Shown here: positions 1-64,000 of the stretch, piece by piece | How the letters are laid out: each line of letters opens with the position of its first letter | Position numbering within the stretch: the first letter of the stretch is position 1 | From: DHVE2 group archaeon | Lineage (GTDB): Archaea > Thermoplasmatota > Thermoplasmata > Thermoplasmatales > Aciduliprofundaceae | DNA length: 64,000 nt | Direction of reading: 5' to 3' | Assembly (NCBI GenBank): GCA_026993785.1 | Contig: JALWRZ010000003.1 | Span: 186,001-250,000, forward strand | Program-made: the position numbers and the translations under genes | The notes under the pieces: generated by a model | Told to the model about the DNA's origin: nothing | The model's database searches: none | Seen by the model: the letters and a program-made list of their open reading frames with translations, nothing else

Positions 1-768
1 CTCCAGGGCCGGTATTATGGAGATGAGATTGGCATTGCCGCATCTCTCTCCGTAGCCGTTAATGGTTCCCTGTATATGCGTGACCCCCGCCTCGAAGGCC
101 ATCAGCGAATTCGCCACCGCCAGCTCGGAGTCGTTGTGGGCATGAATACCCAGAGGCACGTAAATCTCATTTTTAACCTCTTTCACTATTTTCCCAATTT
201 TAGAGGGGAGAGTTCCGCCATTGGTATCCGCTAGAACGATTCTATCGGCGCCACTTCTCTCTGCGGCCTTTATGGTTCTTATCGCGTATTCTCTATTGCT
301 TCTGTAGCCATCGAAGAAGTGCTCCGCATCGTAAATCACAAATAAGCCATGCTCTTTCAGATACTCCACACTATCCTCTATCATCCTAAGGTTCTCCTCC
401 AGCGAGGTTTTGAGGGCTCTTGTCACATGGAGGTCCCATGTCTTGCCGAAGATCGTCGCCACGGGGACATCTGCCTCAACTATATAATTGAGACTGAAAT
501 CCCTCTCTGCCTTTATATCCGGTCTCCTTGTGCTTCCAAAGGCAGCTATCTTCGCATGAGTTATAGAGAGCTCTTTCACCCTACGGAAATACTCAAGGTC
601 CTTGGGATTGGAACCGGGCCATCCACCTTCTATATAATCTATGCCGAATTCATCCAGCTTCTCGGTGATGCGAAGTTTATCCTCCAGGGAAAATGAGATT
701 CCTTCCATCTGCGCACCATCTCGAAGCGTGGTGTCAAAGAGTTCGATATTAGAACCAGACAACGTCAT
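1..768 (-). CDS. cimA: (R)-citramalate synthase, 5' part (runs off left edge)
   Basis: Condenses pyruvate with acetyl-CoA to citramalate, the threonine-independent entry to isoleucine. The visible N-terminal ~255 residues carry the LeuA/CimA TIM-barrel signature [10 protein letters not shown] near the start, [12 protein letters not shown], the metal-binding HAHNDSELA and [18 protein letters not shown] rather than GEQ, and GGWPGSN, fit the CimA (TIGR00977) branch better than isopropylmalate synthase. It is the last gene seen of the ilv-leu operon and overlaps the end of leuB. An ATG at 768 and an in-frame TTG at 762 are both possible; the full Shine-Dalgarno GGAGGTGAT sits just upstream and is better spaced for the TTG. 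The C-terminal half and stop lie outside the window. Confidence 0.9.
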
Positions 769-1813
769 CACCTCCCAGGAAATTTATGAGCCATTGACCA
801 ACCTGCTGGGTGCTTAACCTTCCGCCCATATCTGGTGTTACATGGCCTCCACGCACTGCCGATTCCACGGCAACCTCTATTTCTTTTGCCTCCTTCTTGA
901 ATCCCAGGAAATCCAGAAGCATGGAGCCTGCCAGAATCGTGGCTAAGGGATTTGCGATGCCCTTTCCCGCTATATCCGGAGCAGAACCGTGCACGGGCTC
1001 AAACATGCTTAGTCCATCGGGATTGATGTTCCCCGAGGCGGCAAGGCCCAGGCCACCCACAAGCTCTGCGGTGAGATCCGTTAGTATATCTCCAAATAGA
1101 TTGGGCGTGACGATCACATCAAATTTCTCGGGGCTGCGCACGAGTTTCATAGCCACGGCATCCACATATTCATGCTTTTTCTTTATCTCAGGATATCTCT
1201 CGCCCATCTTCTTAAATACCCTCTGCCAGAGGTCATGGGCGTAGGTAAGCACATTGCTCTTATCGCACAGGGTCACGCTTTTTCGCCCGTGGCCGCGCGC
1301 GTATTCAAAGGCATACCTTATTATTCTTTCCACCCCGCGATATGTGTTAATCATTTCCTGAACTGCGACTTCCCGTGGTGTATTTTTGTAGAGAAATCCT
1401 CCAGAACCGCAATACAGGCCCTCTGCGTTCTCCCGGATAAACACCAGGTTGATGTCCCCCGTCTCCCTATTCTTTAGAGGTGTGAATCTCTCATCTATGA
1501 GCTTGGCAGGCCTGAGATTCACATACATGTCGAAATGGAAGCGCAGTCTTAGAAGTATGCCCCTCTCCAAAATTCCCGGCTTCACCCGAGGATCCCCTAC
1601 TGCGCCCAGAAATATGGCATCGAAGTCGGAAAGGGTATCAAGGGCATCTTCGTCCAGTGTTATCCCTGTTTTCAGATAGTATTCTCCACCGTAGGGAAAC
1701 ACCTGGAACTCGATGGGAAGTTGCAGAGATTCAAGTACCCCAAGCGCCACAGGTATAATCTCTCTGCCTATCCCATCACCGGGTATTACGGCTACCTTTT
1801 TCACGGTTGTCAC
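749..1813 (-). CDS. leuB: 3-isopropylmalate dehydrogenase
   Basis: Oxidatively decarboxylates 3-isopropylmalate (and probably 3-methylmalate from the citramalate route) with NAD. The 354-residue protein has the beta-decarboxylating dehydrogenase features: [10 protein letters not shown] at the N-terminus, [19 protein letters not shown], and the metal/substrate segment [12 protein letters not shown] followed by [10 protein letters not shown] and [14 protein letters not shown]. Length is normal for the family. Its start overlaps the 3' end of leuD by 38 nt, the longest overlap in this operon, so translational coupling is likely. Together with CimA and LeuCD it supplies both the leucine and isoleucine branches. 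Confidence 0.93.
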
Positions 1814-2303
1814 CTCTCAACCTTCTCTTTGTGTATTCCACCAGCCCACCGGCACGGAGGATTTCCATAAGGAAGGGCGGAAATGCCTTGAATCGAAAAC
1901 TTTCTCCGCTACTCAAATTCCTTATCTCCCCATTCTCCAGGTCTATTTCCAGAATATCGCCACTTTTTATCCTCTCCACCGCCTCTGGAGCCTCGATTAT
2001 TGGCAACCCAATGTTAATAGCATTTCTGTAAAATATTCTGGCAAAGCTCTTGGCTACAACGCATCCTACACCCGAGGCCTTTATAGCTATGGGGGCATGC
2101 TCCCTCGAGCTTCCACATCCAAAGTTATGACCCGCCACAATTATATCGCCTTTCTCCATCTTGCTCCTGAACTCAGGGTCAAGGTCCTCAAGCACATGCA
2201 GGGCCAGCTCCTCAGGCTGCGAAGTATTTAGATATCTTGCGGGTATTATCACATCAGTATCCACATTATCCCCGTATTTCCAAGCGCGACCTCTGAGGAT
2301 CAT
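1776..2303 (-). CDS. leuD: isopropylmalate isomerase small subunit
   Basis: Small swivelling subunit of the heterodimeric aconitase-like isomerase acting on isopropylmalate and citramalate. The 175 residues show the family pattern: [14 protein letters not shown] near the N-terminus, [14 protein letters not shown] (substrate-binding loop), and [18 protein letters not shown]. The ATG overlaps the leuC stop as ATGA (4 nt). The last ~13 residues, basic and rich in Arg/Gly, are encoded in the region overlapping leuB and may be a late extension of the reading frame. Confidence 0.92.
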
Positions 2304-3568
2304 GAGCGCATCACCTCCTCAGGATGGGCAATTCTTCCCATTACCGCTGATGCGGCTGCCACAGCGGGATTTGCAAGATAAACCTCGCTCTTGGGATGCC
2401 CCATCCTTCCAACGAAGTTGCGATTTGTCGTAGCTATCGTCCTCTCCCCTGCCGCCAGTATCCCAAGATGCCCTCCCAGGCAGGGACCGCAGCTGGGTGG
2501 ACCTATCACCGCTCCCGCCGATATCAGGGTTTCAAGAACGCCATTCTTTAAAGCTCTAAGATACACGCTGGGAGAACAGGGCAGAACTATGAGACGAACA
2601 TGCTCTGCAACCTCTCTTCCCTGGAGAACTTCCGCAGCAGTTTTGAGGTCCTCGTATCTTCCATTGGTGCAGGAGCCGATGAAAACCTGATTTATCTTTA
2701 TGTTCATTCTTGCCGCATTCCTTGCCTCCTTCACGTTGCTGGGAAGATGCGGAAAAGCTACAAGGGGCTCAATTTTCTCGACCTTATATTTTTTCACCTT
2801 TCTATAGTTGGCATTATCATCTGCTTCCATCACTTGGTAGTTCCTCTTTGCCCTTTCTTTCACGTACTCTATGGTCTTCTCATCCACCGGCATAAGGCCT
2901 GCCTTTGCTCCTGCTTCTATGGCCATGTTGCTCATGGTGAATCTGTCAGACATGGGGAGCGAGGATATGGCATCCCCGTGGAACTCCATGGCCATATACA
3001 GGGCACCACTCACGCCTATGTCTCCTATGGTATGAAGAATCAGGTCCTTCCCCATTACCCAGGGGTCCCTCTCTCCTTCATAGATAAGCTTCAGAGTTTC
3101 TGGAACGCGGAGCCAAACATCGCCGGTGGCCATGGCAACTCCTGCATCCGTGCTTCCCACTCCCGTTGCAAAAGCGCCCAGGGCTCCATAGGTGCAGGTA
3201 TGGGAATCCGCGCCTATTACAAGATCCCCTGGAAGCACGAGCCCGAGCTCGGGAAGTAGACAGTGCTCCACACCCACCTTTCCGCCCTCAAAGAAATATG
3301 GCAATTTTTTCTCTTCAGCGAATTCCCTCGAAAATTTGCATTGTTCTGCTGCCTTTATGTCCTTATTTGGGGTGAAGTGGTCAAGAATTATGGCGACCCT
3401 GCTCTTATCGAAGATTTTGGCGTCCAACTCTCTGAAGACCTTTATGGATATCGGTGCTGTTATATCGTTCATGAGCAGAAAATCTACCTTTGCTTGGATG
3501 AAATCTCCCGCCCTGACCTTTCTACCGGCTTTCTCGCTCAAAATCTTCTCACTTAGGGTCAAACCCAT
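2300..3568 (-). CDS. leuC: isopropylmalate isomerase large subunit
   Basis: Large 4Fe-4S subunit of isopropylmalate/citramalate isomerase. In 422 residues it carries [32 protein letters not shown] and [13 protein letters not shown]; the cysteines in the last two motifs ligate the cluster. The length matches the archaeal/bacterial stand-alone LeuC type rather than the longer fused fungal type. It overlaps leuA by 20 nt and leuD by 4 nt. Other aconitase-family isomerases, such as homoaconitase, are close in sequence, but the leuA/leuB context supports LeuC. Confidence 0.92.
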
Positions 3569-5054
3569 GGTTTACCACCTCTGAGAGGGCTTGGTTTATG
3601 GCGTTGGCATAGGCAAATAAACTCGCTTCAAGAATGTCTGTGCTCACGCCCCTTCCCATATAAATTCTGTCCCCGAATTTTACCCGAACTACAGCTTCTC
3701 CAAGGGCATCCCTTCCTTCCGTGATGCCGTAGATCCTGTAATCCACAAGCTGAGCGTTCACGCCAAGTAGTGAGTTTATCGCCTGATAGAGGGCATCCAC
3801 CGGGCCATTGAAGGAGTGGGTCACCTCCACCTTTCCTCCATGTCTTACGCTCACCGTGGAGCTTCCGTGAACAATCTGAACCATTTCCATGGAGAAATCC
3901 TGGTTCCTCCCAAATCCATCTTCCAGGAGCGCAAGCAGGTCCAGGTCGCTTACAACCTTTTTCTTCTCTGTCAGAGACTTGAAGGCATCGAAAATTCTGT
4001 CGAGCTTATCTTCGCTTACCTCATAGCCGAGCTCTCGAAGTTTGTCCCGCAGCGCATGGCGACCTGAGTGCTTGCCCAGAACAATATGCGTAGTTGCACC
4101 TATTTTATGCGGGTCCATGATCTCATAGGTGCTTCTCTCCTTTAGCACGCCATCCTGATGTATTCCCGACTCATGGGTGAAGGCGTTAGCGCCCACAATG
4201 GCCTTGTTTGGTGGGACCATTATGCCTGTGTAGTAGGAAACGAGCCAGCTGGTTCGAGCGATTTCCCTGAGATTCACAGAAGTCTTTGCTTGGTAAAAAT
4301 CTCTTCTTGTGTCCAGGGCCATTACCACCTCTTCCAGCGCGGCGTTTCCGGCTCTCTCCCCTATGCCATTCACCGTAACCTCCACCTGATCAACGCCCGC
4401 TTTCACCGCCGCCAGAGAATTGGCCACCGCTAGCCCGAGATCATCATGGCAATGAGCGCTCAGCTCAACGGAATTGATGCCTCTTACATTCTTCTTTAAA
4501 TACTCTATGAGCCCGGCAAATTCTTCGGGGGTGGCATAGCCCACGGTATCCGGTATGTTAAGCACAGTGGCACCGGCGTCTATGACCTCCTCTGCAAGCT
4601 CCACTATGAAATCCCTATTGCTCCGAGTAGCGTCTTCAAAGGAGAACTCCACATCATCCACGAATTTTGCAGCTAGGGACACTGCTTCCACTGCCAGATT
4701 CTTTACTTCCTCCGGACTCTTCTTAAGCTTGTGCTTCATATGTATGGGCGATGTGGCTATGAAGGTGTGAATCCTTCGTTTTTCCGCATTTTCAAGCGAT
4801 TTGGCGGCAATTTCTATATCCTCCTTTTTGGCCCTGGCAAGAGCCGCAATCCTCGGACCCTTTACTTCCGTGGCAATTTTCTGCACCGCCTTCATCTCAC
4901 TCTTAGCCGCAGCAGGAAAACCGGCCTCTATGATATCCACACCGAGTCTTGCAAGCTGCCTGGCTATGCTTAATTTCTCCTCCGGATGGAGATTCACACC
5001 CGGAGTTTGCTCACCATCCCGGAGTGTGGTCTCAAATATTGCAATTTTTCGCAT
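3549..5054 (-). CDS. leuA: 2-isopropylmalate synthase
   Basis: First committed step of leucine synthesis, condensing 2-oxoisovalerate with acetyl-CoA. The 501-residue protein has the barrel signature FETTLRDGEQTPGVNL, IEAGFPAA, AHCHDDLGLAVANSLAAV and VNGIGERAGNAALEE, then a C-terminal LeuA dimer/allosteric domain from about residue 375, where leucine usually feeds back. The start at 5054 (MRKIAIFETTLRDG) begins 2 nt after the ilvC stop and fits family N-termini; the frame is open upstream but would overlap ilvC by over 120 nt with non-family sequence. A homocitrate or second citramalate synthase is less likely given the operon. Confidence 0.92.
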   Translation of the reverse strand: MRKIAIFETTLRDGEQTPGVNLHPEEKLSIARQLARLGVDIIEAGFPAAAKSEMKAVQKIATEVKGPRIAALARAKKEDIEIAAKSLENAEKRRIHTFIATSPIHMKHKLKKSPEEVKNLAVEAVSLAAKFVDDVEFSFEDATRSNRDFIVELAEEVIDAGATVLNIPDTVGYATPEEFAGLIEYLKKNVRGINSVELSAHCHDDLGLAVANSLAAVKAGVDQVEVTVNGIGERAGNAALEEVVMALDTRRDFYQAKTSVNLREIARTSWLVSYYTGIMVPPNKAIVGANAFTHESGIHQDGVLKERSTYEIMDPHKIGATTHIVLGKHSGRHALRDKLRELGYEVSEDKLDRIFDAFKSLTEKKKVVSDLDLLALLEDGFGRNQDFSMEMVQIVHGSSTVSVRHGGKVEVTHSFNGPVDALYQAINSLLGVNAQLVDYRIYGITEGRDALGEAVVRVKFGDRIYMGRGVSTDILEASLFAYANAINQALSEVVNHGFDPK

Positions 5055-5056
5055 TT

Positions 5057-6043
5057 CTATCCCTTCTCTAACCCTGAAAGTTTTCTTATCTCTCTTCCCA
5101 CCTTCTCCAGAGGATGCTCTTCCACACTCTTCATCATCTCCATGAGCTTCGCACCACCTTCCTGATACTCCCTGAGCCATTCATTTGCGAATTCTCCGCT
5201 TCTCACCTTTTCTGCGGCCATTTTCATATTCTCCTTTACTTGCTCATCCACCACCTTTGGACCTACGGCGAGACCTCCATATTTCGCCGTGTCAGAGACT
5301 GCCCGAAGCATACCTGTGAGTCCCTTCTCGTAAATCAGGTCCATGATGAGCTTGGCTTCGTTGCAGGCCTCGAAATATGCCAGCTCTGGTGGATAGCCAA
5401 GCTCTACCAGAACCTCGAACCCGTATTTTATAAGCTGAATAAGGCCACCTACCAGGACCGTTTGCTCACCTATTAAATCGCTCTCCGTCTCATCCTTGAA
5501 GGTTGTTTCTATCACCCCTGCTCTGGTGGCCCCTATTCCCTTGGCAAGGGCAAGCGCCACATCTTTGGCATTGCCGGAATAATCCTGATGCACCGCAATT
5601 AGCGCAGGAGCACCGAAACCTTCCAGGAATTTTTCCCTGACCCTGGGACCCGGGCTCTTGGGGGCGACCATGATAACATCCACATTCTCTGGTGGTTTTA
5701 TCAGGCCAAAATGGATATTGAATCCATGGGCAAAGTCAAGAACCGCGCCCTCTTTCAGATTATTTTTGATGCTCTTTTCATAAACCTGGGGTTGTGCCAT
5801 ATCCGGTATGAGGAGCATGATCACATCGCTCATTTTCACCGCTTCATCCACTGGATAAACGTCGAAGCCCTCCTTTGAAGCCATTTCCCAGGAGCGACCT
5901 TTTCTCGCACCAATAACCACATCCATCCCGGAATCTCTGAGATTCAGAGCCTGGGCACGTCCCTGGCTTCCGTAGCCGATCACCGCTATTTTCCTTCCCT
6001 TCAGTACATCCAGCGAGGTATCGGATTCGAAATACATCTTCAT
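5057..6043 (-). CDS. ilvC: ketol-acid reductoisomerase
   Basis: Converts 2-acetolactate or 2-aceto-2-hydroxybutyrate to the dihydroxy acids with NAD(P)H. The 328-residue class I enzyme shows [21 protein letters not shown] (Rossmann fold), [11 protein letters not shown], the Mg-binding [16 protein letters not shown], and the C-terminal knot domain with [16 protein letters not shown]. Its ATG overlaps the ilvN stop by 4 nt. The following IlvD and IlvE steps are not encoded in the window. Confidence 0.94.
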
Positions 6044-6342
6044 CTTCGCACCTCCATTTTAGGATGCATAAGAGGCGATGGCACCACCATCTCCGGCATT
6101 GTCTGGGGCAGAGGATATAGCTGTGCGGAGAGTACCCCGATGATGGTGTTGAGCTTTCTCAGAACCAGATCGCAATCGCTTTCCGGGCATTCAACCACGG
6201 CCGTAAGTTCCCAGAAATCTTCGTTTAAGCTCTTCACCCTGAGATTTTCCAGGGTGGGATATCTCTTCCGCAGCACAGAAAGCACTCTATAGAGGATATC
6301 CAAATTCCTCTCGCACTCCACAACTATCATGCTCCTCTTCAT
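6040..6342 (-). CDS. ilvN: acetolactate synthase small subunit, ACT-only
   Basis: Regulatory subunit of acetohydroxyacid synthase, expected to bind valine and stimulate IlvB. It is only 100 residues against about 160 in the usual IlvN/IlvH: an ACT-like domain (residues ~3-75) followed by a short Pro/Met-rich tail, with no second domain. Identification rests on the ACT-like strand/helix pattern and its position, overlapping ilvB and ilvC by 4 nt each. Feedback behaviour may differ from the two-domain type. Confidence 0.8.
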
Positions 6343-8030
6343 TTTTCAATCACCTCGTGCAATCCTTTGCCCGGAGGCACAAAGGGCAGAACATCCTCCT
6401 CCGGGTGTATTGGCACATCCATAACCATACTTACCTCAGAGCCCAGAGCCTCTTTGATGGCTTTCCTGAGCTCTTCCAAAGAAGATATGTGCTCGCCCTC
6501 GGCACCGTAGGCCCTGGCAAGCCTCACAAAATCAGGAACGTTTTCCATCTCTACGCCTATGTATCTATACTCATAGAACATCCGCTGCCACTGTGCCACC
6601 ATACCAAGCATGTTGTTGTTCAGCACAACAACGGTCACAGGTATGTCCTCCAGTACCGTGGTGGCCAGCTCCTTCTCGTTCATTTTGAAACTTCCATCTC
6701 CTGCTATGTCTATCACAAATCTCTCGGGTCTGGCAACCTTGGCTCCGATGGCCATGGGAAATCCGGAGCCCATGGTGCCAAGACCGCCAGAGCTGAGGAA
6801 TGTGCCTGGCTCGTAGATATCGAAGTAGAGAGAAGCCCACATCTGATTCTGTCCCACCTCGGTGGCAGCTATTGTGTCCCTGGGAACCAATTTCCGGAGC
6901 TCTCTCAGAACATTTTTCGCCGTTAATCCCTGCTGCTCCCTCTCCTCCCGAAGTAACTCGGTCATCTGCCTGTATTTCTTTACCCATTTCCATCTCTCCG
7001 GCTTTTTCGCGAGGAGTTCCTTGAGAGCCTCGTAGAGCATGGAAAGCGCAGTTTTTGCATCTCCCGCGATGCCAACATCAATGCCCACATTCTTTCCTAT
7101 CTCGCTTCTGTCAATGTCTATGTGTATTATCTTTGCATCCCTTGCAAAGGTATCCAGGGTGCCCACGCTTCTATCGCTGAACCTTGTGCCCACCGCAAGG
7201 ATAAGATCCACATCACCCATTATTCTGTTGGCCGCAGAGCTTCCATGCATCCCTATTACTCCAAGAGATAGAGGATGGTCCTCGGGTATGGCCCCCTTAC
7301 CCATAAAGGTGGTGACCACAGGAATGACTAGGGATTCTGCGATTCTGAGAAGCTCCCCTGCTGCTCTTCCCCACACCACTCCTCCACCTGCCAGTATCAC
7401 AGGCTTTTTTGCCTCTAAAAGAAGTTTGGCTGCACGTACCACGTCAAATTCCTTGGGTACAGGGAGTGGCTTAAGGGAAACCAGTATGCGGGGCTCTCGC
7501 ATCTCATCTTCTCCAACCTGCGCATCCTTGGGGAAATCTATGTGCACGGGCCCGGGTCTTCCGTGGGTTGCAAGAAGGAACGCTGTTCTCACAACACTGG
7601 GCACCTCGCCTGCTCTTTTTGGCTGAAACGTGTATTTGGTTATGGGAGTCATCAATCCCACTGCGTCTATCTCCTGAAAGGCATCTCTCCCTATCATGTA
7701 CGGGGTGTTGGGCGAGTAGTAGTTCACCTGCCCTGTGACCGCAACTACAGGAGAGGAATCCATGTAAGCGGTGGCAATTCCCGTCACCATATTAGTTGCA
7801 CCGGGACCTGAGGTGCCCATGCACACACCAGGCTTGCCAAGAACCCTCGCGTATCCATCCGCGGCGTGGGCAGCACCCTGCTCATGGCTCATCCTTATGG
7901 GTCTTATATCCGAATCCAAGAACTCATCGTACACAGGCATTATGGCTCCGCCTATCACTCCGAACACTCGTTTTACTCCTTCCTCCTCGAGTGCCTTTAC
8001 CAGTGCTTTTGCTCCTGACATTTTTGCCAT
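6339..8030 (-). CDS. ilvB: acetolactate synthase large subunit
   Basis: Thiamine-diphosphate enzyme making 2-acetolactate and 2-aceto-2-hydroxybutyrate. The 563 residues include the catalytic-Glu segment MSHEQGAAHAADGYAR, GTSGPGATNMVTGIATAY, the central FAD/transhydrogenase-like domain, and the ThDP motif AGDGSFKMNEKELATT ending with VVLNNN. The ATG at 8030 follows GGAGGU with a 7-nt spacer; an in-frame ATG three codons later is a weaker alternative. An upstream AUG between the SD and this start is out of frame. It is the first structural gene of the operon, and the leader before it looks like an attenuator. Confidence 0.94.
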   Translation of the reverse strand: MAKMSGAKALVKALEEEGVKRVFGVIGGAIMPVYDEFLDSDIRPIRMSHEQGAAHAADGYARVLGKPGVCMGTSGPGATNMVTGIATAYMDSSPVVAVTGQVNYYSPNTPYMIGRDAFQEIDAVGLMTPITKYTFQPKRAGEVPSVVRTAFLLATHGRPGPVHIDFPKDAQVGEDEMREPRILVSLKPLPVPKEFDVVRAAKLLLEAKKPVILAGGGVVWGRAAGELLRIAESLVIPVVTTFMGKGAIPEDHPLSLGVIGMHGSSAANRIMGDVDLILAVGTRFSDRSVGTLDTFARDAKIIHIDIDRSEIGKNVGIDVGIAGDAKTALSMLYEALKELLAKKPERWKWVKKYRQMTELLREEREQQGLTAKNVLRELRKLVPRDTIAATEVGQNQMWASLYFDIYEPGTFLSSGGLGTMGSGFPMAIGAKVARPERFVIDIAGDGSFKMNEKELATTVLEDIPVTVVVLNNNMLGMVAQWQRMFYEYRYIGVEMENVPDFVRLARAYGAEGEHISSLEELRKAIKEALGSEVSMVMDVPIHPEEDVLPFVPPGKGLHEVIEK

Positions 8031-8041
8031 TTTGCATACCT

Positions 8042-8054
8042 CCCCTCAAGGGAG
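8042..8054 (-). promoter_or_regulatory. hairpin over the ilvB ribosome-binding site
   Basis: On the transcript, CUCCC-UUGA-GGGGAG forms a short stem whose 3' arm is the Shine-Dalgarno GGGGAGG of ilvB. It could limit initiation unless opened, for example by an approaching polymerase-coupled ribosome. The pairing is visible in the sequence; the effect is inferred. Confidence 0.45.
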
Positions 8055-8066
8055 ACAAAGGCAAGG

Positions 8067-8105
8067 AAAAAAGAACCCCCCACCAGAAGGATGAGGGGCT
8101 GGGGG
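8067..8105 (-). terminator. candidate attenuator terminator before ilvB
   Basis: Transcript CCCCCAGCC ... GGUGGGGGG forms a strong GC stem (five C-G pairs, one mismatch, a G-U and two more C-G pairs) with a 12-nt loop, followed at once by UUCUUUUUU. It lies between the leader ORF stop and ilvB, where an attenuator terminator would sit. Archaeal polymerase terminates at U-runs even without a stem, so the U-run is compatible with termination. A second C6 block just after the leader stop (8128-8133) could compete for the same G-run and act as an antiterminator. Confidence 0.6.
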
Positions 8106-8137
8106 AGAAGAAGAGGGGCCTATGTTTGGGGGGATAT

Positions 8138-8242
8138 TTACTGGACAATAATAATCAACAAAATAACGAGGACTGAAAGAAGAAGGTGCCCAGCGAACAG
8201 GGCATTTGTGAGTTCTCTCTCAGGATTTTTTTGATTTTCCAT
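8138..8242 (-). CDS. putative branched-chain leader peptide (34 aa)
   Basis: Small ORF beginning MENQKNPERELTNALFAGH and continuing LLLSVLVILLIIIV before a final Gln and stop. Of the 14 codons at positions 20-33, six are Leu, four Ile and three Val, with one Ser: exactly the three end products of the downstream operon. The ATG is about 20 nt downstream of the predicted transcription start and is preceded by a GGGGGAU Shine-Dalgarno-like run. The layout (promoter, Leu/Ile/Val-rich peptide, GC hairpin with U-run, ilvB) matches bacterial ilv/leu attenuators. The hydrophobic run could instead be a transmembrane helix of a small membrane protein; the position and the hairpin favour a leader. Too short for ordinary gene calling. 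Confidence 0.65.
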   Translation of the reverse strand: MENQKNPERELTNALFAGHLLLSVLVILLIIIVQ

Positions 8243-8285
8243 GCCTTTTATCCCCCTTGGGTTGATGGGGCTTATGTTATAAAAC

Positions 8286-8303
8286 CTATAAATAGCTTTC
8301 GCC
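8286..8303 (-). promoter_or_regulatory. BRE/TATA promoter of the ilv-leu operon
   Basis: Read on the minus strand, GGCGAAAG (BRE) is followed by CTATTTATAG (TATA). Initiation about 25 bp downstream would fall near 8265, leaving a ~235-nt leader before ilvB that contains the 34-codon ORF and the terminator. Confidence 0.65.
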
Positions 8304-8342
8304 AGAAATTTCGGGCTTTTTTTTTCAAGAAAGCATGAAAAG

Positions 8343-8822
8343 TTAAAACTCTCTTTCCCTCTTCTCCAAAAACCTCTTCAACATCTCCGCCTTTTCGATC
8401 CTCCCCAGCTTGAGGTAGGCCTGATACTCATACTCTAAATCCAGAACTGGAATTCTCATGCCTTCAATCTCCACAAAGTGCCTGTATCTTTTTATATCCA
8501 CTGGCGTTTCCCACTGGTTCCCGACCTTCTTCTGGATATCACCCATTATCTCGACCTCAATTCCATCAATCCTCAACGCCCCGAAGTGCGAGCGAATTCT
8601 CTCACTTTCCTTAAATTTCACGGGCTCAATCACACACCGGGAAAAGAGACGCTGGATTTCATAGGCTCCCTCCCTGTCTGTCTGGATGTCAATATCATGC
8701 GGCTCAACGGGAACACCCTGGAGGGCAAAGCCAAGGCTCCCGGTAACAACCCAATTCACATCGCTACCCTTTAGCCGCTCGTACAGCATGTGGAGAACTT
8801 TGAGGTGGGTTTGGGGAATCAT
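8343..8822 (-). CDS. solitary nucleotidyltransferase-fold protein
   Basis: 159-residue protein of the DNA polymerase beta-like nucleotidyltransferase superfamily (AbiEii/MNT-like group). Visible are the GS motif VVTGSLGFALQG (about residues 26-37), the metal-binding HDIDIQ (about 42-47) and a possible third carboxylate in GIEVEIMGD. No HEPN partner or antitoxin gene is adjacent, so it is not an obvious HEPN/MNT or AbiE pair. It has its own TATA (8853-8861) and an SD GAGGTG before the ATG. It reads toward the ilv promoter, about 40 bp from the TATA of that operon. Substrate unknown. Confidence 0.7.
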   Translation of the reverse strand: MIPQTHLKVLHMLYERLKGSDVNWVVTGSLGFALQGVPVEPHDIDIQTDREGAYEIQRLFSRCVIEPVKFKESERIRSHFGALRIDGIEVEIMGDIQKKVGNQWETPVDIKRYRHFVEIEGMRIPVLDLEYEYQAYLKLGRIEKAEMLKRFLEKREREF

Positions 8823-8960
8823 CTCAGCACCTCAAAGAGATTATAGATTAAGCATATAAAAGCCTTGATATTCTCCAGATGTCCTTGTTCTTGCCTCCAC
8901 AAAAACAAAAAGAAGCGGGAAATGGCCAAGAAATCATCATAGATTCAAAGAAGGGAGAAC

Positions 8961-8974
8961 GAAGATTATAAATA
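8961..8974 (+). promoter_or_regulatory. BRE/TATA promoter of rpl15e
   Basis: CGAAGA followed by TTATAAATA. The expected start near 8995 lies downstream of the first ATG of the frame (8985), which supports 9036 as the L15e initiator. Confidence 0.6.
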
Positions 8975-9035
8975 CCAAAGGAACATGAGGCCTCAGGGAG
9001 ATGTCCCGACAGGGGAATCCCAAGGAGGATTTGGT

Positions 9036-9635
9036 ATGTACAAGCTTCCTGAGAGAAGAGCTGTAAATATGTACGGATACGTTAAGAATGCCTGGAAGGA
9101 GAAGAAGACCACATATATTCGCGATATTCAATGGGCTCGAATGATCCAGTGGAGAAGAGAGGGTGCCATTGTTAGGGTTGAAAGACCCACCAGAATAGAT
9201 AGGGCCAGAGAACTGGGTTACAGGGCCAAGCAGGGATTCATCGTGGTCAGGGCTCGGGTAAGAAGGGGCAATCTGCAGCGCCGCAGGATAAAAGGCGGAA
9301 GAAGACCCAAGAGAAGGGGCATGCTTAGGATTCCCATGCGCAAGAGCACACAGAGAATAGCGGAGGAGAGAGTAGCAAGAAAGTATCCCAATATGGAGGT
9401 TCTCAACTCCTACTATGTGGGCGAGGATGGAAAGTACCACTATTACGAAGTAATTCTTGTGGATCCACATCATCCTGCCATATGCAACGATCCTAAGATA
9501 AACTGGATATGCAGTAAAAAGCATAAGGGACGTGCATTCCGTGGTTTAACAAGTGCTGGCAAGAAGGGCCGCGGCCTTAGGAACAAGGGTAAGGGTGCAG
9601 AGAAAGCCAGACCTTCCAGAAGGGCAAATCTCTGA
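9036..9635 (+). CDS. rpl15e: 50S ribosomal protein L15e
   Basis: Archaeal/eukaryotic large-subunit protein. The roughly 200 residues include MYGYVKNAW at the family N-terminus, the very basic [20 protein letters not shown] stretch, and [17 protein letters not shown] with [18 protein letters not shown] near the C-terminus. The start at 9036 has a perfect GGAGGAT spaced by 5 nt; the frame is open to an ATG at 8985, but that lies upstream of the predicted transcription start. A third candidate, ATG 9069, would give the shortest family-like N-terminus. Confidence 0.93.
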
Positions 9636-9718
9636 GTCGCTGTTTTATGGATATTCTTATCCTAAATTTTATCAATTACTATGAGGAAAATTTTAAATGG
9701 GTGAGGCGTTAAAGGTAT

Positions 9719-11068
9719 ATGCTCGATTCCCTTGGCGCATCACTGCGAGATACCATAAGAAAGATAACCAAGGCGGGTTATGTTGATAGGTCCCTTATAA
9801 AAGAGGTTGTTCGTGATATTCAGCGCTCCCTTCTCAAGGGTGATGTTGAGGTTCATCTTGCGTTGCAACTCTCCAAGAATGTGGAGCGTAGGGCACTGGA
9901 GGAAAAGCCCCCTGCGGGTATGAGCTATCGTGATTTTCTGATAAAAATCATCTATGAGGAGCTTGTTGCCATCCTTGGCAAGGAGAAGGAGATACCGCTA
10001 AAGCCCCAGAAGATAATGCTTGTGGGCCTGTACGGGCAGGGCAAAACCACCACGGCGGGTAAACTTGCTAAGTATTTTCACAATAAGGGGTTGAGCGTGG
10101 CTCTAATTGCCTGTGATACCCACAGACCTGCAGCTTATGACCAGCTGAAACAGTTGGGAGAGAAGATAAACATCCCTGTTTTCGGCATACCGGGAGAGAA
10201 GGATGCCAGAAAGATTGCGAGGGAAGCACTCAAAAAGACCAAGGATTTTCAGGTTAGAATCTTCGATACCTCCGGACGCCATGCCTTGGAGGATGATTTG
10301 ATAAGGGAGATGGAAGATCTAAAGAAGATTATTCAGCCGGATGAGATCTTTCTCGTTATAGACGCCACCATCGGGCAGCAGGCGGGCAAGCAGGCAAAGG
10401 CATTTCATGATGCTGTGGGCATCACCGGGGTTATAATTACCAAGATGGATGGCAGCGCCAAGGGAGGCGGTGCCTTAAGCGCCGTGGCCACAACGGGTGC
10501 TCCGGTGGTATTCATAGGCACAGGTGAGCATATAGAGGACCTCGAGCATTTTAATCCAACGCGCTTCATCTCTCGGCTTTTGGGCATGGGAGATTTGGAA
10601 ACCCTTCTTGAGACTGCGAAGCAGCTTGAGATGGAGGAAGAGAAAGCTCAGAAGGTTATGGAGCGAATGATGAGTGGAAAGTTCAATCTCAAGGACATGT
10701 ACGAGGTCTGGGAGCAGATGTCCAAGCCGGGGATTTTGCAGAAAATCCTCTACTCGCTTCCCTTCTTCAAGATGGGTGAGATAGATAAAAATCTTGTGGA
10801 GGAAAGCGAGGAGAAGCTTCGCAGGTATCGTGTAATTCTCGATTCCATGACCTATGAGGAGCTTGAGAATCCTGAGATAATAAAGGGCAGCAGGATAAGG
10901 AGAATAGCCATAGGAAGCGGAAAGGGAGAGCATGAAGTTAGAGCGCTTCTCAAGGAGTATCACAGGATGAAGAAGATGATGAAGGAGATGCGGGGAAACA
11001 GGAAGCTTATGAGGGCGCTGAGAAAGCAGATGAAGGGAGGCAACATAGATCTGCAGGGATTGATATGA
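9719..11068 (+). CDS. srp54: signal recognition particle GTPase SRP54
   Basis: GTPase subunit of SRP that binds 7S RNA and targets signal-bearing ribosomes to the membrane. The 449 residues comprise the N domain (to ~90), G domain with [13 protein letters not shown] (G1), [23 protein letters not shown] (G3), [15 protein letters not shown] (G4), and a Met-rich M domain (from ~300). G1 reads GQGK where GSGK or GVQGSGK is common. Its stop overlaps the trmY start as ATGA, so srp54, trmY and the radical SAM gene form one transcript. Confidence 0.95.
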
Positions 11069-11637
11069 GAGCCTTCTTGGTGGTAGCTCATAAGTTTAGG
11101 GGTGAGGTGAACCTTAACGATCTTCCAGGCTCTGGAAGGATAGACGTGGTGGCAAGATGCATCAATGCCTCCATATTTCTATCCCATACAATTCGACGGG
11201 ATGTTCTTTTCTTTGTCTATTTTCCCAGGATAGGAATGAGGATAAAGATCGACGCCTCTAAGGTGAAATACCTGAACCCAGATGAGCGTAGCACGGCGGC
11301 GCTTATAAGAAATGCGCTGCTTAATTACTCGGAGGATAAGGAGATACGAACTTCGCCAGGATTCTATATTCGCTCTGCCAACCTGGAAGATGTACTGGAA
11401 GAGCTTGTATCTGTAGGAGCACTTTATTATCTACGAGAGGATGGAAAGGACATAAGAAGCGTAGAGCTCGAGAGAAATTCCTCTTTCATCCTGAGCGACA
11501 GTGTGAATATGAGCAATGATGAGGAGAATATGCTCCTTGAGAAAGGCGCAGCTCTAATCTCTGTGGGACCCAAAAGCTTGCTATCCTCCCATGTAATAGC
11601 CATAGTTCATAACGAGCTGGACAGGCGAGGCCTATGA
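11065..11637 (+). CDS. trmY: tRNA (pseudouridine54-N1)-methyltransferase
   Basis: SPOUT-class enzyme that makes 1-methylpseudouridine at tRNA position 54 in archaea. The 190 residues match the family: [11 protein letters not shown] at the start, LNDLPGSGRIDVVARCINASIFLSHTIRRDV in the N-terminal half (motif around 18-48), and the knotted SAM-binding C-terminus with LLEKGAALISVGPKSLLSSH. Overlaps both neighbours by 4 nt. Confidence 0.88.
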   Translation: MRAFLVVAHKFRGEVNLNDLPGSGRIDVVARCINASIFLSHTIRRDVLFFVYFPRIGMRIKIDASKVKYLNPDERSTAALIRNALLNYSEDKEIRTSPGFYIRSANLEDVLEELVSVGALYYLREDGKDIRSVELERNSSFILSDSVNMSNDEENMLLEKGAALISVGPKSLLSSHVIAIVHNELDRRGL

Positions 11638-12554
11638 TCCGCCTATCTTATGGTACCGCGGTTAAGATGGGACTTCGCAGGGGAAAGATGCTGGCTGAGC
11701 CCACCACCGCATATATAATGCTGGGAGAGCGCTGCTATTCTAACTGCTCTTTCTGTGCCCAGGCCAGGAGCCGGAGAAAGGAGGGCTATCTCTCCCGCGT
11801 GCTCTGGCTTCCGTATCCCAAGGAGGTGCTTCGAGAGCTTAAAGGCTTTGCCAGGGTATGCTTTCAGACCCTGGACTATCCGGAGGTACTGGAAGATCTG
11901 CTCTCTCTAATCCCTCTGATTCCAGAGAATATCCCTATCTCGGTTTCCATAGTGCCTCTTAAAAAGGAAGAGATGCAACTTTTGCAGGACAAGATAGATA
12001 CCATAAGCTTTGCCCTAGATGCCGCCAACGAAGAGCTCTTTGACCGGGTTAAGGGCAGAGGAGTGGGCAATCGCTTCACCTGGGAAATGGTATGGAAAGC
12101 TCTAAAGGAGGCTCTAACGATTTTTCCCAACGTTAATACCCATCTCATAGTAGGTCTCGGGGAAAGTGATGAGGACCTTTATCGGGTTATGAAAAAATTG
12201 AGGGATATGCATATATCCGTAGCTCTTTTTTCCTACACACCTCTATTTGGGGGCGATTACCCGGACGTGGGTAGATACAGGGCCGTGCAGGTTATGCGCC
12301 ATCTTCTCTATCGAGGCTATGATGATTTTGCAGTTTTCGAGAATGGCAAGCTCGTAGAAATAAGAGCTCCTAAGAAGGAGGAAGAGGCCTTGGAAAGGGG
12401 ACTGCCCTTCTTAACTTCAGGATGTCCGGGTTGCAATCGACCCTTCTACAACGAGAGACCTGGAGGGACGATTTACAACTACCCCTATCTCCCTAACAGC
12501 GGCAAAATAAAGACAATTTTGGAGCAGCTGAGGAGTTATCTAAGAAAAATTTAA
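11634..12554 (+). CDS. radical SAM protein, biotin-synthase-related (COG2516-like)
   Basis: 306 residues with the radical SAM cluster motif CYSNCSFC (CxxxCxxC, ~residues 37-44), a barrel containing SVSIVPLKKEE and NTHLIVGLGESDEDL, and a conserved C-terminal SGCPGCNRPFYNERPGG that probably binds an auxiliary Fe-S cluster. This architecture resembles archaeal proteins once called biotin synthase-related, some of which are now reported as subunits of an unusual two-protein lipoyl synthase. That role is a guess here: no lipoate-dependent complex is encoded nearby. Last gene of the srp54 cluster. Confidence 0.72.
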   Translation: MIRLSYGTAVKMGLRRGKMLAEPTTAYIMLGERCYSNCSFCAQARSRRKEGYLSRVLWLPYPKEVLRELKGFARVCFQTLDYPEVLEDLLSLIPLIPENIPISVSIVPLKKEEMQLLQDKIDTISFALDAANEELFDRVKGRGVGNRFTWEMVWKALKEALTIFPNVNTHLIVGLGESDEDLYRVMKKLRDMHISVALFSYTPLFGGDYPDVGRYRAVQVMRHLLYRGYDDFAVFENGKLVEIRAPKKEEEALERGLPFLTSGCPGCNRPFYNERPGGTIYNYPYLPNSGKIKTILEQLRSYLRKI

Positions 12555-12578
12555 TTAATATGCGGAGAATATAAAATT

Positions 12579-14324
12579 ATGAAAACCCTCTACTTTAAGT
12601 TGTTACCCGCCGCGAAGTTTTTTCCAGATCCCAGAAGGGATGGCATAGATATGCTTGCGGCCTACGGTGATGAGCTGAGGATCTGGGAGGGAAGTGAGAG
12701 GGAGATCATCAAAAGTTTCGTAGATTATTTCTCTAAATACGACCCTGACAGAATAATAGGATTCAAGCAGGATTATGAGGATTTTCCCTATCTTTTAGAG
12801 AGGGCGAAGAAATATGATATCGAGTTAAATCTTGGAAAAGGAGAAAAGAAGATAGAGAGCTCTGGCAAGTATTTTCGCGGGATAATTTTAAAAAGAACTA
12901 AGATTCCTGGCAGGGAGAACATAGACCTTTTTTCCGTAGCATGGAGAGATTTTCCCCGTCTGCCAACCAAGGAGCTTGACGAGCTTGCAGATGCTCTGGG
13001 GATTAGATTCGAGAGGATACCTCAATTTAGACTTATGGAACGGAGCAAAGAGGAGAGGAAGGAGTATCTGAAAAAGTATCTGGATATCTTGATGAAAGTG
13101 GCGGATGAGCTCATACCTTTTCAGGAGAGCTTATCCCAGCTATGCGGGGTGCCCCTGGAGGAGCAGGTTCGCATGACCGTGGGAGAACTGGTGGATGTGA
13201 TTGTGGTAAGGGAGATGAAAAAGAGAGGAATAAAAGAACTCAGGATTGGCGGGAAAGGATGGTACGAGGGAGGCTATGTTTGGTTAAAAGCTCCCGGTGT
13301 TTATGAGAATGTGGTCTATCTTGATTTCCAAAGCATGTATCCCAGCATAATAAAGGCGTGGAACATAAGCCCGGAGACTGTTAATATGCAGGATGGGGAA
13401 GAGGTGGAAATAGAAGGCACCAAATACAGAATAATAAAGGATGTTAAGGGCGTCATACCTTCCATAATCGAAGATTTTTTGAAGAGGAGATTGGAGATAA
13501 AGCAGAAGCTTAAGGAACGCTATGATAAGAAGCTGGATTCTCAACAGCGGGCAATCAAGGTCATTACCAATGCCATGTATGGTTATATGGGTTGGAATGG
13601 AGCCACCTATTATAATAGATACGCGGCTCAATTGATAGCCTCTCTGGCAAGGTTTTACATTAAGGAGGTGAAGAAAATTATTCAGGAGATGGGCGGAGAT
13701 GTAATTTATGTTGATACAGATGGAATTCAGTTCACCGGAGGCAATGTTGATGAGGTTATGGAAAAAATAAATGGGAGCTTTCCTCTCAACATAGAGGTGG
13801 AAAGAGTAGCGGAAAAGGCGGTTTACTGGGCAAAGAAGAAATATGTGCATCTCTCAAATGGGAAGATAGAGGCTGTTGGTCTCGAATATATAAGGAAGGA
13901 TTATCCGCCCATTGTGAAGAAAGCGCAGAGAGAGATAATAGAGGCTTTGATAAGGGGCGATGTGGACAAAGCAAGGGATATAAGAATTCAATATAGAAAT
14001 ATGATAAAGAATGGAGAGGTACCAATAGAAGAGCTTGCTACCGTGGAACAGCTCACCAAGAAGCCAGAAGAATATGAGAAGGCAACGAAGGCCAGTGTAG
14101 CGGCGAAGCTTCTCAGAGAGAAATTTGGGGTAGAACTGCATCGCGGCTCCTATCTTTATATCGTGATTGTGAAAGGAGCAGGGGGTCCTACTTACAGAGC
14201 CAGGCCCATGGAGCTTGTATCCCCAGAGGAGGTGGACAGGGAGTATTATCTAAAGCTCTACGATGAAACTATAAAAAGAACATTTGAGCCCTTCAATGTG
14301 AGCATATCAAGAAGATGGTTTTAG
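12579..14324 (+). CDS. compact family B DNA polymerase, exonuclease-defective
   Basis: 581 residues against about 770-850 for replicative archaeal PolB. Polymerase motifs are intact: motif A YLDFQSMYPSII (Asp249), motif B KVITNAMYGYMG (Lys327), motif C YVDTDG (Asp379, Asp381). The N-terminal domain with the uracil pocket is absent. Where Exo I should read FDIE the protein has FKLLP (residues 6-10), and Exo II reads GFKQDYEDFPYL instead of YNxxxFDxPYL, so proofreading is almost certainly lost. Starts 24 bp after the radical SAM gene and ends in a 4-nt tail-to-tail overlap with arcS. Likely an accessory or lesion-bypass polymerase, not the replicase; this is inference. Confidence 0.85.
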   Translation: MKTLYFKLLPAAKFFPDPRRDGIDMLAAYGDELRIWEGSEREIIKSFVDYFSKYDPDRIIGFKQDYEDFPYLLERAKKYDIELNLGKGEKKIESSGKYFRGIILKRTKIPGRENIDLFSVAWRDFPRLPTKELDELADALGIRFERIPQFRLMERSKEERKEYLKKYLDILMKVADELIPFQESLSQLCGVPLEEQVRMTVGELVDVIVVREMKKRGIKELRIGGKGWYEGGYVWLKAPGVYENVVYLDFQSMYPSIIKAWNISPETVNMQDGEEVEIEGTKYRIIKDVKGVIPSIIEDFLKRRLEIKQKLKERYDKKLDSQQRAIKVITNAMYGYMGWNGATYYNRYAAQLIASLARFYIKEVKKIIQEMGGDVIYVDTDGIQFTGGNVDEVMEKINGSFPLNIEVERVAEKAVYWAKKKYVHLSNGKIEAVGLEYIRKDYPPIVKKAQREIIEALIRGDVDKARDIRIQYRNMIKNGEVPIEELATVEQLTKKPEEYEKATKASVAAKLLREKFGVELHRGSYLYIVIVKGAGGPTYRARPMELVSPEEVDREYYLKLYDETIKRTFEPFNVSISRRWF

Positions 14325-15814
14325 TCTTTAATCCTTCCCCTTATTTTCACAGCTTTTCCTTTTCTCTCCTGCAGCATATCGTATGCGCACATTCTAGCGG
14401 TACCCCATCCCCTTAGCTCCTGATTGAAAGCTACGGTCACCTCATCGCCCTCTCTTATTTCCGGTGAAGCATCCATTATGCCCGCGGCAAATACATCACC
14501 CTCAGGATGAAAATCATCTATTTTCACCGTGTAGCGATTCTCCTTCAAGAGAATCTCTGCGGAATCCTTAGTCAAGGTCAGCATCCCCTTCTCAGGATTA
14601 TAGCCGAACAATCTTCTCTTTCCCTTCCATATATCTATGCGCGGAAATCTTCCCTTAATGGTTGTATCTTTCATTATCTCAGGATCTATGCCAAACTGAT
14701 AGGCGGCGAGAACTCCCAGATTCTCACGTAGCACCTCTCTCCCCGGCACATGATAATCTATCTTCCTCGTAACTCTTTCAAGTTCCTTGAGATCATGACC
14801 CCATATCATCTCAGCTCCGTTCTCCCGAAGAATATCTTCCAGAAATCTCATGCTCTCGGGAAGATAGGAAATTATGCCCTCGTATTGAAATTTCTCCAGA
14901 TACCATTGCACCGCTTCCCTTATCATTTTCTTTTCCTCTTCGTACCAGTGACCGATGACGGGTATATCGTAATTCTGAGCAGGATAAAAGGCTTCGAGCT
15001 CTCGAGGCACAAGGGCCAAGGGTGAGGTGAGAATGACCTCATGCATAGTGCTTTTTATATGCTTTCTCATCTCTCTGTGGCTCTTGGAGATGGAGTAGGG
15101 CTTTTTAGCACTGCATGGCAGGAAAAGGAGATATTTAGCGTATAAAGGTTTTATGTACCTCTCCTTTAATCTCTGCAACCATCTCTGGATATCCGGTCTG
15201 AAAAGGGAGTCATGGCTCACAGCGTTGAGAGTGGGAGCCCATATGGGCCAGAAAAGCTCCTGCTTCTCATAGTATTTCAGATCCAGAATTCGCAGGATTT
15301 CCTTGGCCTTGTTATCCGGGATGCTTTCCACGAGCTCTCTCAGTCTCCCTGCGTTGAAGGCTTTGAGTGTTTCCTGGAGCATGAATTCTGTGAAGTTGGA
15401 TATGGAGGAATTTTCTGCAGGGCCTATAAGAGAGTAAGGTTCAAGCTTTTCTCGGGAATCATCAAAGATATCATACCCGAGATAGAAGAACACTGGGAGA
15501 AGATGCGGAGGGATCCCCGGAGCATAGAAGAGCTTGTCAAAGCCCAGCTTATCCCTTAGAGCCATGGTGTAATCCACCAATTCCCGGGTATTGCGCAGGA
15601 GATCTCCAAGATTTGGGATAAGATAGATATTTTCTGTAATCTTAATCTCTCGCTGCTCCAGGCTGGTGGGATATACAACGCCTCTCTTGATTTCTTTTCC
15701 CAAGAAAATGAAGGTATCCCCTTCAAATTCTATATCCTTACCTACTCTCAGGAGCTTTGGGGTTTTAATTTCTCCCTCAGTGGCCTTAGCAAATCCAAAT
15801 CTTTTGAGGGGCAT
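14321..15814 (-). CDS. arcS: archaeosine synthase (TgtA2-like)
   Basis: Converts preQ0 at position 15 of the tRNA D-loop to archaeosine. The ~497-residue protein has a degenerate transglycosylase-like N-terminal half, the ArcS-specific LPCSAKKPYSISKSH (candidate catalytic region), and a C-terminal PUA domain with GDVFAAGIMDASPEIREGDEV and GKAVKIRGR. Start placed at 15814 (MPLKRFGFAK), 5 nt after the stop of the coiled-coil gene with a GAGTGAT Shine-Dalgarno overlapping that stop; the frame stays open to 15856 inside the upstream gene. A canonical tgtA is not in the window. Confidence 0.85.
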   Translation of the reverse strand: MPLKRFGFAKATEGEIKTPKLLRVGKDIEFEGDTFIFLGKEIKRGVVYPTSLEQREIKITENIYLIPNLGDLLRNTRELVDYTMALRDKLGFDKLFYAPGIPPHLLPVFFYLGYDIFDDSREKLEPYSLIGPAENSSISNFTEFMLQETLKAFNAGRLRELVESIPDNKAKEILRILDLKYYEKQELFWPIWAPTLNAVSHDSLFRPDIQRWLQRLKERYIKPLYAKYLLFLPCSAKKPYSISKSHREMRKHIKSTMHEVILTSPLALVPRELEAFYPAQNYDIPVIGHWYEEEKKMIREAVQWYLEKFQYEGIISYLPESMRFLEDILRENGAEMIWGHDLKELERVTRKIDYHVPGREVLRENLGVLAAYQFGIDPEIMKDTTIKGRFPRIDIWKGKRRLFGYNPEKGMLTLTKDSAEILLKENRYTVKIDDFHPEGDVFAAGIMDASPEIREGDEVTVAFNQELRGWGTARMCAYDMLQERKGKAVKIRGRIKD

Positions 15815-15819
15815 CCAAA

Positions 15820-18800
15820 TCACTCGAAATTGAAGAGGGTTCCGCACTTTACGCATTTACCAGATCTGCGGGCACAGGGCAGATGATAAACAGCGCCGCA
15901 GTTGTCGCAGATCACGATGTCCATGCCGGGCAGAATGGTACCGCGACAGAATGCGCATTTAACTTTAGTTTTGTTCTTCTCTATATGGAACCCTTTCTTC
16001 TTTAGCTCAATTTTCACATGCTCTTCTTTTTCGAAGTCTTTGCCGTCGAATCTGGAGTATGCTGCCTGAAGTTTTACGTCCTCTCCTTCGCCGGGAAGCA
16101 GGAAAACATCCAGACTCTTTTCCTCTCCCTTCTCTATCTTTCCGATTTCCACAGGCTTATCTGTGTTGAGGGCCCCCTGAACAGAAAGCCTAACATTTAA
16201 TGCAGCCACATCCCCTTCATTCTTCACTCTTACCTTGGCCTGATATTTCCCGTTTATCTTGCCCTTAACATCAAGAGCTATGCTTACGCGTGGCTCCAGC
16301 TTATCCATCGCAGCTTTTAATTTTTCCTCGATCTCATTTACCTCTCCTATTACTTTCTTCACATCTCGTATATTGGAAAGAACCTCTTTTAGCTCTTCTG
16401 CATAGCTCTTTATGTCCATGCCAACTTTTCTAGCAAGAACCATAACGTCCTTAATCTCTCTCACCTTTCTATTAAGGTCTTGGACATTCAACTTGTATTC
16501 GGCAATGAATTTATCAGCCTCCTGAGCAATGTTTGGCAACTCGCCGTAATTTCCTTCCTGGATAAGCTTGTCCATTCTTTCTTTCATTTCCTTTGCAAGG
16601 CTCTTGCTGTATTTCTCCACCTTTTCAACAATGCTGTCTGCATAGGATTTCATGTATTCCTTGGCAAAGGAATGGAATGCCGCTTTCAGCTCCTCCAGAT
16701 TCTGGAAAATATCCGCATAATTCTCACCTGTTAACTGTGAGAGCATTTTGGATGCCTTCTCGTAATATTCGTTAACATTAAGTCCTACTTTCTCAAAACT
16801 TTCCAGGGAGGAGATAAACTCTTCTATGCTCTTCTTCACACCTTCCAGGAGAGCCTGGTCAATTCTTTCCATCAGCTGGGAGTAACCCTTACGGAACTCT
16901 TCCAAAGAGGTGTTTTTCATCTCTTCAAGCCTCTCCCTCTCCTTCTCATATTGCTGCGAGTATTCCGCACCAAGCACCTTCTTTGCTAAGGCAATCTTTT
17001 CATCGAGTCTGTCCATCTCTCCCTTGATTCTTTCCTGAGCTTTTTCTTCTACTTCCTCCTTGAGGGATGAGAGCCGGGCTTTGAGGCCTTCAACATCTTC
17101 CTTTTCGAAAAGCTGTTCGATAGCTTCCAGAGATTCCTGGAAATGTTCCTCCATATTTGTCTCCTTTATCTTCTTCAAAATTTCGCCGTATATCTTCTTG
17201 TAACCTTCCATAAGTGTGTCCATAAGTTTCCTTGCTTCCTGATAGCACTCTTCCACTATGCGATAAGCCTCATGGTAATGAAGCTTTTGATACTCTACCT
17301 TTGCCTGATTGAAAAGTCTAAGAACATTCTTCACATCCATCCCGGCGCGATGTGCTTTAATCACCATTTCCTTTATCTCAGAGTTTCTTTCCTTTATCCT
17401 CTCGGTAATTCTCTCGATATCCCAGAGCTTCTCGCTGAGATCCATGGATTTCTCTATAGCGCCGAGGTAATCCCCCTTCAGGAAAAGGGCACGTGCCTCC
17501 TGATACTGCTTAAGAAGATCTCTGGGCATAAGCGCCTTCATCTTCTTCATCCTGTTTTCTATCCTTCTGAGAATTCCAAAGGCCGTGGCTTTCTGCATCT
17601 CAAATTTCTCAATCTCGCCCATGGCATTGAGCGCATATTTCAATGCTTTTCTGTAATCTTTATTAGCGAGGGAACTCCTGGCTCGCGTGAGTAAAGATTC
17701 AGGAGCTGTGACATCCTCACCTGCCTTTCGCATCTTGTCCAGTTCTTTTTCCACACCATTTATAATCTCACTTATTTTTCCTTCTATATCCTTTTCAAGG
17801 TCTGAAAGAAGGGCATTTACACCTTCTTCCATCTGCCTATAGTTAGGCGCTTGGTATATCTCGCTCATTCTTTTTTCATATGTAGTTAGATCAATACCTA
17901 AAGAGGAGGCGAAGTTCATTCTATCTTTTATGGACTCATTTATCTCCCGCAGTTTCTTTTCCCTCTTCTTCATGTCCTCCAGCCTCTTTTCCAGTTTTTT
18001 TAGTTTCTCATAGGCTTCCACATAATCCCTCCCTAATAGCAGTTCTTTTATTTTTTTGAGCTCTTCGACCTCAGCAAGCACATAAAAGCCCTTTCTCCTG
18101 AACTCCCCTATATCCTTTTCTAGGGTATCAAGTCTTTCCTTTAATACTTTTTCTATCTCGTGATGTATAGCCTGGAGTATCGCTTCACCATCCGATATTA
18201 TTTTTCCTAAATCTTCTTTTCCATAAGATTTTAAAAATTTATTTATCATACCCTTATACTCTTTTAACCTACCAATTTCCTTGAGAATATCTCTACCTCT
18301 CTCTATGCTCTCCTTTATCTTCTCAGCTTTGCCTCTCATCTCGGTCTCTTTTAGCATATCCTTCATTTTCTGCGCAGCGCTCAAAATTTCCTCGAATTTG
18401 CTCTCTTTGAAAAGTTCTTGGAGGGTGGAGAGCTCATCTTTAAGAGAAGATGTATCTAAGCCCCTTTTCTCCATTGCCTTTATTCGATTTTCAAGTTCAG
18501 AGATAAGAGTTTTAGCCTTCAGAGCTTTATCTCTCAGAGATTTAATCTCATCTTTCAACTGTGAAGCCTGGTCTATCACTTTTTCATACTCTTTGCTATC
18601 CATCGCACTCTCTATTTCTTTTAATTTGGCTCCGTATTCTCTCTCCACATCCACGCCAATATTCTTAGCGCTTTCCACAATCCTTTGAAGGGAATTGTAG
18701 AGTTCTATGGCGCTTAAACTTCTTAGCTTTGTAAGAAGATTCGATGCCTTTGAGAGATAGCTTTCCACCATTTTGACATTCTTTGCCTCCAGCTCCTTCT

Positions 18801-20598
18801 TTGCTCTTTCAAGATATCCCATGATCTCTGCGGTGTTTATACCCTTTTCCTGCAGAAATTTAGCCTCTTCTTCTATTTCTTCTATCCTTTTTCCATACTT
18901 TTCATATTCCAGCTCCTCTATCTTTCTCCGAAGTTTTGTGAATTCATCTACAGCTTTTTTGAGTTCTCCGGACTCCAGTAGGGCTTTTATTTCTTCACCC
19001 ATCTTGGCCATCTCTTCTCCATAATTTTGCAGACTCTCCAGCTGTCCACTTATATACTCATACAGGGAATCGTAGAGCTCGTCTTCAATCTCCCGAAGCG
19101 TTATTATCGCTTCTTTATATATCTCATCCTTGAGTATTTCATCTATTTTCTCCATCTCGCTTTTTATTTCGGAGGACTCAAATCCTATGGCCGCTGCTTT
19201 TTCCAGAAGCCCATTTATATCCTGGTAAAGGGTGAGTGCGATATCTCTCAAGCTTATTTTTATGATGCCCTTCAACTCATCTATTTTCTTCTCCGCCTTC
19301 TCCACGTCTTCATCCAGCAGCCCTTCAATCTCTTTTATTCTGTCATCCACCCCTTCCAGAATGATATTCTCCTTACGAAGATCCTCCAAGGTAGCTTTAA
19401 TTTCCTTTAATTCATTCTCCAGCTGCTGATAGAGATTAAGCCTTCTATCCAGCATATTTATGGCTTCTCTCACAAGATCATAGGCTCTCTTGTGGCGACC
19501 GATCTTCAAAAGATTCTTTGCGTTTTCAATCATCTTCATATAGGATTTTATCTCTATACCCCTCTTCTTTGCTTCTACAAATTTATCACGCATCTCTTTT
19601 ATAACGCTTAGGACTCTCTCCATCTTGAGCTTCTCTGCCTCATCCGTTGCCTCCCTCAGGCTCTGAATTGCCTCCTCGAATTTCTCCTCTTTGATGTATT
19701 TTTCAGCCTCTTCCAGCTTTTTCCATTGCTCTCCCATATCAATCTCCATCATTTTTCCTTCTTCCACCAGCATCCTTGAAATTCCCAGAAGCTTGTTGAA
19801 AAACGCAAGAAATGCCTTCTTCGTGCTATCGTAATATTCCTTTGCCTCTGCCAGGGCCTCCTCATAATTTCCTTCCTCTAGTAAGCGCAGCGCATTTTGT
19901 TTGTTTTCCTCATTTATAGCAAATTTGTAATGTGCTGAAGATGCGATGTCTATAAGTTTATCAGCCTGAACGATTATGTTCTCTACTTCCTTCCTTAATT
20001 TTCCCACGATCTCCTTTTCTAAATTTTCGAGCTCAGCCATGGCCTCAAGGCCCCTTGGCTCAATCTTCTCTACCCTATCTTTAATCCATTCGTAGCCTGG
20101 AATAGAGGCAAATCTCTCAATTAGGCTCAATTTCTTTGCCTCAAACTCGCCCTGGGCGATCTTCTCTATCCGCTCCACAACGGTGCTGAGTATATGAAAG
20201 CTCTCACTCAAGTCTTTATCGAAAAGCTCATCGGCTTTTTTGAGCTCATCATTAATCTCTTCCAGATCTTCTCTTCTTATCTTTTTGAGCATATCTTCAA
20301 TTTTCTTCCTCTCGCTGTCATATTTCTCTCTGCTCAAATTCTTTATTTTCTCTTCCAGAGATTTGAACTTCTTTAGGGCCTCATCGAAATCCCTGAACTC
20401 ATAGGTTTTTTTCGCCTCCTCATAAAGAGAAACTAAGGGAGATGTATCCATCCACTTATCCAACACTTTTATAAATTTATTCAACTTCTCTATGTACTCT
20501 TCACACTTGCTTTTTTTCTCCCGTAAGCTCCTCGCCTTTTTCTCCAGCTCTTTCTCAAGCTTTAGCCTGCTTATATACGGCGTAGGCATTTTTACCAT
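15820..20598 (-). CDS. giant coiled-coil repeat protein with C-terminal RING/PHD-like zinc finger
   Basis: 1,592 residues, no signal peptide or membrane segment. Almost all of residues 1-1430 is charged, Lys/Glu-rich helix. Within it a motif recurs about eleven times (near 347, 471, 585, 647, 713, 836, 901, 960, 1085, 1272, 1392): a small/basic residue, G, hydrophobic, D/E/N, then an amphipathic helix and a TPR-like YxxAhxxhxxh hairpin, e.g. KRGIEIKSYMKMIENAK and RAGMDVKNVLRLFNQAK. Residues ~1435-1530 form a beta-rich CARDB/Ig-like domain. The tail CAFC-x12-CDNC-x4-H-x2-C-x6-CVKC is a C4HC3 RING/PHD-like treble clef. It follows ftsZ by 3 nt and precedes arcS. Start could be 20598 or the better-spaced ATG at 20589. 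Function unknown; a cytoskeletal or scaffold role with FtsZ is inferred from context only. Confidence 0.85.
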   Translation of the reverse strand: MVKMPTPYISRLKLEKELEKKARSLREKKSKCEEYIEKLNKFIKVLDKWMDTSPLVSLYEEAKKTYEFRDFDEALKKFKSLEEKIKNLSREKYDSERKKIEDMLKKIRREDLEEINDELKKADELFDKDLSESFHILSTVVERIEKIAQGEFEAKKLSLIERFASIPGYEWIKDRVEKIEPRGLEAMAELENLEKEIVGKLRKEVENIIVQADKLIDIASSAHYKFAINEENKQNALRLLEEGNYEEALAEAKEYYDSTKKAFLAFFNKLLGISRMLVEEGKMMEIDMGEQWKKLEEAEKYIKEEKFEEAIQSLREATDEAEKLKMERVLSVIKEMRDKFVEAKKRGIEIKSYMKMIENAKNLLKIGRHKRAYDLVREAINMLDRRLNLYQQLENELKEIKATLEDLRKENIILEGVDDRIKEIEGLLDEDVEKAEKKIDELKGIIKISLRDIALTLYQDINGLLEKAAAIGFESSEIKSEMEKIDEILKDEIYKEAIITLREIEDELYDSLYEYISGQLESLQNYGEEMAKMGEEIKALLESGELKKAVDEFTKLRRKIEELEYEKYGKRIEEIEEEAKFLQEKGINTAEIMGYLERAKKELEAKNVKMVESYLSKASNLLTKLRSLSAIELYNSLQRIVESAKNIGVDVEREYGAKLKEIESAMDSKEYEKVIDQASQLKDEIKSLRDKALKAKTLISELENRIKAMEKRGLDTSSLKDELSTLQELFKESKFEEILSAAQKMKDMLKETEMRGKAEKIKESIERGRDILKEIGRLKEYKGMINKFLKSYGKEDLGKIISDGEAILQAIHHEIEKVLKERLDTLEKDIGEFRRKGFYVLAEVEELKKIKELLLGRDYVEAYEKLKKLEKRLEDMKKREKKLREINESIKDRMNFASSLGIDLTTYEKRMSEIYQAPNYRQMEEGVNALLSDLEKDIEGKISEIINGVEKELDKMRKAGEDVTAPESLLTRARSSLANKDYRKALKYALNAMGEIEKFEMQKATAFGILRRIENRMKKMKALMPRDLLKQYQEARALFLKGDYLGAIEKSMDLSEKLWDIERITERIKERNSEIKEMVIKAHRAGMDVKNVLRLFNQAKVEYQKLHYHEAYRIVEECYQEARKLMDTLMEGYKKIYGEILKKIKETNMEEHFQESLEAIEQLFEKEDVEGLKARLSSLKEEVEEKAQERIKGEMDRLDEKIALAKKVLGAEYSQQYEKERERLEEMKNTSLEEFRKGYSQLMERIDQALLEGVKKSIEEFISSLESFEKVGLNVNEYYEKASKMLSQLTGENYADIFQNLEELKAAFHSFAKEYMKSYADSIVEKVEKYSKSLAKEMKERMDKLIQEGNYGELPNIAQEADKFIAEYKLNVQDLNRKVREIKDVMVLARKVGMDIKSYAEELKEVLSNIRDVKKVIGEVNEIEEKLKAAMDKLEPRVSIALDVKGKINGKYQAKVRVKNEGDVAALNVRLSVQGALNTDKPVEIGKIEKGEEKSLDVFLLPGEGEDVKLQAAYSRFDGKDFEKEEHVKIELKKKGFHIEKNKTKVKCAFCRGTILPGMDIVICDNCGAVYHLPCARRSGKCVKCGTLFNFE

Positions 20599-20601
20599 CC
20601 C

Positions 20602-21663
20602 TCACGATATTTTATCAAGAATATGGGGAGGAAGAATCTCGCCTCTTTTCTCCTTAATCTCTCCCACTCCCTCCTCTAAGAAGGGAATTTTTATCCCCGT
20701 TAGAACCACCAGAATTCTCATTCTGCTCTCGAATTCTGGGGATATCCGGGCCCCTATTATTATATTTGAATCTCTCTTAAGAAAAGAAGATATGGCATCT
20801 ATGGCCTTGTACATGGTGGATATGGGTGCATCCTCGCCCACTGTTACATGAATAAGCGCACCGGAAGCCGTGGAATAGTCCATATCCATAACAAAGGGCC
20901 TGTTTAACGCATCCACTACGATCTCTCTTGGGTTACCTATGTCTCCCTCTGAGATTAGTATGGTTGAGAATCCACCATGCTCCATTACTACCTTCAAATC
21001 TGAGATATCCACATTGATGATGGAGGGCTTGGTGACAACATCCACGAAGGACATAATTGTGTAGCTCATAAGCTGGTCCATCACTAAAAATGCCTTTTGA
21101 AGGGGAAGATGGGGAACAATCTCCATGAGTTTATCATTCTCAAGCACTATTATGGTGTTAGAAGCCTCCATAACCCGCAGCAATCCTTTCTTAGCCCTAA
21201 GAAATCTGGCTTTTTCCACCTTGAAGGGAAGCGTGGCTATAGTGATTACGAGTGCTCCACTTTCTCTGGCAAGCTCAGCTATTACCGGTGTGGCCCCTGT
21301 GCCAGTTCCGCCTCCAAGCCCCGTTGCGAGGAAAACTATATCCTCACCTCGAAATATGGTTTTTAATTCCTCTCTCGCAATGAGTGCGCTTCTCTCCCCT
21401 ATCTCCACATCGCCCCCTGTTCCTCTACCCTGTGAGATTTTCTTCAGGAGAATCTTGCGGTCAGCATCCACGATTTTGAGGTGATTTGCATCGGTGTTTA
21501 TTGCAACCGTGGGAACCTTTAACCCCAACTTCTTCATCCTTGTTACCGCATTGCACCCTGCACCGCCTACACCTATCACCATGATCTTGGGCTTTTCCCT
21601 CTCATGAATCTCCTCCAGGACCGTTATCTCAGATACTCTCCTCATAAGGGAGTATATGGTCAC
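20602..21663 (-). CDS. ftsZ: cell division GTPase FtsZ
   Basis: Tubulin-fold GTPase forming the division ring. The 353 residues include MVIGVGGAGCNAVTRM, the tubulin signature ATGLGGGTGTGATPVIAELA (about 112-131), and the T7-region equivalent with NVDISDLKVVMEHGG. It has the bacterial/archaeal FtsZ form rather than CetZ. Starts at GTG 21663, 1 nt after the stop of the ribbon-helix-helix gene and served by GGAGG about 9 nt upstream; an in-frame ATG at 21645 is an alternative. Pairing with a small RHH protein recalls the haloarchaeal cdrS-ftsZ2 operon, so FtsZ2 is the likely paralog. The C-terminus is short, without an obvious long tail. Confidence 0.93.
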   Translation of the reverse strand: MTIYSLMRRVSEITVLEEIHEREKPKIMVIGVGGAGCNAVTRMKKLGLKVPTVAINTDANHLKIVDADRKILLKKISQGRGTGGDVEIGERSALIAREELKTIFRGEDIVFLATGLGGGTGTGATPVIAELARESGALVITIATLPFKVEKARFLRAKKGLLRVMEASNTIIVLENDKLMEIVPHLPLQKAFLVMDQLMSYTIMSFVDVVTKPSIINVDISDLKVVMEHGGFSTILISEGDIGNPREIVVDALNRPFVMDMDYSTASGALIHVTVGEDAPISTMYKAIDAISSFLKRDSNIIIGARISPEFESRMRILVVLTGIKIPFLEEGVGEIKEKRGEILPPHILDKIS

Positions 21664-21664
21664 C

Positions 21665-22015
21665 CTAGCTCTCCTCCTTGATTATCTCCTTCTTTATTTC
21701 TCTCTCTATGCTCTCCCTTGCCAGCTCCGAAATCTGGCGACGCACATACTCCCGCACCGCGGTGCGGATGGCATCATCCAAATCCACGGCATCTCCAGCA
21801 TCCACCAGCTTAACAAGCATGGCAACGGTGCTCTTGGGTAGATCAACGCTCACCTTCTCTATGTTTTTGGGGGCGAATTTTTCAGCAAGAAAATTCTCAA
21901 TGGCTGTCCTCACAACATCAGACAGATTTTTATACTCTCCGCTCTTCACAAGCTCTTCTAGTTTTTCCGCCGCAGCACGGGATAGCCTTATAGTTATCCT
22001 TATCGAATCTGACAT
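21665..22015 (-). CDS. tandem ribbon-helix-helix DNA-binding protein (CdrS-like context)
   Basis: 116 residues with two consecutive RHH units: residues ~4-45 (IRITIRLSRAAAEKLEELV ... LSDVVRTAIENFLAEK) and ~53-95 (VSVDLPKSTVAMLVKLV ... LDDAIRTAVREYVRRQ), then a charged helix. A single chain holding two RHH units could bind DNA as a pseudodimer. First gene of an operon with ftsZ. In haloarchaea an RHH regulator (CdrS) is co-transcribed with ftsZ2 and controls division genes; the equivalence is inferred from position and fold. Candidate operator lies in its own promoter. Confidence 0.8.
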   Translation of the reverse strand: MSDSIRITIRLSRAAAEKLEELVKSGEYKNLSDVVRTAIENFLAEKFAPKNIEKVSVDLPKSTVAMLVKLVDAGDAVDLDDAIRTAVREYVRRQISELARESIEREIKKEIIKEES

Positions 22016-22048
22016 AATAATGCCCCTTTTTCCTTTTTGTCTGACAAT

Positions 22049-22076
22049 AAGTATCGCCTAATACCTATATATACTT
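22049..22076 (-). promoter_or_regulatory. promoter with inverted repeats before RHH-ftsZ operon
   Basis: Minus strand reads GGAAAAG (BRE) then TATATATAGG (TATA, 22064-22073), overlapping an outer AAGTAT...ATACTT inverted repeat (22049-22054 with 22071-22076) and an inner GTAT-N6-ATAC (22051-22064). Such symmetry over a TATA box suits an autoregulatory RHH repressor. Confidence 0.45.
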
Positions 22077-22154
22077 TTCCAAAAAATTTTAACTCATCAA
22101 GCCTAAAATTTTCACAAAATAGGGAAAAGTTGGGTGGTTATTAGACTTATCTGG

Positions 22155-22721
22155 CTACTTCTTGACTAGATTTAGGAAGTTGCGGAAAATTTCCTCGCCG
22201 TATTGGGTGTGCTCAACCTCAGGGTGAAACTGAACACCGTAAATTTCCTTTCTCTTGTGCTTTATTGCCTGGTATCTGCAGGTATCTGAGTGGGCAAGGG
22301 GTATAAGAGATTCGCCCAGTTCCTTTATTTCATCGTTGTGGCTCTCCCACGCTATTATTTTGTCAGGTAAGCCTTCAAAAATCTCATTATGCTCATCTAT
22401 CCATACCTCAGTTTTCCCGTATTCGGGATACTTGGCAGGGCCGCATTTTCCGCCGAAATGTTCCGCAATTAGTTGTGCTCCAACACAAATACCGAGAATG
22501 GGAATATTCAGTTCATCAAGGTAGCGAGGCTGCTCTCCGAGCTTGTGTTTTTCGTAGGATATGCTCGGTGCTCCTCCTGATAAAACTAGAGCGTCCGCAT
22601 CACTCAATTTTTCTATGGGTGTATCGTTGGGGACGATCACGGCATCCACATCAAGGTATTTTAGGACTCTCCACTCTCTGTGGGTCCACTGCCCACCGTT
22701 ATCCACAACATAAACCTTCAT
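22155..22721 (-). CDS. guaAA: GMP synthase glutamine amidotransferase subunit
   Basis: Class I amidotransferase that supplies ammonia to a separate GMP synthase ATPase subunit, the usual split arrangement in archaea. About 188 residues with VDNGGQWTHREWR, the nucleophile elbow GICVGAQLIAEHFGG (catalytic Cys), and the His-Glu pair in GVQFHPEVEHT. ATG 22721 is preceded by AAGTGAT; an in-frame GTG at 22730 overlaps the tfb stop. The ATP-pyrophosphatase subunit is not in the window. Confidence 0.9.
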   Translation of the reverse strand: MKVYVVDNGGQWTHREWRVLKYLDVDAVIVPNDTPIEKLSDADALVLSGGAPSISYEKHKLGEQPRYLDELNIPILGICVGAQLIAEHFGGKCGPAKYPEYGKTEVWIDEHNEIFEGLPDKIIAWESHNDEIKELGESLIPLAHSDTCRYQAIKHKRKEIYGVQFHPEVEHTQYGEEIFRNFLNLVKK

Positions 22722-22726
22722 AACAA

Positions 22727-23656
22727 TCACTTGGGAATCTCCACATTGAGCGCTGTGGAAATCTCCTTGTAACGATTTCTTATGGTTACCTCCGTAACGC
22801 CAGCAACCTCTGCGATTTCTTTCTGAGTTCTTGGCTCATTTAGAAGATTCGCAGCAATATATATGGCGGCCGCCGCAACCCCTGTGGGACCCTTGCCTGA
22901 AGTGATGCCAAGCTCTTTGGCCTTCTGAACTATTTCCTCGGCCTTCATAACCACGTTCTTATCCAGCCTGAGCTTGCTGCAGAACTGCGTTATATAGGAA
23001 TTTGCGGTAGTAGGCTTGAGATTAAGATTAAGTTCCTTCGTCAGATGTCGATAGGCTCTTCCAATCTTCTTCTTGTTGAGCTCGCTGGCCTTGGCAACCT
23101 CGTCCAGGGTTCTTGGCATACCGATCTTTCGGCAGGCAGCATAGATACTCGCAGCCACTATGCTTTCAATACTCCTCCCTCGAATGAGATTTTTCTCAAC
23201 AGCCTTCCTATAAATAATGGCGGCGGTCTCTCTCACATCCTTGGGCAAACCCATCTTGCTTGATACATTATTTAGCTCCTGCAATGCAACGGATAGATTT
23301 CTTTCGGCGGCATTACTTACACGGATTCTCTGGTGCCATTTTCTCACACGATAAATTTGAGCACGATTTTTGTGTGGAATCCTCTTACCGTAGGAATCCT
23401 TATTGCTCCAAGAAATCTCCGTGGCGAGACCCTTGTCATGGGAGAGAAATGTGAGCGGCGCACCTGTCCTTGCTCTCTTTTCATCCTGTTCCGCATCAAA
23501 AGCACGCCATTCAGGACCCTGATCAATGAAGGAATCTTCAATCACATACCCGCAATCACCACAAACCAGTTCCCCCCTCTCATAATCCCATATTAGATGT
23601 GTGGAGCCGCACTCTGGGCATCTCATTATAACTTCTTCTCTAGGTCTTTTTGCCAT
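22727..23656 (-). CDS. tfb: transcription initiation factor TFB
   Basis: TFIIB homologue that recruits RNA polymerase to TBP-bound promoters. About 310 residues: N-terminal zinc ribbon [25 protein letters not shown]-finger region [13 protein letters not shown], linker, and two cyclin folds (from ~115 and ~210) with [20 protein letters not shown] and [20 protein letters not shown]. Several starts are possible: ATG 23668, ATG 23656 preceded by GGGTGAT, or ATG 23626 if the TATA at 23667-23674 sets initiation near 23645. Upstream of guaAA with a 5-nt gap. Confidence 0.93.
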
Positions 23657-23720
23657 CCTATCACCCATATAAATTTTTCTGTGCGTAAATGCGTAGCGGT
23701 CATCCTATTTAAAGGTTTTG

Positions 23721-24644
23721 TCACCTTGCTTGGTAGCCAAGTTTCTTTCTCTGCAGCAGAAGAAGTGTAAATGTAAGTGGGCCTAAAATAGCTTCTCCCC
23801 GTATCCCATTTATCTCCAGCACGATATCATAGGGTACGAACCAGAAAAAGAGAAAGCCTAAAATTAGATCATATTTTCCTCTCTCTGTGAGATATGCGGG
23901 ATGAGAATAAAAATGCAAAACCAATAAAATTCCGAGTATCGCAGGAACCAAAGGATGGATGGAAGAATGTGGAAAAGCGGTGAAAATCAGAAAGAGGGAT
24001 GCACCTATTCCCGCACCGTAAACTGCAGGGTGTTTGTGGGCGAGACTTTTTTTAAAGAAGCTTTTTATTTTAATCTTTCTTGCTAAGAAAAGAAAGATTA
24101 GGAGTGAAATTATCGCCAGGAAATACTGGACTGGGGGTGGATTATAAGGCACCAGGAAGAAATACAAAAAGATAGAAGCTGTGCTTATGGACACGAAGAG
24201 CAGAGAGATTCCGCGTCTTCCAAGCAAAGGCTTATCCTTTAAATCTGGAAATATCGCATCTAAAACCATAATGGGTGCGGTTATGCTCATCAGCGAATGA
24301 AATATGGTGAGCCATATGGCCCAGGCTCCATTAATTCCCCAAACTCGACCGTAGTGGGCAAAAGCATCCAAATCGGGCCAGGCGGGGTTGAACCAAGATT
24401 TTATTACGATACCTTCCTCGAATATTCCGTATACGAAGCCAAGCATCATAAGACGCAGATAATTGCGACCCCACCTCACCCAGGCTTCCCGTGCAAGTAG
24501 AACCCCCGCACCATAGAAAGCCCAGAGAAATATGAAAGATAAAGGATTTATGAACTCCAGCGGTGGAGTAGAACCGCTAAGAACCTCTGCGAAAAATGGC
24601 GAAAGAAGGGAGAGAAGAATCGTTGCTAAAGTTTTTCTCTTCAC
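23721..24644 (-). CDS. polytopic membrane protein, unknown function
   Basis: 307 residues, GTG start, roughly nine predicted membrane segments. Distinctive segments are LGFVYGIFEEGIVIKSWFNPAW (acidic pair at a membrane boundary) and an Arg/Lys-rich loop RKIKIKSFFKKSLAHKHPA near the middle. The FEEG element is reminiscent of CPBP-type membrane proteases, but the expected following Arg and later His motifs are not convincing, so no family is assigned. It stands alone between tfb and the accessory region. Confidence 0.7.
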   Translation of the reverse strand: MKRKTLATILLSLLSPFFAEVLSGSTPPLEFINPLSFIFLWAFYGAGVLLAREAWVRWGRNYLRLMMLGFVYGIFEEGIVIKSWFNPAWPDLDAFAHYGRVWGINGAWAIWLTIFHSLMSITAPIMVLDAIFPDLKDKPLLGRRGISLLFVSISTASIFLYFFLVPYNPPPVQYFLAIISLLIFLFLARKIKIKSFFKKSLAHKHPAVYGAGIGASLFLIFTAFPHSSIHPLVPAILGILLVLHFYSHPAYLTERGKYDLILGFLFFWFVPYDIVLEINGIRGEAILGPLTFTLLLLQRKKLGYQAR

Positions 24645-25067
24645 GGAAGCCTATGCGAGAGAGGAATATTAAGGTTTTTGGAACCTTTTACTTTTCAAAG
24701 GAGAAGTTCAAGAAATTTGACTTTAAGTCCTAGAGTAAAAAAGATATGAGGAAAGGGGGTGCTTACAGGTATAGCAAAGAGAAAGAGTTACTGGAGCAGT
24801 ATGGCAGGAATTCATGCTTATGAAATAACTTTTAAGGCAACGCAAAATGGCGCATTCTCCTTTATCCAGAGATGCTGAACGCAAAGAGCTTCCTGCTTCA
24901 TTGAGAGAACTTACCCACACCGATGTAGGATATGGCTCGGAGTAGTAGCCTTCTCCACCTTCCGGAAGGGGATCTTCCGTCTAAGGAGTTAAAGAGATAC
25001 GAACAGCGATTATTGAGATACGCCTAGGGCATAAGGCTACATCGCAGAGATGCAGATTTCGAATATT
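24645..25067. other. intergenic stretch without a recognisable gene
   Basis: About 420 bp. Short open stretches occur in several frames but all are broken by stops. On the plus strand one begins at 24748 with MRKGGAYRYSKEKELLEQYG before a stop, and another near 24955-25020 reads LHLPEGDLPSKELKRYEQR. They might be scraps of a dead gene; no family was recognised. Confidence 0.4.
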
Positions 25068-25079
25068 CTAAAGTTCCAT

Positions 25080-25277
25080 GGCTGAGCACCCAAATTTTGG
25101 CTCGCCTCCAATAGCCGCTAGATCCCTATGGATATTTTCAAGATTCATATTTTGGTTGTATACCCCAGATGTAGTATGGAATATCACCTCCAACCTGCCA
25201 GCAGTGATCCTCATAAACAATGATTGATAACACAATGATTTATCGAAATCCCTATGCCTACTATTTTTCCAGTTCAT
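25080..25277 (-). pseudogene. decayed copy of the small membrane-anchored protein family
   Basis: The first ~75 nt match the 5' end of the gene starting at 26507 almost base for base (ATGAACTGGAAAA onward), but one extra A after codon 4 shifts the frame and similarity fades after the membrane segment. It is a 5' remnant of a third paralog in this tandem cluster. The downstream limit is uncertain. Confidence 0.65.
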
Positions 25278-25298
25278 TTTTTATCACTCAGAAGGCGG

Positions 25299-25895
25299 CT
25301 AAGAGGCATGATAATGCCAAGACACTATGGGCCAGACATAGTAATCTCCATTTTTTCCTTCAATGATATCTTTACGATCTTTCAGTTCATTGAGAATTTC
25401 CGGCGTTACCCTAACATAAGGCGGAGGTATCTTTGCTACCGCATGCGAGACCCCAAAGGTAAATGGGCCGGATTTGCATTCCTTCCATGGATATCCTGTA
25501 ATTATAGATAATGAGAAATTCAAGTAATCGGTATAATTATAACACACCTTGCGGATTATGAGTCTATCTCCTATGGATAGGGCTGCGTTATTATCTCTAT
25601 CTTCATATACTATGCCAGAGCCATTAAAAGGAAAATCGGTATGTGGTTCTATTAGTGAGTACAATGGTATGGTTAAATTTTTCATGGTAACCATATCACC
25701 ATTCCTAAACGCCCTACCGCTTATATTTTCTATTTCCAACACTATTACATTTTCGTCATCTTGAATTATTTTCAATTTCCAGCCGAAAAGATATGCTGGC
25801 GGCGTTTCCATTTTCTGATTTCCGAATAATGAGAATAAAACAATGCCAGTTAATATTATAATGATTGCTATTGCCCCCAACTTTTTCCACTTCAT
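25299..25895 (-). CDS. membrane-anchored extracytoplasmic protein, paralog 1
   Basis: 198 residues: MKWKK, a single N-terminal membrane helix (~6-26), then an extracytoplasmic beta-rich domain starting PPAYLFGWKLKIIQDDENVIVLEIEN. Near the middle is IVYEDRDNNAALSIGDRLII, an acidic loop like calcium loops. Shares order and motifs with the neighbour at 25902-26507 (TPP-Y-F-WKL-I, LEIENI, SLSIITGYPWK, AKIPPPYVRVTPEILNE). Function unknown. The C-terminal ~25 residues diverge from the paralog. Confidence 0.75.
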   Translation of the reverse strand: MKWKKLGAIAIIIILTGIVLFSLFGNQKMETPPAYLFGWKLKIIQDDENVIVLEIENISGRAFRNGDMVTMKNLTIPLYSLIEPHTDFPFNGSGIVYEDRDNNAALSIGDRLIIRKVCYNYTDYLNFSLSIITGYPWKECKSGPFTFGVSHAVAKIPPPYVRVTPEILNELKDRKDIIEGKNGDYYVWPIVSWHYHAS

Positions 25896-25901
25896 TTTTT
25901 A

Positions 25902-26507
25902 TCATCCGCCTCGCAACCGGATCTCTTCGAGCCAATATTTGTGTTCTTTCCATACATGATCCTCATAGTCATAAATTTCATTGAGTACTGCAGGTGTTAC
26001 CTTTACATATGGAGGTGGAACCTTAGCGATGGCCACATCAACACCAAATATACCGAATCTGAAACTCAACTTTTTCCATGGATTTCCAGTTATTATGATA
26101 AGACTGTAGTTGAGATAATTCCCCATCTTAACGGTAGTTTTATTGATTATCACTCTATCTCCGATGGATACAAAACCATCGTAATCTCTATCCTCGTAGA
26201 TAACATAAGAGGAATTGAATGGATATCTAACGGGCTCTCCGCTGGAAACGTCAATCACCGAGTAAAGCGGAATCGGGGACTCGTTTGTTATGTCCACGCA
26301 AAATTCACTGCTCTCTGTATTCAGCGCCTTTATTGTTATGTTTTCTATCTCAAGAATTATTGTGGTATCGTTCTCCCCCACTATGCTTAATTTCCAAGAA
26401 AATACATAAGGCGGTGGGGTCTGTGCAGATTGCGTGGCAAATCCATATACAATGATGAATAGCACAATAATTATTGAAATCGCTATACCCACTATTTTCC
26501 AGTTCAT
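25902..26507 (-). CDS. membrane-anchored extracytoplasmic protein, paralog 2
   Basis: 201 residues with an N-terminal membrane anchor (~4-23), then PPPYVFSWKLSIVGENDTTI and the acidic loop VIYEDRDYDGFVSIGDRVII (DxDxDG-like, possibly calcium-binding), ending with AKVPPPYVKVTPAVLNEIYD. Paralogous to the genes on its downstream side, one of which is a remnant, so the family expanded here by tandem duplication. Six nt separate it from each intact neighbour. No known family recognised. Confidence 0.75.
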   Translation of the reverse strand: MNWKIVGIAISIIIVLFIIVYGFATQSAQTPPPYVFSWKLSIVGENDTTIILEIENITIKALNTESSEFCVDITNESPIPLYSVIDVSSGEPVRYPFNSSYVIYEDRDYDGFVSIGDRVIINKTTVKMGNYLNYSLIIITGNPWKKLSFRFGIFGVDVAIAKVPPPYVKVTPAVLNEIYDYEDHVWKEHKYWLEEIRLRGG

Positions 26508-26513
26508 TTCTCA

Positions 26514-27254
26514 TCACCTTCCCACAGGATAAAAATTAAGAACATCATAATGGGCACCCGGAATCCATAAGGGAAAATCCCCGTCCACATGGTATTCATA
26601 GACATCTCCTATAGGACTATCTTTATACAATGTATCATGAATCCATAGCCTCTTATCATGCCATCCCAGGTTATCAGCATGGTATTTGTATCCCACCGCA
26701 ACAACTCCATGATTCCCATATTTATTTGAATGTATTAACCCTACAAAGGATGGCATATTCCAATTTTTCACGCCATTAACTATGGCACTATAATCATTCC
26801 ATTCCAAGGGATTCCAGCCACCACGGTATATTGTCTCTATATCTCCATAAACTGAATTGTGACTAGGAATGTATCCGTAGTGACGAATCAATGCCCATAC
26901 ACCATCTTCAATTTTCCAGAATTGAACTGCATACTCATTATCTCTGTTGAGATGCCAGTAATCGACTAAGAAATTTATTACATCTGATGCATGAGGGTCA
27001 TCGATCCATCCATCATAACCGTCGGAATAAACTATGTGATCTATGAATGGAAATTTATCAAAGCCATAATTGTGAAGATATCCAACAATCATAGCAATGG
27101 ATGTGGGGACACAACCTTTATACCACTCAATATACGGAACCTGTGAATCATTAAGTATTCCTGTGGTCCACCAGGAGCTATAATAAGAAGGTTGTTCAAG
27201 TGTTTCGTTAACTAACTCCCAGAGATACTGTACTTGGTTTCTCTCTTTTTCCAT
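26514..27254 (-). CDS. C39-like papain-fold cysteine peptidase
   Basis: About 246 residues. VPYIEWYKGCVPTSIAMIVGY holds the candidate catalytic Cys, GNHGVVAVGYKY the His, and LWIHDTL the Asp, in the order of Peptidase_C39_2 proteins. No signal peptide follows the ATG at 27254; the frame is open to a TTG at 27341 through an AT-rich stretch. A TATA-like TTTAAATATAAAAG (27273-27285) supports the later start. The next gene upstream on this strand encodes a signal peptide plus a propeptide-like domain, so the pair may be a split secreted protease. Confidence 0.65.
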   Translation of the reverse strand: MEKERNQVQYLWELVNETLEQPSYYSSWWTTGILNDSQVPYIEWYKGCVPTSIAMIVGYLHNYGFDKFPFIDHIVYSDGYDGWIDDPHASDVINFLVDYWHLNRDNEYAVQFWKIEDGVWALIRHYGYIPSHNSVYGDIETIYRGGWNPLEWNDYSAIVNGVKNWNMPSFVGLIHSNKYGNHGVVAVGYKYHADNLGWHDKRLWIHDTLYKDSPIGDVYEYHVDGDFPLWIPGAHYDVLNFYPVGR

Positions 27255-27409
27255 ACTGGCCTCATACACTTCTTTTATATTTAAAAATTTATTGAATCCT
27301 ATGATGTACGAATAATTAATTATTATATAGTAAGTAACCAAAGTTCAATTGACCGAAGTAGGCATAATGCATGGCACGATCCCTTAGGGGAACTCTTAAT
27401 ATTCCCAAT

Positions 27410-27814
27410 TTAAACGCTATATTTATAACCTCTTGCTCTCTCTATGACCTGAGAGATGTATCCGTATCCGCTACCTTCACATATCACTGGAGCATATTTG
27501 TAAGACACTGAAACCATGGAGAAGTATATCCTTTGGGATTTATCCTGAAAGAGGACATAGTAATAGATGAGTTTCCCCTGTGGTGAGTATAGAGGTATCT
27601 TATCCATTACCCTCAGAGATTTTGCTTGGAAGTCCTCTTTGAGTTCTATTTTAGAATATCGTATGGCTTTGTGTAATGCCTTTTTGTTTATCTCCCCTGC
27701 TAATGTTGTAAATGTGCCGGAAAGGTTTATATCATCTGCATTACTGAGTGCACTAAGCATAAGCACTCCTAGACTAATTACTATAATCATACTTACTATC
27801 CTGATAGGCTTCAT
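27410..27814 (-). CDS. secreted propeptide-like small protein
   Basis: About 134 residues: signal peptide MKPIRIVSMIIVISLGVLML ending near SNA, then a domain with KIPLYSPQGKLIYYYVLF and IYFSMVSVSYKYAPVI. The YxPxGxxxxY pattern and following strands resemble the inhibitory prodomains at the N-termini of secreted cysteine peptidases. Start placed at ATG 27814, just after the expected initiation point of a TATA at 27838-27850; the frame is open to 27889. Its stop is ~155 bp before the C39-like gene, which lacks a signal peptide. Confidence 0.6.
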   Translation of the reverse strand: MKPIRIVSMIIVISLGVLMLSALSNADDINLSGTFTTLAGEINKKALHKAIRYSKIELKEDFQAKSLRVMDKIPLYSPQGKLIYYYVLFQDKSQRIYFSMVSVSYKYAPVICEGSGYGYISQVIERARGYKYSV

Positions 27815-27934
27815 TGTTATATAGATAACAAGAAGGTATATAAATATTTTGATTAGAAATGCTCTGTCACATAAAGGAGGGAGAAACATGAAATACGAGA
27901 TGTGTATAATGTGAATATGTTTGGGTAGAGCAAG

Positions 27935-28226
27935 TATAATGAGAAATTGGTAAAGCGAGGAGAGATACTGTTAAATTTTGAATTTCTAACTAAGATGGAA
28001 GAAGAGCTAAAAGAGATGAACAGAGTATGTAGAGTACAGGCACAAATTGAGGAGAAGAAAGAAATGGGTAAAGTTGCATATAATAACAGATGGTGAGAGA
28101 ATAGTGGAAATAGAGATTACCACAAGTAACATAGGTGACTCACCAGCGTTTTGCAAGATGTTTCAAAAAAATCAAGAAGAGACTTGCAAAAATGGGGATA
28201 AAGGTGACAATAATAGGAGATGGAGG
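27935..28226 (+). pseudogene. remnant of an IS5-like transposase gene
   Basis: Three broken pieces in different frames line up with an archaeal DDE transposase: KRGEILLNFEFLTKMEEELK (N-terminal region, 27950-28010), then KKWVKLHIITDGERIVEIEI (28056-28115) with DSPAFCKMF, and after a frameshift FKKIKKRLAKMGIKVTIIGD (28161-28220). The middle of the gene is deleted and the GDGG before the second catalytic Asp is the junction with the next gene. No terminal inverted repeats were identified. Confidence 0.65.
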
Positions 28227-29733
28227 AATAATTTCTCCCTACAATGTATACGAGTATGCTCAGAGTGCGGTAATAGCTTGGAACAATGGAAAGGAATATC
28301 TTATGCTCGAAGTGGGCATTCATGCGGAATATTCAGAGGATGTGAATGAAATTAAGGCACTGCGAGTGATTCCTTTGCCCGCACTTCCCAAGGTAATCTC
28401 CGGTAATGAGGCTGTTTTCCACAAGCTCATAGATTTGATAAGGGAAAAGGATAGAGAGCAGGAAATGTATGTGTGGGGTGGTGCAGGGAAAGCATACGCT
28501 GGCGGTGGTGAGGAAGAATGGAGCGATTTTATCTACTATGGCAGCATAGGCGTGGGACCCCATACTGTTGGCCTTTTTAAGATATTATCTACCGGGAATA
28601 TGACAGAGAAGGTTAGGGAGGTTCTGAAAACTATGAACATAGAGTATAATTGGTCTCCAGATCCCTACGGGGCACAGATTTTGAGCAAATATATAGAGAA
28701 TGGCTATAATTACTTTGCATTCGATTATATATCCCTCCCCAAGGATGTGTATTACTCCAGTCCAAAAATAGAGCCCGTGGCATTCATTTTCAAAAGCCCT
28801 ACGATATACTATCCCGTAGAGATAACCTTTCTTAATCCGGGGAATTATGGATATAGCAGTATCGTGCTCTATGTGATTACTCCCAAGGGGGTGGATATAC
28901 ATTCAACCTCTCTGGGAGAGTTCAAATGGGAGAAAAGGTACCGGGTGAGTAATGAGGAACTCAGAAATCTTGATAAAAATATCGCATCCATCGTATCATC
29001 AGGATACCTGGATGTGTTTTTAGCTACGCATCTTACCCGTGGCACGGAAGTATGGAACTTTGAGGGCAAACCAAGAAGCATAGATCCATATTTGGAGGAA
29101 ACTTTACCTATCTTCATCGCCTTTTCCCTCATAGCTATTGTGGCCACTGTCCTGCCGATTATCTCAAGAAAAAGGAAGGGAAAGAAAAGGAAGGTAGCCT
29201 GGGAGAAGGTAGCCTTCGGAATTCTCATTCTCTTGATTATTGCCACTCTTTATCTCTCGCATCTGCATTATATGCAAGCGGTCGAGGTATGGGGTAGATA
29301 TTCCACACCCAAATCCCAGGAGATACGAGTTTACTATTTCACGGAAATCTACATAGTTCTAGGGCTATCTCTTGCATACCTTATCCTTGCCTTGAGGCTC
29401 AAAACGAAACTATCCATTTTTATTACCCTTCTCTCGGTGCTTTGGGGAGTTCTCATAGCTCTCGGGTATATGGAATATATCAAGCTACCAACGGAGATGT
29501 TTGGAATTCTTCTTGCCCTATTCGCTGTATTAGTTCTCCCCTATGAGATGAGGAAAGGATTCAGCACCACGGGACGATCTTTCCAGAAGAAGCTAGCCCT
29601 TACCATAGGGATTCCTCTATTTATCTTCGCGTTCTGGCCGGCGTTTCAGGTGGTAGACATGGGATTCTACGCCCTTTTCATGGGGCTCACCTACTTGCAG
29701 GGAGAGGTCAAATTTTCCGCTGCTGAAGATTAG
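28135..29733 (+). CDS. DUF2330-like membrane protein with transposase-derived N-terminus
   Basis: 532 codons from GTG 28135. Residues ~1-31 are transposase sequence; from GGIISPYNVYEYAQSAVIAW on, the protein is a DUF2330-like extracytoplasmic domain with ALRVIPLPALPKVISGNEAV, then from ~325 a C-terminal block of about six membrane segments. Such proteins normally begin with a signal peptide, which is missing here, so the intact body may be misrouted or unexpressed. The body shows no internal stop over 500 codons, which argues for a recent fusion. Confidence 0.55.
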   Translation: MTHQRFARCFKKIKKRLAKMGIKVTIIGDGGIISPYNVYEYAQSAVIAWNNGKEYLMLEVGIHAEYSEDVNEIKALRVIPLPALPKVISGNEAVFHKLIDLIREKDREQEMYVWGGAGKAYAGGGEEEWSDFIYYGSIGVGPHTVGLFKILSTGNMTEKVREVLKTMNIEYNWSPDPYGAQILSKYIENGYNYFAFDYISLPKDVYYSSPKIEPVAFIFKSPTIYYPVEITFLNPGNYGYSSIVLYVITPKGVDIHSTSLGEFKWEKRYRVSNEELRNLDKNIASIVSSGYLDVFLATHLTRGTEVWNFEGKPRSIDPYLEETLPIFIAFSLIAIVATVLPIISRKRKGKKRKVAWEKVAFGILILLIIATLYLSHLHYMQAVEVWGRYSTPKSQEIRVYYFTEIYIVLGLSLAYLILALRLKTKLSIFITLLSVLWGVLIALGYMEYIKLPTEMFGILLALFAVLVLPYEMRKGFSTTGRSFQKKLALTIGIPLFIFAFWPAFQVVDMGFYALFMGLTYLQGEVKFSAAED

Positions 29734-29819
29734 ATGCTTCTCTTTTCCCTTTTTTCTGAAGCGCAGAGTAATTGCACCATTTATATTCTTGAATGCATAT
29801 GGTATGATGGTGAGAGGCC

Positions 29820-30392
29820 ATGGAAATGAAGGACGTGCTTGAGAGGGTAGAGAGAAAGCTCATAATTATGGGAGATGTATACGGAGCCATAAATTATCTT
29901 GGATGGACCATAGTTCTTGGGGTATATATGCTCCTGTATGTGCTTATTTATGCATATGAGATAAAAGTGAATTATGGAATTATAATGGGCATTTTCTGGA
30001 GTCTCGGTATGGCATTCATAATTTATCTCAACGCGGTGGTATGGAAAAAGATAAAGCAGCTGAGGCTTGAGAGTGCCAGGATAAAGGTGAGGGAGTTCTG
30101 GGGCTGGGTAGTTGGATTGGTCTTATGGTTCCTTATTCCCATGGTTATCCATGAAGACTGGTCTCTGGCTCTGGGATTTCTGCTTTTCATAATCGGGGGT
30201 AACCTTGGCTTGGCGCTATCCTTCAAGGATTACCGCTCTACACCGCCGGTGATCACTTCCCTGCTGGCTATACCCCTTGTCACAGGTGTATCCTTCGACT
30301 TTACCTGGGCTATAGCGGTTCTCTTTGCCAATGTGGGCTATGCGATATCCGCCATGCTATATCTCCTCTCCTCGTTCTCCCTTCCACGGTGA
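29820..30392 (+). CDS. integral membrane protein paired with HTH regulator
   Basis: 190 residues, about five or six membrane segments (VYGAINYLGWTIVLGVYMLL, IIMGIFWSLGMAFIIYL, WVVGLVLWFLIPMVI, LALGFLLFIIGGNLGLAL and a C-terminal pair). ATG at 29820 is downstream of a TATA-like ATTTATATTC (29779-29788). Its stop overlaps the start of the winged-helix gene (GTGA), a pairing often seen for membrane proteins with their own regulator. No known family assigned. Confidence 0.7.
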   Translation: MEMKDVLERVERKLIIMGDVYGAINYLGWTIVLGVYMLLYVLIYAYEIKVNYGIIMGIFWSLGMAFIIYLNAVVWKKIKQLRLESARIKVREFWGWVVGLVLWFLIPMVIHEDWSLALGFLLFIIGGNLGLALSFKDYRSTPPVITSLLAIPLVTGVSFDFTWAIAVLFANVGYAISAMLYLLSSFSLPR

Positions 30393-30712
30393 AGGGTATG
30401 CTTGATAAAATTGCAAAGAGCACAGTCCTGGGCAATCCTGTACGCTTCGGAATAATGCTCTACCTTCTACCACGTAGAAAAGTACTATTCAGGGACCTCC
30501 AGTATGTGCTTGAGGTAACTCCAGGCAATCTTGATTCCCATCTTAAAACTCTTGAGAGGGAAGGCTATGTGAAGATAAGAAAAATTTTTATGGATAGGCC
30601 GAGAACGGCGGTGTGGATAACCGATAAGGGTGCGGAGGAAACAAGGAAATACATACTCCTGCTTAAGCAAGTACTATCCAGCGAGATTGGAGATGTAGAA
30701 GAAAAAGAATAA
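30389..30712 (+). CDS. winged-helix transcriptional regulator
   Basis: 107 residues with an ArsR/MarR-like winged helix: LGNPVRFGIMLYLLPRRK, recognition region LEVTPGNLDSHLKTLEREGY and wing ARTAVWITDKGAEE-like segment (RPRTAVWITDKGAEETRKYI). Such single-domain archaeal proteins usually act as local regulators. GTG 30389 overlaps the preceding membrane protein gene; ATG 30398 is an alternative start. Confidence 0.8.
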   Translation: MKGMLDKIAKSTVLGNPVRFGIMLYLLPRRKVLFRDLQYVLEVTPGNLDSHLKTLEREGYVKIRKIFMDRPRTAVWITDKGAEETRKYILLLKQVLSSEIGDVEEKE

Positions 30713-30736
30713 TAAGAGGCAAGGGAATAAGGGACC

Positions 30737-31606
30737 GTGATTTACGAGGCCGTAACTCTGGGAATAATAATCGTCTTCACGCTTCTTTCACTGAGAAAGA
30801 ATGCAGTTCTATACCTTTCCATATCCTTTGCACTTATCTACTTCTTGGAGTTTTTCATCCTTTACACAGAAGGCTTTACAGGAATATCTAAATTTTACCA
30901 AATTTTCTCCTGCAAATCTTCTGTGGCAGATATGGGTATCTTCACAGCCATTTACCTTCACAGTCTGAATCCCGGACACATATTCTTCAATCTCCTAATA
31001 TTTTTCCTTGCAGGCATGCCCTTCGAGAGAAAAATTGGAAGCTTTAGGTTCACTCTGATATTTCTCTCTACAGGTGTTCTTGCAAATATAGGCTATGCAA
31101 TTTTCCTGCATATGCTGGGTATAGATTCCTATCTCATAGGAGCCTCCGGGGCCATTTTTGGAATAATGGGCGCATATCTTCTCCTCTATCCCGAAGAGGA
31201 GATAACCATGTTTCTGGGCCCCGTGCTTATGCCAAGAGTTAAGGTAAAATATGCTGTACTTGCCATGATGGCTGTGGAATTTGCCGCGACCTTTCTCTGG
31301 ATAAACGATAATGTGGCTCATGGCGCTCATGTAATCGGTGCGGTTAGCGGTGCAGTCATAGGCTATTTCCTTCGGTTTTATACTCCTCGACAGGTAAAAA
31401 TAAGAAGCACGTTAAATTACGAGCTTCTGGAATCCCTGGCAGATACAGGAGAACTGAAAGCCCTTCTGGAAAGGATAAGAGAAGAAGGGGATGAAATTAT
31501 CCAGAATGCCTGGATCGAGGAGTTCTTCAGAAAGAAATATGGGGACGCCAGATGGGAGGGTAAAAACATAATTTCCCAAGGAAAGAAATATCGACTTAGG
31601 AGGTGA
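30737..31606 (+). CDS. rhomboid family intramembrane serine protease
   Basis: 289 residues with at least six membrane helices. Catalytic features are visible: HIFFNLLIFFLAG (HxxxN), YLIGASGAIFGIMGAY (Ser of GASG) and VAHGAHVIGAVSGAVIG (His). A cytosolic helical C-terminus of ~70 residues follows. GTG start. Upstream HTH and downstream rtcA genes are co-directional with short gaps (24 and 5 nt). Confidence 0.88.
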   Translation: MIYEAVTLGIIIVFTLLSLRKNAVLYLSISFALIYFLEFFILYTEGFTGISKFYQIFSCKSSVADMGIFTAIYLHSLNPGHIFFNLLIFFLAGMPFERKIGSFRFTLIFLSTGVLANIGYAIFLHMLGIDSYLIGASGAIFGIMGAYLLLYPEEEITMFLGPVLMPRVKVKYAVLAMMAVEFAATFLWINDNVAHGAHVIGAVSGAVIGYFLRFYTPRQVKIRSTLNYELLESLADTGELKALLERIREEGDEIIQNAWIEEFFRKKYGDARWEGKNIISQGKKYRLRR

Positions 31607-31611
31607 GGTAG

Positions 31612-32595
31612 TTGCTGAGCATAGATGGCTCCTATGGAGAAGGTGGAGGACAGATTTTGAGAACATCCATAGCTCTGGCGGCGGTGCTGGGAGAGAGCAT
31701 AGAGATAAAAAATATTAGGGCAAAACGCCGAAATCCGGGATTGAGAAATCAGCATCTCTGGGGAATAAAACTTGTGGCCATGATGACCCGCGCCCATGTG
31801 GAAGGTCTTAAAATTGGCTCTACGCGCCTGCTTTTTTCGCCGGGGGAGATAAAGGGTGGAGAATACAAGATAGATATAGGCACGGCAGGCAGTATAACGC
31901 TACTACTTCAAACCTCGCTGCTTCCTGCACTATTTGCGGATAGGGAGGTGGTATTGGATATAAGAGGGGGCACCGATGTCCCCTGGTCGCCACCTGTGGA
32001 TTACTACCGCTATGTCCTCTTTCCCCTTCTCAGAAAGATGGGCGCTGATCTCACCATGGAAGTTTTGGAAAGGGGATATTACCCAGAGGGTGGGGGTAAG
32101 GTCAAACTCAGAGTTACACCTGCGTCCTTAAAGGGTATAGGGCTGGAAGAAAGGGGAGAGCTTCGTGTAAGGCGGGCATTTATCTCCCTGAGGAACCTGC
32201 CCCATCACATTGTGGAGAGAATGAAAAAGAATATCCCGGGATACGTGGTGGTGGAAGATGCTCGCAACACTGGGATAAGCAGGGGCTGCAGCCTTCTTCT
32301 TGTGAATGAATTCACCTACACCCTATTGGGCAGCGATAGTCTCTGCAGAAAAGGATTGCCGGCGGAAAAAGTCGCAAAGATTGCGGTGGATAAAATGGAG
32401 AGGGAGATAAGAAGTAGAGCTACGGTGGATGTAAATATGGCGGATCATCTGCTACCCTTCGGATTCCTTGCCAGAAGTAAAACGGTGTACTATGCGGGAG
32501 AGATAACGGAACATACGAGAACCAATGCCTGGGTGATAGAGAAATTTGGAGGAAAAGTTAAAATAGTGGGAAATCGCATAGAAGTTCACGCGTAA
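31612..32595 (+). CDS. rtcA: RNA 3'-terminal phosphate cyclase
   Basis: Converts RNA 3'-phosphate to a 2',3'-cyclic end using ATP via an adenylated His. 327 residues with IDGSYGEGGGQILRTSIALA at the N-terminus, RNPGLRNQHL, GTAGSITLLLQTSLLPALF, GGTDVPWSPPVDYYR, and the C-terminal DHLLPFGFLA containing the nucleophilic His. Initiates at TTG 31612 behind GGAGGTGA with a 5-nt spacer. No rtcB or rtcR in the window. Confidence 0.92.
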   Translation: MLSIDGSYGEGGGQILRTSIALAAVLGESIEIKNIRAKRRNPGLRNQHLWGIKLVAMMTRAHVEGLKIGSTRLLFSPGEIKGGEYKIDIGTAGSITLLLQTSLLPALFADREVVLDIRGGTDVPWSPPVDYYRYVLFPLLRKMGADLTMEVLERGYYPEGGGKVKLRVTPASLKGIGLEERGELRVRRAFISLRNLPHHIVERMKKNIPGYVVVEDARNTGISRGCSLLLVNEFTYTLLGSDSLCRKGLPAEKVAKIAVDKMEREIRSRATVDVNMADHLLPFGFLARSKTVYYAGEITEHTRTNAWVIEKFGGKVKIVGNRIEVHA

Positions 32596-33317
32596 ATGTA
32601 ATCCTTGGGAACCTTTTTGACTCTGGCTGCCTGCTCTCTAATCTGAGCTATATTTTTCTCTATTTTCTCTGCCTCCTCATAAAGCGGCTTTGGATCTATT
32701 TTTACACCACCCATCATTTCGTTGAGGATTTCCACAATTCTGGCAGCAGCTCTGGCATCTGGATAATCGGGATGAGCCTCGGCAAGAAGTGCAATTACAT
32801 CGGTGCCCCTCTTTCTTCCCTCGGTAAGAAGCACGCCAGTTACTCCTGTTATTACTCCCTCTGAGAATTCTAAGACGCCTGTGGGAATCTTCTTCTTTGC
32901 ATATTCTGTGCTCGCGATTCCGTAAACGTCCACCTTATCCTTCTTTTCCTCTTGAATGAGGCCTTCTGGGGTCACCACAATACCTATCTTCTGTTCCTCA
33001 GCCCAGTCGAGCATGAGAGAAGCGAGAGGCTTGAGAAGCGATGCGGGAATCTGGAATTCAGATACAAATACGGCTATTTTAAGATCCTCTTTAATTTTTC
33101 CTCCATAGATTCTAACGGGACTATGGGGCACACCATTCCTAATAAGAGCCAGAGCGGGGAAATAAAGGCTATCCACGATGGCTATCTGTTCCAGCTTGAG
33201 GCTCTCAATTATGTAATTTGCCACGATGGAGCTAACCAGTCCAACGGATGGAAAGCCATCTATCACAATGCCATTGCGCAGGTCCATCTTTTTTATCTCG
33301 TAAATCTGTAGTTCCAT
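32586..33317 (-). CDS. PAC2 family proteasome assembly chaperone
   Basis: 243 residues of the PAC2 fold: IVIDGFPSVGLVSSIVANY at the N-terminus, VFVSEFQIPASLL, the GVITGVTGVLLTEGRKRG region, and LLAEAHPDYPDARAAARI, followed by a helical C-terminus ending in KKVPKDYIYA. Archaeal members (PbaA-like) help assemble proteasome alpha rings or serve as related adaptors. Overlaps the 3' end of rtcA by 10 bp in convergent orientation. Promoter TATA at 33337-33350 on the minus strand. Confidence 0.82.
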   Translation of the reverse strand: MELQIYEIKKMDLRNGIVIDGFPSVGLVSSIVANYIIESLKLEQIAIVDSLYFPALALIRNGVPHSPVRIYGGKIKEDLKIAVFVSEFQIPASLLKPLASLMLDWAEEQKIGIVVTPEGLIQEEKKDKVDVYGIASTEYAKKKIPTGVLEFSEGVITGVTGVLLTEGRKRGTDVIALLAEAHPDYPDARAAARIVEILNEMMGGVKIDPKPLYEEAEKIEKNIAQIREQAARVKKVPKDYIYA

Positions 33318-33422
33318 AGGATGAGTATGAAATTAAAGGTATAAATATTTACTTCCACGGTTTTGGATACTATTGAGGGAGAAGCGTAACTTTAACATAC
33401 TCCGAAGTCATTGGGGAGTTAC

Positions 33423-35021
33423 ATGAAGTATATTGTTGTTACGGGCGGCGTTATATCAGGGCTTGGAAAGGGCATAACTACAAGTTCTCTGGGCAAACTT
33501 TTGCAGGCTCGTGGGTTGAAGGTCACAGCAATTAAAATTGATCCCTATCTCAATTATGATGCGGGTACCATGAATCCATATCAGCATGGCGAGGTTTTTG
33601 TGCTTGAGGATGGAGGAGAAGTCGACCTTGATCTGGGAAATTACGAAAGGTTTTTGGATGTAAATCTTTCCTCTGAGCACAACATAACCACAGGAAAGGT
33701 ATATCTTACGGTAATAGAGAGAGAGCGAAAGGGCGAGTATCTTGGCAAGACTGTGCAAATTATACCCCACATAACAGAGGAGATAAAGAGAAGGATAAAG
33801 AAAATCGCCATAGAGACCATGGCGGATGTGGTGATGATTGAAGTTGGCGGCACTGTGGGGGATATAGAGAGTATGCCTTTCTTAGAAGCCATGCGACAGC
33901 TGAGGATGGAAGAGGGGGAGAAAAACGTGTTTTTCGTCCATACTACCTTGGTGCCTGCACTTGATGTGGTGGGTGAGCAGAAAACGAAACCCACGCAGCA
34001 CAGTGTGAAGGAACTTCGTTCTCTGGGGATACAACCTGATATGATTGTAGGGCGCAGTAAAGAGCCCCTTAGAGAAGATACCCGAAGGAAGATATCTCTA
34101 TTCTGCGATGTGCCCTACGAAGCGGTGGTAAGCGCACCCAACGCCAAATCGATATATGAGGTTCCCTTAATTTTCGAGGAGCAGGGGGTGGGTGAATATA
34201 TAATGGGGAAAATGCAGATCTGGGGAGAAAAACCGGATTGGAAAGAGTGGAAGAGATATCTGCATCGTCTCTACAATCCCAGGGATGAGGTGACCATAGC
34301 CATAGTGGGCAAGTATGTTCATCTTAAGGATTCCTACATCAGTCATAGAGAAGCTTTCACCCATGTATCCTCGCATCTCCAGGTCAAGGTAAACCTCAGG
34401 TGGATTGAGAGCGAGGAAATAGAGGAGAAGGGTGTTGCACCTCTTGAAGGTGTCCATGGTATTCTTATCCCAGGAGGCTTCGGGATAAGGGGCACCGAGG
34501 GTAAGATAAAAGCAGCCCAATATGCGCGAGAGAATAATATACCCTTCTTAGGTGTTTGTTTTGGTTTTCAGATGGCGGTAATCGAGTTTGCCCGCAATGT
34601 TTTGGGTTATGAGGATGCCCACAGTACCGAGCTTGCTAGGACGGCACATCCTGTTATAGACCTACTCCCCGAGCAGAGAAATGTTGACAGATTAGGTGGT
34701 ACTATGAGGCTAGGGGCGCATAAAATAATAATAGAACGGGGCAGCCAAGCCTATGAAATATACAAGCAGGAAGTTATCTATGAAAGGCACAGACATAGAT
34801 ATGAGGTGAATCCCGATTACATAGAGGAATTCGAATCCCAAGGACTGCATTTCAGCGGAAGGGATGAAAGTGGCACAAGAATGGAAATCTTCGAACTGAA
34901 GGGGCACCCCTTCTTTATGGGCTCTCAGTTTCATCCAGAGTTCAAGTCCAGGCCACTGAGGCCATCACCGCTTCACATAGCATTAGTTAAATCAGCTTTG
35001 GAGTATAAAAATCAGAGGTAG
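33423..35021 (+). CDS. pyrG: CTP synthase
   Basis: Aminates UTP to CTP with glutamine. 532 residues: N-terminal synthetase domain with [37 protein letters not shown] and [12 protein letters not shown]-terminal class I amidotransferase with [10 protein letters not shown], the nucleophile [16 protein letters not shown] and [11 protein letters not shown] 33423 has GGGGAG 4-5 nt upstream; the frame is open four codons further to a TTG. Ends 10 bp inside the convergent glycosyltransferase gene. Confidence 0.95.
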
Positions 35022-36136
35022 CGAGAATACACTTCCAGAAGTCGTCGGAATGAATTTTCCCAGCTGAAATTCTGCACCGATTTCCTTGTATTCCTCTTTA
35101 TCCTCTCATAAAGCTTCTCATCGCTGAGCATTGCCTCTAACTTATTTCTAAGTTCCTCTACATTTCTCGGTTCTGCAAGAAGTCCATTATACCCTTCCTT
35201 TACAATTTCTGGAATGGCAGAGGTTCTGTAGGAAACCACAGGTACACCCGCAGCTAAGGCCTCTGCGATGCTCATTCCAAAACCCTCAGAGATGCTGGGA
35301 AGGCAGAAAACATCGAATGATGCGTAATAATGGGGTATTTCCTCATCTCTTATTTTTCCTGCAAATATAACCCTTTTATCCAGTCCATATCTCTTCACCA
35401 TTTTTTTGAGTCTTTCCTCTATTCCCAAAATTCCAGATGTTTTGGGATTGGGATTAGGACCCACAAGAACTACATATGCATCCAGGTCTTTGGCTGCTTC
35501 TATGAGATCCTGTGGTCCTTTACCCGTGCTCAGCCTGCCCACAAAGCCTATTATTTTCTTTTCTTCCGGAATTCCGTATTTTTTGTGGAGATATTCCTGG
35601 TTTCCTCTTTCAAACTTTTCAAGTTCCACGCCAGGATGCACCACATGAATATCCTCTCCTCTCAATCCAATCTCTTCCAATCGCTGCTTGGTATAATTGC
35701 TTGGTGTTATGTACGCAGTGTACTCCAATTTTATGGCAAATCTCTCGAATCTCTCATAGATTTTAGAGCCTTCCCATCCCGAATACTCTTCATATTTCCC
35801 AATATATACATCATGTATATGTCTTATAATTGGTCTCTTTCTGCTCACCCTCCAAGCGTAGGAAAGTGAGAGAGATGCAAGATAGGAATGAGTATGTACC
35901 AGATCTGGCTGTAATTTTTTAACTACAAAAGGTGCTCCCAAAGCCAATTTCGCCTTAGATAAGCGAATGTATTTCACCCCTTTTATCATCTCCTTCCTAC
36001 TTGTTCCTGGAAGTAGGGTTGTAAGAACATAGTTCTCATGCCCCTCCTCCCGGAGCATACTGGAGTATCGGAATACCACATACTCTACACCGCCTATATG
36101 GGGGAATGCCAAATCTGACACATGAAGGATTCTCAC
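35012..36136 (-). CDS. GT4 family glycosyltransferase
   Basis: GT-B enzyme of the GT4 type, about 374 residues. N-terminal [32 protein letters not shown] hinge, and the donor-site region [17 protein letters not shown] plus [21 protein letters not shown] (E-x7-E motif). Likely builds membrane lipid or cell-surface glycans; donor and acceptor cannot be told. GTG 36136 is preferred because an ATTTAAAG TATA lies ~25 bp upstream (36159-36166), making it nearly leaderless; the frame extends 6 codons further. Confidence 0.85.
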
Positions 36137-36206
36137 GGTGCCGAATAATCGCACAATTCTTTAAATTTTTGGTTATTACGCTGCAAAAAAATTAAATCTG
36201 GATTTT

Positions 36207-36223
36207 TCAAAAAATTTATATAG
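36207..36223 (+). promoter_or_regulatory. BRE/TATA promoter of the binding-protein gene
   Basis: TCAAAAAA followed by TTTATATAG. Initiation near 36244 would leave a ~60-nt leader containing GGGAGGAT upstream of ATG 36307. Confidence 0.6.
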
Positions 36224-36306
36224 TAAAATTTCCATAGGGACTTCGACCGATACACTCCCCTATAATCCAATAGGTGGAGTGTAAAAAATAAAGGGAGGAT
36301 ATGATT

Positions 36307-39300
36307 ATGAGTGAAAGAAGTATGAAAAAAATGCTGTTAGTGACAATAGTGCTTTCAGTGATGGTACTAGCAGGGTTCTCAGTACTCTCCGGCAATGCAG
36401 CCGCAGCGCAGCCATTGAAGGCAAGCAACGGCGGCGATACATTGATCATTGCTTTCCAGCAGGATATTCCCAACCTAGACATATTTGACCTTGGAACAAA
36501 CACCGTCTGGAAGAGTGATGCCATAGGATGGGGCTGGGATACCCTTATGGGATATACCCCTGACTTGCAGCTTTATCTCAATATGGCGGAGAGCTATACC
36601 GTTGATACTCCTGATGGTCTGAATGTGACCGTGCATATCAGGAAGGGAATAACCTTCCAAGATGGCGTGGAAATGACCGCTGATGATGTGGTTTTCACCT
36701 ACGATGTCCTGTGTTACAATCCACTTTATGGAACCAACCTTCAGTCCCTGGTATGGCCGGATGCTCGCTGGACGCTCTACGATGGCGTTGGGAGTTCTCA
36801 TGTGGGTGTGGAGAAGATAGATGAGTACACCGTTGCCTTCCACCTGTATCAGCCCTATCCGCTGTTCTATCACATAATACTCAATGAGCCTATAATACCA
36901 CTGCACATCTGGAAGGACCATCTCAAGTCCGCTGGAACCGGCGATAGCGATGATGTGACCATAGATACATCCTTTGGTAAGGATCCAAGTGAGGCTGCTG
37001 CCACCATAGGCACCGGTCCGTTTATGTTCAAGGAATGGAAACCCGGTGCTTACATTGTAGTGGAGAGATACGATAACTACTGGGGCAAGAATTTCAAGGT
37101 AAAGTGGCAGGGCAAGGAATGGTCTATGTTCCCACAGAATGTTAAGAGAATAGAGTTCAAGATTTACAATACTCTGGATACTGCAGTTCTCGCTTTGAGA
37201 AAGGGTGAGGTACAATTCATTGACTGGAGCATACCGGCGGGTTATTACAATCAGATGAAGACGGATCCCAATATAGGCTCTGCCATAGTGGATGATCAGG
37301 GCTTCTTCTATCTTGCCTTCAATATGAGGAAGGCGCCTATGAACGATCTTGCATTCAGGACAGCTGTGGCCCATGCCATAGATAAGGATTATATCGTAAC
37401 TACACTTCTGCAGGGATATGGTACTAAGGGTACCGTGCCTATATCCATTACATCCGGTGCTTATATAAATACATCCGCAATTCCACCTGATTTCGATCTG
37501 CAGGCAGCCAAGCAGGTGCTGGATCAGGCGGGATATAAGGATGTTAACGGAGATGGCTGGAGAGAAGCTCCGGATGGCTCTCCTATAAAGGAGACTATAC
37601 TTACACCACCTAAGGATTATGATCCTGTGAGAGCAGAAGCGGGTATAATGATTCAGAGCAATCTTCATAAGATAGGTCTCAACATCCAGAGCAGTCCTAC
37701 AGACTTTGATACCATCGTTTCTAAGGCATTCGTGCAGGTAAGCTTCGATATGTACATTCTTGGATGGCTAGTGGGTTCCTTCCCTGAGACCTACCTGAAG
37801 GACTTCTTCTATAGCAAGTATGCCGCACCTGTAGGTAACAATGCTCCTGGTTACAGTAATCCTAAGGTAGATAAATTGCTTGATGAGATGGAGCACGAGA
37901 TGGATACTCAGAAGAGAATAAAGATAATCAAGGATATAGAAGGTATCCTAGTGCATGACCTGCCATACGATGTGCTCTATTACAGAAAGAACATAATGTG
38001 CTACAGGAAGGATGTATGGCAGGGATGGGTGCCTGCATTCGGTACAATTTATAACGCATTCTCCCTGGGTGCTTTACATCATCCATCGCAGCCTCCAACT
38101 CCGCCAACCCCACCAGGTCCTGGTCCACAGCCCATATCCAGCATATACAACGGCGCGGTGCTGCGTGTGTATCTTCCAGATGTAGCCTATGCAGGTGAAT
38201 CCATAAATGGCTATGCATCCGTTACCGATGCCAACGGTGTGCCTATACCTAATGTAAAGGTCCAGATACATGCAAGCACCGGATATGTGTTTAATGGCAC
38301 GACGAATAATGCGGGTACATTTGGATTCTCAATACCGCTGAAGTTCCAGATTTACCACGAGCCTGTGTATGTGGGCTATGCAATGTATGCCAAGATAGGA
38401 AATCAGTATTACAACTATACTGGAGGCAAGTATGTAACGGTGTATCTGCCTAAGAACGTGGTGCAGGTAAGCCTGAGCATGGACAAGGAGGTGCTTAGCC
38501 CAGGTGAGAGCGCTACGATAACTGCGAAGGTCACCAACATTGAAGGTGAGCCTCTGGAGGGTGTTAATGTTACGATTCTTACTGAGGAAACTGCCGGTAC
38601 TATAACACCTTATGCAACAACTAATGCTGACGGTATAGCAACATTCGATTACACTGCGCCTGAAACCGTGACAAATATGAATATGGTGGATATAGTGAAG
38701 GCCAGGGTAAGCATCAATGACACCATCCTAGGAAATCTGCAGACTGCCACACTTATGGTACCTATAGAGACCACAGGAAGCTCTTGGTATAAGGTGGTAA
38801 TCACTTCCGTGGGTGCCTATGGTCTCACGGCTGGTGAGAGTACAGATATAACGGTGAAGGTTCTGGATAATCATGGCAATCCTGTGGCGAATCATGATGT
38901 GTATATCGAGGCAATATATTCCAATGCCAGCGATCCCAACTGGTATGGCGAGGCTGCAAATATAGATACAACTAATGTGAAGTTTGATGCGGATCACAAG
39001 GCTACAGATTCCAATGGTGAGGTAACATTCACCATGACCGCTGTGAATAATATTAACAGGCCTTACATAGTGAGAGCTTATACCAAGGATACCTACTCTG
39101 CCTTCGATAGCGTTGAGATCTATGTGGGTAACGAAACCGGTTTTGATCCATGGATAGGTCCATGGGCAGCCAACTATGGAATGGATATAAGTATCAATCC
39201 AATGTTCGTGGCCAATGGAGGCAAGCAGGTACAAGTCACTGTGAAGGTCTACAACACAGATGGTACACCCGCTGCAGGTGTAAGCGGTTACTTCGGACTG

Positions 39301-40569
39301 TTCTTCACCGATTATGGTGCAGGAGCTGCATGGCCTAAGGATGACAACGAGACATACTTCTGGTGGGCAGGAGATTACTATGCATTCACCACCAACAGCG
39401 ATGGAGTTGCTACTGTTGTAGCTACCACCAATCCTCTGATGGCAGACCAGCCAGTGTATGTGGATGCATGGGTTGATCCTGGCATCGGCGGAGGCATATG
39501 GCTGGGCGCTGGATTCCCGTATCCATACCTATTCGGCGTGAAGGAGGGCTTCATACTAGCCAGAGCGCCCATAATGAGCCTTAATAGCTTCACTGTCGAT
39601 AAGCCGTACCTCTCCGATAAGGATCTCAGTGCCAATGCTACAGTGTATGTAGTAGATAAGAACGGTCCTCTTGCCAATGTGGATGTCAGTGTTGAATGGT
39701 CTATAGGTGAGTATTCCAACTCCACTACAGTAACCACTGGCGATGATGGTAAGGCTACTTTTGCATTCTCGGTAACTCCGCAGATAGCAGATGGAATTGT
39801 GACCTTCTCCATACTGCTGAGCTCTCCTGATCATGCAATGAGTCTCAACTACGAGTTTGGTGTGCCATATCTCACCAAGGTAAGCACGCTGGAGAATGTT
39901 ATAGTCTTAGATGAACTCACAGTGAATCCCAATCCGATACCCTATAAGGGCACTGGTACCATAACACTCAAGTTAGTTGGTGGTCTAACTGGCGGACCTG
40001 TTGTGGGTCACAAGGTAACTCTCTCGGTGCTGGCAGGAAGTCTGGATTCCAATACGAAGACCACGGACTCCAATGGTGAGGTAACATTCACCTACACTGC
40101 GCCTGATAATCTGCTGCCTTCTCAGTACACTGTGATAGGTACCACCGATACCGGTGCAACCTTCTCCTTCAGCCTCCAGGTAGGCGGTAAATACAATAAC
40201 ACTGCAGATATAATCAATGAGCTCAACAAGATACCTCAGCTTACCAATAAGCTTAATAACCTGCAGCAGCAGTATGATTCATTGCAGAATGACTACAACA
40301 AGCTCAAGAACGACTATCAGAGCCTGCAGAACGATTACAAGACCATGGAGGATCAGAAGAAGTCTGCCACAACAATGGAGTATGTGTTCCTTGCACTATT
40401 CATCATCTTCCTCATCCTGGCACCAGTGATGTACGTAGTCGGTAAGAAACAGGCAGCTCCTAAAGTTGAAGAGGAGCTTCCAGAGGAAGAAGAGACCACT
40501 GAGGAAGAAGAGGAAATAACGGAAGAAACCACAGAGGAAGAGAGCACCGAGGAGGAAAAAGAGGAATAA
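36307..40569 (+). CDS. membrane-anchored oligopeptide-binding protein with six Ig-like repeats
   Basis: 1,420 residues. Signal peptide (~1-30), SBP_bac_5 (DppA/OppA) domain ~35-595 with YTVDTPDGLNVTVHIRKGI, MTADDVVFTYD and GTGPFMFKEWKPG, a PTPPTPPGPGP linker, then six Big_1/invasin-like Ig repeats, each ending in a TxxxGxxTF element (e.g. TTNADGIATFDY, TDSNGEVTFTMT, TTGDDGKATFAF). A short coiled coil (LNNLQQQYDSLQNDYNKLK), one membrane helix (~1360-1380) and an acidic E/T-rich cytoplasmic tail finish it. Thus the receptor sits on a long stalk fixed in the membrane. ATG 36307 has GGGAGGAT 6 nt upstream; ATG 36301 abuts it. The permeases are 2.7 kb downstream. Confidence 0.9.
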   Translation: MSERSMKKMLLVTIVLSVMVLAGFSVLSGNAAAAQPLKASNGGDTLIIAFQQDIPNLDIFDLGTNTVWKSDAIGWGWDTLMGYTPDLQLYLNMAESYTVDTPDGLNVTVHIRKGITFQDGVEMTADDVVFTYDVLCYNPLYGTNLQSLVWPDARWTLYDGVGSSHVGVEKIDEYTVAFHLYQPYPLFYHIILNEPIIPLHIWKDHLKSAGTGDSDDVTIDTSFGKDPSEAAATIGTGPFMFKEWKPGAYIVVERYDNYWGKNFKVKWQGKEWSMFPQNVKRIEFKIYNTLDTAVLALRKGEVQFIDWSIPAGYYNQMKTDPNIGSAIVDDQGFFYLAFNMRKAPMNDLAFRTAVAHAIDKDYIVTTLLQGYGTKGTVPISITSGAYINTSAIPPDFDLQAAKQVLDQAGYKDVNGDGWREAPDGSPIKETILTPPKDYDPVRAEAGIMIQSNLHKIGLNIQSSPTDFDTIVSKAFVQVSFDMYILGWLVGSFPETYLKDFFYSKYAAPVGNNAPGYSNPKVDKLLDEMEHEMDTQKRIKIIKDIEGILVHDLPYDVLYYRKNIMCYRKDVWQGWVPAFGTIYNAFSLGALHHPSQPPTPPTPPGPGPQPISSIYNGAVLRVYLPDVAYAGESINGYASVTDANGVPIPNVKVQIHASTGYVFNGTTNNAGTFGFSIPLKFQIYHEPVYVGYAMYAKIGNQYYNYTGGKYVTVYLPKNVVQVSLSMDKEVLSPGESATITAKVTNIEGEPLEGVNVTILTEETAGTITPYATTNADGIATFDYTAPETVTNMNMVDIVKARVSINDTILGNLQTATLMVPIETTGSSWYKVVITSVGAYGLTAGESTDITVKVLDNHGNPVANHDVYIEAIYSNASDPNWYGEAANIDTTNVKFDADHKATDSNGEVTFTMTAVNNINRPYIVRAYTKDTYSAFDSVEIYVGNETGFDPWIGPWAANYGMDISINPMFVANGGKQVQVTVKVYNTDGTPAAGVSGYFGLFFTDYGAGAAWPKDDNETYFWWAGDYYAFTTNSDGVATVVATTNPLMADQPVYVDAWVDPGIGGGIWLGAGFPYPYLFGVKEGFILARAPIMSLNSFTVDKPYLSDKDLSANATVYVVDKNGPLANVDVSVEWSIGEYSNSTTVTTGDDGKATFAFSVTPQIADGIVTFSILLSSPDHAMSLNYEFGVPYLTKVSTLENVIVLDELTVNPNPIPYKGTGTITLKLVGGLTGGPVVGHKVTLSVLAGSLDSNTKTTDSNGEVTFTYTAPDNLLPSQYTVIGTTDTGATFSFSLQVGGKYNNTADIINELNKIPQLTNKLNNLQQQYDSLQNDYNKLKNDYQSLQNDYKTMEDQKKSATTMEYVFLALFIIFLILAPVMYVVGKKQAAPKVEEELPEEEETTEEEEEITEETTEEESTEEEKEE

Positions 40570-40585
40570 TCCTCTTTTAACTTTT

Positions 40586-42184
40586 TTATATTTTTATTTC
40601 CATAGCAATTGTTGGATATGTCAGCTCGAAGTTCTCTAGCACTTCTGGATGTATCTCTCCAAAGAACCCTATTTCTTCTCCCTCCACAATTATGGAAGCG
40701 CATCTTCCGGGAATGAATGAAGGATGCTCTTTTTCTCTTATCTCATAATTCTCTATGCCCAACTCCCGCAATATGGCTTCGGTGATGGATTTGCTCAAGG
40801 TGAAGCTTGCCGAGGAATCTATATAAACCCATCCGAGATGCTTTTCCATGGTGTTTTTCCTTATATAACCTATTTCAAAGAGCTTCTGCGGCAATTCCCT
40901 ATGCTTATTTTTCTGCAAAATTTCCATAAGGGAAGGGATTAGCCAGGTGCGTAGCGTTGTTCCCTCCTCGCTTATGGGATTTGCAATTTCCACAAATTTC
41001 TTCATGGGCAATCTCATCCTCTCATACTGAAGCTGGAAGGAAGAGAGTGTTAAGGTGGTAATCTCCAAGAAGCCCATACCTATCATAATCTCTCTTATTC
41101 TCTCATCCTGCGTATTCAATTCCTCCAGTATTTTCTCCCTATGTGGAAGCTCTGTTACAAAGTTTCCATACCCATAGCCTTTGGCTATATCTTCCACGAT
41201 ATCTGCCGGATGGAGTATATCCATGCGATAGGGTGGCACGATGGCTATTACCTCATCATCATGAATTTCCACGTCGTATCTCATTCTCAGCAGAGAATCT
41301 CTTATTTCATCATCCCTTAGCTCCAATCCAAGAAGCTTGAAAATGTAGGATTTTTTAACTCTCATTTCCTCGTATTTCATTTCTGGGGTTTTGAGAGAGA
41401 ATTCAGGATAAATAAGGGTGACATCCTCTATTCTTCCACCCCTGTCGGCGAAGGATGCCACTAAGATATTAAGAACATACTTGAGGGTATTCAAATCTGT
41501 GCCTGTGATATCTATGAATATATTCCTGGTTTCAGGGGTTATTTGAGTAAGATTCCCGTTAATTATGGGCGGAAATGAAAGCACACGATCTTTGGAATCT
41601 ACGATTAGAGGGTATTTATCGAAGTTCTTGAGAATATCTGCATATTCTACACCCTTTGGGTGTTTTTTCAGGATTTCTTCAAGGCTCATTTCCTCCCGGA
41701 AGCCAAGAGGCTCAAATCTGAAGTCTTTCGGTGCCGCCAGGTATCTAAAAGGGGGCTCAACCTTATCTAGGTCATGAAGTCCTATGGCTACTTTTTTTCT
41801 TTTTCTTCCCACGGTGATGTGGAGCTTCTCCTGAAAATCCATCATGCTTCTTATGAAGGAATCATCAATTTTCAGACCTTTGACCACAGCACCCACGATA
41901 TAGGGTCTTATATTTTTCAGGCCTGCATCCACATGGATTTCAATATTGCCCCTATTAACCTTGTACTTTGGCGCTCCTACTTCTTTTCCGAGAAATCCTC
42001 TCATGGCCCGGACCACGCCTTCCACGGTGTAAAGGTCAGGACGATCAGGGAAAAACTCTATAAGGATTTCCTCGTCGTTCATACCCTTTGGGTCCGCACC
42101 CAACATGGCAACATTATCGAGAATTTCTTTCTCCTTCATTCCAAGCTTCCGAAGTTCCTCTCTGAGTAATCTTATCACAGGCAT
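40586..42184 (-). CDS. pheT: phenylalanyl-tRNA synthetase beta subunit
   Basis: Archaeal-type PheT, 532 residues, partner of PheS in the alpha2-beta2 enzyme. Shown by FFPDRPDLYTVEGVVRAMRGFLG at the N-terminus (B1 region), the B3/4 editing region around VDSKDRVLSFPPIINGNLTQI, B5 domain IVPPYRMDILHPADIVEDIAKGYGY, and the B6/7 domain ending GRCASIIVEGEEIGFFGEIHPEVL. It is shorter than bacterial PheT, lacking the OB and anticodon-binding extensions. pheS is not in the window. Tail to tail with the binding-protein gene. Confidence 0.93.
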   Translation of the reverse strand: MPVIRLLREELRKLGMKEKEILDNVAMLGADPKGMNDEEILIEFFPDRPDLYTVEGVVRAMRGFLGKEVGAPKYKVNRGNIEIHVDAGLKNIRPYIVGAVVKGLKIDDSFIRSMMDFQEKLHITVGRKRKKVAIGLHDLDKVEPPFRYLAAPKDFRFEPLGFREEMSLEEILKKHPKGVEYADILKNFDKYPLIVDSKDRVLSFPPIINGNLTQITPETRNIFIDITGTDLNTLKYVLNILVASFADRGGRIEDVTLIYPEFSLKTPEMKYEEMRVKKSYIFKLLGLELRDDEIRDSLLRMRYDVEIHDDEVIAIVPPYRMDILHPADIVEDIAKGYGYGNFVTELPHREKILEELNTQDERIREIMIGMGFLEITTLTLSSFQLQYERMRLPMKKFVEIANPISEEGTTLRTWLIPSLMEILQKNKHRELPQKLFEIGYIRKNTMEKHLGWVYIDSSASFTLSKSITEAILRELGIENYEIREKEHPSFIPGRCASIIVEGEEIGFFGEIHPEVLENFELTYPTIAMEIKI

Positions 42185-42229
42185 GAATGGGAAAAGGAAA
42201 GCCCCATTAAAAAACTTTTACCTCAGAGA

Positions 42230-42685
42230 TTAAAGCGCAAGTTCCACGGCTTTTTCTGGGGAATCTACCTGAATATATTTGCCTTTGGTGATTCTCTTTT
42301 CATTCAGCTCCCAGCTGAAGAGGGATATCACCGTCTTTCCTTCATTTAGCGCGAAGGAAATCTCAGATAGTGTTCCAACGTACCCATCTATGGCAATAAG
42401 GACATCGCTAGCGCGTACAACCAGATGATTTCTTGCCAATCCATAATACGTTGGGATTGCTATGTCCACATAGGGGTTAGCATCTTCCTTTCCGTAGGGA
42501 AGAATGCCCAATGTGATCCCCCCGGCATCTTTAGCTCCCCTGCACGCATGATGCATCACGCCACCCAAGCCACCAGTAACGAGAACTGAGTTGCTTTTGC
42601 CTATGAGATATCCAACCTTATACGCGAGTTCGCAGATGTCCTCTGTGCATGAGGAGCCACCTATAACACCGATGCACCTCATCAT
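42230..42685 (-). CDS. SLOG/LOG-like nucleotide-binding protein (TIGR00725 type)
   Basis: 151 residues with a Rossmann-like fold: CIGVIGGSSCTEDI, VLVTGGLGGVMHHACRGAKDAGG and AIDGYVGTLSEISFALNEGK, the last being the PGGxGTxxE-type loop of the LOG (lysine decarboxylase-like) superfamily in altered form. Related LOG enzymes cleave nucleoside monophosphates to free base; members of this subgroup are mostly uncharacterised. Lies 44 bp upstream of pheT. Confidence 0.78.
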   Translation of the reverse strand: MMRCIGVIGGSSCTEDICELAYKVGYLIGKSNSVLVTGGLGGVMHHACRGAKDAGGITLGILPYGKEDANPYVDIAIPTYYGLARNHLVVRASDVLIAIDGYVGTLSEISFALNEGKTVISLFSWELNEKRITKGKYIQVDSPEKAVELAL

Positions 42686-42726
42686 AAAATGAGAAATAAA
42701 AAGAGAGTTAAAAAGGCTTTGGGAGG

Positions 42727-43140
42727 TTACCTTCTCCCGAAACTTCTTCTTCCAAAACTGCTTCTTCTTCTGTTGTTGTATTGCCTTTCATGCTCTTCAG
42801 CACTCATATCGAGGTCTTCATTTACCTCCTCAATAACTTCCTCACTCTTTTTTATGCTTCCATACTTCCCCACATTCAGGCGCATGTGTCCTCTCACCAA
42901 GGAGATATAGCCATTGTCCACGTAGATTGTCTCGCCCTCTTCAACTAGAGATGCCTGGTCTTCCCAGAGAGACATGGTTATTATACCTGTCTCGTCACCT
43001 ACTACTGCTTCGGTAACATGCTTTACTTCTCCGTATCTTGTGTTTATCTCCTTTGGCTCTCCCTTATGAACCACCTTTGCCAAAACATTAACCCTCTTGG
43101 CATAGGGGTTCAGGTCCTTTATTTTGGTTATTTCTTCCAT
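42727..43140 (-). CDS. single-stranded nucleic acid-binding OB-fold protein
   Basis: 137 residues. An OB fold (~1-100) like RPA/SOSS-B and Thermoplasma SSB: IKDLNPYAKRVNVLAKVVHK, TEAVVGDETGIITMSLWED, and GETIYVDNGYISLVRGHMRL. An acidic linker (VIEEVNEDLDMSAEE) leads to a basic RGG-like tail RRRSSFGRRSFGRR that may aid nucleic acid binding. Likely a main ssDNA-binding protein of the cell, although larger RPA genes could lie elsewhere. Confidence 0.85.
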   Translation of the reverse strand: MEEITKIKDLNPYAKRVNVLAKVVHKGEPKEINTRYGEVKHVTEAVVGDETGIITMSLWEDQASLVEEGETIYVDNGYISLVRGHMRLNVGKYGSIKKSEEVIEEVNEDLDMSAEEHERQYNNRRRSSFGRRSFGRR

Positions 43141-43257
43141 TTCCTACACTTCCTATTTTTCTATTTCACGGCGTAAAACGCCACAGAACCTTAAATGATA
43201 CAAATATAAAAAGATTCCTAATAAAGATTTTATAGACGGGCATTAATTACCTCACTA

Positions 43258-44865
43258 ATGTGGAGAAGAAAGGTGGTTGCACTTCTAATTCTCTCAATTT
43301 TATTATCGGTTCCCCTGGCCAAGGGTGATTCCCAGGATATAACTCTTAGCCTTAAGGATAGATATCACATGCGCGTGAACCTCTTTTTCAACACCACAGT
43401 CAATGCAAGCTATGATTTGAATGGGGATGGAGTGCTTGATAAAAAAGAAGCCCTTAAATTTATTCGAGAATATCTAAATGAAACTTTTCCTGAGCTCTTT
43501 GGCTCTCTGGAGGGCTATATGAACTATGTATACTTCAAATCCCTGAGGGTGGATCACAAACCTTCCTGGATACTTCTAAACACTACGGAAATAAAGGCTG
43601 AGCAGCAACCGCCTTTGCAGGTCAATTCTCCCCTGTCCATATCTCTGTCCTTCACTGTGGAATTCTATTTCAATGGAACATCCCATCATGTGATACAGCT
43701 GCAGAAAAACTGGAGCGGAAAACTGCAGATGCATCTTTTACCAGGATGGAGCTATCTCTCATCGAACCTTAAAAATGTTAAGCTAAAGGATTCAAGCATT
43801 TCAGGATACTTCCACAATGGATTCCGACTGGAGCTGCGGGAGATGAAATACTACTGGATGAGCATCGGGGTGTACACCTCCCTGGCTCTCATCTTTGCAA
43901 TATTTGTTTATTACTCCTATAAGAGAAGAAAAGTGCGAAAAAGAATGGTGAATTTAATTGTTAGCAGTCTTGGCAGGAATCTCATTGCCCTCTTCATAAC
44001 TCTGAGCATAATCTTCTACTTCCTGTGGGTTCTTGGGCCATCTCTTGAAGCCAGGGTTGCCGGCCTTGCTCCCGTGACTTCGCGATTGTTTCTTGTGAAA
44101 TTGTATAGCCTGGATAAACCCTGGTACGTTCAGTTCTATAGATGGTGGGAGAGCATATTTACCGGGAAGCTTCTGACCTCTCTTAATTGGGACCAGAAAT
44201 TTTCCCTGGAGGATCTAAAAGAAGGGATGATCAAATCCACATACATCTTCGCCCTTTCTACATTTCTATCCTATTTTCTCTCCACATATCTGGGCACCTT
44301 TTCGAGCAAGGAGAGGAAAATAGAGCCCCTCACCATTCTTTTCCTTGTGCTTTATTCTATACCGACCTTTGTGGCAGCTCTTCTATTTCTTCAATTTTCA
44401 ACAATAAACCCATCTTTTTACATTTTCCTTACAACACCCTTCAAAACCACCTTGGAATATATCCGCTTAATGTTTCCTGCCTTTATTCTTTCTTTTCTCA
44501 CGATAGCGAAACCCTATCTTCTCACGAGAAATGTGGCTGTAAAGGAGTATCGTGCGCCTTATGTATTCACCTTCAGGGCGGTGGGCCTCAAAAAAGGAAA
44601 GATAAGGAAAATGGTGCGAAGGACATCCCTTATACCCATAATAACGGATTCTGTGCTGAATTTCGGATGGATATTGACGGCGCAGCTCTTTGTGGAAGTG
44701 ATATTTAAGGTCAAGGGAATGGGCTATGTTCTGTTCGTGGGCACAACCAAGGGCAATCCCTTTGAAGTGCAGCTTGCTCTCGTATATCTTGCCTTTGTGA
44801 TGATTGGTGGCTCTATTCTCGCAGATACGCTTCTCTTTGCACTGGACCCGAGGGTGAGAAGATGA
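43258..44865 (+). CDS. oligopeptide ABC transporter permease (DppB-like) with EF-hand-like ectodomain
   Basis: 535 residues. After a signal/anchor (~5-22) comes an extracytoplasmic domain of ~180 residues holding an EF-hand-like loop DLNGDGVLDKKE (53-64), then a membrane helix (~199-218), and a BPD_transp_1 permease core with EYRAPYVFTFRAVGLKKGKI (EAA loop) and the C-terminal ADTLLFALDPRVRR typical of DppB. The ectodomain is not part of standard DppB (~310-340 residues). Overlaps the next permease by 4 nt. Confidence 0.85.
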   Translation: MWRRKVVALLILSILLSVPLAKGDSQDITLSLKDRYHMRVNLFFNTTVNASYDLNGDGVLDKKEALKFIREYLNETFPELFGSLEGYMNYVYFKSLRVDHKPSWILLNTTEIKAEQQPPLQVNSPLSISLSFTVEFYFNGTSHHVIQLQKNWSGKLQMHLLPGWSYLSSNLKNVKLKDSSISGYFHNGFRLELREMKYYWMSIGVYTSLALIFAIFVYYSYKRRKVRKRMVNLIVSSLGRNLIALFITLSIIFYFLWVLGPSLEARVAGLAPVTSRLFLVKLYSLDKPWYVQFYRWWESIFTGKLLTSLNWDQKFSLEDLKEGMIKSTYIFALSTFLSYFLSTYLGTFSSKERKIEPLTILFLVLYSIPTFVAALLFLQFSTINPSFYIFLTTPFKTTLEYIRLMFPAFILSFLTIAKPYLLTRNVAVKEYRAPYVFTFRAVGLKKGKIRKMVRRTSLIPIITDSVLNFGWILTAQLFVEVIFKVKGMGYVLFVGTTKGNPFEVQLALVYLAFVMIGGSILADTLLFALDPRVRR

Positions 44866-46697
44866 AAGGAAACAAGAGCAAAAGGAAAAGACTGAAGCTC
44901 TCCTGGGTCGGGAAAATATCTGCGCTGATAATTCTACTCTATGTGATTATCGCAATAACCGTACCCTATCTTAATCTTCCAAATCCTCTTTACTATCGCG
45001 CTCCTCCACAGGACATATTCGCACCGGAGATTCTGGATAATATTACCCTCAACGAAGATATCCTTCAGGCCAACGCGGCAGGAAATGTGTTATATGAGAT
45101 AACCTCCAGTTATAGATTTGTGGCCTTTGATCTCTCTTCCCACAAGGTTATTTATTCTGCCAATCTTACCCAGGGAAATTATTCCCAGATCTATCTGATT
45201 CACTATTCTACCTATACTTCCGTGCTTTTCCATTCATCGCATACCGTGTATTTCTACGATGCCCATAATATCATGCTTCATCAATACAATTTGGATGTGA
45301 AAAAGCTCTTTTTAATTGAGCAACCATTCTCTTATTTTGCCGGATTCGCAGTGTATAGTAATTCATCGCTTACCGTATACTCCCTCTATCCCTTTGAAGA
45401 GAAGGAATGGAGCATTAAATTGGAAGGAGAACCCATCGGGATGCACACCGATTTCACCTCCTTTTATCTCTCTTTTCCCCACAGTCTTCTCAAGATATAT
45501 TATGATGGCACGCTCAAATGGGAGATAAAGGGAAATTTCACTTCCAACCCCATATTTTTGAGCACCTATGAAGGAAATTACATCTATGTGGCCCAGAATG
45601 AGGAGGTAGATGAGATAACCCCCGGTAAAGGTGAGGTGAAGAGGGTATTCAAACTTGGGGATAAAATTATTCGTCTGGAATACTATGGGCAGTCCCTATT
45701 TGCCTATTCCAGCAGTCACTCCTTTGGGAAGATCAACCTCATAGGCGGTGGATACTCCTGGAAGATTGGGGGCGTGGAGAAATATTTCATGGATCCCCTG
45801 GTGGACGGACTTACCGTGGTATTTAAGGATGGAAAAATAGGCTTTGTGCTGCTTAGTACTGGTGAGGTTCAATGGGGCTACGATTTCCCTGCTCAGGGGG
45901 TGCTTATCAACAGGATAGATTATACCAATAGAAATGTGGTGGCGTACAAGGGCAAAGAAGTCCTTGTTTTCAGTGCCACGGGCAAGCTGATAACTCCACT
46001 TCCTCCGAGCTCCAAATATCCTTTAGGCACGGACAACGCGGGAAGGGATGTGCTATCCCAGCTTTTATGGTCATTCAGAAGCGAGATTTACATAGCCTTA
46101 GTAAGCACCTTTGTGGTTATGCTTGTAGGAACTCTCATAGGTATACTTGCAGGTTATTATACAGGCCCCGTTGACGATGTTCTCCGCCTTTTAACAGATT
46201 CTTTTCTGCTAATACCTGCCATAGGGTACGCGGCTCTCATGATCTTTGTGCTAGGAATCACGCAGCATATAAATGCAACGCTCCTTGCCTCCCTCTTCGC
46301 CATGTGGCCCATTGAGGCCCGGGCCGTAAGAAACTACACGAAGGTTGTGAAAGAAAAGCCCTTTATCGAGGCAGCCAAGGTTTCGGGGGCAAGCAATTTG
46401 AGAATTATGCTAATCCACATCTTTCCTGAGGTATCTGTGGTATCCATTGTTTATGGTTTATCAGGCGCTGCTATGGCCCTTCTTCTTGAGGTCGGGGTAT
46501 CTTTTCTGGGATTTGGCAATTATATGGTTCTTACCTGGGGGTGGATGATATCCAATGCCTATTTTGTGGGCATATGGAATCGGTGGTGGATCATACTTCC
46601 GCCACTCCTAACCCTGATGCTCTTGGTAATTTCCATCTATCTCCTTTCCAAGGATATCCATGACCAGGTCATGCCCGAGGGTACAACTATGCTATGA
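44862..46697 (+). CDS. oligopeptide ABC transporter permease (DppC-like) with large ectodomain insert
   Basis: 611 residues against ~290 in ordinary DppC. TM1 (~17-37) is followed by about 340 extracytoplasmic residues with recurring Trp/Tyr-rich strands (e.g. LKWEIKGNFTSNPIFLSTYE, GYSWKIGGVEKYFMDPLVDG) suggestive of a beta-propeller, then the usual PLGTDNAGRDVLSQLLW and five further helices including the EAA loop AAKVSGASNLRIMLIHIFPE. With the DppB-like gene it should form the channel for the upstream binding protein. No ATPase genes lie nearby, so they must be encoded elsewhere. Confidence 0.85.
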   Translation: MKGNKSKRKRLKLSWVGKISALIILLYVIIAITVPYLNLPNPLYYRAPPQDIFAPEILDNITLNEDILQANAAGNVLYEITSSYRFVAFDLSSHKVIYSANLTQGNYSQIYLIHYSTYTSVLFHSSHTVYFYDAHNIMLHQYNLDVKKLFLIEQPFSYFAGFAVYSNSSLTVYSLYPFEEKEWSIKLEGEPIGMHTDFTSFYLSFPHSLLKIYYDGTLKWEIKGNFTSNPIFLSTYEGNYIYVAQNEEVDEITPGKGEVKRVFKLGDKIIRLEYYGQSLFAYSSSHSFGKINLIGGGYSWKIGGVEKYFMDPLVDGLTVVFKDGKIGFVLLSTGEVQWGYDFPAQGVLINRIDYTNRNVVAYKGKEVLVFSATGKLITPLPPSSKYPLGTDNAGRDVLSQLLWSFRSEIYIALVSTFVVMLVGTLIGILAGYYTGPVDDVLRLLTDSFLLIPAIGYAALMIFVLGITQHINATLLASLFAMWPIEARAVRNYTKVVKEKPFIEAAKVSGASNLRIMLIHIFPEVSVVSIVYGLSGAAMALLLEVGVSFLGFGNYMVLTWGWMISNAYFVGIWNRWWIILPPLLTLMLLVISIYLLSKDIHDQVMPEGTTML

Positions 46698-46748
46698 CAC
46701 AGCATAGCATTGAGAAGACCTTAAATAGGGGGAAGATATTTTAGCGTT

Positions 46749-47507
46749 GTGAAAGCCGTTCCCCTGGGTATCAAGAGTCTCGAAGTTTTTATTCCTGGAC
46801 TTAAGGAAGGAACGATAAATATGCTCTATGGAGCTCCAGGCACTGGTAAGACCATAATTGGCATGCAGTATCTTTCCCATGGCGCCAGGAGGGGTGAGGA
46901 GGTGCTTTACATTTCCCTTGATCAGAACGGTGTTATGGTGAAAAGGGATTTTGAGGAGATGGAACTTCTCTTGGATGACATTTATATTTTCGACGCTTTC
47001 CCCATCACATCTGGAAAAGCGGAGGTAAAGCCTGTAAGGGAGGTAACCCCCATTGCATATCCTGTGAAAATGAAGGATATTGGGGAAACAAAGAAAACTT
47101 TCGAGGCAGATGTTTTATCGCTTCAATCTACCCTTAAGAATGTTTTTGATCGGAAAAGGTACGATAGGGTTGTGGTGGATTCCATAACTGCGCTAAGATA
47201 TTTTTACATGCGCGGGCTAAATCCTCTCTCTGGGATACATTCTTTTCTTCAATTCTTGCAGACCTATGCCCACTCTACGGTGCTTGTTATAGCGGAGGAT
47301 TTTGAGAATCTGCTAATCGAAAAATCTCTTATGGATTCTGTGTTCTACCTTCAGAAGATACCCAATAACAACAAAGCTATTAATCTCATAGTAGAGAAGA
47401 CATCTTTCAACTGCGAGGTGGAGAATATTCCCCTCAAGCTATCGGCCAGTGGATTCAGTGTGGATGAGAAATTCTATCTCAAATACATAAGGAGGAAAAA
47501 CGCATGA
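46749..47507 (+). CDS. KaiC-like RecA-fold ATPase 1
   Basis: 252 residues, GTG start. Walker A GAPGTGKT (~29-36), GEEVLYISLDQNG with the adjacent catalytic region, and Walker B RVVVDSITALRYF. One RecA domain only. Archaeal KaiC-like proteins often act in signalling or motility regulation; nothing here fixes the role. Overlaps its paralog by 4 nt, suggesting a heteromeric pair. Confidence 0.82.
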   Translation: MKAVPLGIKSLEVFIPGLKEGTINMLYGAPGTGKTIIGMQYLSHGARRGEEVLYISLDQNGVMVKRDFEEMELLLDDIYIFDAFPITSGKAEVKPVREVTPIAYPVKMKDIGETKKTFEADVLSLQSTLKNVFDRKRYDRVVVDSITALRYFYMRGLNPLSGIHSFLQFLQTYAHSTVLVIAEDFENLLIEKSLMDSVFYLQKIPNNNKAINLIVEKTSFNCEVENIPLKLSASGFSVDEKFYLKYIRRKNA

Positions 47508-48232
47508 AGAAAAAATTTGGCATTACGGGCCTGGATAAGATGCTGGATGGCGGGCTTCGGGAAAAGAACACCTACCTGCTGGTAGGGCCCACCGGCTCGG
47601 GAAAAACCATAGTTGCGGCTCGTTTTCTTTTAGAAGGGCTCAACAACGGAGAGAATTGTCTTTATATAGCAGTAGACAAGCCTCCCTCTATCGTGCTTCA
47701 AAACATAATTCTTGGATTTGGGTGGAACCTGAGTAAGCTTAGGGTAATGGATGCGGTTCCATCAGAGACGCTGTATTCTACAGCTCCTTCCGTGCGGGAT
47801 ATAACTGCCAAGGGAGAAATAAGTGCTGCACATAAAGCTGAAAAGTCTGTAGAAAGGGGTGGGTTAAGCGTGGAAGGCCTGATAATAAAGATACTCAACG
47901 ATTTAAAGGAGTGGAAATATGATCGCGTTGTGCTGGATTCCCTCACAGTCTTCAAGAAATTTGCAATTGATGAGGCTTATATGATGCAGGGCATCCATCG
48001 ACTTTTTACCTTCTTTCCGTCTATTGGGGCTACCACCCTAATAACCGCATCCGATGAGATAGATTTGCGGGGTGAAACTCTCCTCAGCTCCGGAGTTATA
48101 AAGATAGAGAAGAATCTCACCTCATCAGGATATGAGAGATACATAAGGATACTCAAGCTCCGGGGAAGTGATTATGATCCCAAGCCCAAGAGGATGTACA
48201 TAACCGAGGATGGGATTTTTGTATTGAGATGA
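47504..48232 (+). CDS. KaiC-like RecA-fold ATPase 2
   Basis: 242 residues beginning FGITGLDKMLDGGL, the usual KaiC opening. Walker A GPTGSGKT, Walker B RVVLDSLTVFKKF and a C-terminal basic strand. The central loop between residues ~85 and 125 is longer than in typical single-domain members and rich in Ala/Ser/Lys. Closely follows ATPase 1; likely partner subunit. Confidence 0.83.
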   Translation: MKKKFGITGLDKMLDGGLREKNTYLLVGPTGSGKTIVAARFLLEGLNNGENCLYIAVDKPPSIVLQNIILGFGWNLSKLRVMDAVPSETLYSTAPSVRDITAKGEISAAHKAEKSVERGGLSVEGLIIKILNDLKEWKYDRVVLDSLTVFKKFAIDEAYMMQGIHRLFTFFPSIGATTLITASDEIDLRGETLLSSGVIKIEKNLTSSGYERYIRILKLRGSDYDPKPKRMYITEDGIFVLR

Positions 48233-48236
48233 AGGG

Positions 48237-48244
48237 TTTATATA
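48237..48244 (+). promoter_or_regulatory. TATA box of a leaderless gene
   Basis: TTTATATA centred 27 bp before ATG 48267, leaving no room for a leader or Shine-Dalgarno. Confidence 0.55.
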
Positions 48245-48266
48245 CTTTAAAAATTATATTGATGCA

Positions 48267-48662
48267 ATGGGCTATCAGATTCCTCCGGAGGAAGAGGTCT
48301 CAAGGATAATAGAGAAAATCCTAAAGAGGAGGGGAACCGTGGAATCTCAGAGAGAGTTGCACGATGAGGTTATGAAGCATCTTGTGAGGATGAATAAGAG
48401 TTACAGGCTCACACCCCGGAGGATGAGGCTTATAGCTATAAATTCCGGCAAGGTGAGAATGGAAATACGCTACAAGGTGATGGATAAGAACGTTGAGAGC
48501 ATGGAAACCTGCCCCGTTTGCGGAAGTCGAATGGTAAAGATAGAGAATGCAACTCTGGATGGAAAAAGGGTAGTTATAGGATACAAATGTGTGAAATGTC
48601 CCTACTGGACTGCAAAGAAGCTGCGTATGCCAATAAGATATATCTTCAGATATTCCCCTTAA
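48267..48662 (+). CDS. small HTH/zinc-ribbon protein, conserved archaeal type
   Basis: 131 residues. N-terminal ~70 residues are helical, resembling a winged helix (VESQRELHDEVMKHLVR ... RLTPRRMRLIAINSGKVRME); the C-terminal part is a zinc ribbon with CPVCGSRM and CVKCPYW. Probably a nucleic acid-binding protein. Appears leaderless. Convergent with the next small gene, overlapping 4 bp. Confidence 0.72.
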   Translation: MGYQIPPEEEVSRIIEKILKRRGTVESQRELHDEVMKHLVRMNKSYRLTPRRMRLIAINSGKVRMEIRYKVMDKNVESMETCPVCGSRMVKIENATLDGKRVVIGYKCVKCPYWTAKKLRMPIRYIFRYSP

Positions 48663-48853
48663 ACCCAACCCAGTCTTTCAAGCTCTCTTTCTTTCTTGGT
48701 CTTCTTCTTGAACTCCTTGTAATGCTCCTTGCAGAGATGCACCTTTGTGCTCTTTCCTCCTTTAAGATTGAAAATCTTTTCTGCCTTTTTCCTGGCTACG
48801 GTTTTAACCGCAGGTTTATCACAGCCAACCACATCACAGGTCTTCTCCTTCAT
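48659..48853 (-). CDS. small zinc-binding protein
   Basis: About 64 residues, highly basic, with Cys/His pairs CDVVGC and HLCKEHYKEF that can form one treble-clef-like zinc site (C-x4-C ... C-x2-H). ATG 48853 has GGAGAT ~9 nt upstream; the frame is open 7 codons further to a GTG. Nothing shows its partner; size and charge suggest nucleic acid or ribosome association. Confidence 0.65.
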   Translation of the reverse strand: MKEKTCDVVGCDKPAVKTVARKKAEKIFNLKGGKSTKVHLCKEHYKEFKKKTKKERELERLGWV

Positions 48854-48908
48854 ACCATGGGTATCTCCTGCCACCTAATAATTTTTTCACAAAAAATAAA
48901 TTCTTGCA

Positions 48909-50117
48909 TTGAATAGGCATTCTGTGTTTGGAGATCTGTGTGCGAGATGCAAGGGACGCCTGTGGTGCGGCTTACCTAAATGCCCTATTTTGGAAGCTGT
49001 TAAAGATTATCTTCCCAGGATAAGGGTGGAATCCTCATCATTATTCGGAGCATCGCCACCGAGCATATTTGTGGGAAGATACGGGTATCCCAATGTTTTT
49101 GCAGGCCCCCTTGTCACGGAGGACGAGAAGGGAATATTCTCTTCCACCCAGGAGCTTTACGGAAAAAGCTTAGGAGAAATCCTAGCTAAAGCCTCATTGC
49201 TAATAAGAGCCGCAAGAAGGATAAATGTGAAGAAAATGAATCAAAGGATAGTGGAGGCATCCCAGGAAATAGCGATGTCCGAGCGAAGGGTGGATACAGA
49301 GATATGGGTGGAGAAGGCCTATAATATTCCTGAGGTGGATGGATTCTTCCATCCTACAGGACCAAGAATACTGCCTCGAAGAATAGAGGTCGTGGATAAT
49401 CCTGCAATTCCACGAAAGGTGGATGCCATTACGGAAGAGAGATTAAAGGCGGAGCTGGCCCTCAAGGAACTCTATCATTATGGATACAGTGTGGACTATC
49501 TTCAGAGACTTCTATCCTCAGGCATTTTGGGTAAAGACAGGAAGATGGTACCCACCCGATGGAGCATAACTGCTGTGGATGATATTATATCGCGCAATTT
49601 ATTGAAGAAGGTAAAGGAGTATGGGGAACTCGGGGGATATCTTTACTATTTCAATTCCTTCATGGGCAACGAATTTCATATTCTCTTGCTCCCGGGAAGT
49701 TGGGAGTACGAGATGCTTGAATCCTGGCTCAAGGGCTCCCTTTACTCCCCTTCATCCCTCTCCATAGGTCAAGATTACGAGCCCTTTCAAGGGAGAAAAG
49801 ATTATGCGAGCAATATAACAGGTGCATACTATGCAGCAAGATTAGCTGTGGTAGAGCATCTGGAAAGGATAAAAAGGCAGGCAAAGGTTCTAATTTATCG
49901 AGAAATTACACCGGAGTATAAGATTCCTTTGGGTGTATGGGTGATAAGAGAGACGGTACGAAGGGCCTTTGAGAAAAAACCCATAAAATTCGAAGATATT
50001 AATTCTCTTTTATCCTTCGCGGAGTCCCGGAGTCGGCTTAAGGGATGGAGCAAAAAAAGCAGAATAGTGGATGGAATGAAGCATCAGAGAAAAATAGAGG
50101 ATTTTCTCAGGATTTGA
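48909..50117 (+). CDS. nreA: archaeal DNA repair protein NreA
   Basis: 402 residues. N-terminal zinc site CARCKGRLWCGLPKCP, conserved core FVGRYGYPNVFAGPL and KMVPTRWSITAVDDI, and a C-terminal QRKIEDFL that fits a PCNA-binding PIP motif (Qxx-hydrophobic-xxF-hydrophobic). NreA proteins have been linked to DNA damage response through PCNA. Start is uncertain: TTG 48909, or GTG 48924, which would be near leaderless after the AT-rich ATAAATTC. Overlaps the DUF1611 gene by 11 bp, convergent. Confidence 0.88.
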   Translation: MNRHSVFGDLCARCKGRLWCGLPKCPILEAVKDYLPRIRVESSSLFGASPPSIFVGRYGYPNVFAGPLVTEDEKGIFSSTQELYGKSLGEILAKASLLIRAARRINVKKMNQRIVEASQEIAMSERRVDTEIWVEKAYNIPEVDGFFHPTGPRILPRRIEVVDNPAIPRKVDAITEERLKAELALKELYHYGYSVDYLQRLLSSGILGKDRKMVPTRWSITAVDDIISRNLLKKVKEYGELGGYLYYFNSFMGNEFHILLLPGSWEYEMLESWLKGSLYSPSSLSIGQDYEPFQGRKDYASNITGAYYAARLAVVEHLERIKRQAKVLIYREITPEYKIPLGVWVIRETVRRAFEKKPIKFEDINSLLSFAESRSRLKGWSKKSRIVDGMKHQRKIEDFLRI

Positions 50118-51129
50118 GCACCGCGTCCAGCAATTTCCTTGCATGGGTCTTTAGAACATTTTCAGCGGGTAAACCAAGCTCGCTCTCAACCTTCTCTATG
50201 TATCTTTCCACTTCTTCCTCACTCATATGCTCAGCATCCACAGAGATGCCTACGACTTTGCCTCCGGAAACATTGGCTGCCAGTTCCTCATAGAGCTCTA
50301 TGGTCTTCTCTAGGGAGAGGATAGGAAATCCCAGACCTTCGTATCCAGAATGCTCTTTTCTAGTGGGGTCATGGGCTATTATTATCTTCTTCGCATAAGA
50401 GCCATGGAGAATCGCAAGGGTAACTCCGCTGTATGCAGGATGCACTATATCACCTTGACCCTCCACAAACACTATCTCCTTTTCCTTGCCAACTTTTTTA
50501 ACCATCTCCTCCACGGTGCCCGCCATGAAGTCTCCAGGAATGCGGTCAATCACCGCACCGGCATCGCAGCCAATCATTATACCTGTCTGACCGGTGGCCA
50601 CGAACCCTGCATTTATTCCTCTCCTCTTTGCTTCCTGGGTTAGTTCCACGGCGGTTATCATCTTTCCCACACTGCAGTCGGTGCCTGCCACAAGCACAGT
50701 ATTCACGTTCTTTCCGCTGCCATCAGCTACCTTCAAGTTCTCTGGAGGCTTGCGCACATCCCAGATTTTCGCACCGGTCTTCTCAGCAATGCTTCTAAAT
50801 TCTTCATCTTCGCTTAGAAAATAATGGAGTCCGGAGATTACGTTCTTTCCTTCCATAAGAGCCTTTTTTATCTCGTCCCTCCAATCCTCAGGCAATATGC
50901 CTCCGATGGGAGCAGCTCCAATTACAAGGGTATCGTAATCTCCTGCCTCCTCTATGCTCTTTACTATGGGCACCCTTCTTCCACCGGGGAAAAATTCAGA
51001 AGCATCGTGACCTGCTCTATCCCTATCTATTATGGCAACGATCTCATGGGGGGAGTATAGATACACGCCTCTCGCAGTTTTGCCCCCGAAGCCAATGAAC
51101 ATTCCATGCGCAAGGATAGCCAATTTCAT
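50107..51129 (-). CDS. DUF1611 family protein (DgcN-like)
   Basis: About 340 residues. N-terminal Rossmann-like domain (MKLAILAHGMFIGFGGKTARG, IVAIIDRDRAG) and a P-loop-like C-terminal domain with VLVAGTDCSVGKMITAVEL, FVATGQTGIMIG and FVEGQGDIVHPAYSG. Bacterial relatives (DgcN) acetylate D-glutamate in D-glutamate catabolism, paired with an epimerase-like DgcA; no DgcA is adjacent here. ATG 51129 is about 27 bp after a TATATATG TATA, so nearly leaderless; the frame runs 8 codons further up. Confidence 0.82.
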   Translation of the reverse strand: MKLAILAHGMFIGFGGKTARGVYLYSPHEIVAIIDRDRAGHDASEFFPGGRRVPIVKSIEEAGDYDTLVIGAAPIGGILPEDWRDEIKKALMEGKNVISGLHYFLSEDEEFRSIAEKTGAKIWDVRKPPENLKVADGSGKNVNTVLVAGTDCSVGKMITAVELTQEAKRRGINAGFVATGQTGIMIGCDAGAVIDRIPGDFMAGTVEEMVKKVGKEKEIVFVEGQGDIVHPAYSGVTLAILHGSYAKKIIIAHDPTRKEHSGYEGLGFPILSLEKTIELYEELAANVSGGKVVGISVDAEHMSEEEVERYIEKVESELGLPAENVLKTHARKLLDAVLKS

Positions 51130-51231
51130 GGATGGTGGAAAATTAAAGCTCATATATAGACTTATTGGAGCAAAATTTTGATAATTAAATGGTGGGCTTT
51201 GGAAAATTTTTGGATAAGGTGGTATAACTAA

Positions 51232-52275
51232 ATGAGAAGAATAGCATACAGCGGGAAGAAGATAAATTTTGGATTCTATCCGATAATCTTATTACCGATT
51301 TCTATTTTTCTTTATTTTATGAAGGGCGAGTTCAGAGAAAGGTTAATGAAGTATCCCGGTACCTTAATAATAGGAGTTGCAGGTGATTCAGGAAGTGGGA
51401 AATCTACATTCACTAAGGGGATAACAAATTTACTCGGTAAAGATATGGTTTCTTATATAACTCTTGATGATTATCATACAGAGGATAGAGAAACACGTAA
51501 GAAAACAGGTCATTTACCTCTTGATCCCAAAATTAATAATCTTGAGCTTGCAGGACACCATTTAAAAGAGTTAAGAAAAGGAAAGGCTATAATAAAGCCC
51601 GTATATAATCACAAAACAGGGAAATTTGACGCTCCCCAAATCGTTGAGCCCAAAAAGATTCTGATTGTGGAAGGCCTCCACACATTATACGACGACTTAA
51701 GAAATTATATTGATCTATCTATTTTTGTAGAGCCTTCACGGGAAATAAAATATAAATGGAAAATTAAAAGAGATGTGGAAGAAAGGGGCTATAAAGAGGA
51801 GGATGTGTTGAAAGAGATTAGAATTAGAGAACCTTATTACAAAAGATATATTGATTTTCAGAAAGTGTATGCGGATGTTGTTATCAAAATAAGACCTTCA
51901 GAGTTTTATGAGGAAGATTCATATTATGTTGAATTAATCATGAAAAAACTGGATTTCCCTCTAAGCGGAATAAAAATGAGCTTTTCCATTTCGTCAGTCT
52001 TAAATACTTCTAAGATGCCTTTTGCAATGAAGTATCGAGATGACTTCTATTATCAAAAAAATGTCTCTCGCATTGCTTTTGATGGAAAAATTCCCAGGGA
52101 GTCCATAGAATCCATAGAGAAAAAGATAATTGAGTATACAGGCTTTACTGAAAATTATCTACTTGAGAGACGGAGTTACATAAATGGTATTCAATTAGCC
52201 CAGTTGATGGTATGCTGGTATTTTGTTGAAATGATGAATAATATTTTTAGAGAACTGGAGAGAGCAGCATTTTAA
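51232..52275 (+). CDS. phosphoribulokinase/uridine kinase family protein
   Basis: 347 residues, or 318 from Met at 51319. P-loop GVAGDSGSGKSTF, ITLDDYHTEDRETRKKTG (substrate/catalytic Asp), KPVYNHKTGKFDAPQIVEPK, VEGLHTLYDDLRNYID and WKIKRDVEERGYKEEDVL match PRK/uridine kinase enzymes of the archaeal PRK type. Candidate substrates are ribulose-5-phosphate or a nucleoside; without RuBisCO in view the choice is open. The first ~29 residues contain a hydrophobic stretch unlike the family. Base use is clearly more AT-rich (many TTA, AAA, ATA codons) than the neighbours, suggesting transfer. Confidence 0.8.
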   Translation: MRRIAYSGKKINFGFYPIILLPISIFLYFMKGEFRERLMKYPGTLIIGVAGDSGSGKSTFTKGITNLLGKDMVSYITLDDYHTEDRETRKKTGHLPLDPKINNLELAGHHLKELRKGKAIIKPVYNHKTGKFDAPQIVEPKKILIVEGLHTLYDDLRNYIDLSIFVEPSREIKYKWKIKRDVEERGYKEEDVLKEIRIREPYYKRYIDFQKVYADVVIKIRPSEFYEEDSYYVELIMKKLDFPLSGIKMSFSISSVLNTSKMPFAMKYRDDFYYQKNVSRIAFDGKIPRESIESIEKKIIEYTGFTENYLLERRSYINGIQLAQLMVCWYFVEMMNNIFRELERAAF

Positions 52276-52303
52276 GTTCTTATTTAAGTTTATAAGTTTA
52301 CAA

Positions 52304-52320
52304 GGGAAAGCTTTATAAAA
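52304..52320 (+). promoter_or_regulatory. BRE/TATA promoter of nmd3
   Basis: GGGAAAGC then TTTATAAAA; predicted start coincides with ATG 52341, so the mRNA is probably leaderless. Confidence 0.6.
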
Positions 52321-52340
52321 AATGAGAAATTAGAAGACTG

Positions 52341-53342
52341 ATGCTGTGTGTGGAATGCGGAAAAAGGGAGGCGAAGTACGATAACCTTTGTGAGGTATGC
52401 TTTCTCAAGAAAGTGAAATTTACACAATTACCTCCACATTTGAGCGTGACGCAATGTCCTCACTGTGGAGCCATAAAGTTTAAGGGGGAGTGGCTCAGAA
52501 TGGATAGAGAGGATATGCTCCACCAGCTTGTGATGAGGAATGTGGATATCCTTCACGAGTATGATAGCATAGACGTGAAAATAGACGCGGAAGAGCTTGA
52601 TACCAGAGAGATAAAGCTCCATGTAGTTTTTTCCATACGCTATAGGGATTTGCAGATTAAGGAAGAGCATTTTTCAACGGTGACCATAAATTACGAGTCA
52701 TGCACCCGTTGCAACCGCTACTTTGGTAATTATTTCGAGGCAATTCTGCAGCTGCGGGGAATGAGAGAAGGTGAGGAGGAAATGGTAAAAGAGTTTGCTT
52801 ACTCCCGAATAGAGCATTACTCCCTTAAAAATAAGAATTTATTTCTAACAAAGGAGGAGAAAAAGAAAGAGGGTGTGGATTTGTATCTGAGCGATAAAAG
52901 GGAGGCAAAGAAAATTGCCAGGGAGATATGTGATAAATATGGAGCTACACTTAAAGAATCACCGCAGCTTGCAGGGAGAAAGGATGGCCATGATGTTTAC
53001 CGTGTTACCTATTCGGTAAGGCTTCCAGAGTATAGGGTGGGAGACATCGTACGGGTTGAAGACGGTATTTACTTGGTGGAGCGTGTATCCAAAACCATGG
53101 TTTCTCTGCTATCCCTACGTGATGCGCGTAAAAAGACTGTGGATACCAAGAAGCATAAGGTTATACCGGTTCTTCGAAATGATGGTCTTGAGGAAGCTTT
53201 GGTGATTTATTCCCAAGGGGATAATGTTCAGATTATGGATGAGAATTACAGAACCCTAGAGGTGAAGACACCATTTCCACATTCCAATGGGGAAAAGGTA
53301 AAGATTGCCAGAGTTGAGGGGGAGGTGTTTATACTTCCATGA
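52341..53342 (+). CDS. nmd3: NMD3 homologue, 60S-type export/maturation factor
   Basis: 333 residues. Zinc-binding N-terminus with MLCVECGKREA, CEVCFLKK, CPHCG and CTRCNRYFG, then the eIF5A-like and OB-like region with GDIVRVEDGIYLVERVSKTM. In eukaryotes Nmd3 binds the large subunit; archaeal forms are assumed to act in ribosome maturation or quality control. Overlaps the nudix gene by 4 nt. Confidence 0.9.
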   Translation: MLCVECGKREAKYDNLCEVCFLKKVKFTQLPPHLSVTQCPHCGAIKFKGEWLRMDREDMLHQLVMRNVDILHEYDSIDVKIDAEELDTREIKLHVVFSIRYRDLQIKEEHFSTVTINYESCTRCNRYFGNYFEAILQLRGMREGEEEMVKEFAYSRIEHYSLKNKNLFLTKEEKKKEGVDLYLSDKREAKKIAREICDKYGATLKESPQLAGRKDGHDVYRVTYSVRLPEYRVGDIVRVEDGIYLVERVSKTMVSLLSLRDARKKTVDTKKHKVIPVLRNDGLEEALVIYSQGDNVQIMDENYRTLEVKTPFPHSNGEKVKIARVEGEVFILP

Positions 53343-53692
53343 TAGTAATAGTTGTGCCTCTCAAGGATGGAAAATTTCTAATGGTAAGGAATCCAAAAAG
53401 GGGATGGGAATTTCCCGGTGGCAAGGTTGAAAGGGGAGAAACTCCTCGGGAAGCGGCTATGCGGGAATGCCTTGAGGAAGCAGGAGCCAAGCTCAAAAAC
53501 GTTTGGGAGATAAAAAGAAGTGAGCAGATGATTGTCTTTGCTGCTGAAATAGAAGAGATAAAAGGCGGCGAGATGAAAGCTAAACTTTTTGAAGAGCTAC
53601 CTGAAAATCTTTCTTATCCAGAGGAAGAGGCTCGTGAATTTCTTAACCTTGCAGGTTTTCAAAATCTATATAGAAAGCATAGTCATATATAG
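53339..53692 (+). CDS. NUDIX hydrolase
   Basis: 117 residues with a canonical nudix box GGKVERGETPREAAMRECLEEAG. Short MutT-like protein; probably cleans up damaged or excess nucleoside diphosphate derivatives. Follows nmd3 in the same operon. The end of the frame consists of the AGTCATATAT repeat before pit. Confidence 0.9.
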   Translation: MIVIVVPLKDGKFLMVRNPKRGWEFPGGKVERGETPREAAMRECLEEAGAKLKNVWEIKRSEQMIVFAAEIEEIKGGEMKAKLFEELPENLSYPEEEAREFLNLAGFQNLYRKHSHI

Positions 53693-53700
53693 TCATATAT
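53681..53700 (+). repeat. two tandem AGTCATATAT copies before pit
   Basis: Exact 10-bp tandem repeat, extended by ATAGTAAATA. It overlaps the nudix stop and lies 45-65 bp before the phosphate permease start, including a plausible TATA (53695-53703). It could be an operator for phosphate control or simple AT-rich slippage. Confidence 0.6.
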
Positions 53701-53745
53701 ATAGTAAATAGCAAAAATTTTTGATGTGCCTGCCCATGCTCCAAT

Positions 53746-54984
53746 ATGTTTCAGCTCCTAGTACTAGTGCTTGCGATTGTTGCCGCAATTTATATGGCCT
53801 GGAACATAGGGGCTAATGATGTTGCCAATTCCATGGGCACATCGGTGGGGAGCGGTGCGCTCACATTGCGAAGGGCAATTCTCGTCGCGGCAATTTTCGA
53901 ATTTGCAGGTGCGGTGCTTGTTGGGAAGCATGTTACCAGTACCATAGCCAAGGGGATTGCTGATCCTACGGTAATAGATCCCAATATCCTAATGCTTGGA
54001 ATGCTGGCCTCACTTATAGCCTCCGGTTTATGGGTGACCATTGCCACCTATTTCTCTCTTCCGGTATCCACCTCCCATTCCATAGTGGGCGCAGTTTTAG
54101 GTTTTCTCATGCTCTATAATTTCTCTCTTATTCACTGGAGCGTTGTATGGGGCATAGTTGCGAGCTGGATAATATCGCCTCTCTCTGGATTGTTTGTCGC
54201 TTATCTCACCTTTATGATCCTTAAATCCACCGTGCTATCTAAGGATGACCCTGTAAAGGAGGCAAAACTTGTTGGGCCCTTCTTTGTATTTATCACCGTG
54301 GTGATAATTTCCATGTCCGTAATTTATAAGGGGTTGAAGAATCTTAATCTGGATCTTGGAATGGAGCAATCCCTCATAATCTCCATAATTCTGGGCGCAA
54401 TAGGAGGACTCATAAGTTATTTTCTAATGCGCAGATATACTTATGAATACGCCACAAGGGAGGATAAATACAAGAAGCTGGAGAGATTTTTCATCTATCT
54501 CCAGATTATGACGGCTGCAACTGTGGCCTTTGCTCATGGAGCCAACGATGTGGCCAATGCTGTAGGTCCATTAGTTACTATCGTGAACATATACAGCGGG
54601 ATATCCCTGGGAGGAAAAACAGTGATACCTCTATGGGTTCTGGTGCTGGGAGGCTTTGGTATAGTGCTTGGGATATCCACCTGGGGCTATAAGGTTATAT
54701 ACACCATTGGAAAGAGAATAACAGAGGTAACTCCAACGCGAGGATTCTCGGCGCAATTGGCTACAACATTCACTGTTCTCGTCTTTTCCAAACTGGGCAT
54801 GCCCATTTCTACATCGCATGTCATTGTGGGCTCGGTTATAGGCGTAGGTATGGCCCGAGGTCTTGCCACAGTGAATTACAAAGTGATAAAGAACATAATT
54901 TACTCTTGGGTGGTCACGCTCCCTGCAGCTATGGCTTTCTCCGCAGGAATATTTTTATTGTTAAAGTCAATATTCATAGGATGA
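53746..54984 (+). CDS. pit: inorganic phosphate transporter, PiT family
   Basis: 412 residues, about ten membrane helices, with the two inverted PiT signatures NIGANDVANSMGTSVGSGA (N-terminal) and AHGANDVANAVGPLV (C-terminal). Low-affinity phosphate (metal-phosphate) symporter. Followed 14 bp later by the DUF47 gene, the usual partner of Pit in archaea and bacteria. Confidence 0.93.
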   Translation: MFQLLVLVLAIVAAIYMAWNIGANDVANSMGTSVGSGALTLRRAILVAAIFEFAGAVLVGKHVTSTIAKGIADPTVIDPNILMLGMLASLIASGLWVTIATYFSLPVSTSHSIVGAVLGFLMLYNFSLIHWSVVWGIVASWIISPLSGLFVAYLTFMILKSTVLSKDDPVKEAKLVGPFFVFITVVIISMSVIYKGLKNLNLDLGMEQSLIISIILGAIGGLISYFLMRRYTYEYATREDKYKKLERFFIYLQIMTAATVAFAHGANDVANAVGPLVTIVNIYSGISLGGKTVIPLWVLVLGGFGIVLGISTWGYKVIYTIGKRITEVTPTRGFSAQLATTFTVLVFSKLGMPISTSHVIVGSVIGVGMARGLATVNYKVIKNIIYSWVVTLPAAMAFSAGIFLLLKSIFIG

Positions 54985-54998
54985 GGAGGTGAGAGCAT

Positions 54999-55682
54999 AT
55001 GAGATTTATGAGGAATCCAATTATTGAGACCCTGGGAAAATCGCCCTTTGAGGCTCTAAAGGATCATGCTGCTCTTGTGAGAGAGAGCGCATCGATTTTA
55101 ACGGAGGTATTTAAGAATCTTATGAAGGACGAATTCACAAGCCTGAACGAGAAGAGAAAGAAGATAGAGGAGCTTGAGCTTAAGGCGGATTACATTAAGA
55201 GCAACATCAGAAACCATCTGCCAAAGAGTGTGAAAATGCCTGTGGATAGGGGAGTATTTCTCTCACTTCTTACTGAGATAGATAAGGTGGAGGATCTCAT
55301 TCAGGATGTCACGGAATGGATCTCCATAAGGGAGAAGCCTGTACCCGAGGAACTTAAGGAGGATTTCATAGAGCTTTTTAATAAGGCTCTGGAAGCCATA
55401 GAATATTCAGAAAAGGCTATTGTTGCCTTGAATCTAGTGATAGAATCCTCCTTTGCCGATAGCGAGAGGGAGAATGCAAAGAAGATTATACAGAAGTTGC
55501 ACGAGATAGAGCATGAGAGTGATCTTCTGGAGAGGAAACTCACTAAGAAAATATTTCAGATGGAGGATAAGCTTAGTGCCGCTGCTCTCTTCCATCTCAG
55601 CAAGCTCGTATTTTTATTGGGAGATATATCCAACCATGCAGAAAATGCGGGAGATCGTGTGAGAGCGCTCATAGCGAAATAA
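54999..55682 (+). CDS. DUF47/PhoU-like phosphate transport regulator
   Basis: 227 residues, all-helical (TIGR00153 type). Conserved PhoU-like positions include LLTEIDKVEDLIQDVTEW and HEIEHESDLLERKL. Thought to control Pit activity. ATG preceded by GGAGGTGA with a 6-nt spacer. Operon with pit and the following DHH gene. Confidence 0.9.
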   Translation: MRFMRNPIIETLGKSPFEALKDHAALVRESASILTEVFKNLMKDEFTSLNEKRKKIEELELKADYIKSNIRNHLPKSVKMPVDRGVFLSLLTEIDKVEDLIQDVTEWISIREKPVPEELKEDFIELFNKALEAIEYSEKAIVALNLVIESSFADSERENAKKIIQKLHEIEHESDLLERKLTKKIFQMEDKLSAAALFHLSKLVFLLGDISNHAENAGDRVRALIAK

Positions 55683-55693
55683 AAGGTATCACT

Positions 55694-56590
55694 ATGATAA
55701 CCGTGATGACGCACATGGATGCCGACGGAGTAATCTCCCTTTCCCTATTTCTCAAAAAAATAGGTGGCCCTAAAGTTAGGGTTTATTTTACCTCGCCCGC
55801 ACAGTTAAGGGATACTATATGTCATTCTGTTATGAGGAGAAGAGAGCTTGGGGAACTGTATATATTTGATATAGCGGGTGAGAATCGTGCAGTTTACGCC
55901 GCAGCTATATATGATCGGGTGGTGTGGATAGACCACCATCAATGGGAGCCTGAGATAAAGCTGCCCCATGTGGAGATAGTTATAGATGCCACGGCTAAAA
56001 GTGCTGCGGATGTTGTCTCGAGATATTTCGGGATAGAATCTCCACTTGTAGAACTGGCAAATCAGATAGATGTGAACGATGTCCAGGATGAAAATGCGGA
56101 GAAGATAAGAATGATAATAGGTGCCTTGAGATGGAAGTTCTACGGAAGGGAGTTGAATTTCAAGTTGGAGAAGCTGGCGAGAGAGCTCATGAATGAGGAC
56201 CTTACGTTTCTTAAGGAATATGATGAGATAGTGAATGAATATGCAAAATGGATCCAAGAGCTGCAGGAAAGGGTGAAAAAAGAAACAAAGGTTTTCAAGG
56301 TGAAGAATTTAAAGATCGCAATTTTTGAGACCACGGAATCTGTACCAGTTTATATAATATCCAACGTTCTTTCGGAGAAGGAGACCTACGATATGATCAT
56401 TGTTCTCATTCATAAAATAGGAAGAAGCGGCACGATAACGAAGATGGAATTCAGAACCCATACGGATATAGATGTTCTCAAAATCGCTAAGTTTTATGGA
56501 GGAGGTGGCCATAGATTGGCCAGCGGTGCCAGCGTGAGCGATATAATAACCATACCCGAGATTCTCAATGCGATAGACCTTCTTTACTGA
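55694..56590 (+). CDS. DHH/DHHA1 family phosphoesterase
   Basis: 298 residues. Divergent DHH motifs: THMDADGVISLSLFLKK, FDIAGEN, VWIDHHQWEP, and the DHHA1 nucleotide-binding GGGGHRLASGASVSD at the C-terminus. Likely a nanoRNase or cyclic-dinucleotide/pAp phosphodiesterase. Its end overlaps the thiolase gene by 26 bp, tail to tail. Confidence 0.87.
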   Translation: MITVMTHMDADGVISLSLFLKKIGGPKVRVYFTSPAQLRDTICHSVMRRRELGELYIFDIAGENRAVYAAAIYDRVVWIDHHQWEPEIKLPHVEIVIDATAKSAADVVSRYFGIESPLVELANQIDVNDVQDENAEKIRMIIGALRWKFYGRELNFKLEKLARELMNEDLTFLKEYDEIVNEYAKWIQELQERVKKETKVFKVKNLKIAIFETTESVPVYIISNVLSEKETYDMIIVLIHKIGRSGTITKMEFRTHTDIDVLKIAKFYGGGGHRLASGASVSDIITIPEILNAIDLLY

Positions 56591-57497
56591 GCTTCTCATA
56601 ACGCATTTTTAGTTGGCAGGCTTTGCATATTTCTCCCGTTGTTGGTTCTCCACAGATCTTGCAGGGCCTGAGCTCTTTCACATATTTCTCTTCCACCAGG
56701 GGCTTGATTTCATCCAAAAAGTTGAGAATGGAGAATTTCACGGCAGGGTCTCTTTTCTCCAGATTGTTTAAAAACTCGCGATACAGATCACGCACTGCCA
56801 GAGGTGCATAGGGACACCTCCCAGGGTAATAGGGTATCTGGGCGAGATTCACAAAGAGGCGCACCTCTTCCTCAAGAACGCTGCGAAGAGGCAGAATACG
56901 GGGAATAAAACCACTTTTCACTTTTCTATGGGGTGCCAGTCTGGCAAGTCTCGCTACATCACCTCGAGTAACATTCATTATTACAGATTGGGCAATATCA
57001 TCCAAATTGAGTCCGAGGATGAGGTATTTAGCACCAACTTCCTTGGCGTAGGTATTTAGCACTTTTCTTCTGAATACCCCACAATAGGTACAGGGCTTTA
57101 ATTCTTTATCCACTCTCGCCACATCGTCGGTGGTGATGCCTATGTATTCTTTGAATGTAATTGTTCTATGCTCTATGCCAAGCTGCTTGGCGTAATCTCT
57201 TGCAACTTCGGCGCATTTTTTCCTGAAATCACCAATTCCCTCATCTACCGTGACGGCGAGCATCTCAAAATCTTTCCACCTGCCAAAAATTTTGTGCATG
57301 AAATACAGGGTGAGCATACTGTCTTTCCCACCGGATATGGCAATGAGAACTCTGTCATCTCTCTGGAATCTAACCTGTTCCCGTATCTCCCTTTTCACCT
57401 TCCTCTCAATAAACTCCATAAAATGCTCTTTGCAAAGGCTTATTCCCGCATATCTTATTTTAACGATGGCCTCTCTGCCGCATTTGCTGCATCTCAT
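56565..57497 (-). CDS. tRNA 2-thiolation protein, TtuA/NcsA type
   Basis: 310 residues. N-terminal zinc finger [12 protein letters not shown] ... LCKEHF, PP-loop [14 protein letters not shown] (adenylates the tRNA uridine), [12 protein letters not shown] (cluster cysteines with C-terminal side Cys), and a C-terminal zinc ribbon [17 protein letters not shown]. TtuA (U54) and NcsA (U34) share this layout and cannot be separated here. Start placed at ATG 57497, ~25-30 bp after a TTATAATG box, nearly leaderless; the frame extends 8 codons further. Confidence 0.88.
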
Positions 57498-57564
57498 CCC
57501 TCTTACAATGCTCCAGGGCATTATAATTTTTTCCTGCAGGGAGGAAAAGGCGTTTATCGTTAGG

Positions 57565-57602
57565 TTTATATAGAAGAACTATCTTACCGACGATGAGGTG
57601 AT
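57565..57602 (+). promoter_or_regulatory. thermosome gene 1 promoter with TTACCGA element
   Basis: TTTATATAGAAGAA then TTACCGA (57584-57590) and the Shine-Dalgarno GAGGTGAT (57595-57602). The same elements with the same spacing precede thermosome gene 2, so TTACCGA at the expected start site is a candidate shared heat-shock operator. Confidence 0.6.
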
Positions 57603-57607
57603 TAAAG

Positions 57608-59272
57608 ATGATGGGTGGACAGGTACCAATACTTGTGCTCAAAGAGGGCACTGAAAGAGAGACTGGACGGGGGGCCCAGAAGAAGAATATACAGGTGGCG
57701 AAGGCAATAGCGGATGCAGTTCGCACTACTCTGGGTCCCAAGGGTATGGATAAGATGCTTGTGGATAGCCTTGGTGATATAGTCATCACCAATGATGGTG
57801 CTACTATACTCAAGGAGATTGATGTCGCCCACCCTGTGGGTAAGATGATGGTTGAGGTTGCCAAGGTTCAGGATACCGAGGTGGGAGATGGAACCACAAC
57901 CGCCGTGGTTCTCTCCGGTGAGCTTCTCAAGAAGGCTGAAGAGCTTCTGGACCAGAATGTGCATCCCACCATCATAACCAACGGTTTCAGACTCGCCGCC
58001 GAGAAGGCTCTGGAGCTTCTTCCCGAGCTGGGTATCAAGGTGGACAACGATGAGCTTCTGAAGGAGATAGCCATGACAGCCATGACAGGGAAGAATGTGG
58101 GCGAGGCCAAGGAATATCTTGCTGATATAGCGGTTAAGGCTGTGAAGTCCATTGTGGAAGAGAAGAACGGCAAGAAGGTAGTGGATATTGATAACATCAA
58201 GGTTGAGAAGAAGCAGGGCGGTGGGATAAAGGATACCGAGCTTATCGATGGAATAGTACTGGATAAGGAGAAGGTTCATCCACGCATGCCCAAGGTTGTT
58301 AAGAACGCAAAGATTGCACTTATAAACACTGGATTCGAGGTTAAGAAAACTGAAATAAGCGCGAAGATACAGATTAACGATCCCTCGCAGATCCAGGCTT
58401 TCCTTGAGGAGGAGCAAAATCAGATAAAGAAGATGGTGGATAAGGTTAAGGAAGTGGGTGCCAACGTGGTATTCTGCCAGAAGGCCATAGATGATATAGC
58501 ACAGCATTACATGGCTAAGTATGGCATATATGCGGTGCGCCGTGTGAAGAAGAGCGATATGGAGAAGCTTGCCAAGGCTACCGGTGGAAAGATAATAACA
58601 AACCTTGAGGACCTAACCAGCGAGGATCTCGGATACGCGGAGCTTGTTGAAGAGCGCAAGATAGGCGAAGACAACATGACCTTCGTGCGCGGCTGCAAGA
58701 ATCCCAAGGCTGTGAGCATACTTGTGCGCGGAGGCACCGAGCATGTGGTGGATGAGGCCGAGCGTGCACTGCATGATGCCCTTAAGGTTGTAGCGGTGGC
58801 TATAGAGGATGGCTACGCTGTGGCTGGCGGCGGTGCAACAGAGATAGAGCTGGCCCTGAAGATAAGGGACTATGCACCCAGTGTTGGTGGAAGAGAGCAG
58901 CTTGCCATTGAGAAATTCGCAGACGCTTTGGAGATAATACCCAGAACTCTCGCGGAGAATGCAGGTATGGATGCCATAGATGTGCTTATGAAGCTCAAGG
59001 CAGAGCATCAGAACGGCAAGAAATACATGGGCGTGGATGTGCTTGAGGGCAAGATTTCTGACATGCTGGAGAAGAAGGTAATAGAGCCCCTGCGTGTTAA
59101 GAAGCAGGCCATAGAGAGTGCAACTGAGGCAGCGACCATGATACTGCGCATCGATGATGTCATAGCTGCCAAGAGAACGGAACCCAAGGGACCCAAGGGC
59201 GGTCCTGAAGGCATGCCCGGCGGTGGCATGGGCGGCCCCGGTGGAATGGGCGGAATGGGTGGAATGTACTGA
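57608..59272 (+). CDS. thsA: thermosome subunit 1 (group II chaperonin)
   Basis: ATP-dependent folding chaperonin subunit, 554 residues. [46 protein letters not shown] (ATP site, catalytic Asp), [16 protein letters not shown], and a C-terminal Gly/Met tail of GGMGG units. Initiates at ATG 57608 with ideal SD spacing. Paralog about 2.5 kb downstream; the two probably form a mixed ring. The gene is more GC-rich than most of the window, consistent with high expression. The alpha/beta naming is arbitrary. Confidence 0.96.
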
Positions 59273-59284
59273 TCCCCCTTACCT

Positions 59285-60238
59285 TTATTTTTCTGGAATT
59301 TCCAGTTTTATGTTTCTTACAAAGGTGTAAGATTCTGCGATCTCGGGACGTTCTTTCAGAAATCTCAGAATATACATCCCGCAATTGGAGCCTATCTCGT
59401 TCTCTCTCAGGTCACCTATGGAGATTATAACATCATATCCGTATTCCTTCAATTTCTCCACAAAATCCCTATGCTTTTGGGGGACTTCGCTTACCAGGTC
59501 AATATCGTTGGTGAGGGAATTTTTAATAGCACTAACCGTTGGATTTAGAGGCGTGATTTTCACCAGAAAGTAATCGGGGGAGAAGAATTTGCGAAGTTTT
59601 TCAGCGTTTACAATATTCTCGGTGGCCAGAGCGAAGTTAAGGGTTATCTTTTTTCCTCCTTCATCGTAGAACCTGCGTCCGTATTCTGCAATCTCCTCAA
59701 AACTCCACTTTTTAACAGGGATGAGTGCGTCCCTCTGCCTCTCATCTGTAGTGTGGATGGAGAACTGGAGCTGAAATCTCTCAGGGTATTTTTCCTTCTT
59801 CACCTTGAGTAGTTTCTCAAAAAATTCTTTGGTACCGATTGGGGCGATAGTTGACAGGGAGGGATAAAAATTTTCGTAGATATCACCGAGATCATTTATA
59901 ACATCGATCACCGCGGGATTGAAGCTGGGCTCTCCCATTCTGGCAAACTGAACCTTGAACTTGTGTGTTCTCGGATAATCACCGAATCTGCGCTTTATGG
60001 GATATACAATCTGTTCCATAAGCTCCTCATATTTCAATTTGCCACGATAAAAGAATCCAGCATCGCACATTTTGCAGCCCACTGGACAGCCATTTAATGA
60101 GGAGACAATCAAAACCCATTTCTCCTCAATCCTGTATGTTGGTATGGATTCCACGAACTCCACTATGTTACCCTGCGAGGTTTTTCCAACATATACTTTG
60201 GCTATATTCTCGTCACCTATCTCGCTCAGTATCTCCAT
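59285..60238 (-). CDS. RlmN-like radical SAM protein
   Basis: About 317 residues. Cluster motif CPVGCKMC (CxxxCxxC) in a VSSLNGCPVGCKMCDAGFF context, VQFARMGEPSFNP, and a late Cys in GSNCGMY placed like the second catalytic Cys of RlmN/Cfr. Sequence and length fit archaeal relatives of the 23S rRNA/tRNA adenine-C2 methyltransferases, though the specific target is unknown. Start at ATG 60238 lies inside the end of the preceding oxidoreductase gene (26-nt overlap). Confidence 0.78.
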   Translation of the reverse strand: MEILSEIGDENIAKVYVGKTSQGNIVEFVESIPTYRIEEKWVLIVSSLNGCPVGCKMCDAGFFYRGKLKYEELMEQIVYPIKRRFGDYPRTHKFKVQFARMGEPSFNPAVIDVINDLGDIYENFYPSLSTIAPIGTKEFFEKLLKVKKEKYPERFQLQFSIHTTDERQRDALIPVKKWSFEEIAEYGRRFYDEGGKKITLNFALATENIVNAEKLRKFFSPDYFLVKITPLNPTVSAIKNSLTNDIDLVSEVPQKHRDFVEKLKEYGYDVIISIGDLRENEIGSNCGMYILRFLKERPEIAESYTFVRNIKLEIPEK

Positions 60239-61040
60239 ATTTTTCCCACCTCCATATCTCCATAGCAACTTTGATTCCATCTCCTATCGCTATTGTGGTT
60301 TGCCTGTATATGCCATTCTTTACATCCCCTGCCAGCCACAGGTTGGGGGCTTCAAGACCTTTTACTATTTCAATATTTGGCTCTCTGCCTATGGCAACAA
60401 GGACTTCATCCACATTAAAGATATGGCTTTGAGCCAAAACTTTTTTACCAATACCCTCCGTTACTATATCTTGCACCGTGTCTTTTACCAACTCTATGTT
60501 CCTTCTATTTTTAACCGCCTCCAGAAGATACGCATTTGCCTTAATTTCTCTGCGATATAGAATAGTGACCTTTCTACTTCTCTCGCTCATGGTAAGCCCA
60601 TAATCCAAGGCGATTTCTCCGCCGCCGATTATTAGAACATGATCATACTTGCCTTGCATCTCCGTGACGTGGTATTTTAATCCGGGAAATGGCAATCTTC
60701 TGGGTCGTGTTCCCGTGGCAACCACAAGATGCTTGAAGGTGTAATCTCCTGAAGGGGTGGAGACCATAAAGAAATCCTCTTCTCTCCTAATCCTTACCAC
60801 CTTCTCAAATATTATGTTGAGAGCGTATATTGCAGTGTATTTCTCCAAAATTTTTGCAAGATCCTCTCCTTTTATTCCCTGTGGATAAAGCATGCTGTTC
60901 TCTACGAGATAAGCGTTTCTCACCAGACCTCCGATTCTGTCCTTCTCGAAGATTAGAGTGCTTAAGCCATACCTTTTTAGCTGCACTCCTGCACTTATAC
61001 CCGCAGGACCTGCGCCTATTATGCCCACTAATGCATCCAT
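60213..61040 (-). CDS. thioredoxin reductase-like FAD oxidoreductase lacking CxxC
   Basis: About 275 residues. FAD site ALVGIIGAGPAGISAGVQL, VATGTRPRRLPFPG, NAD(P) site VLIIGGGEIALDYGL and C-terminal LWLAGDVKNG. The redox CxxC that should precede the second Rossmann motif is absent (EMQGKYDH there), so it is not an ordinary thioredoxin reductase; it may be a ferredoxin-NADP reductase-like or other pyridine-nucleotide enzyme. Start 61040 overlaps the isochorismatase-like gene by 13 nt. Confidence 0.85.
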   Translation of the reverse strand: MDALVGIIGAGPAGISAGVQLKRYGLSTLIFEKDRIGGLVRNAYLVENSMLYPQGIKGEDLAKILEKYTAIYALNIIFEKVVRIRREEDFFMVSTPSGDYTFKHLVVATGTRPRRLPFPGLKYHVTEMQGKYDHVLIIGGGEIALDYGLTMSERSRKVTILYRREIKANAYLLEAVKNRRNIELVKDTVQDIVTEGIGKKVLAQSHIFNVDEVLVAIGREPNIEIVKGLEAPNLWLAGDVKNGIYRQTTIAIGDGIKVAMEIWRWEKYGDTERDR

Positions 61041-61654
61041 TCCATCACATCCTTCAGGGTGGGCGTCGCTGCGAATCCATGGGATAGGGCGCGCAGGGAG
61101 CATTCGTGCAACTCCCTATTTTGTGTGGCTGTGCCATCTATGGGGAAAATGACGGTGAAGCCCCTATTAAAAGCATCTCTCGCTGTAGTCTCACAGCATA
61201 GATGGGTCATAACCCCCGTGATTATCAGGGTATCCACATCTCGTTCTCTCAGAATTTTCTCTAAGGGGGTGTCATAGAATGCGCTGTAGGTATGTTTCCC
61301 AATAATTTGTCGGGAGAATTTCCGTAGCGTGGGATGAATTTCAAAATCATCACCTTCGCATTCCATATCATCTCCCCACCAGCGGGAAAGATTGTTGCCT
61401 TTATGACAGTGTTGGGTAAATATAATTTCCAGGCCTATATTCTCTGAGAAGCTATAAAACTCCTCAAGCTTTTTCAGGAGGTACGGTGCGGAAGGAAGAT
61501 ACGCTTTGCCTGAAGGTGAAAGAAAGTAATTCTGGAGATCTATGGCAATTATCGCCATATTTCGAGGTTTCAGAGACTCCAATTTCTTTCTTTTGAAATA
61601 TCTTGCTTTCATTCTCTCCACGAAATCCTGGTCTAAATATCTCTCCTTCCACAT
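61028..61654 (-). CDS. isochorismatase-like cysteine hydrolase
   Basis: 208 residues of the isochorismatase/nicotinamidase superfamily: catalytic Asp in AIIAIDLQNYFL, Lys in IGKHTYSAFYDTPL, Cys in ITGVMTHLCCETTARDAF. Exact substrate not clear. ATG 61654 sits ~25 bp after a TTATAATT box, so probably leaderless. First of three overlapping genes between the thermosome genes. Confidence 0.86.
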   Translation of the reverse strand: MWKERYLDQDFVERMKARYFKRKKLESLKPRNMAIIAIDLQNYFLSPSGKAYLPSAPYLLKKLEEFYSFSENIGLEIIFTQHCHKGNNLSRWWGDDMECEGDDFEIHPTLRKFSRQIIGKHTYSAFYDTPLEKILRERDVDTLIITGVMTHLCCETTARDAFNRGFTVIFPIDGTATQNRELHECSLRALSHGFAATPTLKDVMEWMH

Positions 61655-61731
61655 TGTGCGGGATAATGGCTGCAAAAATTATAATTTTACTATTTCTTCA
61701 TAAAAATTCTGGCGCAAGGAAATTGGAAAGA

Positions 61732-61769
61732 TTTATATAGAAGAAATTTTTTACCGATTCCGAGGTGAT
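61732..61769 (+). promoter_or_regulatory. thermosome gene 2 promoter with TTACCGA element
   Basis: TTTATATAGAAGAA, TTACCGA (61751-61757) and GAGGTGAT (61762-61769) spaced as at thermosome gene 1. Confidence 0.6.
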
Positions 61770-61774
61770 GTGAT

Positions 61775-63403
61775 ATGATGGCTGGACAGCCAATACTTAT
61801 TCTAAAGGAAGGCACAAGGAGGGAAACTGGCAGGGAGGCAATGAGAAATAATATTGCGGCTGCAAGGGCAATAGCAGAGGCGGTGCGCAGCACTCTTGGA
61901 CCTCGTGGGATGGATAAGATGCTTGTGGATAGTATGGGGGATGTGGTAATCACCAATGATGGTGTCACGATTCTTAAGGAGATTGATGTGGAGCATCCTG
62001 CTGCCAAGATGATGGTTGAGGTTGCCAAGACCCAGGATACCGAGGTGGGAGATGGAACTACAACCGCGGTTGTTCTTGCAGGTGAGCTTCTCAAGAATGC
62101 CGAAGAGCTTCTGGAGCAGAATGTGCATCCCACGGTGATTGCCTCGGGCTACAGACTCGCCGCCGAGAAAGCCAAGGAAATTCTGGAGGAAATCGCAGAG
62201 CCCATAGACCTGGAGGATGAGGAGACCCTGAAGAAGATTGCAGCCACTGCACTGAGCAGCAAGAGTGCCAGCATGGCCAAAGAGCATCTCAGCACCATAG
62301 CGGTAAGGGCAGTGAAGAGGATTGTAGAGGAGATTGATGGAAAGAGGTATGTGGACCTGGATTCTGTGCAGATAGTTAAGAAGCAGGGAGGAGCCATAGA
62401 CGATACTGAGCTTATTGATGGCATAATAATTGATAAAGAGAAGGTGCATCCGGGTATGCCCAATGTGGTGAAGGATGCCAAGATCGCATTGATAAATCTG
62501 GCACTTGAAGTAAAGAAGCCTGAGATAGATGCCAACATACAGATTAAGGATCCCAGCATGGTTCATGCCTTCCTGGAGGAGGAGGAGAAGATACTCCGCG
62601 GTATGGTTGAGAAGATAAAGAAGAGTGGCGCCAATGTGGTATTCTGCCAGAAGGGAATCGATGATATGGCCCAGCATTTCCTTGCTAAAGAAGGGATATA
62701 CGCGGTGCGCCGTGTGAAGAAGAGCGATATGGAGAAGCTAAGCAAGGCTACCGGCGCAAAGATAGTGACCAATTTAGATGACCTTACCAGCGAAGAGCTT
62801 GGGCATGCGGAGCTCGTGGAGCAGCGCAAGATAGGTGAGGATAACATGACCTTCGTGATTGGCTGCGATAATCCTAAGGCTGTGAGCATACTTGTGCGCG
62901 GAGGCACCGAGCATGTGGTGGATGAGGTGGAGCGCAGCATAAAGGATGCCCTTCATGTGGTGGCCAAGGCCGTTGAGGACGGAAAGATTGTGACCGGTGG
63001 CGGCTCTAGCGCTGTGGAGATTGCGCTCAGGCTCCGTGACTATGCTGCCAGCGTGGGCGGTAGACAGCAGCTTGCCATAGAGGCCTTTGCCGATGCCCTC
63101 GAGGTCATACCCAGAACCCTGGCAGAGAATGCGGGACATGATCCAATAGATATGCTTATAGAGCTCAGGAAGGCACACAAGGATGGCAAGGTTACCGCTG
63201 GAATAAATGTATACGAGGGTAAGGTTGCGGATATGAAGGAGCTTGGTGTAATAGAGCCCATAAGGGTTGGCAAGCAGGCCATCGACAGTGCAACAGATGC
63301 AGCCATAATGATACTGCGCATCGATGATGTCATAGCCGCCAAGGGCGAGACCAAGGGCAAAGAGGGAGAGAAGGGCGGCACTGGCGGAAGCGAGGAGGAA
63401 TAA
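61775..63403 (+). CDS. thsB: thermosome subunit 2 (group II chaperonin)
   Basis: 542 residues, closely related to subunit 1: [71 protein letters not shown]. The tail is short and charged ([14 protein letters not shown]), in contrast to the GGM tail of subunit 1, so the two are diverged paralogs rather than a fresh copy. Confidence 0.96.
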
Positions 63404-63404
63404 A

Positions 63405-64000
63405 TTAGGGAAGAAGAACTCTCTTTGCACTTTTTCTAACTTTTTCCACGAAGTTTTTGGGCGTGGCTACCATAAGCACCCAATCTTGAACCTTTCTTAT
63501 CTGAAGCGCCCGTGCAAGGGGTGAGAATTTGGAGAACATGTATACCTTGTCTCCGTCCACTATTTTCACATCTGTTTTGGCAAGCCGGGGCTCGGATAAA
63601 TCTGCAATTTTTTGTGGGATATCTATGAGAACATAATAGGGCTCTATTCCTGCGCCTTCCGCGATCTCTCTCTCCACTTTCCTTCTCTTCTTAAGCTCAA
63701 AAAGCTCACGCAACTCTACGATTTTATCCTCCTCAAGCTCCTCGCTCCTCAGAACTAGGGCTTTCTTGAAGAGTTTTCTATACTTTATCCGCAATGCGAT
63801 TTCCCGAGGATAACCCTTCTGCGCCAGGAGAAAGGATAAGAGTTCTGCATCGTTGAAGCGATACACATCCATCCAGTTCTCCATTTCCGCAAGCTCCAGG
63901 GCACGGGAAATCATGAGCTCTCCAATTCTATTGGTTTTGTGGAAATACACCGCGGAGTACATTAAAGCCCGAGCAACAAGCATACCTTCCAGGGCGGGCA
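63405..64000 (-). CDS. HD-domain phosphohydrolase, C-terminal part (5' end outside window)
   Basis: At least 198 residues read in from the right edge. The sequence PALEGMLVARALMYSAVYFHKTNRIGE near the visible start is the helix following the HD core in dGTPase/SAMHD1-like proteins (COG1078 type), and the rest is the helical-plus-beta C-terminal region ending KRVLLP. The catalytic HD motif is outside the window. The ATG at 63983 is probably internal. Confidence 0.75.
   Translation of the reverse strand, partial: PALEGMLVARALMYSAVYFHKTNRIGELMISRALELAEMENWMDVYRFNDAELLSFLLAQKGYPREIALRIKYRKLFKKALVLRSEELEEDKIVELRELFELKKRRKVEREIAEGAGIEPYYVLIDIPQKIADLSEPRLAKTDVKIVDGDKVYMFSKFSPLARALQIRKVQDWVLMVATPKNFVEKVRKSAKRVLLP

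Follow-up and report, generated by a model that had tools for sequence, protein, structure and literature searches.

A leader-peptide sensor, acting in cis as a ribosome-mediated attenuator, very probably controls the archaeal ilv-leu operon found in the window, by which we mean the whole 64,000-nucleotide stretch of DNA analyzed here. This reading is drawn from sequence comparison. In the proposed mechanism, the ribosome would translate a 34-codon leader and would stall within codons 20 to 33 when the supply of charged Leu-, Ile-, or Val-tRNA runs low. The position of the ribosome would then set whether ilvB is expressed, which would place the operon under the control of amino acid supply. 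For the window's genus, premature transcription termination at a U6 tract about 65 nt past the leader stop is most likely part of the output, and we lean toward such termination as the main output. The first-pass annotation had proposed a leader-peptide attenuator in which refolding leads to read-through. Because of the conservation of the ORF within the genus, the Leu/Ile/Val (L/I/V)-rich leaders of six further families, and the leuA leaders of one of them (f8), the leader-peptide attenuator is well supported, whereas the refolding and read-through step is not.

The leader ORF, its promoter, and its operon

The operon runs in the order ilvB-ilvN-ilvC-leuA-leuC-leuD-leuB-cimA-like, and its last gene, which is citramalate/isopropylmalate-synthase-like, is truncated at the window edge. 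Gene order and the TIGR00118 match (Table 1) agree with the first-pass annotation that ilvB heads an ilv-leu operon. The BRE/TATA promoter that had been proposed upstream of the short ORF is also there: the TATA box TATTTATA (8294-8287) is preceded by a BRE-like purine-rich stretch, and both same-genus relatives keep this promoter. From the usual archaeal promoter spacing, transcription is predicted to start at about 8262-8268. The gene upstream of the leader (8346-8822, minus strand), which sits among archaeal housekeeping genes, matches Pfam Aminoglyc_resit (PF10706, aminoglycoside-2''-adenylyltransferase) and is probably a nucleotidyltransferase with another function.

Table 1. Features of the leader region and first gene of the ilv-leu operon, in window coordinates
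Feature	Position	Strand	Observation
Promoter	8287..8301	-	BRE-like purine-rich stretch and TATTTATA; from sequence, kept in both relatives
Element A, CCCAAGGGGGATAAAAGGCA	8242..8261	-	Leader ribosome-binding site through start codon; complementary to B
Leader ORF, 34 codons and TAA	8138..8242	-	Also 34 codons long in G001 and G002; ilvB follows directly in every case
Small hairpin UGCCC-UGUUCGCU-GGGCA inside leader ORF (codons Ala-x-Phe-Ala-Gly)	8187..8204	-	Conserved in three species
L/I/V block, codons 20-33, predicted stall region	8144..8185	-	13/14 Leu/Ile/Val
GC-rich terminator-like hairpin, 11 pairs	8074..8100	-	Stability above 95% of shuffles in 3/3 species
U6 tract, predicted premature 3' end	8067..8072	-	T6 in 3/3 species
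Element B, TGCCTTTGTCTCCCTTGAGG	8044..8063	-	Complement of A; contains CUCCC, also able to pair with the ribosome-binding site of ilvB
ilvB ribosome-binding site GGGGAGG	8039..8045	-	From sequence
ilvB, acetolactate synthase large subunit	6339..8030	-	TIGR00118, 684.8 bits versus cutoff of 538.35; first gene of the operon

Between this promoter and ilvB lies a translatable ORF (8242-8138, minus strand) that encodes MENQKNPERELTNALFAGHLLLSVLVILLIIIVQ and is rich in codons for the regulated amino acids, as expected of an attenuator. Codons 20 to 33 comprise six Leu, four Ile, three Val, and one Ser, exactly as first counted. The window contains 1,052 short ORFs, of which the leader is the richest in L/I/V and the sole one with 11 L/I/V per 12 residues, the runner-up having 9. 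Among the upstream regions of the three genus members, all three scored at least 8 at the place of the leader (scores of 11 to 12), while dinucleotide shuffles would yield about 0.01 in total. Thus, the shuffles and the ranking among short ORFs rule out a chance origin of the L/I/V run.

Our genus sample consisted of the window's own genome (G000) and three further genomes, of which G001 and G002 carry ilvB and G003 does not. The leaders of G001 and G002, MSKSEKFKEYLKNAQFAGRLLLVIIILVILIIVQ and MENSATKSERRHGARFAGQLLLLVIVILLLIIVQ, occupy the corresponding position, are likewise 34 codons long, and are each followed by a C-rich hairpin and T6. The first-pass annotation had held that its reading would suffer if relatives with the same operon lacked an L/I/V-rich ORF there; both ilvB-bearing relatives keep the leader, the hairpin, and U6. 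Over codons 1 to 19, the three species drift freely, with nucleotide differences spread about evenly over the three codon positions. Over codons 20 to 33, merely 2 of the 40 nucleotide differences counted in three species pairs fall at codon position 2; the changes are almost all at positions 1 and 3, where they swap Leu, Ile, and Val. Across the three species, 41 of the 42 residues of this block are L/I/V, and none is Phe or Met. The probability that free drift would retain L/I/V to this extent is at most 0.0004 for the two more diverged pairs. Such a pattern would be expected if selection kept a Leu, Ile, or Val, no matter which, at each place.

RNA elements between the leader and ilvB

Of 14 terminator-like sites found in a 12-kb scan, the hairpin at 8100-8074 followed by CTTTTTT was the strongest, with 11 pairs, which confirmed the earlier call of a GC-rich hairpin and U-run after the leader ORF. 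A hairpin with a U-run between the leader and the first gene was found in 3/3 species of the genus and is mostly missing in other families. The archaeal termination signal consists of U-rich tracts, and a hairpin is not required (PMC7515710).

We folded the leader transcript up to U6 at equilibrium, with a ribosome mask on one of codons 16 to 34 or on the stop codon. For the window sequence, the terminator hairpin was predicted at 0.96 to 1.00 at every ribosome position from codon 16 to the stop, at both 37 and 65°C. For G001, the values were 0.80 to 1.00 whatever the ribosome position. The folding of G002 was ambiguous, with no ribosome effect of the expected kind. Folding under these masks therefore showed no antiterminator competing with the pre-U6 hairpin and no terminator/antiterminator switch in the genus, a result that holds for equilibrium structures. 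With the textbook antiterminator not visible, the earlier step in which stalling changes folding and allows read-through is unsupported and stays inferential. The three genus genomes with ilvB are too few for covariation. In archaea, transcription is coupled to translation, and the polymerase and the termination factor (aCPSF1/FttA) are eukaryote-like. Coupled or cotranscriptional effects, or a block of aCPSF1/FttA at the U-tract, are possible switching steps.

The most conserved noncoding blocks of the region are elements A and B, which form an inverted pair. Element A is identical at 20/20 positions in the three species; its exact copy occurs once per genome, here, in the three ilvB-bearing genomes and is found nowhere in G003. 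Element B lies directly before the ilvB ribosome-binding site. The duplex of A with the downstream region reaches -28.7 to -33.4 kcal/mol in the three species, and 0 to 3 of 1000 shuffles were equally good. When G000 and G002 were folded, the ilvB site was open with A free and masked with A covered; folding of G001 gave no such A-dependent opening or masking. The A:B complementarity is a long-range element, new here, whose helix would join the leader start site to the region of the ilvB ribosome-binding site. The A:B helix may add a translational layer of control, and we hypothesize from the folding that, on read-through RNA, it would act as a clamp that shuts leader translation and opens ilvB.

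Leaders before ilvB and leuA across the class

We scored short ORFs in the regions upstream of ilvB at 90 loci of the class, requiring at least 8 L/I/V per 12 residues and an ORF end 30 to 70 nt before the gene, with dinucleotide shuffles as the null. The threshold was chosen after the window's own leader had been seen, and the shuffle null was scored at the same threshold. In six further families, 43/48 loci had a short L/I/V-rich ORF ending 40 to 55 nt before ilvB (f8, 16/16; f23, 2/2; f24, 13/15; f32, 6/7; f33, 4/6; f34, 2/2), where about 0.2 would be expected (0.00 to 0.07 per family). No leader was found in other families with ilvB (f11, 0/25; f14, 0/6; f27, 0/3; f3, 0/1). Family f6 had one candidate in four loci (L159, genome G202; VSLTASTTELNFSVVGILQIIIGL), with a TATA-like box shortly upstream; the other tested f6 members were without a leader.

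Examples of leaders in the class are MREPAGQGGPMPILVVLGVLVDLRILRP, MQGITTPTSIVSSLLGVVVVLIR, MTTRFDISVISRISAVVIIIS, and, with a GTG start, MSNNSTNAIVVLRLGVVVVI. In a tree of IlvB, the leader-bearing sequences of the window's genus form one clade, those of f8/f23 a second, and those of f24/f32/f33/f34 a third. The leaders may have one ancient origin followed by losses or several origins. The leader ORFs of f24 (L097-L114) have a conserved GTG start about 25 nt past an AT-rich, TATA-like box, a spacing that may indicate translation of a leaderless transcript. At L116 and L119 (f33) and L149 (f34), a second acetolactate synthase copy is preceded by an L/V-rich leader of another kind (MNAALLLVRNSLLVSVQVLVV and similar), which has a separate hairpin at its stop codon.

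RNA structure accompanies the leaders of these families. In f8/f23, a hairpin whose 5' arm holds the leader stop codon was more stable than 95% of shuffles in 18/18 cases, and a second helix pairs the ORF start with the L/I/V end. These two helices covary: 92.8% of cells are paired, compared with 32 to 52% in slid controls, and there are 13 both-side changes where 3.5 would be expected. For a 2:3 helix between the L/I/V end and the stop-codon segment, 92% of cells are paired, but covariation is absent and so the helix is only suggested. Together, the pairings have the 1:2, 2:3, 3:4 topology of classical attenuators, with the 2:3 part suggested. In f24/f32/f33/f34, a hairpin GAGG...CCUC lies a few bases past the leader stop, with stability above that of 95% of shuffles in 25/25 cases. 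Single-sequence folds show this hairpin in all 25, while the RNAalifold consensus over these families recovered it in part because it has two registers; for the same reason, one consensus structure for the four families was rejected. U-runs of at least 6 are rare between the leader and ilvB in the other families, and therefore the output there is probably translational. In no family did the folded structures make the ilvB start consistently more or less accessible when the ribosome was moved from "stalled" to "at stop," and a general model in which stalling opens the ilvB start was discarded because it had no consistent sign across 50 leaders.

The leuA gene of f8 has a leader of its own, of the type MATKSNALLILPLGLLLLA, in 15/16 assessable loci. 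These 15 leuA leaders contain 111 Leu and 1 Val, while the 16 f8 ilvB leaders contain 102 Leu and 69 Val (Fisher p = 4e-17, a value that overstates independence because the sequences are related). Further leuA leaders came from f23 and f24 (MDAKRSSASILPLQLLLLLC, MRHNKMICLLLLLH). The short Leu-rich ORFs before leuA at L194, L195, and L241 (f24) and at L205 (f23) are unlike the f8 type (MSGNIRNQDLLLRLLPISLL, MRHNKMICLLLLLH) and are perhaps independent Leu leaders. As read from these sequences, leader composition tracks the pathway, with Leu, some Ile, and almost no Val before leuA and Val/Ile/Leu before ilvB. Because they use Leu and leave out Val, the leaders of leuA offer a built-in specificity control. 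We found no His-rich leader before hisG in 17 genomes and no convincing Trp-rich leader before trpE in 16 genomes.

Alternative readings and known systems

The same sensor could instead act on the initiation of ilvB translation. B, through its CUCCC, would mask the ilvB site unless leader ribosomes release A and B is taken up in a helix with it, and U6 would be incidental or a minor terminator. We hold this only tentatively. Complementarity of A and B in all three species agrees with it, as do the A-dependent opening and masking in G000 and G002 and the hairpin at the leader stop in other families, most of which have no U-run before ilvB. However, G001 shows no switch, and the hairpin and U6 are kept in 3/3 species. 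Moreover, a stall at codons 20 to 33 would not by itself uncover A, and queued ribosomes would cover it. Control by a DNA- or RNA-binding protein at A/B, with the ORF incidental, would fit the conservation of these blocks as an inverted pair. We give it very little credence, since A has no second perfect match in the four genus genomes, selection clearly acts on the ORF's reading frame, and the leaders of other families are without A and B.

Other readings concern the ORF itself. It might encode a functional single-pass small membrane protein that stands first in the operon by chance, and in the genus a charged N terminus is indeed followed by a C-terminal half of about 15 hydrophobic residues. 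However, the N-terminal sequence is not conserved, and the hydrophobic block swaps Leu, Ile, and Val with no Phe, Met, Ala, or Gly. For the two more diverged pairs, a null built on membrane-helix-like residues gave this retention of L/I/V P values of 0.0016 and 0.004, while the stricter A/F/I/L/M/V/C set gave 0.02 and 0.09. The ORF is also absent wherever ilvB is absent: the peptide had no match among 15 family genomes without ilvB, and its matches in the family lie solely directly before ilvB. Thus, the peptide travels with the operon, and the ilvB-independent membrane protein against which the first-pass annotation had set its reading is not what we found. Many leaders elsewhere in the class hold Asp/Arg within the L/I/V block (e.g., VVLGVLVDLRILRP), which excludes a membrane helix for those leaders. 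We therefore consider a membrane protein highly improbable. It is similarly hard to credit that the short ORF merely boosts ilvB translation by ribosome loading or reinitiation, without amino acid sensing. Bacterial leader genes can raise downstream translation by reinitiation (PMC4833913), but this would leave the L/I/V-only codons, the Leu-only leuA version, the stop-codon hairpins, and the conserved U6 unexplained.

The leader-peptide attenuator has bacterial counterparts. In the enterobacterial trp, his, ilv, and leu attenuators, a leader peptide rich in the regulated amino acids is followed by a terminator hairpin with a U-run. The window shares this arrangement, and the f8/f23 leaders share the competing 1:2, 2:3, 3:4 complementarity; unlike the classical systems, the window has no predicted competing antiterminator, and most other families have no U-run. 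The principle of leader-peptide attenuation is also set out in PMC11857589. In the ilvBNC attenuator of Corynebacterium glutamicum and in similar ilvB leaders of other actinobacteria (PMC11857589, PMC1262725), a short ORF containing Ile/Val/Leu codon runs likewise stands immediately upstream of ilvB in an ilvBNC operon, and a hairpin with poly-U comes after it. The likeness is one of architecture only: the window's leader has an archaeal promoter and transcription machinery, has no Rfam match, lacks a detectable antiterminator, and has the extra long-range A:B element. The f8 leuA leaders resemble the actinobacterial LEU element before leuA (PMC1262725), with a Leu-run peptide, RNA structure, and no obvious terminator. 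However, they occur in archaeal hosts, and their peptide pattern (LLILPLGLLILA) and sequence are unlike it. Rfam leader-RNA families, T-box included, gave no match at curated score in window positions 1-12000 or in 12 related loci.

A 2021 paper stated that no transcription attenuation or antitermination was known in archaea (PMC8448881), and we found no archaeal leader-peptide attenuator in the open-access literature, a scope that leaves out most subscription papers and all preprints. Our data point to a supply-sensing, ribosome-stalling switch of a kind known in bacteria and, within the open literature, unreported in archaea. We consider it likely that leader-peptide attenuation is widespread in one archaeal class, with amino acids matched to the gene and at least three RNA architectures in three IlvB clades: the window's genus would use the U6 terminator with the long-range A:B helix, and the other clades two designs with a hairpin at the stop, both probably translational. 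If true, this would be the first ribosome-mediated leader-peptide attenuation in archaea. With this locus and its relatives, one can test directly whether termination in an archaeal system is open to control by a stalled ribosome.
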